A DNA stretch of 47,137 nucleotides, taken from Marinobacterium sp. Its GTDB lineage: Bacteria > Pseudomonadota > Gammaproteobacteria > Pseudomonadales > Balneatricaceae. The position numbers and the translations under genes are program-made. The DNA lies in NCBI GenBank assembly GCA_003250495.1, contig QKGH01000388.1:1-47137 (forward strand). The letters run 5' to 3'. Position 1 is the first letter of the stretch, and every line of letters begins with the position of its first letter. Positions 1-47,137 of this stretch are shown here, piece by piece. The notes below the pieces were generated by a model. The model was not told where the DNA came from. It searched no databases and worked only from the letters and a program-made list of their open reading frames with translations.

Positions 1-2
1 TG

Positions 3-164
3 CGCATGATCTGCGTGCACGAGCTGGCCCACCTGAAGGAGCTGGAGCACAACAAGGCGTTTTACAACCTGTGCCAGCACATGGAGCCGGACTATTTCCA
101 GCTCGAACTGGATCTGCGCCTGTGGCTGACCCAGCTCGACCTGGCCGGTACTCTTGAAGGTTAA
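3..164 (+). CDS. YgjP-like M48/DUF45 metallopeptidase, C-terminal part only
   Basis: The window opens inside this gene, and only about the last 53 codons are present, so the start lies outside. The frame reads an HELAH zinc-metallopeptidase motif near its beginning, followed by HNKAFYNLCQHMEPDY and a leucine-rich tail ending at TAA (162-164). The HExxH motif followed by a conserved 'NKAFY..C..M.P.Y' segment is typical of the C-terminus of YgjP/DUF45 metal-dependent hydrolases, which are cytoplasmic proteins of poorly defined role. The two histidines of HELAH would bind zinc with the glutamate as catalytic base; this is known for the fold and not tested here. The frame is too short for the ORF track. 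The gene converges on ydiJ with only 34 bases between the stop codons. Confidence 0.85.
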   Translation, partial: RMICVHELAHLKELEHNKAFYNLCQHMEPDYFQLELDLRLWLTQLDLAGTLEG

Positions 165-180
165 CCCGTGAAGGTTAACG
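156..180. repeat. Short tandem duplication GAAGGTTAAC over a stop codon
   Basis: The 10-mer GAAGGTTAAC occurs at 156-165 and again at 171-180, a period of 15 bases. The first copy contains the stop codon of the upstream peptidase. It looks like a small local duplication that leaves the reading frame intact. No function is claimed. Confidence 0.6.
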
Positions 181-198
181 CGCGCGGTCGGCAGCGCC

Positions 199-3100
199 TC
201 AGCGCTGGCTGACCAGCGCCAGCAACACCTGCACCGGGTGTGGCAGCTGCTGCGCATCCATCCGCTTCACCTGCGAACGGCAGGAGTAACCGGTGGCCAT
301 CAACTGACCGCGGTGGGCCGGATCGTTGACGATCTCGCGCCAGCTCAGGTCGTAGATATCGCGCGAGCGCTGGTAGTTGGCGGTTTCGTGGCCGAAGGTG
401 CCGGCCATACCGCAGCAACCGGCGCTGACCAGCTCCAGTTTTTGTCCCAGCGCCTCGAAGATCGCCTGCCACTGCTTCAACGACGGTGCCGCCGAGGTCT
501 TCTCGGTGCAGTGGGCCAGCAGCTTGTGCACCGGCAGCGGGGCGTCATCGTGCGGCTGCTGCTTTTTCAGCTGTTCCAGGTGCTGGGCCAGCCACTCCTG
601 CACCAGCGCCACCTGCGGCACCTCACCATCGATAAAGTCGGCGTACTCCTGGCGATAGGTCAGCGTCATTGACGGGTCGAGCCCCACCAGCGGCACGCCG
701 CTGGCCTCCAGCGCGCGCAGCATCTCGACGTTACGTCTAGCCGCTTTGCCGAATGCGCCCATGAAACCGTGCACGTGCAGCGGCTTGCCGTTGGGTAGGA
801 ACGGCGCCACGCAGACATAGAAACCGAGGCGGCTGAGCAGATCGATCAGATCCAGTACCAGTTGGGTTTCAAAATAGCTGGTGAAGGCGTCCTGCACGAT
901 CACCACCGCGTTGCGGCGCTGCGCCTCGCTGAGACCGGCGATCAGCGCCGGCGTGGCCCATTCGATGCCGCGCGCGTTCATCCCCTGCTTCAGGCTGTGG
1001 GTGCAGATGGTCGGGCTGTCGACCATGCCGACGAAACGGCGCATCACGGCGCGCAGCAGTGGGTTGCGCATGGCCCAGTTATAGGGCGCCGGGAAGCGCG
1101 CCAGGGCCGGCATCATGAACTCCAGCGCGCCGACCATATAGTCCTTCATCGGGCGCAGGTAGCGGCTGTAGTACAGCTCCAGGAAACGGGCGCGGAAATC
1201 GGGTACGTTGACCTTGATCGGGCACTGGCCGACGCAGGATTTGCACGCCAGGCAGCCCATCATCGCCTCGTGCACCTCGTTGGAGAAGTCGTACTCGCCG
1301 CGCTCGCGCTTGACGGTGTTGACCAGCTTGCGCGGCAGCGACAGCAGCGCCGAGGAGCGGCGCACCTCGCCGGCCTCTTCCACCGGGTTGACGCCGACGT
1401 TGGCCATCAGCCGCAGCCATTCGCGGATCAGCGAGGCGCGCCCCTTCGGCGAGTGCATGCGCTCGCGGGTGCCCTTCCAGCTCGGGCACATCGCATCGTT
1501 GGGGTCGTAGTTGTAGCAGGCGCCGTTGCCGTTACAGTTCATCGCCGAATCGTACTGCTCGCGCACGATGGCGGGGATCTGGCGGTCGTGCTGGCCGCGC
1601 GTCGGCACCGCGTCGATCTTCAGCAGTTCCACACCGTCCAACGCCGGAGTGGCGATCTTGCCCGGGTTCATCTGGTTGCGCGGGTCGAACACGGCCTTGA
1701 TCCGCTGCAGCTGCGGATAGAGCGGGCCGAAAAACGCCGGCGAGTACTCGGAACGTACCCCCTTGCCGTGCTCGCCCCACAGCAGCCCGTGGTACTTCTG
1801 CGTCAGCGCCGCCACACCGTCGGTGATGGTGCGGATCAGGCTCTCCTGCGCCTCGTCCTTCATGTCGATAGCCGGGCGCACATGCAGCACGCCGCAGTCG
1901 ACATGACCGAACATGCCGTAAGCGAGGCCATGACTATCAAGCAGTTGGCGGAACTCCATGATGTAGTCGGCGAGGTTTTCCGGCGGCACGGCGGTGTCCT
2001 CGACGAACGGGATCGGCCGCTTCTGTCCCTTGGCGTTACCGAGCAGCCCTACCGATTTTTTACGCATGCCCCAGATCTTGCCGATCTCGCCGGCACCGAA
2101 CGCCACGGTGTAACCGAAGCTGGCACCGGGGGTGCCGCAGGCGCTGTCCAGGTGGCGGCACAACGCCTCGACCTCAGCGCGCAGCTTGGCTTCATCGTCG
2201 CCGGTGTACTCCACCAGGTTGATGCCGCGGATCTCCGGCTCCCCTTCGCTGTGCGGGAAGTAGCTGGCGACGCTGTCCCAGACGATATCCTCCATCGCCA
2301 GGTTCAGCACCTTGGAATCCACCGTCTCAATCGAGGTCGGGCCCCACTGCATCAGCGCCTGGGCATCGCGCAGCGACGCCTCGAAGCTGTCGTACTTGAT
2401 GTTGACCAGCGCCGAGTGTTTCGGGATCGCCAGCACGTTGAGCTTGGCTTCGGCGATGAACGCCAGCGAGCCCTCCCCGCCGCACAGGATCGAGTTCAGG
2501 TTGAAGCGTCCCTGGGCATCGCGGATATGCGCCAGGTCGTAGCCGGTCAGGCAGCGGTTCAGTTTCGGGAAGGTGCTCTCGATCAGTGCACCGTTGTCGC
2601 GGAACACCGCATCGATGACGCGGTGCGCCTCGCCGATACGGTCGTCGCGCTGCTTGATCTGCTCAAGCTCGACCTCCTCGATCGCCTTGGAGTGCCACAA
2701 CTCGCCGCCGAGCCAGACGCTGGTCAGCTCCAGCACATGGTCGCGGGTCTTGCCGTACATCACCGAGCCCTGACCGCTGGCATCGGTGTTGATCATGCCG
2801 CCGATGGTGGCGCGGTTGCTGGTGGACAGCTCCGGCGCGAAGAACAGCCCGTAGGGTTTCAGCGCCGCGTTCAGCTGGTCCTTGACCACGCCGGCCTGCA
2901 CCCGCACCCAGCGCTCGTCCGGATTGATCTCCAGGATCCGGTTCATATGCTTGGAGATGTCGACGATCAGGCCGTCGGTCAGCGATTGGCCGTTGGTGCC
3001 GGTACCGCCGCCGCGGGCGCTGAGTACGACATCCTTGAACCGCGGCTCCTCGGCCAGCCGGGCGATCCGCACCAGATCCTCGGTGTTGCGCGGGTAGAGC

Positions 3101-3264
3101 ACCCCCTGCGGCAGGATCTGGTAGATGCTGTTGTCGGTGGCGAGTACCACGCGGTTGGCGTAATCGGGGTTCAGGTCGCCCTGGAAGCCGGCGCCCTGCA
3201 GCGCGGCGATGAAATCGAGATAGAGCTGGGCGGTGGTCTGGGTGGCGGAGATAGCTGGAATCAT
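199..3264 (-). CDS. ydiJ: FAD-binding and Fe-S oxidoreductase, YdiJ / D-2-hydroxyglutarate dehydrogenase type
   Basis: This is a large flavin/iron-sulfur dehydrogenase expected to oxidise a D-2-hydroxyacid, D-2-hydroxyglutarate by analogy with E. coli YdiJ, and to pass electrons to a carrier. From MIPAISATQ the protein is about 1021 residues, close to the usual YdiJ length of about 1018. The 26 residues before it in the ORF track are arginine/proline rich and look untranslated. A PCMH-type FAD domain lies at about residues 50-290, with a glycine-rich RGGGTGTNGQS stretch, and a FAD-oxidase C-terminal domain follows. A cysteine-rich segment CNGNGACYNYDPNDAMCP is near residue 575, a ferredoxin-like CLACKSCVGQCP cluster near 670, and a CCG-type GCCGMAGTFGH near 948. 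It is divergent from the LysR gene, which may regulate it. Confidence in the family is high; the exact substrate is inferred. Confidence 0.9.
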   Translation of the reverse strand: MIPAISATQTTAQLYLDFIAALQGAGFQGDLNPDYANRVVLATDNSIYQILPQGVLYPRNTEDLVRIARLAEEPRFKDVVLSARGGGTGTNGQSLTDGLIVDISKHMNRILEINPDERWVRVQAGVVKDQLNAALKPYGLFFAPELSTSNRATIGGMINTDASGQGSVMYGKTRDHVLELTSVWLGGELWHSKAIEEVELEQIKQRDDRIGEAHRVIDAVFRDNGALIESTFPKLNRCLTGYDLAHIRDAQGRFNLNSILCGGEGSLAFIAEAKLNVLAIPKHSALVNIKYDSFEASLRDAQALMQWGPTSIETVDSKVLNLAMEDIVWDSVASYFPHSEGEPEIRGINLVEYTGDDEAKLRAEVEALCRHLDSACGTPGASFGYTVAFGAGEIGKIWGMRKKSVGLLGNAKGQKRPIPFVEDTAVPPENLADYIMEFRQLLDSHGLAYGMFGHVDCGVLHVRPAIDMKDEAQESLIRTITDGVAALTQKYHGLLWGEHGKGVRSEYSPAFFGPLYPQLQRIKAVFDPRNQMNPGKIATPALDGVELLKIDAVPTRGQHDRQIPAIVREQYDSAMNCNGNGACYNYDPNDAMCPSWKGTRERMHSPKGRASLIREWLRLMANVGVNPVEEAGEVRRSSALLSLPRKLVNTVKRERGEYDFSNEVHEAMMGCLACKSCVGQCPIKVNVPDFRARFLELYYSRYLRPMKDYMVGALEFMMPALARFPAPYNWAMRNPLLRAVMRRFVGMVDSPTICTHSLKQGMNARGIEWATPALIAGLSEAQRRNAVVIVQDAFTSYFETQLVLDLIDLLSRLGFYVCVAPFLPNGKPLHVHGFMGAFGKAARRNVEMLRALEASGVPLVGLDPSMTLTYRQEYADFIDGEVPQVALVQEWLAQHLEQLKKQQPHDDAPLPVHKLLAHCTEKTSAAPSLKQWQAIFEALGQKLELVSAGCCGMAGTFGHETANYQRSRDIYDLSWREIVNDPAHRGQLMATGYSCRSQVKRMDAQQLPHPVQVLLALVSQR

Positions 3265-3376
3265 CGGAGTGTCCGTCGCTTGGCGCTGACAGGGGCGGAG
3301 CGGAGCCTGCCAGCCGGTTAAAACCCGGGTATGCGGCGCCATTGCCGCGAATGGCGCCTATGATGCAAAATCGCCA

Positions 3377-3396
3377 TTTATCGTTCAAATGATAAA
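3377..3396. promoter_or_regulatory. Inverted repeat in the ydiJ-lysR divergent promoter region
   Basis: TTTATC and GATAAA flank eight bases (TTTATC-N8-GATAAA) in an AT-rich stretch between the two divergent genes. LysR-type regulators usually bind dyads built on T-N11-A in exactly this position, so it is a reasonable operator candidate for the adjacent LysR protein. A second AT-rich array with two ATTAAT words follows at about 3414-3427. Confidence 0.4.
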
Positions 3397-3527
3397 ATAC
3401 GATCAATTAAACATTAATATTTATTAATAAGCCCGGTGCTAAGCGATCCGTCAGGTTCGATATCTGCCGGCAATATTAACCAGTCCAATATGAATGGCCG
3501 ACCACGGCCCAGGATAAAGCGTCCGCC

Positions 3528-4499
3528 ATGAGCACCCCGATCGGTATCCGCCACCTGCAGGCGTTCCAGGAGGTCGCCGCCAGCGGCAGCTTCACCCGCG
3601 CCGCCGAACATCTGCACCTGACCCAGTCCGCGTTGACCGCCACGGTCAAGCAGCTGGAGAGCTGGTGCGGGCTGACGCTGTTCGACCGCACCACCCGGCG
3701 GGTACTGCTCAGCGCCGAGGGGGAGCGCTTCCTGCCGGTGGCCGAGCGCCTCTGTTCCGACTTCGATACCGCGCTGAACGACCTGCGCGCCCGCGCCATG
3801 CTGCAACAGGGACAGGTCAGCGTCGCCGGCTCGCCATCGGTGGTGACCCGCCTGCTGCCCGGCGCCCTGGCCGCGTTCCGCCGCCAGCACCCCGCCATCC
3901 ACGTGCATATCCAGGACGACAGCGCCGGCAGCCTGGAGCAGCGGGTATTGAACAACGAGGTCGATTTCGCCATCGCCGGTAACCATTCGCAGCAACCGGA
4001 ACTGGAGTACCAGCCGCTGCTGCGCGACCGTTACGGCCTGGTGGTACCGGCCGCGCACCGCTGTGCCGCACTGCCCCATACCGACTGGCAGAGCGTCGAT
4101 GGCGGCGAGCTACTGCTGTTGAGCCGCGATACCGGTATCCGGGCGCAGCTGGAGCGCTTCGTCGGCGCCGGCAGCATCGATCTGCCGCTGGAACAGGCCT
4201 CGATGGAGGCGACCAACCCGGCCGGGCTGGCGGCGCTGATCGATGCCGGGCTGGGCGTCTCGGTACTGCCGGCCCTCGCCGCCGATACCCGCTCCTTTGC
4301 CGGGCTCAGCTTCATCCCGCTGCAGAATCCGCGGCTGGAGCGCGAGATCTGCCTGATCAGCCGCCGTGGCCGCGCCCTGAGCCCCGCCGCCGCGACGCTG
4401 CTGGCCACGGTGCAGGCCTACCTGCACCGGGTGAAGCTGCCGGCCTGGGTCGAACCGGTGGCGCTGGGCGGTGCAACTGAAACATCCCCCGCGTCCTGA
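3528..4499 (+). CDS. LysR-family transcriptional regulator
   Basis: This 323-residue protein has the usual LysR layout. A winged helix-turn-helix occupies residues about 5-65 (RHLQAFQEVAASGSFTRAAE, then LTQSALTATVKQLE and LFDRTTR). A periplasmic-binding-protein-like effector domain runs from about 90 to 300. The length is slightly above the family norm of about 300 because of a short polar tail. The ATG start sits just before the HTH and no better upstream start is visible. It is divergent from ydiJ with about 260 bases between the starts, the classic arrangement in which a LysR protein controls the neighbour and itself. The effector cannot be read from sequence; a 2-hydroxyacid is a guess based on the neighbour only. 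Confidence 0.9.
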   Translation: MSTPIGIRHLQAFQEVAASGSFTRAAEHLHLTQSALTATVKQLESWCGLTLFDRTTRRVLLSAEGERFLPVAERLCSDFDTALNDLRARAMLQQGQVSVAGSPSVVTRLLPGALAAFRRQHPAIHVHIQDDSAGSLEQRVLNNEVDFAIAGNHSQQPELEYQPLLRDRYGLVVPAAHRCAALPHTDWQSVDGGELLLLSRDTGIRAQLERFVGAGSIDLPLEQASMEATNPAGLAALIDAGLGVSVLPALAADTRSFAGLSFIPLQNPRLEREICLISRRGRALSPAAATLLATVQAYLHRVKLPAWVEPVALGGATETSPAS

Positions 4500-4501
4500 C
4501 G

Positions 4502-7500
4502 TCAGTCGCGCTCGAAGCTGTAGATCAGGTCACCACCACTACCCTCGGCGCTGGTTTCGGTCTCCAGCGCCAGACGCTTGCTGAGCTGATAGCGCATCAG
4601 GAAGGTGTTGACCGGGTTGACCAGGCCGATGCCGTACTTGATATAGAGATCCGGCGACAGGTATTTGCCGATATAGAAGGAGGTGTCGTCCGCGGTATCG
4701 CCGGAGGCGAAGCCGATCTCGTCCAGGTTCAGCGACTGGGTCAACTTCTCGGTGATCGTGGTGCCCCCCTTGGCGCCGAGCGACAACGCCAGCTTCATCA
4801 GCATCTGCTGCTCGCCGGACGAGGTGCTGTCCGGTGCGCGGCCCAGCAGCAGGTAGGAGAGGATGCTGTTGTCCGGCAGCGCCGGCGATGAGGTCAGCTC
4901 CAGCTTCGGTTTGCGCAGCGTGCCGCTGACCAGCGCCCCGACGCTGACCTCGTCGACCTCGCGACCGACGCGCAGATCCAGCCCCGGATTGCTCAGCGGT
5001 CCGCCGGTGAAGATCACGTTACCGCGGCTGATGTTCAGGTCCTGGCCGTAGAGGCGGTATTGCCCGCTGACCACTCCGACACTGCCGCTGCCGCGGGCCG
5101 GCCCACTGCCCTGCTGCTGCAGGTTCAACGCGCCGGTCAGCAGGCCGTTGAAGCCGAACGCGTCGACCCGCACCGAATCGCCGAGTACCAAGCGCATATC
5201 GACATCCAGCTCGGGGCCCTTCGCGGCCGCCCCGTCACCACCGCTGTCGACCACCAGGTCGGGCGAGGCGCTGACCGCCCCCTGCTCCAGTTTCGGCGCC
5301 TGGATCAGCGCCTGCGGGATCTTCACCTCGCCGCGCACCCGTACCCGCTGCGGCGACAACGCCAGTTGCAGGTCGGGCGATACCAGCAGCTGGACCTCGC
5401 CGGTGTTGGCCGCTTCGAAACGCTCCCCACCCAGGCTCAGTTCGGCGCTCTGCTGCAGCGGCTTGACCCGCCCCTGCAGCGCCAGGGTGCCGCCACCGGA
5501 GCGGGCGCTGCCGGCCAGGATCATCTCGCCCTCATGGGTCGGGTCGTCGCTCAGGTTCAGGTCGATCTGCTCGACGCGGATACCGGCGCCCGGCAGCTCC
5601 AGATCGCCATTTTCGATCGCTAGGCGCCCCCGTATGGCCGGCCGCGCAACGGAGCCGCCCAGGGTCAGGCGCGCACGGGCGGACCCCTGCTGGATCTGCA
5701 GCTGGGGCAGCAGCAACGCCAGCGGCTGCAGCTGTTCGATCTGCGCATCCAGCGCACCGGACAGGCGTTGCGCCCCCCGCAGCTCCTGCACGTTCAGCGA
5801 GCCGTTAAGGGTGCCCTGTAGTGGCGCCAGTTTCAGCTCGAGCTGTGCCTTGGCGCTGTCCTGGTCACCATTCAGCGTCAGCGCACTGCGCTCCAGGTTC
5901 AGTTCCAGATCGGAGTCCGGCAGCGAAAAACGCGCCTCGGGCAGTGCCACACGGAGATCGTAGCGGCTGTTACTGCCCTCCAGGCGATAGCGGGCAGTGG
6001 CATCGAGCTGTCCCTGCAGTTGGGTCGGGTCGGGGATAAAGGGCTCCAGCAGCGTCAGAGACAGCTGGTCGATATTGGCGCGGGCCTCCAGCGTCCTGTC
6101 ACGGCCGTTGCTGTCGTTAACGCTGCCGCTGGCCTCGATACAGGCCGTACCGCCCAGACTCGCGGCCTGCCAGCACAGCGGCTCGACGTTGAAGCGGTCC
6201 TGGTTGGCGGCCAGGGTGGTAGGCGCCTGCAACTGCCATAGCCCGGCCTGGGGGTGGGACAGATCGAAGCGGGTGACCTGCCCCTCCCAGCCCCAGCGCA
6301 GCGGTGTCTGCTGCAGCTCGCTGTGCAGTTGCCCCTGCGCACGCAGATCGAGCTTGCCCAGTTCGCCGGCATCGCCATCGAGCGCGAGCTGTAGCTGCTG
6401 TTGGTTACCGGCGATGCTGAGCCGGGCGCGGTCGATCGCCTGTCCGCCGGCCACAATCGCGCGGGCATCCAGTTGGATATCGGCGTCGCGCTGCCAGAGC
6501 GGATCGAACTGCAACCGCGCGCTCAAGCGCCCCACCTCGGTCTGTGCATAGCGTAAACCGCTCAGGTTCAGCTCGGCATCGATCGCCGGCAGCGCACGCG
6601 CCCCGCTCAGTTCACCCTTGCCGTCGATACGACCGGCGGCATCGGGCAGCAGGCGCGCCAGGTCGGGCACATTGAGCTGCCACTGCAGCGCCAGTTGCTC
6701 GCCGACGCTGCCGTTGGCCGCCAGCTCGGCACGCCCCCACCCCAGCTGCAGCCGATCGATCTGCAGTGCTGTGCCCTGTACCTGGAGCGACCCGCTGCCA
6801 TGTACCGGCTGCCCCTGCAGCGCGCCGCTCAGCGCTGCGATCTGGATTCGGGTATCGAGCTGCTGGTCGATGCTTCCGGCAACGCTCAGCACAGTATTCA
6901 ACTGGCCGCGCAGCTGGGGCCACTGTACCCCGGGCTGGATCTGCTCGGCCTTTAATAGCAGATCCCAGTTCAGCCGGGGCGCCCAGGCCAGGGTGCCGCT
7001 GATGTCGAGCGTACCGCCCAGGGTGTCGGCCTGTAGCGGCTGCAATCGCAGCCCCTGTAGATCGCCCTGCCCCTGTGCTTTGAGCTGTGTGGCCGGAATC
7101 TCCGTACCGGCGAGCCGGGTATCGAGCTGCCAGCGATAGGCATCGAGGCTGCCCTGTACGCTCAGGCTGCCCTGAGGCGAGCGATATGCCGCGCCATCCT
7201 CCGCCGCGGCCGTAAGCGGGTAGTACAGCGATTGCCACTGCAGTGCCAGGTCCAGGGTGCGTTGGCCCAGCGGATCGTCGAGACGGCCGCGGGCGTTCAG
7301 CCGGGTCTGACCCTGTTGCGGTTGCAAGCTCAGCTGCGCGATCTCGATCCGTTGCGGGGATGCGCTCGCCTGCAACTGCAGGCGGGTGTGCTGTAACTGC
7401 GGCAGGTTGGCGTTGGCGTTCAGGGTCAGTTGCGCCGAGCCCAGATCGCCCCGGGCCTCGAGTTGCGCGTCGGGCTGCATATCCGCCAGCTCGGGCGGCA

Positions 7501-8410
7501 GGGTTGGCAACAGCCGCTGCAGATCGACCTCGCTCAACTGCAGCCGCGCCTGCCACTGCAGAGCGTCGCTCAGCGGCTGTTGCAGGGTGGCGTTCAGCTC
7601 CGCCTTCAGCGCCCCGTCGACCTGTTGCTGCAGCGTCAACTGCGCCAGCTCGCCCCACAGCGTACCCTGCAGCGTTGCAGTGCCACGCAGCGCCAACGGC
7701 TCGCTTGTCTCGGCTTTGGCAACGGTATCCTCGCCACTGTCATATTGAACCTCTTGGACAACAGCGGGCAGGCGCAGCGTCCAGGCGCTGCTCAGGTCGA
7801 GCGGATAGTCGCCTCCAAGGCCGGCGCTCCCGGTCAGGTTCAGTTCCGCGTCAGGGGCTTGCAGCTCAAGCCGCCGCAGTTGCAGCTCGCCACCGCTCAG
7901 CCGTGCACTCAGTTGCGCACCACTTAACTGCTGGCTCGGTTCGCCAGTGTCGGCGGGGTACAGGCTGACGCGGTGCAGCTGCAGGACGCGGAGATCGACG
8001 CTCAATGGCAGGGCGATCTGCTCCGGCAGTTGCAATGGCACGTTATCCGCCGCCGGCTGCGACTCACTGCTGGCGGGCAGGTGCAGGTCGCTATCGCCCA
8101 GTTCCAGCCGATCGATCAGCAGTTCGCCCTGCAGCAGGCGACGTGGCTGCCAGCTCAGGGTTAACGCTTCGCTACGCAGCGACAGCTGCTGTTGACGATA
8201 CTCGATGCCCCGCAGGTTCAGCTCGCCCAGCAACGTGCCGGAAACCTGTTCGATACTGAGCTGCCCCGGCACGAATGCCGTCGCGCGCGCGATCAGCCAG
8301 CGGCTGCCGCCCGTCGTCGCCAGCATCCAGCCCGCCGCTGCGAACAGCAACAGCAGCAGGACCAGCAGCGGCAGCAGCAGATATTTGAAGGTCGCTTTGA
8401 ACGGCTGCAT
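4502..8410 (-). CDS. tamB: Translocation and assembly module protein TamB
   Basis: TamB is an inner-membrane-anchored, periplasm-spanning protein that works with TamA in outer-membrane protein insertion and, in current models, in phospholipid transport to the outer membrane. The 1302-residue product begins with one transmembrane helix (about residues 10-30, LLLPLLVLLLLLFAAAGWML). A very long stretch of repeated beta-strand segments follows, rich in alternating hydrophobic residues and glutamine, as expected for the hydrophobic groove. The C-terminal DUF490/TamB domain (about 950-1302) includes SGTLRKPKLELTSSPALPD and a final YSFERD. Its start codon overlaps the tamA stop as ATGA, so the two are translationally coupled. 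Length and architecture are normal for the family. Confidence 0.95.
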   Translation of the reverse strand: MQPFKATFKYLLLPLLVLLLLLFAAAGWMLATTGGSRWLIARATAFVPGQLSIEQVSGTLLGELNLRGIEYRQQQLSLRSEALTLSWQPRRLLQGELLIDRLELGDSDLHLPASSESQPAADNVPLQLPEQIALPLSVDLRVLQLHRVSLYPADTGEPSQQLSGAQLSARLSGGELQLRRLELQAPDAELNLTGSAGLGGDYPLDLSSAWTLRLPAVVQEVQYDSGEDTVAKAETSEPLALRGTATLQGTLWGELAQLTLQQQVDGALKAELNATLQQPLSDALQWQARLQLSEVDLQRLLPTLPPELADMQPDAQLEARGDLGSAQLTLNANANLPQLQHTRLQLQASASPQRIEIAQLSLQPQQGQTRLNARGRLDDPLGQRTLDLALQWQSLYYPLTAAAEDGAAYRSPQGSLSVQGSLDAYRWQLDTRLAGTEIPATQLKAQGQGDLQGLRLQPLQADTLGGTLDISGTLAWAPRLNWDLLLKAEQIQPGVQWPQLRGQLNTVLSVAGSIDQQLDTRIQIAALSGALQGQPVHGSGSLQVQGTALQIDRLQLGWGRAELAANGSVGEQLALQWQLNVPDLARLLPDAAGRIDGKGELSGARALPAIDAELNLSGLRYAQTEVGRLSARLQFDPLWQRDADIQLDARAIVAGGQAIDRARLSIAGNQQQLQLALDGDAGELGKLDLRAQGQLHSELQQTPLRWGWEGQVTRFDLSHPQAGLWQLQAPTTLAANQDRFNVEPLCWQAASLGGTACIEASGSVNDSNGRDRTLEARANIDQLSLTLLEPFIPDPTQLQGQLDATARYRLEGSNSRYDLRVALPEARFSLPDSDLELNLERSALTLNGDQDSAKAQLELKLAPLQGTLNGSLNVQELRGAQRLSGALDAQIEQLQPLALLLPQLQIQQGSARARLTLGGSVARPAIRGRLAIENGDLELPGAGIRVEQIDLNLSDDPTHEGEMILAGSARSGGGTLALQGRVKPLQQSAELSLGGERFEAANTGEVQLLVSPDLQLALSPQRVRVRGEVKIPQALIQAPKLEQGAVSASPDLVVDSGGDGAAAKGPELDVDMRLVLGDSVRVDAFGFNGLLTGALNLQQQGSGPARGSGSVGVVSGQYRLYGQDLNISRGNVIFTGGPLSNPGLDLRVGREVDEVSVGALVSGTLRKPKLELTSSPALPDNSILSYLLLGRAPDSTSSGEQQMLMKLALSLGAKGGTTITEKLTQSLNLDEIGFASGDTADDTSFYIGKYLSPDLYIKYGIGLVNPVNTFLMRYQLSKRLALETETSAEGSGGDLIYSFERD

Positions 8411-10215
8411 CAGAGATCGGGCCCCAGGGTGAAGTGGATACGAAAGCCATCGTCATCGACCGGTTTCGCCAGGTCGACCCGCACCGGGCCGACCGGCGAC
8501 TGCCAGCGGCCGCCGACGCCGGCGCTGCTCTTCAGCGGGGTATCCAGCGAGTCGAACGCGTTGCCGCTGTCCCAGAACAGCGCGGCACGCCAGTCCGGCG
8601 CGACGCGGTAATCGAACTCGACGCTGCCGGCCAGCAGGTAACGGCCGCCGCGCACCTCACCGTCGTTGTCGGTGGGCCCCAGCTCCTTGTAGTCGTAACC
8701 GCGGACGCTGCTGTCGCCGCCGGCGAAGAAGCGCCGGGACGCGGGCATGCGACCGAAATCGCTGGCGGCCGTGGCGCCGACATCGAGCCGGGTCAGCAGC
8801 CGGAAGTCATCGCTCAGGCTATAGACCGCCTTGCCGCTGACCTGTCCCTGCACGAAGCTGGTATCGGACAGCAGCGCCTCCGACGCCGCCGACAGGTCGA
8901 CGCTGACGCGGTAGCCATGCCGGGGATCGAGGCGGTTATCGGTCTCCACCAGCGTCCAGCTCCCCTCCGGAACCAGCAGCAGCGTACTCTCCTCCACGTT
9001 GCCGAAGCGGAAGGTCTCCTGCTCCGCACCGAGGCCCCAGCTCCAGTTCTGGTTGCCGCGCGCCAGCTGTTCCTGCACGCCGACGCTCCAGGTTTCCGAG
9101 TCGGTGCTGTCGCTCTTCTCCTGCTCGTAGGCGGCACGCCCCAGGTAGGTGTCGTTGACCGGATCGGTGCCGGGAATCTCGTAATTCAGCAGCAGGGTGT
9201 TGGTCACCTCGGACAGGCGCAGCAGCGTTTCCATGCGATGACCGCGGTCGTTGACCCAACGCCGGCGCTGGCTGGCACTCATACGTGCACCGGTATCGGT
9301 GCCGTAGCCGGCGCCGAAGCGGTAGGCGTTACGTTGGTTCGGGGTCAGAAACACATCGACCGGGATCTGCTGCTGGGCGTCGGGCTGGTCCCACTGCGGC
9401 TGCACCTCGACGCCGCTGAAATAGCCGCTGTCCACCAGGCCGCGCTGCATCTCGAGCAGCTTGTCGGTGACCACCGGCTGTCCCGGCTCCAGCGTCCGGT
9501 AGCGCTGCAGCAGTGCGTCGCCGACCGGCGCGGCGCTGAAATGCACCTGGCGCAGGCGATAGCGTGGGCCGGTATCGAAGGTCAGGCGGATAGCGGCGCT
9601 GTTGCTTTGTGTATCGACTGCGATACTGGCCTCGGAAAACTGCGCCGTGTAATAGCCCAGCCCCACCGCGCGCTCCAGCAGGTCGGACTTGATCTGCTCG
9701 TAGGCGACCTGGTCGAGCGCAGCGTCCGGTTGCAACGCCGCCTCCTGCTGCCAGCGCTGCAGCTGCGGGTCATCCTTCCCCTCCCCGTGCAGGCTCAGCA
9801 CACTGGTTGCGACCCGTGCGCGGGGCCCGGGGTCGATGCTATAGAGCGCCCGCCAGCCCTGTTCCGTCTGCTCCAGCTGGGTCTCCACACGACTGTTGAA
9901 GTAGCCCAGCGGGTAGAGTCCGGCGTGGACCTCCTGTGCCGCCCGCCGCAGCAGATAGCGGATACGGTTGGCGCTGGGAGCCGCGTCCCGGTCCAGCCGC
10001 AGCAGCGCAAGATGCGCACGTACATTGCGCTCCAACTGGGCATCCAGCTTGTTCTCGTGCTGCCCTTCGATCACGACCTGTATCGCCTCGGTGGCCTGGG
10101 CCCGGGATACCGCTGTGACAGCGCAGCCGACCAGCAGCAGGATGGCCAGGGACAGCTGGCGACGGGGCAGCGCTAAACCGAGACGCGATCCTCTCAACGC
10201 GGTGTACAAAAACAT
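8410..10215 (-). CDS. tamA: Outer-membrane assembly factor TamA (Omp85 family)
   Basis: This 601-residue protein carries an N-terminal signal-like region ending near residue 41 (SLAILLLVGCAVTAVSRAQA). About three POTRA domains span residues 45-270 and a 16-strand Omp85 barrel occupies the rest. The conserved loop-6 motif of the Omp85 family is visible as GGDSSVRGYDYKELGP (about residue 500), and the protein ends with an aromatic/hydrophobic last strand (RIHFTLGPDL). TamA is the outer-membrane partner of TamB. It lies immediately upstream of tamB in the same operon with an ATGA overlap. The 273 bases between this gene and the upstream cupin contain no recognisable gene and must hold the promoter, although no convincing -35/-10 pair stood out. 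Confidence 0.95.
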   Translation of the reverse strand: MFLYTALRGSRLGLALPRRQLSLAILLLVGCAVTAVSRAQATEAIQVVIEGQHENKLDAQLERNVRAHLALLRLDRDAAPSANRIRYLLRRAAQEVHAGLYPLGYFNSRVETQLEQTEQGWRALYSIDPGPRARVATSVLSLHGEGKDDPQLQRWQQEAALQPDAALDQVAYEQIKSDLLERAVGLGYYTAQFSEASIAVDTQSNSAAIRLTFDTGPRYRLRQVHFSAAPVGDALLQRYRTLEPGQPVVTDKLLEMQRGLVDSGYFSGVEVQPQWDQPDAQQQIPVDVFLTPNQRNAYRFGAGYGTDTGARMSASQRRRWVNDRGHRMETLLRLSEVTNTLLLNYEIPGTDPVNDTYLGRAAYEQEKSDSTDSETWSVGVQEQLARGNQNWSWGLGAEQETFRFGNVEESTLLLVPEGSWTLVETDNRLDPRHGYRVSVDLSAASEALLSDTSFVQGQVSGKAVYSLSDDFRLLTRLDVGATAASDFGRMPASRRFFAGGDSSVRGYDYKELGPTDNDGEVRGGRYLLAGSVEFDYRVAPDWRAALFWDSGNAFDSLDTPLKSSAGVGGRWQSPVGPVRVDLAKPVDDDGFRIHFTLGPDL

Positions 10216-10488
10216 CGACTATCGCGATCCTTGAGTTGGGGGGTGGGGCGAACAGGCTCGAATGAGGGCATTGTACGGTTCCTTCCGCGCAGAGAAAAAG
10301 CGAGTGGCGGTCACGAACCCCGGCACGCTAACCGATATGTCGCATCGACCTGGTGATCCGCGCTGGCCTCCCTGCCAGCCGGATCCCTCTATAGAGCAGA
10401 TCATAACCCGGTCGGTTCCACCGAATATATGGCGAAAACCTCCCTTCCGGGCACTCGGCGCGCGCCGCACCCGATAAGGCTGGCGGCA

Positions 10489-10806
10489 TTACGGCACCAC
10501 TATCCGCTCGGGCTGCCCCTGCTCGTGCACCCGGAACACCAGGACCTTTACCCCCTCGCTCCGGGTCATTACGGTGTGGATCTGTTTCAGCGGCACGACG
10601 AAGAGCTCGCCGGTGTGGAACAGGCAATCGGGCCGACCCTCCTGTTTCAACGTCACCGCCCCCTGTAGTACGTAGACGAACTCTTCGCCGGGGTGCCAGT
10701 GTCGCGGCAGTTCGGTGTGGGGCGGAATATCGACATGGCTGACGATCACATCGGTGTCGGTGTGGCGCTCAAGACGGGTGGTGAGAAGATTCTTGAAAAC
10801 GGTCAT
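10489..10806 (-). CDS. Small single-domain cupin protein
   Basis: About 105 residues form a single cupin barrel. The metal-binding motif 1 reads PRHWHPGEEFVYVLQG, with HxH and a glutamate, and motif 2 is weaker (FVVPLKQIHTVMT, with one histidine). The ORF track starts two codons earlier (10812). The inner ATG at 10806 is preferred because the AGG of GCAGG is then seven bases upstream instead of one. Such proteins are often dioxygenase-like or sugar/ligand-binding proteins, but sequence alone gives no substrate. It lies upstream of tamA on the same strand, though the 273-base gap argues against tight coupling, and it is divergent from the nitronate monooxygenase. Confidence 0.8.
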   Translation of the reverse strand: MTVFKNLLTTRLERHTDTDVIVSHVDIPPHTELPRHWHPGEEFVYVLQGAVTLKQEGRPDCLFHTGELFVVPLKQIHTVMTRSEGVKVLVFRVHEQGQPERIVVP

Positions 10807-10994
10807 AGGCATACCTGCAGAGACGAGGTTGATTGACGGCCCGGCGGCTCGGGCGCACTGCCGCCCGTATCCGAGTCCCCTTTCCAGTGGCCGGGCACGT
10901 TGCGCCGCAACGCCCGTTCACTGACACGAGTCCCTGTACTTTCCACCTTAGCATCGCCTGCCGGGAGCGCCATGTAACCAACCTCGCCGCACGC

Positions 10995-11000
10995 TATAAT
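10995..11000 (+). promoter_or_regulatory. Candidate -10 box TATAAT for the nitronate monooxygenase gene
   Basis: A perfect TATAAT lies 63 bases before the start codon in otherwise GC-rich sequence (CGCTATAATCGG). No good -35 hexamer is found at 16-18 bases upstream, so promoter strength is uncertain. Confidence 0.4.
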
Positions 11001-11063
11001 CGGCCCGTTCCGGTGTGAAGGAGATACACCGGCGTCTGCTCACCACTCAAATCGAGGATTGAT

Positions 11064-12107
11064 ATGAAGGCCCTGCAGCAACTGTTCGGAACCCGTTACC
11101 CGTTGATCCAGGCACCGATGGCCGGTGTCCAGCGCGGCGAGTTGGCCGCTGCCGTTGCCGCCGCCGGCGGGCTTGGCTCGCTGCCCTGTGCGATGCTCGA
11201 CGCCGCCTCGATCCGCCGTGAATGGGCGGTGATCCGCTCGCAAACCGCGAACCCGATCAACCTCAACTTTTTCTGCCATACCCCTCCGGCCGCAGATGAG
11301 GCGGTGGAGCGGCACTGGCGTGAGTGCTTCGCCCCCTACTATGCCGAATACGGCATCGATCCGGCGACCATCCAGGCCGGCCCGGGACGGAGACCTTTCG
11401 ATGACGAGATGGCCGACCTGGTGTGCGAACTGCGCCCCGAGGTGGTCAGTTTCCATTTCGGTCTGCCGACGCAGGAGCTGCTGCAGCGGGTACGCAGCAG
11501 TGGCGCCAAGGTGATCTCGTCGGCAACACGGGTCGACGAAGCACAATGGCTGGCCGAGCGCGGAGTCGATGCGATCATCGCCCAGGGCATCGAGGCCGGA
11601 GGCCACCGGGGTGTGTTCCTCAGCGACGAGATCGATACCCAGGTGGGCACTTTTGCACTGTTGCCGCAGATCGTGCAAGCGGTCGATCTGCCGGTCATCG
11701 CGGCGGGGGGAATCGCCAGTGCCGAGGGGGTAGCTGCCGCGCTACAGCTCGGCGCCGCCGGCGTGCAGGTCGGTACCGCTTACCTGCTCTGCCCGGAGGT
11801 GCAGACCTCCGCTGTGCATCGCGCCGCGCTGAGAAGCGACGCGGCGCGCTTTACCGCCCTGACCAATCTGTTCAGCGGGCGCCCGGCACGTGGCATCGTT
11901 AACCGGATGATGCGGGAACTGGGGCCGATCAGCAGCGATGCCCCGCCCTTCCCGCTGGCCAGTAGCGCCTCCGCGCCGCTAAGGGCGAAGGCGGAAGCGC
12001 AGGGCAACGGCGATTTCACCCCGCTCTGGGCCGGGCAAAATGTTACCGGATGCCGGGAGATTGCGGCGGCGGAATTGACCTGCGAATTGATGCGGCTGAT
12101 CGAGTAA
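11064..12107 (+). CDS. Nitronate monooxygenase (2-nitropropane dioxygenase family)
   Basis: This FMN-dependent TIM-barrel enzyme oxidatively denitrifies alkyl nitronates such as propionate-3-nitronate; detoxification is the usual proposed role. The 347-residue sequence shows the N-terminal PLIQAPMAGVQ strand, a GGLGSLPCAML motif near residue 36, and the FMN-phosphate/active-site segment GIEAGGHRG near residue 175. AAGGIASAEGVAAALQLGAAGVQVGTAY follows at about 212-240. The length is normal. A good ribosome-binding site (GAGGAT) lies upstream of the ATG. The gene stands alone, divergent from the cupin, and is the last GC-rich gene before the AT-rich block. Confidence 0.9.
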   Translation: MKALQQLFGTRYPLIQAPMAGVQRGELAAAVAAAGGLGSLPCAMLDAASIRREWAVIRSQTANPINLNFFCHTPPAADEAVERHWRECFAPYYAEYGIDPATIQAGPGRRPFDDEMADLVCELRPEVVSFHFGLPTQELLQRVRSSGAKVISSATRVDEAQWLAERGVDAIIAQGIEAGGHRGVFLSDEIDTQVGTFALLPQIVQAVDLPVIAAGGIASAEGVAAALQLGAAGVQVGTAYLLCPEVQTSAVHRAALRSDAARFTALTNLFSGRPARGIVNRMMRELGPISSDAPPFPLASSASAPLRAKAEAQGNGDFTPLWAGQNVTGCREIAAAELTCELMRLIE

Positions 12108-12229
12108 TTCCCGATATTGGAAAAGCTTTTCCGAGCGCAGGGCTGGACGAGGCCTTGCGCTTCCTGAACCTGATAAGCGCTGCCCCAGGAAGTTTGGTAG
12201 CGGGCTCAACCACTACTAACCCATACAAT

Positions 12230-12253
12230 CAATCGCCAAGATTCAATCGCCAA
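12230..12253. repeat. Direct repeat CAATCGCCAA at the left edge of the AT-rich block
   Basis: CAATCGCCAA occurs at 12230-12239 and 12244-12253 (period 14). It sits where base composition drops from GC rich to AT rich. It could be a trace of insertion, but no matching copy was noticed at the right edge, so it is not called an attachment site. Confidence 0.45.
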
Positions 12254-12348
12254 CGTTTGGTTTGGCATAAACGACGTAACCTTTTCGGTGCCTGGGTATT
12301 CTATGCCTTGTGCAGGCTTTAACCATCGGTGAATTGAATAATAAGATT

Positions 12349-12366
12349 ACGGATTATATCCGTTTT
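12349..12366 (+). terminator. Possible weak terminator after the nitronate monooxygenase gene
   Basis: ACGGAT-TAT-ATCCGT is followed by TTTATT on the plus strand. The stem is only six pairs and lies 240 bases after the stop codon, overlapping the end of the convergent methyltransferase gene. Confidence is therefore modest. Confidence 0.35.
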
Positions 12367-12980
12367 ATTGCCGTCACCAAAAAGGTATGCCAGTATTTTT
12401 CTCTACCGATGGCGGTCTTTCCCTGTTCACTACGCTCATGGAACTTAACGATCTCAAAGTCTGAAAACAGTTCGACAACCTCTCGTTTTGTTAATGGATT
12501 TATTGATCCACTACGATCAAATACCCAGCTATCTTTTTCGCCGATAAAGTCCCCGGAGAATACGCCGCCACCCCTAAGACTGGATACTATCAACTGCCAA
12601 GTCCTTTCAAACAGGGATGACTCTGCAAAAAACAGACTTGAGTTAGCAAGAACAATACCCGATTCAGGATAATAGAAATTCTCAAATGAGGCTTCATCGA
12701 TAGTAACTTCGGAGTTATTAAAGAATCGACTACGGCAAATTTCTACCGAATCTGGATTTTTATCGAACCCATATACCCGATAATTATTCTGCGCAAGGAA
12801 CTCGATATCACTACCAGTTCCACAGCCACAGTCAACAGCGACATGTAAACCAGACTGATTCAGCCGTACCGCGACCTCCGTTCTAGGCAAATGTTTTCGA
12901 TTTTTAACCTCTTGATAATATTTCTGCCATACGTCTCTACTCATAAATAAAATTTCATCCAAACTTATAGGAGCAAACAT
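12354..12980 (-). CDS. Class I SAM-dependent methyltransferase
   Basis: This protein of about 208 residues has a Rossmann-type SAM-binding motif I, VDCGCGTGSDIEFL, near residue 49. A motif-II-like acidic end (VYGFDKNPDSVEICRSRF) comes about 20 residues later. NSSLFF fills the motif-IV position. The last part (FSDFEIVKFHERSEQGKTAIGREKYWHTFLVTAIKR) resembles small TehB/UbiE-like methyltransferases; the substrate cannot be told. Two starts are possible, the track ATG at 12980 and MSRDVWQKYY at 12944, and neither has a strong ribosome-binding site. Codon use is strikingly AT rich compared with the flanking genes, which supports recent acquisition. It is the most downstream of four minus-strand genes in the AT-rich block. 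Confidence 0.8.
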   Translation of the reverse strand: MFAPISLDEILFMSRDVWQKYYQEVKNRKHLPRTEVAVRLNQSGLHVAVDCGCGTGSDIEFLAQNNYRVYGFDKNPDSVEICRSRFFNNSEVTIDEASFENFYYPESGIVLANSSLFFAESSLFERTWQLIVSSLRGGGVFSGDFIGEKDSWVFDRSGSINPLTKREVVELFSDFEIVKFHERSEQGKTAIGREKYWHTFLVTAIKRI

Positions 12981-13058
12981 TTATCCCATATATAAAGGTG
13001 TTTTTAACATATAAGAATATTTTATATAAAAAATAACAGTAAGTGATCAACATAGTTT

Positions 13059-13101
13059 AAAATAAACGAACCCTAAAGGTACAGCCAAAAGGATTCGTTT
13101 A
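13059..13101 (-). terminator. Rho-independent terminator after the delta carbonic anhydrase gene
   Basis: On the minus strand TAAACGAATCCT pairs with AGGGTTCGTTTA (11 of 12 positions, the last a G-T pair), followed by TTTTAAA. It lies about 36 bases after the carbonic anhydrase stop. This suggests that the methyltransferase downstream is transcribed separately. Confidence 0.65.
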
Positions 13102-13136
13102 GCCTTTACTAGCTATTTCAATGTTAATAACATATT

Positions 13137-14009
13137 TTATTGATGTTTTATTTCAGAAAGAAGATCCGGGTTGGTCACAAGGTTTCTAACTCCGTGAGCA
13201 TGGTCTTCGTCAAACACATTACCTTGGCACCACCGACCAACAGATTCGATATTGACCTTGGCGACTTTAGGACGGACGCTCCAGCTAACCTGATAAGGCG
13301 AACCCTTCTCGTTGTAACCCGGACCTGTTGTAGAACCCGCATATTGAATGGGTATACCGGTGTTATCTGGAATATTAAGTGCCTGGTGTAAACCGTTTTT
13401 CTTGCCAACCATTGTTAGTTCACCAAAATCACCAGCACTTTTATCATTGACTAATACATAAATTTGCGTCTCGATACGCAACTGCGGATTCTTTATCGAA
13501 TCGTTCATACAAGAACCCAGTGTAGGCCCCGGTTTTACCTGGGCTGATGAATATACATAATGAACTTCTATCGTATCTCCCGGATAGATACCTCCGTGTT
13601 CGTTTTGGCACACTGCGTTATCGAGAGGCGATAGCTCAGTCGTTGTTAGCTGCCCCGAATACTGATAGCCGCTCTGGTATCCTTGGCCATCGCCATTGCC
13701 GGCGTATTTTGTATATTCACCCCCTTTGTGTTCAGCATTTTTATGAAAGTGAATATTACACAGATTCATTTCGAGATATGGAGGTGCCGCATTAAAAGAT
13801 ATGCTGTTCTTGCCAGCGATGGAATCGATATCCCGCGGAGATTGAGGACCAAACCCTTTACCGGCCGTGTTTACAGAAAGCTTTTGGCGCTGTTGGAAAA
13901 TAACCTCATCGGCCACGGTAGGGTAACCACTATCCGCGGCATCTTTGGCCATCACATCAAATGGTAATACCGACGCAGCCATAAGAATAAAAAACTGATT
14001 TACTTTCAC
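13137..14009 (-). CDS. Delta-class carbonic anhydrase, exported
   Basis: This enzyme should interconvert CO2 and bicarbonate in the periplasm. The 290-residue precursor has a signal peptide (residues 1 to about 21, ending VMA). The core matches the delta class first known from diatoms. FGPQSPRDI lies at about 53-61. The zinc-site region CNIHFHKNAEHKGGEY at about 84-99 carries three histidines and a glutamate, and further conserved cysteines lie downstream (NAVCQNEHGG, LGSCMND, GRWCQGN). The start is GTG at 14007-14009 with a clear GGAGGAG ribosome-binding site; no ATG is better placed. AT-rich codon use sets it apart from the GC-rich flanks. The family call rests on motif recognition and is good but not checked by a search. 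Its own terminator follows. Confidence 0.82.
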   Translation of the reverse strand: MKVNQFFILMAASVLPFDVMAKDAADSGYPTVADEVIFQQRQKLSVNTAGKGFGPQSPRDIDSIAGKNSISFNAAPPYLEMNLCNIHFHKNAEHKGGEYTKYAGNGDGQGYQSGYQYSGQLTTTELSPLDNAVCQNEHGGIYPGDTIEVHYVYSSAQVKPGPTLGSCMNDSIKNPQLRIETQIYVLVNDKSAGDFGELTMVGKKNGLHQALNIPDNTGIPIQYAGSTTGPGYNEKGSPYQVSWSVRPKVAKVNIESVGRWCQGNVFDEDHAHGVRNLVTNPDLLSEIKHQ

Positions 14010-14141
14010 TACAAGACTCCTCCGTTGAGTTAATATATTTGATGCAGAATCTCATAGATGCACGTTATACAACCTATTACATCCATGGCAGATGGAAAGC
14101 CCACAATCCTTTAGCGCCTCCATCGTTAAATAGGGTATTTA

Positions 14142-14483
14142 TTATATTTCGACTCGATCATCATGACTGGGTGGTGTTGAGATAACCAAGAACTCTAGTT
14201 GTAACGGATCTCTATTACTCAGTGCGTGGGCAATACCTGCGAGAATATGAATACCTTGTCCAGGCTTTACCGTACAGATCGTACCGGCAACCTCCAGGGT
14301 AGCAACACCAGATAGAACGTAAAAAAACTGTTCGGCTCTATTGTGCAGGTGACGCACTTCCGACGAATTTGGTGGAACGCGCTCTTGGATCACGCTTAGC
14401 GCTGCAGATTTTGCCAAGTGCCATCCATCGCAATTTACACCCCAAATGTAATGCTCAGCATTCTCTACAGAGATTATTTTCAT
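14142..14483 (-). CDS. Cupin-domain protein of the AT-rich block
   Basis: This 113-residue single cupin has motif 1 EVRHLHNRAEQFFYVLSG (HxH, then E) and motif 2 PGQGIHILAGIAHALSN, so all usual metal ligands are present. The N-terminal half includes GWHLAKSAALSVIQERVPP, a pattern common in small cupins of the mannose-6-phosphate-isomerase-like group. No specific substrate can be assigned. It lies between the carbonic anhydrase and the secreted hydrolase on the same strand, 132 bases upstream of the former, and shares their AT-rich composition. It is not closely similar to the GC-rich cupin at 10489. Confidence 0.8.
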   Translation of the reverse strand: MKIISVENAEHYIWGVNCDGWHLAKSAALSVIQERVPPNSSEVRHLHNRAEQFFYVLSGVATLEVAGTICTVKPGQGIHILAGIAHALSNRDPLQLEFLVISTPPSHDDRVEI

Positions 14484-14568
14484 TATTGTGCCCTATGTAT
14501 AATCTGTAATTTTTTAAATATACCAGTAACCGCAACCGCAAAAATAAAAGTAAAGTAAAAGCTGATTT

Positions 14569-15345
14569 TTATATTTTTGCTCTCAAGTCGCTGCAACTAT
14601 CTCCTGATAAAAATCCTTCTATTATCTTGAGTGACCGTTGCTTGACCCATGATGCACCATAATCAGTCAGATCCATATGTTTCGATTCCGGTATTTCTAT
14701 AATGCATCCATCATAGGTACGCTGCTGCTCTGGTGTGAGCAACACGCTGTCTGGCGTTATGTACTCAGAAGCTCGCAACGATAGAACACGAATATTATGG
14801 CTTTTTGGCAGTGCTACCCTACGATGATCCAATGTTATTAGCCGGTCAATATAATTACTCTTTTCTTTCGATAACCAGGTAGATATATCACCTCCATTTG
14901 AGTGACCAACCAATAACAAATGATCAAAATCATATTCTGGATAAAGCGCTGGTAAATTTTTATAAAGAAAATCTAAAGTTTTTGCGCCACGCTGCCAATT
15001 TTCAATTCTTGTCGTATATAGATCTCCCTTCTTCGACAACGGAGGATCATCAGGCATCTCATGATCGACCGCTACCGTTAAGTACCCCATAGAATTAAGC
15101 TTATTAGAAATAAAGCTGTACTTGGTATACGGAACCCGATAACCCGCACTGACGAAAGCAACCTTACATTTTTTATGAATAGTACAAGCCTTATTTTCTT
15201 CTGGAAGGTCAACCGTTATCGGTATCGATCTATTTCTTGCATCGTCTTGCATATTAAGCGTATGTGCATAAACAAATGGTACAAATAACGGTGTACAAAG
15301 CGCTAGAACGAATCTAGCATGCATACGGTTATAAATATTACTCAT
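14569..15345 (-). CDS. Secreted alpha/beta hydrolase
   Basis: This 258-residue protein has an N-terminal signal sequence (FVLALCTPLFVPFVYAHT; cleavage after about residue 28) and an alpha/beta-hydrolase core. The nucleophile elbow is GHSNGG (about 147-152, Ser149), an acid may be the Asp of LITLDHRR, and a C-terminal histidine lies in ESKHMDLTDYG. These are consistent with a serine hydrolase triad acting in the periplasm or outside the cell; the ester or amide substrate is unknown. A second start (MHARFVLAL, 15324) would give a shorter signal peptide. It is the first of the four AT-rich minus-strand genes, and its upstream region carries the long palindrome at 15518. Two cysteines (KACTIHKKC) suggest an exported, disulfide-containing protein. 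Confidence 0.8.
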   Translation of the reverse strand: MSNIYNRMHARFVLALCTPLFVPFVYAHTLNMQDDARNRSIPITVDLPEENKACTIHKKCKVAFVSAGYRVPYTKYSFISNKLNSMGYLTVAVDHEMPDDPPLSKKGDLYTTRIENWQRGAKTLDFLYKNLPALYPEYDFDHLLLVGHSNGGDISTWLSKEKSNYIDRLITLDHRRVALPKSHNIRVLSLRASEYITPDSVLLTPEQQRTYDGCIIEIPESKHMDLTDYGASWVKQRSLKIIEGFLSGDSCSDLRAKI

Positions 15346-15517
15346 TTTTAAACCTATTAAAAAATTTCATTTAATTCGATAAATCATCCACTTAAGAAAG
15401 CAATCGAACCAATTAAAAAGTAATTTATAATGGCACAATTTCAACAACCAACTTTTAATATGATTGATAAGATAGAGCATCCTCCTAGCCAGTAGATCGG
15501 CGTATGCGCGTTGCGAA

Positions 15518-15539
15518 ATATTGGTCTTAAGACCAATAT
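15518..15539. promoter_or_regulatory. Perfect 22-bp palindrome, probable operator
   Basis: The half-site ATATTGGTCTT is followed directly by its exact complement, centred on CTTAAG. It lies about 175 bases upstream of the secreted hydrolase. The TTGGTC...GACCAA arms look like GntR/FadR-type half-sites, but with a four-base centre. It lacks a loop and a T-run, so it is not a terminator. Confidence 0.6.
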
Positions 15540-15668
15540 GGCAGTGCCAAGTTTCCGATCATACGGAAGATTGTCGTAACAACGATGGCTATTAATTGAA
15601 AAGTATCTGTTCAGGTCGGATATCGAAGAGGGACAGGTGCTCATATGTTGTAGTATGAAGACGGTATA

Positions 15669-15690
15669 CTATATAAGGTGTGCTATATAA
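15669..15690. repeat. CTATATAA direct repeat, period 14
   Basis: CTATATAA occurs at 15669-15676 and 15683-15690. The words resemble -10 elements, but no gene starts nearby on the plus strand. It is a possible relic promoter. Confidence 0.4.
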
Positions 15691-16162
15691 ACAGGACAGA
15701 CTGTGTCAACTTATAGCTACGGTTTATATTTTTACCCGCTGCCATTCTCAAGCCAGTGACTACAGAGTCAAGCGCAGTCAAATTTACCAGACGCTCAGAA
15801 CGGTTAGCTGCCCTATTCCGCTAGAGAAGCTCAGGCACTGTTAGCAAGAAGGGTTGGAGGTGGTGCAGTACCGATGCTGCGGCCATCCGTAACCGGCCGG
15901 TGAACGGCCCACCCGGCATATTGGCGTTGGCTCTTGGCACCTTAGGGGGTATCAAACTTAGGGTGTATCCAAGGGAGGCAATGAATAGGGAGCGGGAAAC
16001 ACTCCCTCTCCCCGCACCGACTATCGGCTTGGAGCCGAGATCTGAGATCCGCTCGGCTCAGGTGCTATTCGGCCATCAGATGATGACGACGGCTATCTAC
16101 GCCCCTTGGTCTAACCTGGGGGACGGCGCCCAAGGGGCAATGATCACCACCAGCGCGCGCCT

Positions 16163-16990
16163 TCAGAGCAGCCGAATCCCCTGCTCGTCCTGTTTGATCC
16201 TGCCCTCTTTCATCAGCGCGCCGAGGGCCATCTTGTAGGCCTTTTTGCTGACGCCGAACTGGGCCTTGATCGCGTCCGGGGCGCTCTTGTCGCCCAGCGG
16301 GCAAACGCCGCCATGCTGCTGCAGATAATCGAGGATCTGCCGGGTCAGCGGATCGACACGGGCGTAGCCGGGCTTGTCGAGCATGACGTCGATCTTGCCT
16401 TCCGGCAGGATCTGCTTGATGAAGCCGCTGATGCGCTGGCCGGGGCGCACCTCGCGGAACAGGTCCTGCTGGTGCAACAGGCCGGCGTAGCGGTTGTCGA
16501 TGATCACCGGGTAACCGAGGTCGGAGCGGCGCAGGATCAGCAGTTCGACCAGTTGTCCCAGTTCCAGATCGCTGGGGTTCTTCTCCAGGTAGCGCTCGGT
16601 ACGCGCCGAGGCGGCGATCCGCTCGCTGTTGTCGACGTAGATGTAGACGGTGCACCAGTCGCCCGGCTTTAGCGGGCGTAGCTGCTCGGCGAATGGAAGG
16701 AACAGCTCCTTCGGCATGCCCCAGTCGAGGAAGGCGCCGACCTTGTTGACGTCGGTGACCTTGAGGCTGGCGAACTCGCCGACCATCGCCTTGGGTTTAC
16801 GCATCGAGGCGATCATGAAGTCGTCGGAATCCAGGTAGACGAACACCTGCAGGCGATCGCCGATCCGTGTTCCCTCCGGCACCTCGCGTTTCGGCAGCAG
16901 TATGCCGCCCGCTTCGCCGCCGTCCAGGTAGACCCCGAACTCCACTTCGCGTATCACTTTCAGGCGGTTCAGTCGGCCGAGTTCAATCAC
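16163..16990 (-). CDS. CvfB/YitL-like S1 RNA-binding protein
   Basis: This protein of about 275 residues is built of S1-like OB domains (residues about 1-210) and a C-terminal winged-helix segment (YLQQHGGVCPLGDKSAPDAIKAQFGVSKKAYKMALGALMKEG). That is the CvfB architecture; CvfB in Gram-positive bacteria binds RNA and affects virulence, and the role in proteobacteria is unclear. KAMVGEFASLKVTDVNKVGAFLDWGMPKELFLPF is a typical S1 segment. The ORF track begins at a TTG (17026). The GTG at 16988-16990 is preferred because AGGAG (16998-17002 complement) lies seven bases before it and the protein then begins MIELGRLNRL, matching the family. It is transcribed convergently with nothing on the left. 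A ferredoxin gene lies upstream on the same strand. Confidence 0.85.
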   Translation of the reverse strand: MIELGRLNRLKVIREVEFGVYLDGGEAGGILLPKREVPEGTRIGDRLQVFVYLDSDDFMIASMRKPKAMVGEFASLKVTDVNKVGAFLDWGMPKELFLPFAEQLRPLKPGDWCTVYIYVDNSERIAASARTERYLEKNPSDLELGQLVELLILRRSDLGYPVIIDNRYAGLLHQQDLFREVRPGQRISGFIKQILPEGKIDVMLDKPGYARVDPLTRQILDYLQQHGGVCPLGDKSAPDAIKAQFGVSKKAYKMALGALMKEGRIKQDEQGIRLL

Positions 16991-17080
16991 TGTGGGGCTC
17001 CTGCGGTTGGGCTGTGGCTTGGACAAGCGGGGTTACCGGCGCGCACTCTAGCATACCGGCCGGGTTTGCGCTCGCCCCGC

Positions 17081-17404
17081 TCAGAACTGGGTCGGCGGGA
17101 CGGTGACGACCAGGCCGTCCAGCTGTTCGGTCACCTGCACCTGGCACGAGAGGCGGCTGTTGGCCCGGCGCTCGGAGGCGGTGCAGTCCAGCATCTCATC
17201 CTCGTTGGGGCTGATCGGGTTGAGCCGCTCCAGGTAGCGCTCGTCGATGTAGACATGGCAGGTGGCGCAGGTGCAGGAGCCGCCGCACTCCGCCTCGATG
17301 CCATCGACGCCGTTCTGGAACGCGCCCTCCATCAGGCTCCACCCCTCCGGGACCTGCAGCTCCACATCCCGGCCCGACGGTTCGATATAGATGATCTTGA
17401 CCAT
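17081..17404 (-). CDS. Adrenodoxin-type 2Fe-2S ferredoxin
   Basis: This is a 107-residue electron-transfer protein. The cluster ligands are visible as C40-x5-C46-x2-C49 within ECGGSCTCATCHVY, plus C87 in SRLSCQV, the adrenodoxin/ISC-ferredoxin spacing. An acidic region NEDEMLDC precedes the last ligand, as usual for partner docking. It is not next to an isc cluster, so it may serve a P450, a Rieske oxygenase or another partner. The ATG has a GGGGAG ribosome-binding site. It lies downstream of the ppsA terminator and upstream of the CvfB-like gene, with about 90 bases between it and the latter. Confidence 0.92.
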   Translation of the reverse strand: MVKIIYIEPSGRDVELQVPEGWSLMEGAFQNGVDGIEAECGGSCTCATCHVYIDERYLERLNPISPNEDEMLDCTASERRANSRLSCQVQVTEQLDGLVVTVPPTQF

Positions 17405-17434
17405 AATGCACTCCCCGGGCAGCGACTATCCATG

Positions 17435-17468
17435 AAAAAGCCGCCGATCGTGTCCGATGCGGCGGCTT
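17435..17468 (-). terminator. Rho-independent terminator of ppsA
   Basis: On the minus strand AAGCCGCC and GGCGGCTT form an eight-pair stem with a 15-base loop, followed by TTTTTC. It lies about 50 bases after the ppsA stop and just before the ferredoxin start, so it separates the two transcripts. Confidence 0.8.
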
Positions 17469-17519
17469 GTTATCGGTTCTGCCGTCAGTCTACTGCATCG
17501 CAGCCGGCCGACGCGAGGT

Positions 17520-19898
17520 TTACGCCTTTTCGTTGGCCAGGAAGAACCAGGTATCCAGCACCGAGTCGGGGTTCAGCGAGACGCTGGAGATCCCCTGCTC
17601 CATCAGCCAGCGCGCCAGATCCGGGTGGTCGGACGGGCCCTGGCCACAGATGCCGATATATTTTCCGGCATCGCGGCAGGCTTCGATCGCCATCGCCAGC
17701 AGGCGCTTGACGGCGTCGTTACGCTCGTCGAACAGGTGGGCGATGATGCCGGAGTCGCGGTCCAGCCCCAGGGTCAGCTGGGTCAGGTCGTTGGAGCCGA
17801 TGGAGAAACCGTCGAAGTACTCGAGGAACTGGTCGGCCAGCAGCGCGTTGGACGGGATCTCGCACATCATGATCAGGCGCAGGCCGTTTTCACCGCGCTT
17901 CAGCCCGTTGGCCGCCAGCAGTTCCGAAACCTGCTTGGCCTCGCCCGGGGTGCGCACGAACGGCACCATGATCTCGACGTTGGTCAGCTTCATCACGTCG
18001 CGCACGCGCTTCAGCGCCCGGCACTCGAGCTCGAAGCAGTCGCGGAAATCGTCGGAGATGTAGCGTGCCGCACCGCGGAAACCGAGCATCGGGTTCTCTT
18101 CGCTGGGCTCGTAACGGTCGCCGCCGATCAGGTGGCCGTACTCGTTGGACTTGAAGTCGGACATGCGCACGATCACCTTCTTCGGATAGAAGGCGGCGGC
18201 CAGCGTGGAGATCCCCTCGACCAGCTTGTCGACGTAGAAATCCACCGGGCTGGTGTAGCCGGCGATGCGGCGCTCGATGATCTGTTTCACATCGCGCGGC
18301 TGCTCGTTGAAGTTCAGCAGCGCCTTCGGATGCACCCCGATCATGCGGTTGATGATGAACTCGAGGCGCGCCAGGCCGACGCCGGCGTTGGGCAGGGCCT
18401 GGAAGTCGAAGGCGCGGTCCGGGTTGCCGACGTTCATCATGATCTGGAACGGCAGGCTCGGCATCGACTCGACGCTGTTGGTCTGGTGCTCGAACGCCAG
18501 CTGGCCTTCGTAGGCGCGGCCGGTGTCGCCCTCGGCACAGGAGACGGTGACCAGCTGGTTCTGGTGCAGACGTTCGGTGGCATCGCCGCAACCGACGATG
18601 GCCGGGATCCCCAACTCACGGGCGATGATCGCCGCATGGCAGGTACGCCCGCCGCGGTTGGTGATGATCGCCGACGCACGTTTCATGACCGGCTCCCAGT
18701 CCGGGTCGGTCATGTCGGTGACCAGTACGTCGCCGGGCTGTACTTCGTGCATCTGGTCCAGACTGGAGACGATGCGCACCGGGCCGGAGCCGATACGGTG
18801 GCCGATGGAGCGCCCCTCGACCAGCACCTTGCCGGTCTCCTTCAGCAGGTAGCGCTCGATCACGGTGCTGTTACCCTGGCTGCGCACGGTCTCGGGACGC
18901 GCCTGCACCACGTAGAGCTGGCCGTCGTCGCCATCCTTGGCCCACTCGATATCCATCGGGCGGCCGTAGTGCTGCTCGATGATCACGGCGATCCGGGCCA
19001 GCTCTTCGACCTCGGCATCGGTGATGCAGAAGCGGTGGCGGTCGGCGCTCGCGACATCGACGGTCTCCACGGCGCGACCGGCGCTGCCTTCGTCGGTGTA
19101 GATCATCTTGATCGCTTTGGAGCCGAGGGTGCGGCGCAGGATCGCCGGCACGTTCTGTTTCAACGTCGGCTTGTAGACGTAGAACTCGTCCGGGTTGACC
19201 GCCCCCTGCACCACGGTCTCACCGAGACCATAGGCAGCGGTGATGAACACCACGTGCTGGAAACCGGATTCGGTATCGAGCGTGAACATGACGCCGGAGG
19301 CGCCGGTTTCGCTGCGTACCATGCGCTGGATGCCGGCGGACAGCGCCACTTCGGCGTGAGTGAACCCTTTATGGACGCGGTAGGAGATGGCGCGGTCGTT
19401 ATAGAGGGAGGCAAACACCTCTTTGATCGCTTGCTTGATGTTGTCCAGACCGCGGATATTCAGGAAGGTCTCCTGCTGGCCGGCGAAGGAGGCATCGGGC
19501 AGATCTTCGGCGGTGGCGGAGGAGCGCACGGCAACGGCGATTTCGCTCTGGCCTGCGACCATCTCGTCGTAGGCGGCGTCGATCGCCTGTTCCAATTCGG
19601 GCTGGAAGCTGGCATCCATGATCCACTGGCGGATCTGCTTGCCGGTTTCCGCCAGGGCGCGTACGTCGCTGGCATCGAGTTCGTTGAGCGCGGCGTTGAT
19701 CTTGTCTACCAAGCCACCGTGGCTGAGGAAATCGCGATACGCCTCCGCCGTCGTGGCAAAACCGCCGGGCACCCGCACACCGGCATCACTGAGCTGGCTG
19801 ATCATCTCGCCGAGAGAGGCGTTCTTGCCACCAACCCTGTCCACATCCCCCATGCCTGCCTGATCCAGGCGAAGTACATATTGCCGCAAAGCTGTCAC
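17520..19898 (-). CDS. ppsA: Phosphoenolpyruvate synthase (pyruvate, water dikinase)
   Basis: PpsA converts pyruvate, ATP and water into PEP, AMP and phosphate, opening gluconeogenesis from pyruvate, lactate or propionate-derived pyruvate. The 792-residue length is normal. An ATP-grasp-type nucleotide-binding domain covers residues about 1-340 ([39 protein letters not shown]). The phosphohistidine domain carries the catalytic [15 protein letters not shown] (about 410-425), and the PEP-binding barrel ends with [16 protein letters not shown]. The ATG at 19898 is followed by [13 protein letters not shown], in line with homologues. It is divergent from ppsR, its known post-translational regulator. 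The intergenic region contains an 8-3-8 palindrome that may bind a regulator. Confidence 0.97.
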
Positions 19899-19990
19899 TC
19901 CTGATCTGAACGCTCTTGTATAGGGATATTGTTGTTATTTTTACCTGAGGCGTGGATGATACTGCAGTTAAAATGAAAAATCGCCGCTAG

Positions 19991-20009
19991 AGAAAAATGT
20001 AATTTTTCT
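19991..20009. promoter_or_regulatory. Palindrome AGAAAAAT-GTA-ATTTTTCT between ppsA and ppsR
   Basis: Perfect eight-base arms around three bases lie about 95 bases from the ppsA start and 80 bases from the ppsR start. The symmetry and position suit an operator for a carbon-status regulator. It does not match the enteric Cra consensus well. A T-rich arm on either strand could give weak termination, but an operator seems likelier here. Confidence 0.5.
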
Positions 20010-20089
20010 ACACACGCCATCCCGCGCCATAAGGCAATACCGGCTGATGTTACGCTCCTCGCGGCGCTATTTGGACTCGAACCACAGCA

Positions 20090-20908
20090 ATGAAACGCAC
20101 CGCTTTTTTTATCTCGGACGGTACCGGCATCACCGCCGAAACCCTTGGCAACAGCCTGCTCTCCCAGTTTGAAGGGATCCAGTTCCGCAAGATCACCCTG
20201 CCCTATATCGACACCATCGATAAGGCACGGGAGACGGTCGCACAGATCAATCGTGCCTGCGAGGAGGATGGCGAGGCCGCCATCGTGTTCGACACCATCG
20301 TCGACGATGCCGTCAACGAGGAGTTGTCACGCAATCGCGGTTATAAAATCGACGTATTTTCCACCTTCCTGAAACCACTGGAAAAGGAGCTGCGTACCCA
20401 CTCCTCCTATTCGGTCGGCAAAACCCACTCGATCAGCGAAATGAACCGCTATAAAGACCGCATCGACTCGGTCAATTTCGCCCTCGATAATGACGATGGC
20501 GCGCGCACCCAACAGTATGACCGCGCCGATATCATCCTGGTCGGCGTTTCACGCTGCGGCAAAACGCCGACCTGCCTGTATATGGCGTTGCAGTTCGGCA
20601 TCCGTGCCGCCAACTACCCGTTGACCGACGAGGATCTGGAGTCGACGCAGTTGCCGGCGCCGCTGCAACCCTACCGCAACAAGCTGTACGGCCTGACCAT
20701 CGACCCGTTCCAGCTCGCCGCCATTCGCCACGAGCGCCGCCCCAACAGCCGTTACGCCTCGCTCGATCAGTGCGATTTCGAGGTGCGCACGGTGGAGCGG
20801 ATGTTCAAGCAGCACGACCTGCCGTCGATCAATACCACCAACTTCTCGATCGAGGAGATCTCCACCCGCATCATGGCCCATGCCGGCCTGCTGCGGCGTA
20901 ACAACTGA
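20090..20908 (+). CDS. ppsR: PEP synthase regulatory kinase/pyrophosphorylase PpsR
   Basis: PpsR (DUF299) is a bifunctional serine/threonine kinase and pyrophosphorylase that inactivates PpsA by ADP-dependent threonine phosphorylation and reactivates it using phosphate. The 272-residue sequence starts [20 protein letters not shown], the family signature. A P-loop-like [10 protein letters not shown] lies at 152-161. The conserved [20 protein letters not shown] and [15 protein letters not shown] segments are near the end. Length is normal. It is divergent from ppsA across about 190 bases, a widely conserved arrangement. The upstream ribosome-binding site is weak. The DUF2889 gene follows on the same strand after about 100 bases. 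Confidence 0.96.
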
Positions 20909-21009
20909 TCGATGCGGGCCGCTTTTGCTGCGTTGCACAATTAAGGCTAATCCCGGCCAGGATTCTCTGGCATAATGGACGGTCGCGTTAACAGTTTCAG
21001 GAGAGATCC

Positions 21010-21558
21010 ATGCCATTGCCAGAGCCGACGGAGCGCTCGCTCGCCCATACCCGCAACGTGGTTTGTCGCGGCTACAAGCGTGCGGATGGCCTTTGGGACA
21101 TCGAGGGGCACCTGGTCGATACCAAGACCTACGACATGCAGATGAGCGAGCGCAATAACGGCGTGATTCCCGCCGGTGAGCCGCTGCACAACATGGCGAT
21201 CCGTATCACTGTCGATCTCCAGCTCAATATCCACGATGCCATCGCGGTCATGGACGATACCCCCTTTCGTATCTGTCCGAGCATCGCCGAGCGTTTCAGC
21301 CTGCTGAAGGGGCTGCAGATCGCCCGCGGCTTTACCCGCAAGACCCGCGAGCTGTTCGGCGGTATCAACGGCTGTACCCACCTGCTGGAGCTGCTCGGCC
21401 CGGTCGCTACCACCGCGTTCCAGGCCACGCACCAGGAGCGCCAGTACATCGACGACCTGCCGATGCTGAACAGCTGCCACGCCTTCGCCGAGGATTCCAG
21501 CGTGGTCAAACAGCACTGGCCGCAGTACTACCAACCCCACGACGACAGCGAGCTATAG
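21010..21558 (+). CDS. DUF2889 family protein
   Basis: This 182-residue protein belongs to DUF2889, a family with no assigned activity. Visible conserved blocks are RSLAHTRNVVCRGYKRADGLWDIEGHLVDTKTY at the N-terminus, PLHNMAIRITVDLQLNIHDA in the middle, and LFGGINGCTHLLELLGPVATTAFQA, which contains a GCTHL motif that could bind metal. HAFAEDSSVVKQHWPQYY closes the domain. It has no signal peptide or membrane segment and is therefore likely cytoplasmic. The ATG has a good AGGAGAG ribosome-binding site. It is followed 46 bases later by the isochorismatase-fold hydrolase, so the two are probably co-transcribed. Confidence 0.85.
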   Translation: MPLPEPTERSLAHTRNVVCRGYKRADGLWDIEGHLVDTKTYDMQMSERNNGVIPAGEPLHNMAIRITVDLQLNIHDAIAVMDDTPFRICPSIAERFSLLKGLQIARGFTRKTRELFGGINGCTHLLELLGPVATTAFQATHQERQYIDDLPMLNSCHAFAEDSSVVKQHWPQYYQPHDDSEL

Positions 21559-21604
21559 TAATATCCAGTCCGTGCCATTGATGATGAGGCTAGAGGAGCT
21601 GGGT

Positions 21605-22150
21605 ATGCTGATAGATCCACAACGTTCCGCCCTGCTGTTGATCGACGTGCAGCAGAAACTGGTGCCGGCCATCGCCGAAGCCGAACAGCTGCTGGGTAAC
21701 TGCGAATGGCTGCTCGATGTCGCGCGACAGCTGCAGATCCCGCTGCTGGCCAGCGAGCAGTATCCGCAGGGGCTGGGCCCTACCCTGGAGGCGTTGCGCG
21801 TGCGCCTGCCGGCGGCGGCCATACACAGCAAGCAGGCGTTCTCCTGCTACGCCGACGAGGGCTGCCGTGCGGCGATCGACGCCCTGGGGCGTGACCAGAT
21901 CGTCATCGCCGGCATCGAGTCCCACGTCTGCGTGCTGCAGACGGCACTGGAGCTGCAGCAGGCGGGCCTTCACCCGTTCGTGGTCGAGGATTGCGTCAGC
22001 TCGCGCCAGTTGAGCGACAAGCAAACCGCCCTCGCCCGGTTCCGCCACAACGGCATCCAGGTGGTCACGCGGGAGATGGTCGCGTTCGAATGGATGCGCA
22101 GTTCCGCGCATGAGCAGTTCCGCGAGATCAGCAAACGCTTTCTGCGCTAA
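21605..22150 (+). CDS. Isochorismatase-family cysteine hydrolase
   Basis: This protein of about 181 residues has the isochorismatase/YcaC fold. The catalytic triad is readable as Asp in LLLIDVQQKL (about 14), Lys in SKQAFSCY (about 80) and Cys in GIESHVCVLQTALEL (about 115). Such enzymes hydrolyse amides or act on unknown small substrates; the YcaC-like subgroup remains undefined. The track ORF begins at GTG 21572. The ATG at 21605 is preferred because GAGGAG lies seven bases before it and MLIDPQRSALLLIDVQ matches family N-termini. It ends 17 bases before a very strong hairpin terminator. Confidence 0.88.
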   Translation: MLIDPQRSALLLIDVQQKLVPAIAEAEQLLGNCEWLLDVARQLQIPLLASEQYPQGLGPTLEALRVRLPAAAIHSKQAFSCYADEGCRAAIDALGRDQIVIAGIESHVCVLQTALELQQAGLHPFVVEDCVSSRQLSDKQTALARFRHNGIQVVTREMVAFEWMRSSAHEQFREISKRFLR

Positions 22151-22166
22151 TCCTGCTACAACAGAT

Positions 22167-22201
22167 AAAGAGGGGGCGGCCCAACGGGCCGCCCCCTCTT
22201 T
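22167..22201 (+). terminator. Strong rho-independent terminator
   Basis: Sixteen perfect base pairs (AAAGAGGGGGCGGCCC and its complement) flank an AAC loop, ending CTCTTTATT. It closes the ppsR-side transcript. The complementary strand also ends in CTCTTT, so it may stop the convergent permease transcript too. Confidence 0.88.
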
Positions 22202-22318
22202 ATTGCTAACCGGACTTTACGCAAGCGGTCGTTTAACGTCGCGGGCTGCGCACGACCGGTTGAACCGGGCGGAGTTCCACAACCGCCCCTGCCACCCGGC
22301 CCCGGCGCGCGCCGGTGT

Positions 22319-23737
22319 TCAGCTCTCGACCTTCTGCGCTACCGCCTCCGGCTGCTTGCCCTCCTCCTGGTCGGCAAACACCAGCTCATCTTCCGGCGCA
22401 TGGCGGCCGAACAGTTTCGGCCGCTCGATCAGGAAGTACAGCACCAGGCCGATGACGACAGCATACACCGTGGATTTCGGATCCGGCATCGCCAGCGTTA
22501 CCGCGACGATCCCGGCCACGCCGCGCTCGGTCGGATTTTTCAGCTGTTCCATCCCCACCATGATGCAGATATAGGCGGTCAGGATCAGCGTCAGCGACAG
22601 TGCGATCGGCAGTACCGGCTTGAACAGCGTCACCAGCGGCAGGATGAACAGCGCGACCAGACCGGTGATCCAGAAGGTACCGCCGCCGCTGTAGATGGAG
22701 TCCATCGCCTTGCGCCCCATCGCGTAGCGCTCGGCCACCGTGGCGTGCGCGGCGGTCCACAGCGGACCGGCCAGACCCGGCCAGGGCGCCAGGAAGGCGT
22801 GCAGCAGGTTGCGCAGCGCCGTCACCAGGTGAACGCGGTCGACACTGGATTCGATCTTCTCATCCGCGCGCAGGTGATCCACCCGTTTGACCAGCGTAAA
22901 GCCGACGATGATGTCACCGAAGGCGATGACATAGGCGATGATCGCGGTCGGAATCGCCAGCAGGAACACATCCCAACCGGGGAAGCCGACGCTGAAGGTC
23001 AGGTACTGCCACATCAGGCCGAAGTCGGGTTGGGTGATCCCCCACTGGACATCCGGCAACGCATATTCGCCGCTGACCCAGCCGATCACCATCGCCAGGA
23101 TCATCCCCGGCACCATGCCGAAGTTGGCGATGCGCTTGGCCAGCGGGCTGGCATTGACCACGTTCTTGAACGACAGCGAGAACAGGATATAGGCGGAGAT
23201 GATCGCGCCCAGCAGCAGCGAGATCGGCGTCGCATCGACGCGGCCGCCGGTTTTCAGCTCGCCCATCAGCGCGGCGATACCGGCACCGATGATGATGCCG
23301 GACTTCAGCGAGTTGGGGATCACATCCACCAGCTTGGAACCGAGGCGGGTGATACCGAGGAACAGGAAGATCAGGGTGACTTCGACCTGCAGCGCGAACA
23401 TCGCCTTGATCGCCTCAGGGCCAGGCTCGAACCCTTTCAGGTAGAGCAGTACCACCGGGATAGCCGGGGTGATCCAGCCGGGAACCAGCGGCACCCCCAG
23501 CAGTGCTGGCAGGATATAGCCGAGACCGGCGACAAAGGTGAATGCCAGGGCCGCCTCGTAAGGCATGCCGAGGTAGGTTTCCAGTAGCGGTATCATCGCC
23601 AGACCGACCACGAACATGATCAGCCCCTGAATCATTTCAGGAAGCTCCCAGCGGTAGTGGATGAATGGCAGACGGATTCTGAACGGGCCGAGCGGCCAGC
23701 ACGGCTGCTCGTCGCCGTGACGACGGGTGATAGGCAT
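22319..23737 (-). CDS. SLC23/NCS2-like membrane permease
   Basis: This 472-residue integral membrane protein has about 12-14 hydrophobic segments (for example MIQGLIMFVVGLAMIPLL, AALAFTFVAGLGYILPALLG, IIIGAGIAALMG, DVFLLAIPTAIIAYVIAFGDIIVG). It resembles the xanthine/uracil permease (SLC23) superfamily, but the classic nucleobase signature is not obvious, so the substrate is open. FGDIIVG in the middle and the GGGTFWITGLVALFILP segment fit the carrier core. The C-terminus is polar and glutamate rich. The ATG has an AGGAAA ribosome-binding site. About 90 bases upstream lies the 19-bp sequence shared with the regulator/acyl-CoA operon region, which suggests co-regulation with them. Uptake of an organic acid used by that operon is my inference. 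Confidence 0.8.
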   Translation of the reverse strand: MPITRRHGDEQPCWPLGPFRIRLPFIHYRWELPEMIQGLIMFVVGLAMIPLLETYLGMPYEAALAFTFVAGLGYILPALLGVPLVPGWITPAIPVVLLYLKGFEPGPEAIKAMFALQVEVTLIFLFLGITRLGSKLVDVIPNSLKSGIIIGAGIAALMGELKTGGRVDATPISLLLGAIISAYILFSLSFKNVVNASPLAKRIANFGMVPGMILAMVIGWVSGEYALPDVQWGITQPDFGLMWQYLTFSVGFPGWDVFLLAIPTAIIAYVIAFGDIIVGFTLVKRVDHLRADEKIESSVDRVHLVTALRNLLHAFLAPWPGLAGPLWTAAHATVAERYAMGRKAMDSIYSGGGTFWITGLVALFILPLVTLFKPVLPIALSLTLILTAYICIMVGMEQLKNPTERGVAGIVAVTLAMPDPKSTVYAVVIGLVLYFLIERPKLFGRHAPEDELVFADQEEGKQPEAVAQKVES

Positions 23738-23826
23738 GGTCTAGTTTTCCTTATTGTTATGCTCTAAGCCGAATCCTGAGGATTCAGGGCCTAGTGAACC
23801 CGCTAAATGCGTCGGAATTTTTTCGC

Positions 23827-23845
23827 AAATCTAACGAAATGTAAC
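23827..23845 (+). promoter_or_regulatory. 19-bp repeat copy 1, predicted OmpR-family regulator site
   Basis: AAATCTAACGAAATGTAAC is identical to 29576-29594. Here the downstream base makes TAACG-AAATG-TAACG, a direct repeat with exact 10-bp period, as preferred by OmpR/PhoB-type regulators. It lies 90-108 bases upstream of the permease start. Confidence 0.65.
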
Positions 23846-23866
23846 GTCGCGTGGCCGATCAAATAC

Positions 23867-23881
23867 GATAATCAAATTATC
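23867..23881. promoter_or_regulatory. Palindrome GATAAT-CAA-ATTATC upstream of the permease
   Basis: Perfect six-base arms around CAA lie about 130 bases before the permease start in AT-rich sequence. It may be an operator or part of the promoter. Confidence 0.35.
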
Positions 23882-23897
23882 AATATTAAAAAATGAT

Positions 23898-23923
23898 AAA
23901 AAAGGGCGCACAGCGGTACGCCC
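23898..23923 (-). terminator. Terminator of the acyl-CoA operon
   Basis: On the minus strand GGGCG...CGCCC closes a hairpin followed by TTTTTTATC. It lies about 155 bases after the acyl-CoA dehydrogenase stop, after two other hairpins. Confidence 0.7.
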
Positions 23924-24015
23924 AAAGGTTGCCAGGACTGAGAGCGGCCAAGGGCATGACCGGCACTCTCACTGGGGTGCCACGGCAAAACACCGGGAAA
24001 AACCGAAGGTAGGCG

Positions 24016-24067
24016 CCTGGGCCGGCAATGCCGACCCAGGCCGGAGCGCGCCCGGACGGGGCGCTCC
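24016..24067. repeat. Two adjacent stable hairpins in the 3' tail of the acyl-CoA operon
   Basis: CCTGGG-c-CGGC-AAT-GCCG-a-CCCAGG (24016-24040) is followed after two bases by GGAGCGC...GCGCTCC (24043-24067). Neither has a T-run. They start 11 bases after the dehydrogenase stop and could stabilise the messenger 3' end, in the manner of REP elements. Confidence 0.55.
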
Positions 24068-24077
24068 GCCAGCTCGC

Positions 24078-25853
24078 TTAGAACTGATCGTCCGGGAAGC
24101 TGCTGATGCAGTCGTGGTCCTGCTGCAGGGAGCAGCAGTGGGAACCGACACGCGGCAACAGATGTGCAGCGTAGAAGCGTGCGCTGAGGATCTTGGCCTG
24201 CAGCCACTGCGCATCACCCTCGCCGGCATCCAGCATCCGCTGCGCTACCAGCGCGCTACGGGCCAGCATCCAGCCACCGGTCAGATAACCCATCGCCATC
24301 AGCATATCGACGCTGGCGGCCCCCATCACCTGCAGGTTGCCGGCCGCATGCTGCAGTATCCACTCCCGGGCCTGGGTCATGCTCTGCAGAGCATCATCCA
24401 GCGCGGCCGCGATCCCCTCCATGCCAGCGGTGCCGCGGACCTGGGTCAGGGTTTCGTCGATATCGGCCAGCAGTTCCGCCAGCAGTGCGCCGCCGTTCGA
24501 GCTGGTCTTACGGCCGATCAGGTCCAACGCCTGGATACCGGTGGTCCCTTCGTAGATCGGCAGGATGCGCGCATCGCGGAAGAATTGCGCCGCTCCGGTC
24601 TCCTCAACATAACCCATGCCGCCGTGCACCTGGACGCCAAGCGAGGTCAGCTCCTGGGCGAACTCGGTCATCCAGCCCTTGACGATCGGCGTGTAGAGAT
24701 CGACGCGCCCCTGGGCCTGGGCACGCACCGCGGCATCGCTGCTGAGATGAGCCAGATCGTTCTGCACCCCGGTCTCATAGGCCAGGCCGCGCATCGCCTC
24801 GACGCCGGAACGCATGGTCAGCAGCATGCGCCGCACATCCGGATGGCGGATGATCGCCGCCGGCGAACCGTCGGTGTCGCGGCCCTGAATACGCTCGCGG
24901 GAGTACTCCAGTGCCAGCTGGTAGGCGCGCTCGGAGATCGACAACCCCTGCAGCCCCACCGCCTGGCGCGCGTTGTTCATCATCGTGAACATGTAGGCCA
25001 GCCCCTTGTTGGCCTCGCCCACCAGGTAACCGATCGCACCACCGTTGTCGCCGAAGCTCATGACGCAGGTCGGACTGCCGTGGATACCCAGCTTGTGCTC
25101 CAGCGAGACGCAGGCGACATCGTTACGCTCGCCCGGCTCGCCGTTGCCATCGAGGATGAACTTCGGCACCACGAACAGGGAGATCCCCTTGACCCCGGCC
25201 GGCGCGTCCGGCAGACGGGCCAGTACCAGATGCACGATGTTCTCGGTCATCTGATGGTCGCCCCAGGTGATGAAGATCTTCTGCCCGGTGATCAGGTAAT
25301 GATCGCCCTGGGGTACCGCCTTGGCCGCCACGGCCGCCAGGTCGGAGCCCGCATTGGGCTCGGTCAGGTTCATGGTGCCGGTCCATTCACCGCTGATCAC
25401 CTTCGGCAGGTAGGCGGCTTTCAGCTCGTCGCTACCATGCTGGCTGATCGCCTCGACGGCGCCCTGGCTCAGCATCGGACACAGGGCGAACGCCATGTTG
25501 GCGCTGTGCCAGATCTCGTTGACCGCGGTCCCCAGCAGCACCGGCAGCCCCTGGCCGCCGAACTCCTCTTCGGCCACCAGCGAACCCCAGCCGTTTTCGA
25601 TAAAGGCGGCATAGGCATCGCCGAATCCCGGCGTTTCCTGCACACCGTTTTCACCCAGCACCGCCCCCCGATCATCGCCGGCCTTGTTGAGCGGCGACAG
25701 CACTTCATTGGCCAGACGCCCGGCTTCCGCCAGCACGGCGTTGCCCAGTTCGGCGTTGACATCGAGCCCCAGATCGGCGCAGTGGCGATCGAACTCGAGC
25801 ACCTGGTTCAGGACGAACTCCATGTCGCGGTAGGGGTAGCTGTAATCACTCAT
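24078..25853 (-). CDS. Acyl-CoA dehydrogenase, DmdC-like long form
   Basis: This flavoenzyme of about 591 residues oxidises an acyl-CoA to the 2-enoyl-CoA. The start MSDYSYPYRDMEFVLNQ is chosen over the track start 66 bases upstream because it matches the family N-terminus. The ACAD core shows MNLTEPNAGSDLAAV (about 160) and KIFITWGDHQMTENIVHLVLAR. QVHGGMGYVEETGAAQFFRDARILPIYEGTTGIQALDLIGRK (about 425-465) contains the catalytic glutamate in YEGTTG. A C-terminal extension of about 130 residues is typical of the DmdC/FadE-like long class that includes 3-methylmercaptopropionyl-CoA dehydrogenase. Homologues of this class also act on ordinary short and medium chains, so DMSP-derived substrate use is only a possibility. 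It is the last gene of the operon. Confidence 0.9.
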   Translation of the reverse strand: MSDYSYPYRDMEFVLNQVLEFDRHCADLGLDVNAELGNAVLAEAGRLANEVLSPLNKAGDDRGAVLGENGVQETPGFGDAYAAFIENGWGSLVAEEEFGGQGLPVLLGTAVNEIWHSANMAFALCPMLSQGAVEAISQHGSDELKAAYLPKVISGEWTGTMNLTEPNAGSDLAAVAAKAVPQGDHYLITGQKIFITWGDHQMTENIVHLVLARLPDAPAGVKGISLFVVPKFILDGNGEPGERNDVACVSLEHKLGIHGSPTCVMSFGDNGGAIGYLVGEANKGLAYMFTMMNNARQAVGLQGLSISERAYQLALEYSRERIQGRDTDGSPAAIIRHPDVRRMLLTMRSGVEAMRGLAYETGVQNDLAHLSSDAAVRAQAQGRVDLYTPIVKGWMTEFAQELTSLGVQVHGGMGYVEETGAAQFFRDARILPIYEGTTGIQALDLIGRKTSSNGGALLAELLADIDETLTQVRGTAGMEGIAAALDDALQSMTQAREWILQHAAGNLQVMGAASVDMLMAMGYLTGGWMLARSALVAQRMLDAGEGDAQWLQAKILSARFYAAHLLPRVGSHCCSLQQDHDCISSFPDDQF

Positions 25854-25982
25854 ATTTCTGTCTCCCAGTCGATGCACTCGACACCGACCACCGGGGGCGT
25901 AGCCAAGCGGCACACCCACTGCTGATGATGCGGAACGCCGGCCAGCACCGGCGCTCCTGGACGAAGCCCTAGTCTAATACAG

Positions 25983-26040
25983 GCTGCATGACATTACGCA
26001 TATGCAGCACGCAGAAATCGGTGGGCGGCACATGCCGCCC
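25983..26040. repeat. Two inverted repeats between the ligase and dehydrogenase genes
   Basis: GCTGCAT...ATGCAGC (25983-25989/26002-26008) and GGGCGGC-ACAT-GCCGCCC (26023-26040) lie in the 196-base gap inside the operon. The second is very stable but lacks a T-run. It could be an mRNA processing or attenuation structure that sets dehydrogenase levels. Confidence 0.5.
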
Positions 26041-26049
26041 GGATAGTCC

Positions 26050-27678
26050 TTATAGCTCGCGCGTACGGTTACGCAGCAGGTATTTCTGGATCTTGCCGGT
26101 AGAGGTTTTCGGCAGATCACCAAACACGATCGTTTTCGGCACCTTGAAGTGCGCCATGTTGGCACGGCAGAACTCGATGATCTCCTCCGCGGTCACCTCG
26201 TCGGACGCGGTGATGAAGGCGCAGGGCGTCTCCCCCCACTTCTCGTCGGGCTTGGCCACCACGGCCGCTTCACGCACCTTCGGATGGCGGTACAGCACAT
26301 CCTCGACTTCGATACTGGAGATGTTCTCGCCGCCGGAGATGATCACATCCTTGGAGCGGTCTTTGATCTCGATGTAACCATCCGGATGCCACACCGCCAG
26401 GTCGCCGGAGTGGAACCAGCCGCCCTCGAACGCTTCGTCGGTGGTGCTCGGGTTCTTCAGGTAGCCGCGCATCACCAGGTTGCCACGCATGAAGATCTCG
26501 CCGATCGTCTCGCCGTCGGCCGGCACCGGCTCCCGGGTCTGCGGATCGGCGACCATCAGCCCCTCCATGACCGGGGCCTTGACCCCCTGGCGCGCCTTCA
26601 GCCGGGCGCGTTCGGTCGGATCGCACTCGTCCCACTCATCCTTCCAGGCGCAGACTACGCTGGGGCCGTAGGTTTCGGTCAGGCCGTAGACATGGGTCAC
26701 CTTGAAGCCCATGCGTTCGATCCCTTCGATCACCGCCGCCGGCGGTGCCGCACCGGCGGTCATCACCTTGACCTGGTGCTCGATCCCCTGCTTCATCTCG
26801 TCCGGTGCGCCATTGAGCATGTTCAGCACGATCGGCGCGCCGCAGAAGTGGTCGACCTTCTCCTCCTTCAACAGGCGGTAGATCTCGTCGACCCGGACAT
26901 GGCGCAGGCAGACGTTGACGCCGGCCACCGCCGCCAGTGCCCAGGGGAAGCACCAGCCGTTGCAGTGGAACATCGGCAGCGTCCACAGGTAGACCGGCTG
27001 TTCGGTCATCGACCAGGAGATGACGTTGCTCAGGGCGTTCAGGTAGGCGCCGCGGTGGTGGTACACCACGCCCTTCGGGTTACCGGTGGTACCGGAGGTG
27101 TAGTTCAGCGTGATCGCCTCCCATTCGTCCTCGACCGGCACCGGTACGAACGCGGGGTCGCCCTGCTCCAGCAGTGCCTCGTAGGTCAGCTCGCCGATCA
27201 GCTCGCCACCCTCGTACTGGAGATCGTCGATGTTGACCACCAGCGGCCGCCGCTGCACCAGTTTCAGCGCGCGGTTGATCACCGTGGAAAACTCGCGGTC
27301 GGTCAGCAGGACCTTGGTTTCCGCGTGCTCGAGGATAAACGCGATCGCTTCCGGATCGAGGCGGGTATTGATGCTGTTGAGTACCGCCCCACTCATCGGC
27401 ACACCGAAATGCGCCTCCATGTGTTCGGGAATATTGGGCGCGATGATCGACACCGTATCGCCCTTGCCGATACCGCGCTGGGCCAGTGCGCTGGCAAGGC
27501 GGCGGCAGCGGCTCCAGGTTTCACCCCAGTTGCGACGGACGCTGCCATGCACGACGGCGAGGCGCTCCGGGTAGACTTGGGCGGCACGTTCGAGAAAACT
27601 GACCGGTGTCAGCGGAACGTAGTTGGCTAGATTGCGATCCAGATGTTGTTCGTAGATTCCATTTGCACTTTGAGTCAT
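26050..27678 (-). CDS. Acyl-CoA ligase, DmdB/short-chain type
   Basis: This 542-residue ATP-dependent acid:CoA ligase of the ANL superfamily activates an acid through an acyl-adenylate. Motifs are in order. The P-loop YTSGTTGNPKG lies near residue 195, HVYGLTETYGP near 330, HSGDLAVWHPDGYIEIKDRSKDVIISGGENIS at about 420-450, and the catalytic lysine in KTSTGKIQKYLLR near 530. The length and the opening LANYVPLTPVSFLERAA match the group containing DmdB (methylmercaptopropionate-CoA ligase) and short/medium-chain acyl-CoA synthetases. The ATG has an AGAGGAT ribosome-binding site. It sits between the crotonase and the dehydrogenase. Natural substrates could be butyrate-like acids or 3-methylmercaptopropionate, and sequence alone cannot decide. 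Confidence 0.9.
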   Translation of the reverse strand: MTQSANGIYEQHLDRNLANYVPLTPVSFLERAAQVYPERLAVVHGSVRRNWGETWSRCRRLASALAQRGIGKGDTVSIIAPNIPEHMEAHFGVPMSGAVLNSINTRLDPEAIAFILEHAETKVLLTDREFSTVINRALKLVQRRPLVVNIDDLQYEGGELIGELTYEALLEQGDPAFVPVPVEDEWEAITLNYTSGTTGNPKGVVYHHRGAYLNALSNVISWSMTEQPVYLWTLPMFHCNGWCFPWALAAVAGVNVCLRHVRVDEIYRLLKEEKVDHFCGAPIVLNMLNGAPDEMKQGIEHQVKVMTAGAAPPAAVIEGIERMGFKVTHVYGLTETYGPSVVCAWKDEWDECDPTERARLKARQGVKAPVMEGLMVADPQTREPVPADGETIGEIFMRGNLVMRGYLKNPSTTDEAFEGGWFHSGDLAVWHPDGYIEIKDRSKDVIISGGENISSIEVEDVLYRHPKVREAAVVAKPDEKWGETPCAFITASDEVTAEEIIEFCRANMAHFKVPKTIVFGDLPKTSTGKIQKYLLRNRTREL

Positions 27679-27778
27679 GAGCCGAAATCCTCTTTTATAA
27701 TAATATCGCCTGGACGCAGGTCTCCCTGCGCGTATCTCCGGTGACCGGCAAGCTTACCTCTGCAGCCACCGGGTTAGA

Positions 27779-28558
27779 TCAGTTACCGCTAAAACACGCT
27801 TTGCGGCGCTCGATGAACGCGCTCATCCCCTCCTTTCGATCATCGCTCGCAAAAGCCAGCCCAAACTGGGAACTCTCCAGTCGGCAGGCATCGGCAAGGC
27901 CCATGTTCTGTCCCTGCTGTACCAGCTGTTTCGCCATTCGCACGGCGACGCCGGCATTTGCCGCGATCAGCCGGGCCGTCTCCATTCCACTATCCTGCAA
28001 CTGCGCGGCCGGTACAACCCGGTTGACCAGCCCGATCCGCAGCGCCTCGTCGGCCTTCACCTGGCGCCCGGTGGTGATCATCTCCAGCGCCATCGCCTTG
28101 CCAACCAGCCGGGTCAGACGCTGGGTGCCGCCGAAACCGGGCGGAATGCCGAGGCTGACCTCGGGCTGACCGAAGCGTGCCTGCTCCGAAGCCAGGATGA
28201 AGTCGCAGGCCATCGCCAGCTCGCAGCCGCCACCCAGCGCATAGCCGTTGACCAGCGCGATGACCGGCATCGGCATCTGCTCCAGCTGCTGCATCAGCAG
28301 CGTCCCCCGCTGCGAGAACTGCTCGCCCTGCAGCGGTGTCAGCTCCCGCATCTCGGCGATATCGGCACCGGCGACAAACGCCTTCTCCCCGGCGCCGGTG
28401 ATCAGCAGCACGCGCAGTGAGGGGTCTGTCGCCAGCTCGGACAACAGGGTGGCGAGTTCGCCCAGCAGCACCGTATTCAAGGCATTGAGCGCTTGGGGGC
28501 GATTCAGTTCAATCAGGCCGATGCCGGGCTCCGGCTGACGGTAGTTCAACGTCTCCAT
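27779..28558 (-). CDS. Enoyl-CoA hydratase/isomerase (crotonase family)
   Basis: This 259-residue enzyme hydrates a 2-enoyl-CoA to the 3-hydroxyacyl-CoA. The oxyanion-hole segment AGADIAEM is near residue 62. Both catalytic glutamates of classical crotonase appear to be present, one in GGGCELAMACDF (about 109-120) and one in FGQPEVSLGIPPGFGGTQRL (about 132-151), which points to a true hydratase. The start has a GAGGGG ribosome-binding site, nine bases after the HBD stop, so the two are tightly coupled. In DMSP-demethylating bacteria a crotonase (DmdD or AcuH) performs the equivalent step on methylthioacryloyl-CoA, but the presence of HBD next door favours ordinary beta-oxidation. Confidence 0.92.
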   Translation of the reverse strand: METLNYRQPEPGIGLIELNRPQALNALNTVLLGELATLLSELATDPSLRVLLITGAGEKAFVAGADIAEMRELTPLQGEQFSQRGTLLMQQLEQMPMPVIALVNGYALGGGCELAMACDFILASEQARFGQPEVSLGIPPGFGGTQRLTRLVGKAMALEMITTGRQVKADEALRIGLVNRVVPAAQLQDSGMETARLIAANAGVAVRMAKQLVQQGQNMGLADACRLESSQFGLAFASDDRKEGMSAFIERRKACFSGN

Positions 28559-28567
28559 GGCGTCCCC

Positions 28568-29416
28568 TCAATACTGGTAGAAGCCGCGGCCGCTCTTGCG
28601 CCCCAGATAACCGGCGTCGACCATCTGGCGCAGCAACGGACAGGGACGGTACTTCTGATCGCCGAAGCCTTCGGCCAGCACCTCCATGATGCTCAGGCAG
28701 GTATCCAGGCCGATCAGGTCGGCCAGCGCCAGCGGTCCGATCGGCTGGTTGGTGCCGAGCAGCATCGCCTGGTCGATCGCTTCGGCCGTGGCGAGACCTT
28801 CAGCATAAACGAAGATCGCTTCGTTAATCATCGGCAGCAGGATCCGGTTGACGACGAAACCGGGCGCATCCTTGACGCTGACCTGGGTTTTACCGATCGC
28901 CTCGCTCAACTCGCAGACCGCCCGGTACACCGCGTCGCTGGTCTGCAGGCCGCGGATCACCTCGACCAACTGCATGACCGGCACCGGATTCATGAAGTGC
29001 ATGCCGATCACCTGCTCGGGGCGCTGGGTCTGGGCCGCCAGGCGGGTGATGGAGATAGAGGAGGTGTTGGTGGCGAAGATCGTGGAGGGTTTGCAGAGTT
29101 TGTCGAGCGTCTGCAGCAGCTGGGTTTTCAGCGTTTCGGACTCGCTGACCGCTTCGACGATCAGATCGCTGTCGGCCAGCGCGGCCATCTCGGTGGTGGT
29201 GGAGATCAACGCCAGCGCGGCATCCATCTGTTCCTGGGTCAGGCGCTCCTTCTCGACCAGGCGGCTCAGCGAGCCGGTGATCGCCTTGCGCGCAGCATCC
29301 AGGGCGTCGGTGCTGATATCGCAGATCTGCACCGGAATCCCGGCAACCGCCGTGACCTGGGCGATCCCTCGTCCCATCTGCCCAGCGCCGATCACTGCAA
29401 CAGCCTTGATAGTCAT
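28568..29416 (-). CDS. 3-hydroxybutyryl-CoA dehydrogenase type enzyme
   Basis: This 282-residue NAD(P)-dependent dehydrogenase of the HBD/PaaH family oxidises or reduces short 3-hydroxyacyl-CoAs. The Rossmann motif GAGQMGRGIAQ begins near residue 10, the catalytic histidine lies in IGMHFMNPVPVMQLVE (about 138), and PGFVVNRILLPMINEA marks the C-terminal domain. The length is typical of the stand-alone bacterial form. The ATG has a strong GGAGGT ribosome-binding site. It is the first gene of the four-gene acyl-CoA operon and is divergent from the histidine kinase gene, with about 240 bases between starts. No thiolase is present in the operon, so cleavage must be supplied from elsewhere. Confidence 0.93.
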   Translation of the reverse strand: MTIKAVAVIGAGQMGRGIAQVTAVAGIPVQICDISTDALDAARKAITGSLSRLVEKERLTQEQMDAALALISTTTEMAALADSDLIVEAVSESETLKTQLLQTLDKLCKPSTIFATNTSSISITRLAAQTQRPEQVIGMHFMNPVPVMQLVEVIRGLQTSDAVYRAVCELSEAIGKTQVSVKDAPGFVVNRILLPMINEAIFVYAEGLATAEAIDQAMLLGTNQPIGPLALADLIGLDTCLSIMEVLAEGFGDQKYRPCPLLRQMVDAGYLGRKSGRGFYQY

Positions 29417-29575
29417 TGTTCACCTCCGAAACCGAACAATGCCGGTCGCGCAGCTGCGATACGGTAAAGACCGTAGTGCGGACTCGGACAGCATTGTTAT
29501 TATTGTCTAGCCCCGCCTGCGGCCGGGCACCGATTCAAACGACGGTAGCCAACGAAGGTTGCGATACTTTTGCGA

Positions 29576-29594
29576 AAATCTAACGAAATGTAAC
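29576..29594 (+). promoter_or_regulatory. 19-bp repeat copy 2, predicted OmpR-family regulator site
   Basis: AAATCTAACGAAATGTAAC is identical to the copy upstream of the permease. It lies 66-84 bases before the kinase start and about 160 bases before the HBD start. TAAC recurs with 10-bp period. The adjacent OmpR-family regulator is the obvious candidate to bind it. Confidence 0.65.
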
Positions 29595-29659
29595 AACCGC
29601 AAACCTTCTGCACTCAATTGATTTAAGATGCTGACAATACAATAACAACCCCTCCCGCC

Positions 29660-32560
29660 ATGTTGCCCGGTTCCCGATTGACCAAGCGTTTCACCCTGGT
29701 AATCCTCGCCATCATCGTGGCGATCATCGCCGCCTTCTATTTCTATTCGGTGCCGCTGATCAAGAGCAAGGTGTTCGAGATCGAGCGCAACGCCAGCCGC
29801 ATCGCCCTCAACAACGTGTTCGCCCTGGCCGAGAAGATGCAGACCGGTACCCTGGAGTATCGCGAGCAGGTCCTGGAATCGCAGCGCCAGCGCCTGCGTA
29901 CCGTGGTCAACACCACCGCCTTCTTCTACCAGCAGCAGCTGACACTGGCCGCCAGTGCCGGCATGGAGAGCCAGGCCGCGCAGCACCAGGTGCTGGAGCA
30001 GATCCGCCGCTTCAGCTACGGCGATGGCGATTACGTCTGGATCGCCGACGAGCAGGCGCAGTTGATCTCCCACCCCGACAGCGACTACTTCGGACGCTCG
30101 ACCGAGCGCTTCACCGACGAACAGGGCAACCCGATCATTCCGCCGGTGGTGGAGATGGCGATGCGCGACGGCGAGGGGTTCTACCGCTACCGCTGGCACC
30201 GGCTGAACGAAACCCAGCGCATCGAGAAGTTCTCCTACGTCAAATATTTTCCGCAGTGGCATTTCGTCATCGGCTCCGGCGTCTATATCGACGATATCGA
30301 CGCCGAGGTGGAGGCGCGGCGCAAACAGGCGCTGGCCGAGCTGCGCCAGGCGTTTTCCGAGATCAAGGTCGCCGAAACCGGCTACCTGTTCATCTTCGAC
30401 GAGAATGGCCGCATGCTGGTGCACCCGAACCAGAACATCGACGGCTTCGATTTCCGCACCCTGGAGAACCCGGTCACCGGCAACAAGATCAAGGACGACC
30501 TGATCAGCGTCGCCGATACCGGCCAGGAGCTCTACTACAAGTGGGACCGGCCGGACGACCCGGGCGACTATCGCTACGAAAAGGTCTCGCTGGTGCGCTT
30601 CCTGCCCGGCTTCAACTGGTATATCTGCTCGTCGGTCTACCTCGACGAGCTGCAGGCCAGCTCCGGAGTGCTGGTCGATCGCATTCTGGTGATCGCAACC
30701 ATCGCCCTGCTCTGCGCCTCGCTGCTGGCACTGCTGTTCGCCCATCTGGTGACGCGCCCGATCCGCCAGCTGTCGGAGACGGCACAGCGCATCAGCAACG
30801 GCGATTTCAACGCCACCACCGGCATTCGCCGCAACGACGAGATCGGCCTGTTGGCCGGCGCCTTCGACCGCATGGTCGACAACCTGAAGCAGAACATCGT
30901 GCAACTCGACGACAAGGTCAGCCAGCGCACCTCGCAACTGCACGAGCGCAACCTGCAGCTGCAGCAGGTGATGCAGGAGGTGCGCAGCGCGCACCACAGC
31001 CTGGAACTGGCCGAGGAGCTGCAGCGCCTGATCCTCGATACGCTGCCGGCGCAGATCGCCTATATCGACGACCGGCAGCGCTACGTGTTCGTCAACGAGG
31101 GCTACGCCCACGCCTTCAACCGCAGCAAAGCCGAGGTGATCGGACTGACGCTGGAGCAGGTGGTCGGTAGCAAGATGTACGGCGATATCCGCTCCCAGGT
31201 CGAGGGGGCGCTGGAGGGGGTCGCCAGCAGCTTCATCTACACCCTGAACCAGGACGGCGAGGAACATATCACCAAGCGCACGCTGATCCCGTTCAGCCCC
31301 AGCGGCGGCGGCGTGCACGGGTTGATCAACCTGTCCCTGGACGTGACCGCGGAGAAAGAGGCCGAGCAGCGTCTGCGCGATGCCCAGCGCATGCACACGG
31401 TGGGACAACTGGCCGGCGGCCTGGCCCACGACTTCAACAACCTGCTGTCGATCCTGCAGGGCAACCTGATCGCGATGAAAGAAAATCCGGCCACGCCGGC
31501 CGCGCTGATGGTGCATATCGAGCCGGCGATCCGGGCGACCCGGCGCGGCTCCGACATCACCCGCCGTCTGCTCGCCTTCGCCGGACGCCAGCCGCTGTCG
31601 CCATCGCATATCGACCTGCCGGCCCTGATGCACGACTGCATGACCCTGATCGAGGGTTCGCTGCCGAGCAACATCCGCCTCGAAGCGGAGCTGCCGCCCG
31701 ACCTGTGGAGCCCGCTGGCCGACCCGGGGCAGCTCGAGGACGTGCTGGTCAACCTGGCGCTGAACGCCCGCGATGCGATGCCCAGCGGTGGCGAGCTGCG
31801 CTTCTGCGTGCGCAACTGCGAGGTCGATAACCGTCGCGTCATGGATACGCAGGTTGCGCCGGGGCGTTACATCGAGCTGCGGATCGCCGATACTGGTCGC
31901 GGCTTCTCCGCCGAAGCGATGGAGAAGGCGTTCGAACCCTTTTTCACCACCCGCCAGGGCGCCAACTCCTCGGGCCTGGGCTTGAGCATGGTCTACGGTT
32001 TCGTCAAACAGTCGCGGGGCTATATCGCGCTGGCCAACCGTCCCGCCGGGGGCGCGTTGATCACGCTGCTGCTGCCGGCGGGCCCGGTGGCGGTCGCGGC
32101 CGGGGCGGACGCGCCGATGGTCGCGCCGGCGCAACCGGCAGCGGGCGGCCTGGTGCTGTTGGTCGATGACGAGGACGATGTGCGTGCCGTGATCCGCGAC
32201 CAGTTGGTCAAGCTCGGCTATGCGGTGATCGACTGCGCCAGCGCCCAGGAGGCCCTGGCACTGATCGGCACCCTGCCGCCCCTGGCCGCGCTGGTCAGCG
32301 ATATCGTGATGCCCGGCGAGGTCAGCGGCTTCGTGCTGGCGCGCCACCTGCGCCAGGTGCAGCCCGACGCGGCGGTGGTGTTGATCAGCGGGTACGCCCA
32401 GCGGCGCAGCGAGCACCCGTCGGACTGTGCCTCCCTGCCGCTGCTGCCGAAACCCTTCAACCGCGAGGAGCTAGCCGCGGCACTGCACAGCCCGGCGGCC
32501 AAGGCGGCCCTGGTGGCGAGCGAACAATGTGAGAGGAGTGACAGGGAGTTGGAGCCTTGA
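29660..32560 (+). CDS. Hybrid sensor histidine kinase: double Cache, HAMP, PAS, kinase, receiver
   Basis: This 966-residue membrane sensor starts with a transmembrane helix (about 10-32). A large periplasmic ligand-binding region follows (about 33-335) with two similar Cache-type halves, GDGDYVWIADEQAQLISHPDSDYFG and ETGYLFIFDENGRMLVHPNQNIDG. A second helix (about 335-358), a HAMP domain (TRPIRQLSETAQRISNGDF) and a PAS domain (about 455-570) come next. The phosphoacceptor box GGLAHDFNNLL (His about 590) precedes an ATPase domain (GFSAEAMEKAFEPFFTTRQG; SSGLGLSMVYGF). The C-terminal receiver has LLVDDEDDVRAV and Asp in VSDIVMP (about 881). Cache pairs commonly sense organic acids or amino acids. 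The stop overlaps the regulator's TTG start, so they are translationally coupled. The signal is unknown; acids handled by the divergent operon are a sensible guess. Confidence 0.93.
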   Translation: MLPGSRLTKRFTLVILAIIVAIIAAFYFYSVPLIKSKVFEIERNASRIALNNVFALAEKMQTGTLEYREQVLESQRQRLRTVVNTTAFFYQQQLTLAASAGMESQAAQHQVLEQIRRFSYGDGDYVWIADEQAQLISHPDSDYFGRSTERFTDEQGNPIIPPVVEMAMRDGEGFYRYRWHRLNETQRIEKFSYVKYFPQWHFVIGSGVYIDDIDAEVEARRKQALAELRQAFSEIKVAETGYLFIFDENGRMLVHPNQNIDGFDFRTLENPVTGNKIKDDLISVADTGQELYYKWDRPDDPGDYRYEKVSLVRFLPGFNWYICSSVYLDELQASSGVLVDRILVIATIALLCASLLALLFAHLVTRPIRQLSETAQRISNGDFNATTGIRRNDEIGLLAGAFDRMVDNLKQNIVQLDDKVSQRTSQLHERNLQLQQVMQEVRSAHHSLELAEELQRLILDTLPAQIAYIDDRQRYVFVNEGYAHAFNRSKAEVIGLTLEQVVGSKMYGDIRSQVEGALEGVASSFIYTLNQDGEEHITKRTLIPFSPSGGGVHGLINLSLDVTAEKEAEQRLRDAQRMHTVGQLAGGLAHDFNNLLSILQGNLIAMKENPATPAALMVHIEPAIRATRRGSDITRRLLAFAGRQPLSPSHIDLPALMHDCMTLIEGSLPSNIRLEAELPPDLWSPLADPGQLEDVLVNLALNARDAMPSGGELRFCVRNCEVDNRRVMDTQVAPGRYIELRIADTGRGFSAEAMEKAFEPFFTTRQGANSSGLGLSMVYGFVKQSRGYIALANRPAGGALITLLLPAGPVAVAAGADAPMVAPAQPAAGGLVLLVDDEDDVRAVIRDQLVKLGYAVIDCASAQEALALIGTLPPLAALVSDIVMPGEVSGFVLARHLRQVQPDAAVVLISGYAQRRSEHPSDCASLPLLPKPFNREELAAALHSPAAKAALVASEQCERSDRELEP

Positions 32561-33279
32561 GCAAAAAGCTTATCTATATCATCGACGACGAAGCGGATAT
32601 CTGCGACCTGATCGCGCTGGAGCTAAACCGCCACGGCTACGAGACCCGCAGCTTCCAGACCGGCGCCCAGGCGATCTACGCATTGAACCGGCGTAAACCG
32701 GACCTCTGCGTCATCGACCTGGGCTTGCCGGATATGGACGGTATCGGCCTGGTCCGCCAGCTGTGCGATACCCAGGGGCTCGGCGTCATCATCATCTCCG
32801 GCCGCAGCAGCACCAGCGATCGCGTACTGGGCCTCGAGTTCGGTGCCGACGATTATCTGAGCAAGCCGTTCGAACCGCGCGAACTGGTGGCCCGGGTCAA
32901 CAGCCTGCTGCGCCGCCTGGACCAGATCGACAGCGCCTCCCGCACCGCCGGCGCTCTGCGTTGCGCCCGCTTCGCCGGCTGGGAGTTCAACCAGAGCACG
33001 CTGACCCTGACCCGCCAGGAGAGCGGCGACGAGCAGGTGCTGTCGGCTTCGGAGGCGGCACTGCTGACCCTGCTGCTAAAGGCGCCACGGCAGATACTGT
33101 CGCGGGATCAACTGCTGCAGGGGCATGCCGACCCGTTCGACCGCAGTATCGATGTCAGGATGTCGCGGATCCGCAAAAAGATCGAACAGGACCCGCGCAA
33201 CCCCACCATCATCAAGACCGTATATGGCGCCGGTTATGTCCTGACCGCCGCAGTGGAGTGGCTGGCCGGCGGCCAGTGA
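32557..33279 (+). CDS. OmpR-family response regulator
   Basis: This 240-residue protein has a receiver domain (IIDDEADICDL, phosphorylatable Asp54 in CVIDLGLPDMDG, Lys in DDYLSKPFEPREL). It also has a C-terminal winged-helix DNA-binding domain ending DVRMSRIRKKIEQDPRNPTIIKTVYGAGYVL. Translation begins at TTG within a TTGA overlap with the kinase stop; GGAG lies upstream at a fitting distance. It is the cognate partner of the hybrid kinase, although that kinase has its own receiver and no Hpt domain is seen, so the phosphoryl route is uncertain. OmpR-type proteins bind tandem half-sites of about 10-11 bp period, which matches the 19-bp repeats found upstream of the permease and in the divergent promoter region. 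Confidence 0.94.
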   Translation: MSKKLIYIIDDEADICDLIALELNRHGYETRSFQTGAQAIYALNRRKPDLCVIDLGLPDMDGIGLVRQLCDTQGLGVIIISGRSSTSDRVLGLEFGADDYLSKPFEPRELVARVNSLLRRLDQIDSASRTAGALRCARFAGWEFNQSTLTLTRQESGDEQVLSASEAALLTLLLKAPRQILSRDQLLQGHADPFDRSIDVRMSRIRKKIEQDPRNPTIIKTVYGAGYVLTAAVEWLAGGQ

Positions 33280-33284
33280 GGCCG

Positions 33285-35180
33285 TTACAGCGGCTGGATC
33301 AGGCGCAGGAACTCCTGCGGCTCGACCACGCCGACCATCGTCATCGTCGGTTGCAGCTGGCCGCTGCGGTCGTAGAAGAACAGCGCCGGCGGCCCGAACA
33401 CCTGATAGCGCTGGTTCAACGCCTTGACCTCGGCATCGTTACTGGTGACATCGACCTTGATCAGGCGAAAGCTCGACAGACGGCTCTCGACCCCGGCGTC
33501 GGCAAAGGTGGTGTACTCCAGCTCCACGCAGGAGACGCACCAGTCGGCGTAGAAATCCAGCATCACCGGCTGCCCGGCCGCCGCGGCCGCCGCCAGCAGC
33601 GGCTCCAGCTCGGCCCGGGTCCGTACCACCTCAAACGGCAGCCGGCTCTGGCTCTGCGCCTGCGCAGCGCCAGACGCCCCGCCGATCACCCCCTGCAACG
33701 GATAGATCAGGCTGCGGCCGCCGCCGAGCAGGCCGATCAGCAGCGCCACGCCGTACACCAGCAGGATCAGCCCCAGCCCCTTCCATAACCGCTGCCAGCC
33801 GCTGCTCGATTCGGCCAGCCGGTCCAGCGCGTTCAGATAGACCGCGCTGACGATCAGGATCACACCGACCAGCCCCATGGTGACCGTCGTCGGCACGATA
33901 CGGTCGAGCATCCACACCGCCATCAGCAGCAGGAGCACGCCGAAGGCGGCTTTCACCCCCTCCATCCAGGCCCCGGCATGGGGCAGCAGGCGACCGGCGG
34001 AGGCACCGACCAGCAGCAGCGGCACGCCCATCCCCAGCGACAGTACGAACAGCGCCAGGCCGCCCAGCAGCGGGTCGCCGCTCTGGCCGATATAGATCAA
34101 CGCACCGGCCAGCGGTGCCGCCATGCAGGGCCCCACGATCAGTGCCGACAGTATGCCCATTACCGCCACGCCCCACAGCGAGCCGCCCTTCTGCTGCTGG
34201 CTGACGCTGCTGACCCGGCTCTGGATCCAGGAGGGTACCTGCAGCTCGTAGAAACCGAACATCGACAACGCCAGCACCACGAACAGGCCGGCGAACAGCG
34301 AGATCACCCAGGGGTTCTGCAGTGCCACCTGCACATTGGCGCCGAACAGCCCGACCACCACCCCGGCCAGGGCATAGGTCAGCGCCATCGCCAGCACGTA
34401 GACCAGCGACAGCAGGAACGCCCGCGCCGTGGTCATGCGCCGGCCATGACCGACGATGATTCCCGACAGGATCGGGATCATCGGAAACACGCAGGGGGTC
34501 AGTGACAGCGCCAGACCGGCGACAAAGAACGCGGCCAGCACCACCAGCGCGGAGCTGCCGGCCAGCAGGCGTGCGAAGCGGTCCTGCTCGCTGAGCGCCG
34601 CTGCGGGAACGGCAACGCCGTCCGCGGACGGCGGCTCGGCCTGCGCGGTGCTGGCCGTTTGCGGCCAGGCCAGCGGCGCGGCCGGGACCAGATCGAACAG
34701 CTCCAGCTGTTGGGTCTGTGGCGGATAGCAGATCCCCCCCTCCCAACAGCCCTGGTAACTGACCTCCAGCGTGCCGCTGCTGGCAGCCCCGCTACGGCCG
34801 ATCAGCAACTGCACCCGGGCTTCGTTGTGGTACACCTGTACCGCGCCGAACAGCGGATCCTGCTTTAGCTCCGATTCGCCGCGGCGCTGATCGACCAGGC
34901 TCACCCCGGGGCCCGGCTGCACACTGATCTTGTCGCGATACAGGTAGTAGTCGGGCGGCATCTCCCATACCAGGTCGATCCGTCCCGGCCCCACCTGCTC
35001 CTGGCGCAGTTGATACGCCTGTTCGACCGGGAGCGGATTGCCGGCGCTGGCGGCGGGCACGTCGAATAGCCCGGCCCGCGCCGGCAAGGCCAGCAGTACC
35101 GACAGCGCGACGAATGACAGTAGCGACAGCAGCAGGGCTGTCGTGGAGGACCAGTTGAGCTTTGGAGTTGAGCCGTACAA
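33285..35180 (-). CDS. dsbD: Thiol:disulfide interchange protein DsbD
   Basis: DsbD carries electrons from cytoplasmic thioredoxin across the inner membrane to periplasmic DsbC, DsbG and cytochrome c maturation proteins. The 631-residue protein has a signal peptide (to about residue 36, LPARAG). The N-terminal domain has the redox pair in CWEGGICYPP. Eight transmembrane segments follow, with cysteines in SLTPCVFPMIPILSG and VGPCMAAPLAGALIYIG. The C-terminal thioredoxin-like domain has YADWCVSCVELEY (about 550). All three cysteine pairs are present, so the relay should be complete. It converges on the response regulator with five bases between stops and is divergent from the DAHP synthase gene. 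Confidence 0.96.
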   Translation of the reverse strand: MYGSTPKLNWSSTTALLLSLLSFVALSVLLALPARAGLFDVPAASAGNPLPVEQAYQLRQEQVGPGRIDLVWEMPPDYYLYRDKISVQPGPGVSLVDQRRGESELKQDPLFGAVQVYHNEARVQLLIGRSGAASSGTLEVSYQGCWEGGICYPPQTQQLELFDLVPAAPLAWPQTASTAQAEPPSADGVAVPAAALSEQDRFARLLAGSSALVVLAAFFVAGLALSLTPCVFPMIPILSGIIVGHGRRMTTARAFLLSLVYVLAMALTYALAGVVVGLFGANVQVALQNPWVISLFAGLFVVLALSMFGFYELQVPSWIQSRVSSVSQQQKGGSLWGVAVMGILSALIVGPCMAAPLAGALIYIGQSGDPLLGGLALFVLSLGMGVPLLLVGASAGRLLPHAGAWMEGVKAAFGVLLLLMAVWMLDRIVPTTVTMGLVGVILIVSAVYLNALDRLAESSSGWQRLWKGLGLILLVYGVALLIGLLGGGRSLIYPLQGVIGGASGAAQAQSQSRLPFEVVRTRAELEPLLAAAAAAGQPVMLDFYADWCVSCVELEYTTFADAGVESRLSSFRLIKVDVTSNDAEVKALNQRYQVFGPPALFFYDRSGQLQPTMTMVGVVEPQEFLRLIQPL

Positions 35181-35411
35181 ACCGCTATTCCTTCTAACCG
35201 CTTTTCAGATCTCGCAAGACACTCCGACCCGCGCCGGCCCCAAGGGTTCAGCGCGGTGTGCGCCGCCAGTGTACCATCGCCGCCCCTGCGTCCGAACAGG
35301 GAAGCGGCAGATGCCACCAAGCGCCACTTATAACCCCTGCCTCAATGTGGTACAAAGTGGCCCTTGGCGTATGTACCGCGCCACCGTATTCAGCCGTCAG
35401 GACACTGGAAG

Positions 35412-36479
<1,068 letters not shown>

Positions 36480-36491
36480 TCCCCCGCGTTC

Positions 36492-36518
36492 CCCCTGCGA
36501 CTCGTCGAGTTGCAGGGG
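36492..36518. terminator. Hairpin just after the DAHP synthase stop
   Basis: CCCCTGCGACTCG and CGAGTTGCAGGGG can pair over 13 positions including one G-T pair, with a very tight turn. There is no T-run after it, so it may protect the mRNA end or give weak termination. Confidence 0.4.
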
Positions 36519-36658
36519 CTCCTGCCGAGCCCCCTTCCCTAGTTGAACCGCTTTACATCATCCCATCCCGGCCACACCCGCTAGACTCCGGGCACCGCCA
36601 CGATCAGGCCCGCTCATATAGTTGAGATAAATTCATCTAATTCGCAATTAAGCATCAT

Positions 36659-36687
36659 TTGTCGCCCGCACGCTTAAACTTTAGTAT
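36659..36687 (+). promoter_or_regulatory. Candidate sigma-70 promoter for an intergenic transcript
   Basis: TTGTCG, exactly 17 bases, then TAGTAT: four matches of six in each box. The predicted start is near 36694. No annotated gene follows before the terminator at 36808. Confidence 0.45.
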
Positions 36688-36693
36688 GAACTT

Positions 36694-36834
36694 CATCGGA
36701 GGGGAGTTGTTACGCATCCTGTCGTCGTTGTTGGGGTAATAGGGACATAGGTTTTCGCGTATTTCCTTCCGCTTTTGCTTTTCCTTGCGTTATCTCTAGT
36801 TAGACTCGCCGCAACCTTGTTGCGGCTTTTTTTT
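36694..36834 (+). ncRNA. Candidate small RNA of about 140 nt
   Basis: Between the predicted start and the terminator lies a GGAGGGGAG-rich 5' part, a pyrimidine-rich middle (TTTCCTTCCGCTTTTGCTTT) and an intrinsic terminator with eight Ts, the layout of an Hfq-type small RNA. No known RNA family was recognised. A 10-codon TTG frame (LLRILSSLLG) follows the GGAGG but with short spacing. The alternative is a long 3' UTR of the DAHP synthase transcript. Confidence 0.4.
36808..36834 (+). terminator. Strong plus-strand rho-independent terminator
   Basis: GCCGCAA-CCTTG-TTGCGGC is followed by eight Ts. On the opposite strand there is no T-run, so it is not the terminator of the diguanylate cyclase gene. 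Confidence 0.85.
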
Positions 36835-36869
36835 GCCTGTTTTCCGGGGCCTGCGACGCCAAAGCCCGC

Positions 36870-38318
36870 TCAGCGCCGCGCCGACAGTTTCATCTCCGTC
36901 TTACGCTGATACATCTGCGCATCGGCCAGCATGATCAGTCGCTCCACGCTATCGGCATCCTGCGGGTAGATCGCGTAGCCCACGGCGGCGCTGAGCCTGA
37001 ACCCCTGCTGGTGGTAGTTGAACCCTTCCGCCAGCGACCCTTCTATCTTATCCGCCACCAGCAGCGCCGCGGCCGGGGACTCCACCGCCGGCTGCAACAC
37101 CATGAACTCATCGCCGCCGGTACGCGCCACGGTATCGGAGTTGCGCACCAGGGCCTGCAGGCGCCGGCCGACCTCGCGCAATACCGCATCGCCGGCCGGG
37201 TGGCCGTGCTGATCGTTGATCGGCTTGAAGTCGTTCAGATCGACGAAATAGAGCGCGAAACTCAACCCGGTACGCTCGTGCAACGCCGCCAATTGGGTGA
37301 TGCGCTCCATCAACAGGCGCCGGTTCGGTAGCCCGGTCAGGCTATCGTGCATCGCCTCGCCGCGGCTGCAGTAGTAGAGGCGCTCCAGGATCAGCAGCAG
37401 TACGACGATGATGAACAAGAACGAGTAGCCAGCCCCACGCGGTAGATTACGCGCCAGCCAGCCGGGACGGGCGCTGTCATGGATCTGGGCGGCCAGCAGC
37501 CAGGACCCCTGAGGAAACACCACCTCCAGCTGCGCCAGCGGCTGTTTAAACAGCGCCTCACGCCCGAAGATCAGGGCCCCGGCGGCGCCCTTGCCGTCCA
37601 CGCCCCGCAGCGCGACCTCGTACTGGCCAATGTTGTCGGCGACGCCGGCCGCGGCGAACAGCGCGTCGGCATCGATCACCACCGACGCCATCCCCCAGTA
37701 GCTGCCATCGCCCCGCCCCTTCGCACGCCGATAGATCGGTGCGCGAACGATCAGCCCCTGCCCGCCCTGGACCAGTTCCAGCGGTCCGGCCAACACCATC
37801 TTCCTGGTCTGTATCGCTTCCTGCACCGCCGGCCACTGGCGCGGATTCTCTTCGTACCTGAGCCCGATCGCCCCCTCGTTACCCTGCAGGGGGTAAACGA
37901 ACAGCAGCCGGTTTCCCGGCGCCAGACCGATGTTGTGGATGTAACGGGTGGTGCGCATCAGCTCCGCTGCCAGTTCTACCCAATCCTCAGGCCCGCTTTC
38001 CGGGCGCAGCGTGACGTAGGAGATCAGGCCGCTACTGCGGTAGAGAATGGTGTTGATCTCGTTGGCCAGTGCCGAACGCAGCTGCGACAGCATGGCCAGG
38101 GCTTCCGACTGACTAGCCTGGCGGGAACGTTCGGCGAACAGGGCCTGGACATATTCGGTCGCGATTGCGCCCGCCAGTACGACGATGAGGATGGCAATAT
38201 GTGCCCACAGGCGGTGACGTTCGGCCGACTCGGTTACCTTGGCGATGGAGATCAGCTCCCGAGGCCCCCGGCCTCCTCTCTGCTTACATCGCGCGCCGTC
38301 GATACTCGCGCTCTTCAA
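36870..38318 (-). CDS. Membrane diguanylate cyclase with CHASE sensor domain
   Basis: This protein of about 482 residues makes cyclic di-GMP. A transmembrane helix (about 39-60) is followed by a periplasmic CHASE domain (about 70-300; NIGLAPGNRLLFVYPLQGNEGAIGLRY and GPLELVQGGQGLIVRAPIY). A second helix (YSFLFIIVVLLLILE) leads to a GGDEF domain. The active site TGGDEF is intact near residue 400. RNSD stands exactly five residues before it, so the inhibitory I-site for product feedback is present. LTGLPNRRLLMERI opens the cyclase domain. The start is uncertain: the track uses a TTG (MKSASIDG) with a weak ribosome-binding site. It has no EAL domain. The signal is unknown, and it stands alone between the small-RNA gap and prpF. 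Confidence 0.9.
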   Translation of the reverse strand: MKSASIDGARCKQRGGRGPRELISIAKVTESAERHRLWAHIAILIVVLAGAIATEYVQALFAERSRQASQSEALAMLSQLRSALANEINTILYRSSGLISYVTLRPESGPEDWVELAAELMRTTRYIHNIGLAPGNRLLFVYPLQGNEGAIGLRYEENPRQWPAVQEAIQTRKMVLAGPLELVQGGQGLIVRAPIYRRAKGRGDGSYWGMASVVIDADALFAAAGVADNIGQYEVALRGVDGKGAAGALIFGREALFKQPLAQLEVVFPQGSWLLAAQIHDSARPGWLARNLPRGAGYSFLFIIVVLLLILERLYYCSRGEAMHDSLTGLPNRRLLMERITQLAALHERTGLSFALYFVDLNDFKPINDQHGHPAGDAVLREVGRRLQALVRNSDTVARTGGDEFMVLQPAVESPAAALLVADKIEGSLAEGFNYHQQGFRLSAAVGYAIYPQDADSVERLIMLADAQMYQRKTEMKLSARR

Positions 38319-38354
38319 CGAAAACTATCGGTGCAGCCACCGTTTCGGTCAACC

Positions 38355-38381
38355 AAAAATGCCCGCTGACGCGGGCATTTT
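38355..38381 (-). terminator. Terminator of the prp operon
   Basis: ATGCCCGC-TGAC-GCGGGCAT forms an eight-pair stem with As on one side and Ts on the other. On the minus strand it is followed by TTTTTGG and lies about 95 bases after prpF. Confidence 0.75.
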
Positions 38382-38433
38382 GTAGCGTAGCGCCGACAAC
38401 CACGACACAGTCGCTGACGGCGATGCGCTGGGG

Positions 38434-38481
38434 GCGCTTAAGTTGGGAAGCGCTTAAGTTAGGAGGCGCTTAAGTCAGAAG
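38434..38481. repeat. Three tandem 16-bp repeats at the 3' end of prpF
   Basis: The units GCGCTTAAGTTGGGAA, GCGCTTAAGTTAGGAG and GCGCTTAAGTCAGAAG follow each other without gaps. The third contains the prpF stop codon (complement of TCA at 38475-38477). GCGCTTAAGT is invariant and includes the palindrome CTTAAG. Confidence 0.85.
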
Positions 38482-39653
38482 GTATCGCCGGGGATACGCA
38501 CCCAGCCTTCCATCAGCACCCGTGCGCTGCGGCTCATTACCGCCTTGGTCGCGGTCCATTCGCCATCGACCTCCTGCGCCGCGGCACCGACCCGCAGGCT
38601 ACCGGAGGGGTGACCGAACACCACCGCGTCGCGCTCACCGCCGCCGGCGGCCAGGTTAACCAGCGTGCCGGGAACCGCCGCCGCCGTGGCGATCGCCACT
38701 GAAGCGGTGCCCATCATCGCGTGGTGCAGTTTGCCCATGGAGAGCGCGCGCACGCAGATGTCGATATCGCCCGCCGCGATCTGCTTGCCGCTGGAGGCGA
38801 CATAGTCGGTGGCCGGGGCCACGAAGGCAATCTTCGGCGTGTGCTGACGCGCGGCCGCTTCGGCGATGTCGGCGATCAGCCCCATCTTCACCGCACCGTA
38901 GGCACGCATGGTTTCGAACCGCTGCAGCGCCTCGGCATTGCCGTTGATATCCTTCTGCAGCTCGGTACCGGTGTAACCGATATCGGCGGCGTTGAGGAAG
39001 ATGGTCGGGATGCCGGCGTTGATCATGGTCGCCTTGAAGGTACCGATGCCCGGCACTTCGAGGTCGTCGACCAGGTTACCGGTGGGGAACATGGAACCTT
39101 CGCCGTCGGCCGGGTCCATGAATTCGATCACCACTTCCGCCGCCGGGAAGGTGACGCCGTCGAGTTCGAAATCGCCGGTCTCCTGCACCTGACCGTTGGT
39201 GATCGGCACATGGGCGATGATGGTTTTCTGGATGTTCTTCTGCCAGATGCGCACGACGCAGACGCCGTTGTTCGGGATCCGCTCGGCGGCGACGAAACCG
39301 GAGGCGATGGCGAAAGCCCCCACCGCGGCGGTCAGGTTACCGCAGTTGCCGGACCAGTCGACGAACGCCTTGTCGATGGCGACCTGGCCGAACAGGTAAT
39401 CCACGTCATGGTCCGGTTGGCTGCTCTTGTCCAGGATCACGGTCTTGGAGGTGGACGAGGTCGCACCGCCCATGCCGTCGATCTGCTGGCCGTAGGGATC
39501 GGGGCTGCCGATCACCCGCAGCAGGATCTTGTCGCGCGCGGCACCGGGCTCCTGCGCCGCTTCCGGCAGGTCCTGGCGACGGAAAAACACACCCTTGCTG
39601 GTACCGCCACGGATATAGGTGGCGGGGATTTTGATCTGGGGAACACTGGACAT
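38475..39653 (-). CDS. prpF: 2-methylaconitate cis-trans isomerase PrpF
   Basis: PrpF isomerises the 2-methylaconitate isomer made by AcnD so that the methylcitrate cycle can proceed without PrpD. The protein from MSSVPQIKIPATYIRGGTSKG is 392 residues; the track start 51 bases upstream is rejected because GGAG sits at the right distance before this ATG. Two diaminopimelate-epimerase-like halves are expected. The lysine of SSTSKTV (about 70) and cysteine of SGNCGNLTAA (about 104) correspond to the catalytic pair described for Shewanella PrpF, an inference from motif position. It is the last gene of the gntR-prpB-prpC-acnD-prpF operon, after a 280-base gap from acnD that shows no gene. Confidence 0.95.
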   Translation of the reverse strand: MSSVPQIKIPATYIRGGTSKGVFFRRQDLPEAAQEPGAARDKILLRVIGSPDPYGQQIDGMGGATSSTSKTVILDKSSQPDHDVDYLFGQVAIDKAFVDWSGNCGNLTAAVGAFAIASGFVAAERIPNNGVCVVRIWQKNIQKTIIAHVPITNGQVQETGDFELDGVTFPAAEVVIEFMDPADGEGSMFPTGNLVDDLEVPGIGTFKATMINAGIPTIFLNAADIGYTGTELQKDINGNAEALQRFETMRAYGAVKMGLIADIAEAAARQHTPKIAFVAPATDYVASSGKQIAAGDIDICVRALSMGKLHHAMMGTASVAIATAAAVPGTLVNLAAGGGERDAVVFGHPSGSLRVGAAAQEVDGEWTATKAVMSRSARVLMEGWVRIPGDTF

Positions 39654-39933
39654 ATAGATGCTCCAAATAAGTCGGTTGCCGGTGCTAACTCTTGCATGCG
39701 GCAAGAGATGCAGACGTGATGGGGTGGTGACTGCAGCGGACCGTCTGTCGCGGGTCGCCAGATTGCTCCTGCAATGACGACATTTCCATCATCCCTGACG
39801 GCCAGGGCGACAGCGAGCCCCAGGGAGGGGTTTACGGCGTGTCCGCTGTGGTAACACCCAGCACAGGCCAGCTATAAGGTACGGAAATGCCCAGGCCATC
39901 AGCGATGACCCGGGCTGTTTTCTACCGCAGCTA

Positions 39934-42543
39934 TCAGGCAGTGCCTTCCAGGAAGTCCTGAGCGAAGCGCTGCAGCACGCCGCCCGCCTTGTAGACGCGC
40001 ACTTCGGCGGCGGTGTCGAGGCGGCAGATCACCGGCACTTCGACGCTTTCGCCGTTGCGACGGTGGATCACCAGCGTCAGTTCGCAGCGCGGAGAGATCT
40101 CACCCTTCACATCGTAGGTTTCGGTACCGTCGATGTTGTAGGTGTGACGGGTCTCGCCCTCTTTGAACTGCAGCGGCAGCACGCCCATGCCGACCAGGTT
40201 GGTGCGGTGGATACGCTCGAAACCTTCAGCGACGATCGCTTCGACACCGGCCAGACGCACGCCCTTGGCGGCCCAGTCGCGGGACGAGCCCTGACCGTAG
40301 TCGGCACCGGCCACGATGATCAGGTTCTGCTTGCGGTTCATATAGGTTTCGATCACTTCCCACATCCGCATCTGCTGGCCTTCCGGCTCCAGACGCGCCA
40401 GGGAGCCCTGGATGATCTCGCCATTGGCGTCGCGGCACATCTCGTTCAGCAGTTTCGGGTTGGCGAAGGTCGCACGCTGCGCGGTCAGGTGATCACCGCG
40501 GTGGGTGGCGTAGGAGTTGAAGTCCTCCTCCGGCAGGCCCATCTTGGCGAGGTATTCACCGGCCGCAGAGCTGGCCAGAATCGCGTTGGACGGCGACAGG
40601 TGGTCGGTGGTGATGTTATCGCCCAGCACCGCCAGCGGCAGCATGCCGGTCAACGTACGCTCGCCGGCCAGGGCGCCTTCCCAGTACGGCGGACGGCGGA
40701 TGTAGGTGGACATCGGACGCCAGTCGTACAGCGGGCTCTTCGCCTCCTCCACTTCGCCGAGGTCGAACATCGGGATGTAGACCTGCTTGAACTGTTCCGG
40801 CTTCACGTGCGCCTTGACGATCGCATCGATCTCTTCGTCGCTCGGCCACAGATCCTTCAGCGTGACCGGGTTGCCGTTCTGATCGGTGCCCAGCACGTCC
40901 TGTTCGATATCGAAGCGCACGGTACCGGCGATGGCGTAGGCGACCACCAGCGGCGGCGAGGCCAGGAACGCCTGCTTGGCATAGGGGTGGATACGACCGT
41001 CGAAGTTGCGGTTACCGGACAACACTGCGGTGGCGTACAGGTCGCGGTCGATGATCTCCTGCTGGATCTGCGGATCCAGCGCGCCGGACATGCCGTTACA
41101 GGTGGTGCAGGCGTAGGCCACGATACCGAAGCCCAGCTTCTCCAGTTCCGGCAGCAGACCGGCCTCTTCCAGGTACAGTTTGGCAACCTTGGAACCCGGC
41201 GCGAAGGAGGATTTGACCCAGGGCTTGCGCACCAGGCCCAGCTCGTTGGCTTTCTTCGCCAGCAGCGCGGCGGCCACCACGTTGCGCGGGTTCGAGGTGT
41301 TGGTGCAGGAGGTGATGGCGGCGATGATCACGGCGCCGTCCGGCAGCAGTCCCGCTTCCTCTTCCTGGCGCGCAGCGGCCAGCTTGTCCTCATCGGCAAT
41401 GCCGCGCTCGTGCAGCGCCGTGGTGGGCAGACGGCGGTGCGGGTTGGACGGACCGGCCATGTTGCGTACCACGCTGGACAGATCGAACTCCAGCACGCGC
41501 TCGTATTCGGCACCTTCCAGGGCGCTCGCCCAGAGTCCGGTTGCCTTGGCGTACTGCTCGACCAGTGCCACCTGCTCCGGCTCGCGACCGGTCAGCTTCA
41601 GGTAATCGAGGGTCTGCTCGTCGATGTAGAACATCGCGGCGGTGGCGCCGAATTCCGGCGTCATGTTGGAGATGGTGGCGCGGTCGCCGATGGTCAGGCT
41701 CGGAACGCCCTCACCGAAGAACTCCAGGTAGGCGCCGACCACGCGTTCCTGACGCAGGAACTCGGTCAGGGCCAGCACGATATCGGTGGCGGTGATGCCG
41801 GGGTGACGCTTGCCGACCAGTTTGACACCGACGATATCCGGCAGGCGCATCATCGACGGGTGGCCCAGCATCACGGTTTCCGCTTCCAGACCGCCGACGC
41901 CGATGGCGATGACGCCGAGGCAGTCGATATGCGGGGTGTGGGAGTCGGTACCGACACAGGTATCCGGGAAGGCCACGCCATCACGGGCCTGGATCACCGG
42001 CGACATCTTCTCCAGGTTGATCTGGTGCATGATGCCGTTACCGGCCGGGATCACATCGACGTTCTTGAACGCGGTCTTGGTCCAGTCGATGAAGTGGAAA
42101 CGGTCTTCGTTGCGACGGTCCTCGATGGCGCGGTTCTTTTCGAACGCGTCCGGATCGAAGCCCGGTGCCTCGACGGCCAGCGAGTGGTCGACGATCAGCT
42201 GGGTCGGCACCACCGGGTTGACCTTGGACGGATCCCCGCCCTGCTCGGCGATGGCGTCACGCAGGCCGGCCAGATCGACCAGCGCGGTCTGCCCCAGGAT
42301 GTCATGGCACACGACGCGCGCCGGATACCAGGGGAAGTCCAGGTCGCGCTTGCGCTCGATCAGCTGTTTCAGGGAGTCGGTCAGGGCCTGCGGTTCGCAA
42401 CGACGAACCAGCTGCTCGGCCAGTACACGGGAGGTGTACGGCAGCTTGTCGTAGGCGCCGGGTTGGATCGCTTCGACGGCCGCACGGGTATCGAAGTAGT
42501 CCAGCGCAGCTCCGGGAAGGGCTTTGCGATATTCAGTGTTCAT
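39934..42543 (-). CDS. acnD: Fe-S-dependent 2-methylcitrate dehydratase AcnD
   Basis: AcnD is an aconitase-like enzyme that dehydrates 2-methylcitrate to a 2-methylaconitate which PrpF then isomerises. The 869-residue protein from MNTEYRKALPGAALDYFDTRAAVEAI matches the AcnD length. The upstream 22 residues of the track ORF are not family-like. The 4Fe-4S ligands are visible as Cys in ITSCTNTSNPRNV and the pair in ACTTCNGMSGALDP. GTDSHTPHIDCLGVIAIGVGGLEAE is the classic aconitase block, and QGSSRDWAAKG lies in the swivelling C-terminal domain. Its pairing with PrpF, and the lack of PrpD, mark the AcnD/PrpF version of the pathway known from Shewanella and Vibrio. Confidence 0.96.
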   Translation of the reverse strand: MNTEYRKALPGAALDYFDTRAAVEAIQPGAYDKLPYTSRVLAEQLVRRCEPQALTDSLKQLIERKRDLDFPWYPARVVCHDILGQTALVDLAGLRDAIAEQGGDPSKVNPVVPTQLIVDHSLAVEAPGFDPDAFEKNRAIEDRRNEDRFHFIDWTKTAFKNVDVIPAGNGIMHQINLEKMSPVIQARDGVAFPDTCVGTDSHTPHIDCLGVIAIGVGGLEAETVMLGHPSMMRLPDIVGVKLVGKRHPGITATDIVLALTEFLRQERVVGAYLEFFGEGVPSLTIGDRATISNMTPEFGATAAMFYIDEQTLDYLKLTGREPEQVALVEQYAKATGLWASALEGAEYERVLEFDLSSVVRNMAGPSNPHRRLPTTALHERGIADEDKLAAARQEEEAGLLPDGAVIIAAITSCTNTSNPRNVVAAALLAKKANELGLVRKPWVKSSFAPGSKVAKLYLEEAGLLPELEKLGFGIVAYACTTCNGMSGALDPQIQQEIIDRDLYATAVLSGNRNFDGRIHPYAKQAFLASPPLVVAYAIAGTVRFDIEQDVLGTDQNGNPVTLKDLWPSDEEIDAIVKAHVKPEQFKQVYIPMFDLGEVEEAKSPLYDWRPMSTYIRRPPYWEGALAGERTLTGMLPLAVLGDNITTDHLSPSNAILASSAAGEYLAKMGLPEEDFNSYATHRGDHLTAQRATFANPKLLNEMCRDANGEIIQGSLARLEPEGQQMRMWEVIETYMNRKQNLIIVAGADYGQGSSRDWAAKGVRLAGVEAIVAEGFERIHRTNLVGMGVLPLQFKEGETRHTYNIDGTETYDVKGEISPRCELTLVIHRRNGESVEVPVICRLDTAAEVRVYKAGGVLQRFAQDFLEGTA

Positions 42544-42626
42544 AGCGTCGGGAATCCATCGAGTAGTATTGACAGACAGAGGAGCGGGAAAACGGCGCCT
42601 GCAGGACAAGCGCCGTTGGTGTCAGA

Positions 42627-43757
42627 TCAGGCCCGCTGCTCGATCGGTACCCATTCTGCCGCCTCAGGACCAGTGTAGTCTGCGGACGGGCGGATGATGC
42701 GGTTGTTGGCGCGCTGCTCCATCACATGCGCGGTCCAGCCGGCCACGCGCGAGCAGACGAAGATCGGCGTGAACAGTTCGGTCGGGATGCCCATGAAGTG
42801 GTAAGCGGAGGCGTGGAAGAAGTCGGCGTTGCAGAACAGCTTCTTCTCGCGCCACATCACCGCCTCGACACGCTCGGAAACCGGGTACAGCACGGTGTCG
42901 CCGACATGTTCGGACAGCTTCTTCGACCACTCTTTGATGATCGCGTTACGCGGGTCGCACTCGCGGTAGATCGCGTGGCCGAAGCCCATGATCTTGTCCT
43001 TGCGCGCCAGCATCCCCATGATCGCGTCTTCCGCTTCGTCGGCGGATTTCCAGTTCTCGATCATCGCCATCGCCGCTTCGTTGGCACCGCCATGCAGCGG
43101 GCCGCGCAGGGAGCCGATGGCACCGGTCACGCAGCTGTGGATATCGGACAGCGTGGAGGCGCAGACGCGGGCGGTGAAGGTAGAGGCGTTGAACTCATGC
43201 TCGGCGTACAGGATCAGCGACGCGTGCATCACCTTGACGTGCATCGGGTCCGGCTTCTTGTCGTGCAGGGTCCACAGGAAGTGCTCGCCGATGGAGTCCG
43301 CATCGGTGTTGGTCTCGATACGCTTGCCGTAATGGGCGAAGTTGTACCAGTAGTTGATGATCGACGGGAACACCGCCAGCATGCGGTCGATCTTGTCGTG
43401 CTGCTCGCTGAAATCCTGCTCGGTTTCCAGGTTGCCCAGCATCGAACAGCCGGTACGCATCACATCCATCGGATGGGCATTGGCCGGGATCTGTTCCAGT
43501 ACGGTCTTCAGCGCCTGCGGCAGGCCGCGCATCTCTTTCAGCTTCGCCTTGTACGCATCCAGGCTCGCCTGGTTCGGCAGTTTGCCGTACAGGAGCAGGT
43601 AAGCGACCTCTTCGAACTCCGCCTTATCGGCCAGCTCCTTGATGTCGTAACCGCGGTAGGTCAGGCCGGCACCGGTCTTGCCCACGGTACACAGGGCGGT
43701 TGCACCGGCGGACTGGCCCCGCAGGCCTGCGCCACTCAGCTGTTTTGCTTCTGCCAT
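42627..43757 (-). CDS. prpC: 2-methylcitrate synthase
   Basis: PrpC condenses propionyl-CoA with oxaloacetate to 2-methylcitrate. The 376-residue sequence is of type II citrate-synthase-like length for this family. GLTYRGYDIKELAD is near residue 32. The active-site histidine lies in the LRGPLHGGANEAAM segment (about 225), a second in GFGHAIYRECDPRN (about 265), and the catalytic Asp region is near ADFFHASAYHFMGIP. It ends AAEWVPIEQRA. An AAGGAG ribosome-binding site precedes the ATG. Spacing to prpB and acnD is about 80 bases on each side, consistent with one operon. Confidence 0.95.
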   Translation of the reverse strand: MAEAKQLSGAGLRGQSAGATALCTVGKTGAGLTYRGYDIKELADKAEFEEVAYLLLYGKLPNQASLDAYKAKLKEMRGLPQALKTVLEQIPANAHPMDVMRTGCSMLGNLETEQDFSEQHDKIDRMLAVFPSIINYWYNFAHYGKRIETNTDADSIGEHFLWTLHDKKPDPMHVKVMHASLILYAEHEFNASTFTARVCASTLSDIHSCVTGAIGSLRGPLHGGANEAAMAMIENWKSADEAEDAIMGMLARKDKIMGFGHAIYRECDPRNAIIKEWSKKLSEHVGDTVLYPVSERVEAVMWREKKLFCNADFFHASAYHFMGIPTELFTPIFVCSRVAGWTAHVMEQRANNRIIRPSADYTGPEAAEWVPIEQRA

Positions 43758-43838
43758 CGTTATCTCCTTTGCAACTCGAAGGGAGTCAACGCTCCCTTTT
43801 CGTAGAATGGTTTACACTCTGCCAGCGTTGGCCGGTGG

Positions 43839-44732
43839 TTACTTGTTCTTGCCTTCTTTAAAGAGGGCGTCCAGCTTCTGCTCGAAGTCGTGGTAGTTGA
43901 GGTAATCGTACAGATCCATACGGGTCTGCATAGTGTCGACAACTGCCTTCTGGTCGCCATCCTTGAGGATGTGTTCGAACACGTTCAGAGCGGCCTTGTT
44001 GGCGGCGCGGAACGCGGACAGCGGGTACAGCACCATGGTGGCACCGTGCTCGGCCAGCTCGGCCTTGTTGAACAGCGGGGTCGCACCGAATTCGGTGATG
44101 TTGGCCAGCAGATGTGCGCCGTTGATCCCTTTGGAGAACGCGGTGTAGTCCTCCAGCGTGTGAACCGCTTCGGCGAAGATAGCGTCGGCACCGGCTTCGA
44201 GGCAGGCCTGGGCACGTTCCACCGCGGCGTTCAGACCCTCCTGCTGGAAGGCGTCGGTACGGGCGATGATGAAGAAATCGTCATCGGTCTTGGCATCGAC
44301 GGCGGCCTTGACGCGGTCGACCATCTCCTCGAGGGAAACGATCTCTTTATTCGGACGGTGACCGCAGCGCTTCTGCGCCACCTGGTCTTCCATATGCACC
44401 GCTGCCGCGCCGCCCTTGATCATCTCTTTGACGGTACGGGCGATGTTGAACGCGCCGCCCCAGCCGGTATCGATGTCGACCAGCAGCGGGGTGTCGACGG
44501 CGCTGGTGACGCGGCGGACATCTTCCAGCACATCGTTCATCGAGGTCATGCCCAGGTCGGGCAGGCCGTAGGAGGCGTTGGCGATACCGCCACCGGACAG
44601 GTAGATCGCCTGGTGCCCGACACGGGTCGCCATCATTGCATGGTAAGCGTTGACGGTACCCACGATCTGCAGCGGTTGGTTCTCAGCCAGCGCTTTGCGG
44701 AAGCGCCCACCCGCGGTCAGTTTCTCAGCCAT
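43839..44732 (-). CDS. prpB: 2-methylisocitrate lyase
   Basis: PrpB splits 2-methylisocitrate into pyruvate and succinate, the last step of the methylcitrate cycle. The 297-residue protein shows the lyase signature [13 protein letters not shown] with the catalytic cysteine near residue 122. The metal-binding [22 protein letters not shown] is at about 82-103 and [12 protein letters not shown] near 157. Length matches the family. Its ATG has an AAGGGGA ribosome-binding site and overlaps the end of the gntR gene by eight bases, which points to translational coupling with the regulator. The pyruvate formed could feed PpsA, encoded elsewhere in the window. Confidence 0.96.
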
Positions 44733-45447
44733 TTTCTTCCCCTTGAGGTTTGGACACTGCGTTCAGTTTTTCTTCGATATTCTGGCGTGCCGCACTGATA
44801 TGACGGCGCATCAGCATCTCCGCCAACTCCGGGTCCCGCGCCTCGATGGCATCGATAATCTGCCGATGCTCCTTGAGCGCGCGTTTCGGACGCGAACTGG
44901 ACACACTGAACTGGTAACGGTACATGCGTACCAGGTGATAAAGATCGGCCCCGAGCAGCTCCTGCAACTTGGCATTCTTGCTACCCTGGACGATCCGATA
45001 GTGGAAATCGAGGTCGCCCTCCTTCTGGAAGTAGGAGCGTCCTTCGCGTTGTTCGATCGATTGCTCGTGGGAGTCGAGCAGCTGTTTCAGGCTGCCGATC
45101 TCGCTGGCGGTCATGTTCTCCGCCGCCAGGCGGCACGCCATCCCCTCCAGCGCTTCACGCACCCGGTAGATCTCGATCAGCTCGCGCGCGGAGAGCTGCA
45201 CGACGCGGGCACCGACATGCGGTTTGCGCTCGACCAGGCGCCAGCCTTCGAGGCGACGGATCGCTTCGCGCAGCGGCCCGCGGCTGATACCGTAGGTACG
45301 CGCCAGCTCGGGTTCGCTGATCTTCTGCCCCGGCAACAGATCGCCTTTGACGATGGCGGTGACTATCTGCTTGCAGACCCGGTCGGCCAGAGTGCGGCTC
45401 TCCTGATCGATCTCCAGCACCCCGCCTGTATTGGCACTTGCGTTCAT
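44725..45447 (-). CDS. GntR/FCD-family regulator of the methylcitrate operon
   Basis: This 240-residue FadR-type regulator has an N-terminal winged helix (about 15-80; [30 protein letters not shown], then [27 protein letters not shown]). The C-terminal all-helical FCD effector domain (about 85-225) carries an Asp/His set (DLDFHYRIV...; [20 protein letters not shown]) suited to metal and organic-acid binding. It is the first gene of the prp operon, so it probably represses its own transcript and is released by a pathway intermediate such as 2-methylcitrate or propionyl-CoA derivatives (inferred). Two ATTGTCGACA sites stand just upstream. It is not the sigma-54-type PrpR of enteric bacteria. 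Confidence 0.92.
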
Positions 45448-45461
45448 CGCAACTCTTCAAG

Positions 45462-45473
45462 ATTGTCGACAAT
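45462..45473. promoter_or_regulatory. Operator 1 of the prp operon, ATTGTCGACAAT
   Basis: A perfect 12-bp palindrome lies 15-26 bases upstream of the gntR start, just downstream of the predicted transcription start. GT-N2-AC with T/A flanks is typical of FCD-type GntR operators. Binding here would block transcription. Confidence 0.75.
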
Positions 45474-45478
45474 GTTTG

Positions 45479-45490
45479 ATTGTCGACACC
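45479..45490. promoter_or_regulatory. Operator 2 of the prp operon
   Basis: ATTGTCGACACC matches operator 1 in 10 of 12 positions with a 17-base centre-to-centre distance. It overlaps the edge of the predicted -10 box, which supports repression. Confidence 0.65.
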
Positions 45491-45516
45491 TTACCGGCGC
45501 CAAATGAGAGCGTCAA
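45488..45516 (-). promoter_or_regulatory. Predicted promoter of the prp operon
   Basis: On the minus strand TTGACG (five of six consensus matches) is followed after exactly 17 bases by TAAGGT. Transcription would start near 45480, between the two operators. Confidence 0.5.
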
Positions 45517-45533
45517 CCGCGAATAACGTAAAA

Positions 45534-45545
45534 ATTGTCAACATC
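45534..45545. promoter_or_regulatory. Weaker third ATTGTC half-palindrome
   Basis: ATTGTCAACATC matches operator 1 in nine of 12 positions and lies upstream of the -35 box. It may be an auxiliary site or chance. Confidence 0.3.
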
Positions 45546-45577
45546 AGACAAAAGTCTAGGGAGTGGCGACGCCGTCT

Positions 45578-46333
45578 TCACACCAGGAAAAAGGCTTGCA
45601 GCTGACCTTCCAGTTCGCGGTTGAAGCGCTCCGCCGACTGCATATGTTCATGCATCAGTTGCCGGGCCCGCTCCGCATCGCGGGCCCGCAGTGCCTCCAG
45701 CAGCCGTTGATGGTAGTTAAGGTTAGCGCAGGAGAACTCCTGCTGCTCCGGCAGTTGCGCCTTTTTGAAGATCACCAGGTCGCGAATCATATCGTTCAGG
45801 AAGCGACCGATGAATGACAGCATCGCGTTGTCACAGCACTCGGCCAGCACCACGTGGAACTCAAGCTCCGCGATCCGCTGCTGCAACCGTTCATCGAAGT
45901 TGCGCGCCGGCGTCTCGCAGCAGGCCACCAGCGCCTCCAGGCGCTGCAGATCCGCCTCCTGCAGCCGCGGCGTCGCCAGCGCGGCGATCTCCGGTTCGAC
46001 CAGTGTGCGCAAGGCATAGATCTCGGGACCGGTGGGCTGCGCGAAGTGCAGATAGTTGCGCAGCAGCTGGCTGGCTTTCTCGTAGGGTACCCGCTCCAGG
46101 ATGGCACCCCCGTTGGGGCCGGTCCTGATCCGCACCAGCCCCTGCACCTCCAGCGACTTCAGCGCCTCGCGCACGGTGCCCTTGGAACATTCGAACTGGG
46201 TCATCAGCTCGCGCTCGTTGGGCAGGCGATCGCCCGGCTGCTTGCCGTTGACGACGACCCAGCGCTTGACCGCCTCAACGATCTGGTCGGCGCGCTTGAC
46301 CCGCTTCGGGGCCTGGAAATCTTGTGCTTGCAT
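45578..46333 (-). CDS. Second GntR/FCD-family regulator
   Basis: This FadR-type regulator of about 251 residues has a winged helix (RADQIVEAVKRWVVVNGKQPGDRLPNERELMTQFECSKGTVREALKSLEVQGLV) and an FCD domain (about 95-240; IAELEFHVVLAECCDN, NLNYHQRLLEALRARDAERARQLMHEHM). The start MQAQDFQAP at 46333 is preferred; the track adds 13 residues of non-family sequence. Target and effector are unknown. It lies upstream of the prp operon on the same strand but has no visible pathway partner on its left, so it more likely controls something divergent to its right, beyond the window. The HTH differs clearly from that of the prp regulator. Confidence 0.88.
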   Translation of the reverse strand: MQAQDFQAPKRVKRADQIVEAVKRWVVVNGKQPGDRLPNERELMTQFECSKGTVREALKSLEVQGLVRIRTGPNGGAILERVPYEKASQLLRNYLHFAQPTGPEIYALRTLVEPEIAALATPRLQEADLQRLEALVACCETPARNFDERLQQRIAELEFHVVLAECCDNAMLSFIGRFLNDMIRDLVIFKKAQLPEQQEFSCANLNYHQRLLEALRARDAERARQLMHEHMQSAERFNRELEGQLQAFFLV

Positions 46334-46416
46334 AGCGTTCTGCAGTCCGGGTTGAGGCGGCCATCCTGCCACAGGCGGTGGTTTTTTTCGATCCTGGTTG
46401 TTTTAGTCTATTTATT

Positions 46417-46428
46417 AGTATAAATACT
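46417..46428. promoter_or_regulatory. AGTAT-AA-ATACT dyad upstream of the second GntR gene
   Basis: Perfect five-base arms lie in a strongly AT-rich segment, 84 bases before the regulator start and about 75 bases before a plus-strand ATG at 46504. It is a candidate operator for that regulator in a divergent promoter region. Confidence 0.45.
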
Positions 46429-47137
46429 ATAAATAACGTTCGACACCCTCTGGGTCGGGCGTCGCTATCTGCATAACAACAACTAAAAACAGAGACAATC
46501 CACATGGATGGCAAACGCTGGACCCGTTCGCCCGCCGCCGCCCTGGCCGGCACTCCGTCGATGACCGCCCGGACATCGAGTTGCCTTAATCTGCCCAACG
46601 GCACCTCCTCAGGGCCCCACTGCCGGGCAGGCATCGCCCCGCTGCCACGCCATCACGACACGCGTGTTCTCGACGCTGCGCCCGATACCGATACCGGCAC
46701 TGCCACCGCCGTCGGCGCCGACGCGGTTAACCGCTTGCCACTGGAGCGCGACGGGACGGTCGACCCGCCCTGTTCCCGCCGCCCCGACTCCCCGAAGCAT
46801 AGCGATGAACAGCGGTGCGCCTGGCGTGCAAGCGCGCCCGGTCGTCCGCACTTCGGAGACAGCCAACCGGCTTCCAACCCCCTCCGGATCGCCAGTCGCG
46901 GACAGCCAGGCAAGCCAGCTCCGACCGAGCAGCGCGCCAAACGCACCGCTGCTGAAGCCGTCTGCTCCGGCAACGCACGCACCGGTCGCCGCGCGCTAGC
47001 CACCACCCCAAGCCCCGCCTATTTCGGCGGCGCCGATTATCCGAGGCACCTCCGGTTGGCTAAACCGATCGCGAGCCGCCCGGTCGAGCGCCAGCGGCAC
47101 TGCGCCGGGCGTGCCGATACGTCAACCTTAATCCCCT
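46429..47137 (+). other. Unassigned right end with a frame open to the window edge
   Basis: From ATG at 46504 one plus-strand frame stays open to the end of the window (about 211 codons). It is missing from the ORF track because it has no stop. The product would be rich in Arg, Pro, Ala, Ser and Thr with no hydrophobic core, no domain I recognise and no clear ribosome-binding site. It could be chance in GC-rich DNA, a decayed gene or an unusual protein. The other five frames are no better. No gene is claimed. Confidence 0.3.

Follow-up and report, generated by a model that had tools for sequence, protein, structure and literature searches.

The boxes bound by Escherichia coli OmpR consist of tandem 10-bp GTTACA half-sites (GTTACAnnnnGTTACA, PMC7315122), and a related box is known for RstA (TACATNTNGTTACA), in the structure of which Val203 contacts T and Arg207 contacts G (PMC4117788). 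The same two contacts are cited for OmpR. Two-component control of an uptake system is known from the carboxylate-uptake systems RpuS/R and MctS/R of rhizobia, in a study of SLC5/STAC kinases (PMC9100948). A comparison of the present locus with these systems reveals a 19-bp sequence, AAATCTAACGAAATGTAAC, which reads GTTACA-N4-GTTAGA towards the metabolic genes and the permease and thus forms a tandem 10-bp box of the OmpR type. It agrees with the OmpR consensus GTTACAnnnnGTTACA at 11 of the 12 defined bases and, as TACATTTCGTTAGA, with the RstA box with one mismatch, whereas it differs from the OmpR boxes in that the second half-site is mostly GTTAGA. The recognition helix RSIDVxxSRxR, with the equivalents of V203 and R207, is shared with OmpR; however, the targets are acyl-CoA and transport genes and the partner is a Cache-PAS hybrid kinase rather than EnvZ, and the RstA system likewise has other genes and another sensor. 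The likeness to MctS is partial (126 bits for the kinase with model NF052443, against a cut-off of 700), and in contrast to the rhizobial systems a Cache-type kinase fused to a receiver is combined with an OmpR-type regulator and with PurT-like or ABC transporters. The putative operator and its regulon are new and belong to the known OmpR/PhoB-type kind. The 19-bp sequence is most likely the operator of the regulator encoded beside it, and the whole reading, in which this regulator would act as an activator of the acyl-CoA operon and of the permease and would also autoregulate the kinase and regulator genes, is given a probability of about 0.87 on the strength of the sequence comparisons described below.

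The locus lies in the window, which is the whole 47,137-nt stretch of DNA that was analysed, and its features are listed in Table 1. The metabolic genes run on the minus strand in the order HBD, enoyl-CoA hydratase, acyl-CoA synthetase, acyl-CoA dehydrogenase and permease, the last with an intergenic region of its own, and the kinase and regulator genes diverge from HBD on the plus strand. The permease has no match in Pfam or NCBIfam, despite its similarity to PDB 7TAK, the title of which is “putative membrane protein PurT”. The regulator contains a receiver (PF00072) and a Trans_reg_C winged helix (PF00486), both above cut-off, in line with the original remark that an OmpR-family regulator is encoded nearby, and OmpR and its relatives provide the closest structures to its DNA-binding domain, the recognition helix RSIDV..SR being aligned.

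Table 1. Genes, putative operator copies and -10-like hexamers of the locus (positions in the window).
Feature	Position	Strand	Remarks
PurT-like permease	22319..23737	-	close to PDB 7TAK, E 2e-261, nearly full length
-10-like hexamer TTCACT, permease promoter	23793..23798	-	28 nt from operator
Operator copy 2 (putative)	23827..23845	-	before permease; orientation relative to target as in copy 1
Acyl-CoA dehydrogenase	24078..25850	-	domain search
Acyl-CoA synthetase (AMP-binding)	26050..27678	-	NF006020, 929.7 bits vs cut-off 677
Enoyl-CoA hydratase	27779..28558	-	PF00378
HBD, 3-hydroxybutyryl-CoA dehydrogenase	28568..29416	-	opens divergent operon; NF004474, 446.7 bits vs cut-off 408
-10-like hexamer TACCGT, acyl-CoA operon promoter	29542..29547	-	28 nt from operator
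Operator copy 1 (putative)	29576..29594	-	acyl-CoA-ward GTTACATTTC GTTAGATTT, two head-to-tail 10-bp half-sites; common to divergent HBD/kinase promoters
-10-like hexamer TAAGAT, kinase promoter	29624..29629	+	29 nt from operator (family peak 28); weaker than other two
Hybrid sensor kinase	29660..32560	+	Cache, HAMP, PAS, HisKA (weak), HATPase, receiver
OmpR/PhoB-family response regulator	32557..33279	+	immediately 3' of kinase; recognition helix DRSIDVRMSRIRKK

The 19-mer had been noticed as two exact copies in intergenic DNA upstream of genes with TAAC repeated at a 10-bp period, and each of these points holds. In a scan of the whole window, AAATCTAACGAAATGTAAC occurs on the plus strand at the two operator positions of Table 1, with no third match at up to three mismatches; copy 1 is flanked by the HBD and kinase genes, and copy 2 by the acyl-CoA dehydrogenase gene and the start of the permease gene. 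The TAAC spacing is exactly 10 bp, and the half-sites GTTACATTTC and GTTAGATTT form a head-to-tail pair of the 10-11-bp period typical of OmpR/PhoB operators. The sequence does not occur in 100 dinucleotide shuffles, which indicates that it is not a product of chance. The 14-bp core TAACGAAATGTAAC, allowing one mismatch, is found nowhere beyond these two places in the 3.5-Mb, 490-contig assembly, which is 87.5% complete, so that a further copy may lie in the missing DNA; in the assembled genome, the site has thus not spread into unrelated coding regions, a pattern that would have counted against the original prediction.

Orthologues of the kinase are present in 56 of the 117 genomes of the same family, Amphritea among them (Amphritea pacifica and family genome G063 encode identical regulators). 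In a class-wide sample of 369 genomes, only the genome of the window itself gives a match at E <= 1e-180, which indicates that the close form of the system is largely confined to the family. Conservation beside orthologous regulators, the absence of which would likewise have counted against the original prediction, is observed: among 61 relatives with a hybrid kinase and an OmpR-type regulator (the window counted in and the serine-type paralogues described below set aside), 59 carry the site upstream of the kinase with 0-5 mismatches, compared with a background of about 0.8% of shuffled 300-bp regions at five mismatches or fewer and none at three or fewer. The two exceptions are a Phaeospirillum relative from outside the family with a weaker site (6 mismatches) and locus L204, which lies on a short contig. 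The orientation is constant, with GTTACATTTCGTTAGATTT facing the metabolic genes and the permease, and the site is conserved at a fixed promoter distance in eight genera belonging to the family. Conserved positions are restricted to the site, the columns of which are nearly invariant, and to the promoter on the metabolic side; in the flank towards the kinase, most columns are close to random, at about 0.1-0.3 bits. A wider scan of contigs mostly returned distant kinases matching in the kinase half alone, the informative cases being Amphritea, Thiolinea and Phaeospirillum, and no recognisable site is found in an Azospirillum relative with 40.8% kinase identity. In relatives at the level of the order, one-mismatch matches to the core are about as frequent as those to the reversed control and are hence treated as background.

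Scanning of a -10 matrix over the operator flanks, with significance obtained from circular shifts, gives a best offset of 28 nt on the metabolic side (39 non-redundant sequences, z 4.2, 0 of 5000 shifts as good), on the kinase side (44 sequences, z 3.5, 0 of 5000) and on the permease side (9 sequences, 0 of 3000). At the permease, T[TC][TC]A[CG]T occupies the -10 position in 11 of 12 cases and TTAAAT in the twelfth, and the set includes a promoter with a weak operator. These promoters have a conserved -10 but lack a consensus -35, and the 28-nt spacing to the -10-like hexamer corresponds to the fixed position next to -35 that is typical of OmpR/PhoB operators. With this hexamer taken as the -10 element, the operator would span about -59 to -41 and occupy the place of an OmpR/PhoB-type activator. 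Between the operator and the -10 on the metabolic side (29548-29575 in the window, for example), the relatives share a further conserved stretch, GACAAA.T...GCAA...TT, which is possibly a second, weaker dimer site.

This geometry suggests activation rather than repression. Repression is also possible for OmpR-family proteins, and the geometry taken alone is compatible with the same regulator blocking the divergent promoters until its dephosphorylation frees the site. However, the box just upstream of the would-be -35, together with the conserved -10 and the missing -35 consensus, resembles activator-dependent OmpR/PhoB promoters, and a repressor is therefore considered unlikely, although it is the alternative that fares best.

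The strongest evidence that the 19-mer is the operator of this regulator, and not only of some member of the family, comes from covariation between the recognition helix and the site. Every retrieved regulator but five has a valine at the position that we take to be V203 of OmpR from its distance to the C-terminus of the E. coli protein, and the five exceptions, all paralogous regulators (L063, L066, L196, L197 and L202), have a serine. Exactly these five are accompanied by a changed operator, CGCACATTTCGGTG[CG][AG] (CGCACA-N4-GGTG..), in which T is replaced by G at position 2 of both half-sites. This position adjoins the contacted guanine, and its thymine is the base that residue 203 contacts in RstA and OmpR. 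The tally is 56 regulators with valine and the canonical site, five with serine and the changed site, and one with valine that is unclassified. The sister regulator L070 has valine and the canonical site, and the serine-type helices differ little from it otherwise, except for a change of L to P in L066. The serine clade has a single origin in the tree (support 100/99), which indicates that the switch of residue and site is one event, kept across two genera, and that the covariation is without independent replication; additionally, the changes in the serine-type operator extend beyond the position that residue 203 contacts. In each of the six genomes in which the changed operator occurs (G013, G027, G130, G059, G066 and G131), a canonical paralogue is present as well, and in two of them (G013 and G027) the permease retains the canonical site. 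After duplication, a V203S-type change in the helix together with T to G in both half-sites probably insulated the two paralogous systems within one genome, a natural and nearly single-residue rewiring. The co-switch is a compact natural case in which a response regulator has changed together with its DNA site after duplication. Covariation, the fixed -10 spacing and the similarity to the OmpR and RstA boxes together implicate this regulator in particular, and they support the proposal of a putative OmpR-family operator serving both divergent units and the permease.

The agreement with the OmpR consensus and the many OmpR-family regulators encoded in the genome could also be explained if a different OmpR-like protein, such as a global one of the EnvZ/OmpR type with a preference for GTTACA, binds the site while the adjacent regulator acts elsewhere. 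The adjacent regulator itself remains below the cut-offs of the EnvZ/OmpR equivalog NF007005 (170.5 bits vs 331) and the RstA equivalog NF007977 (114.9 bits vs 330). No regulator in six genomes, that of the window included, reaches the OmpR cut-off. Moreover, the site is confined to this cluster in the genome, tracks the kinase/regulator pair and changes together with the helix of the adjacent regulator, and a global OmpR is thus improbable. A local duplication could place two exact copies less than 6 kb apart, but a non-regulatory repeat, whether it arose by chance or by duplication, is hardly credible, since the shuffles exclude chance and the conservation across eight genera at a fixed promoter distance excludes neutral duplication.

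With the site read as the operator of the adjacent regulator, the Cache-domain kinase would respond to a ligand outside the cell, which may be a short-chain carboxylate, by phosphorylating the regulator. A dimer of the latter may bind head-to-tail, its R207 and V203 equivalents reading the guanine and the thymine, respectively, of each GTTA half-site. Bound just upstream of the -35 position of promoters without a good -35 element, the regulator would recruit RNA polymerase both to the acyl-CoA operon and to the permease, and in the opposite direction it may autoregulate the kinase and regulator genes.

The regulon appears to be tiny, since a search with a degenerate version of the site yields 0-3 matches in each of 20 family genomes, compared with one match in total for the reversed control. 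The most constant metabolic partner is a PRK08162-type acyl-CoA synthetase. The transporter is variable, and in several relatives the divergent operon begins with a branched-chain-type ABC transporter. Of the 57 genomes that were searched first, 12 encode a close permease (at least 83-84% identical), and each of these contains the kinase; the site precedes the permease in nine (0-4 mismatches) and, in a weak form (5-6 mismatches), in two more, and the remaining permease gene directly follows the ligase gene. The site is absent in front of distant permease paralogues (61-64% identity). The system likely serves to take up a carboxylic acid and to activate it with CoA. A literature search returned no published description of this two-component system, which is apparently undescribed as well as family-wide. 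A putative operator, its predicted target genes and the promoter geometry are now defined for a system in which an acyl-CoA ligase is coupled to an exchangeable transporter, either a PurT-like permease or a branched-chain-type ABC system, and in uncultured relatives the site may help to predict both additional targets and the signal.

In four genomes of the genus Amphritea (L234, L250, L251 and L237; site at 1501), an extra copy of the operator is located before a branched-chain/urea-type ABC ATPase. This copy adjoins a MerR-type regulator gene and a TTTACGTAAACGTAAA-like palindrome, which resembles a LiuR box. In Azospirillum thermophilum, a relative of the kinase (L262 3454-9396), split into two genes in the annotation, is flanked by an ActP/DUF485 acetate symporter pair on one side and by an acyl-CoA synthetase on the other.
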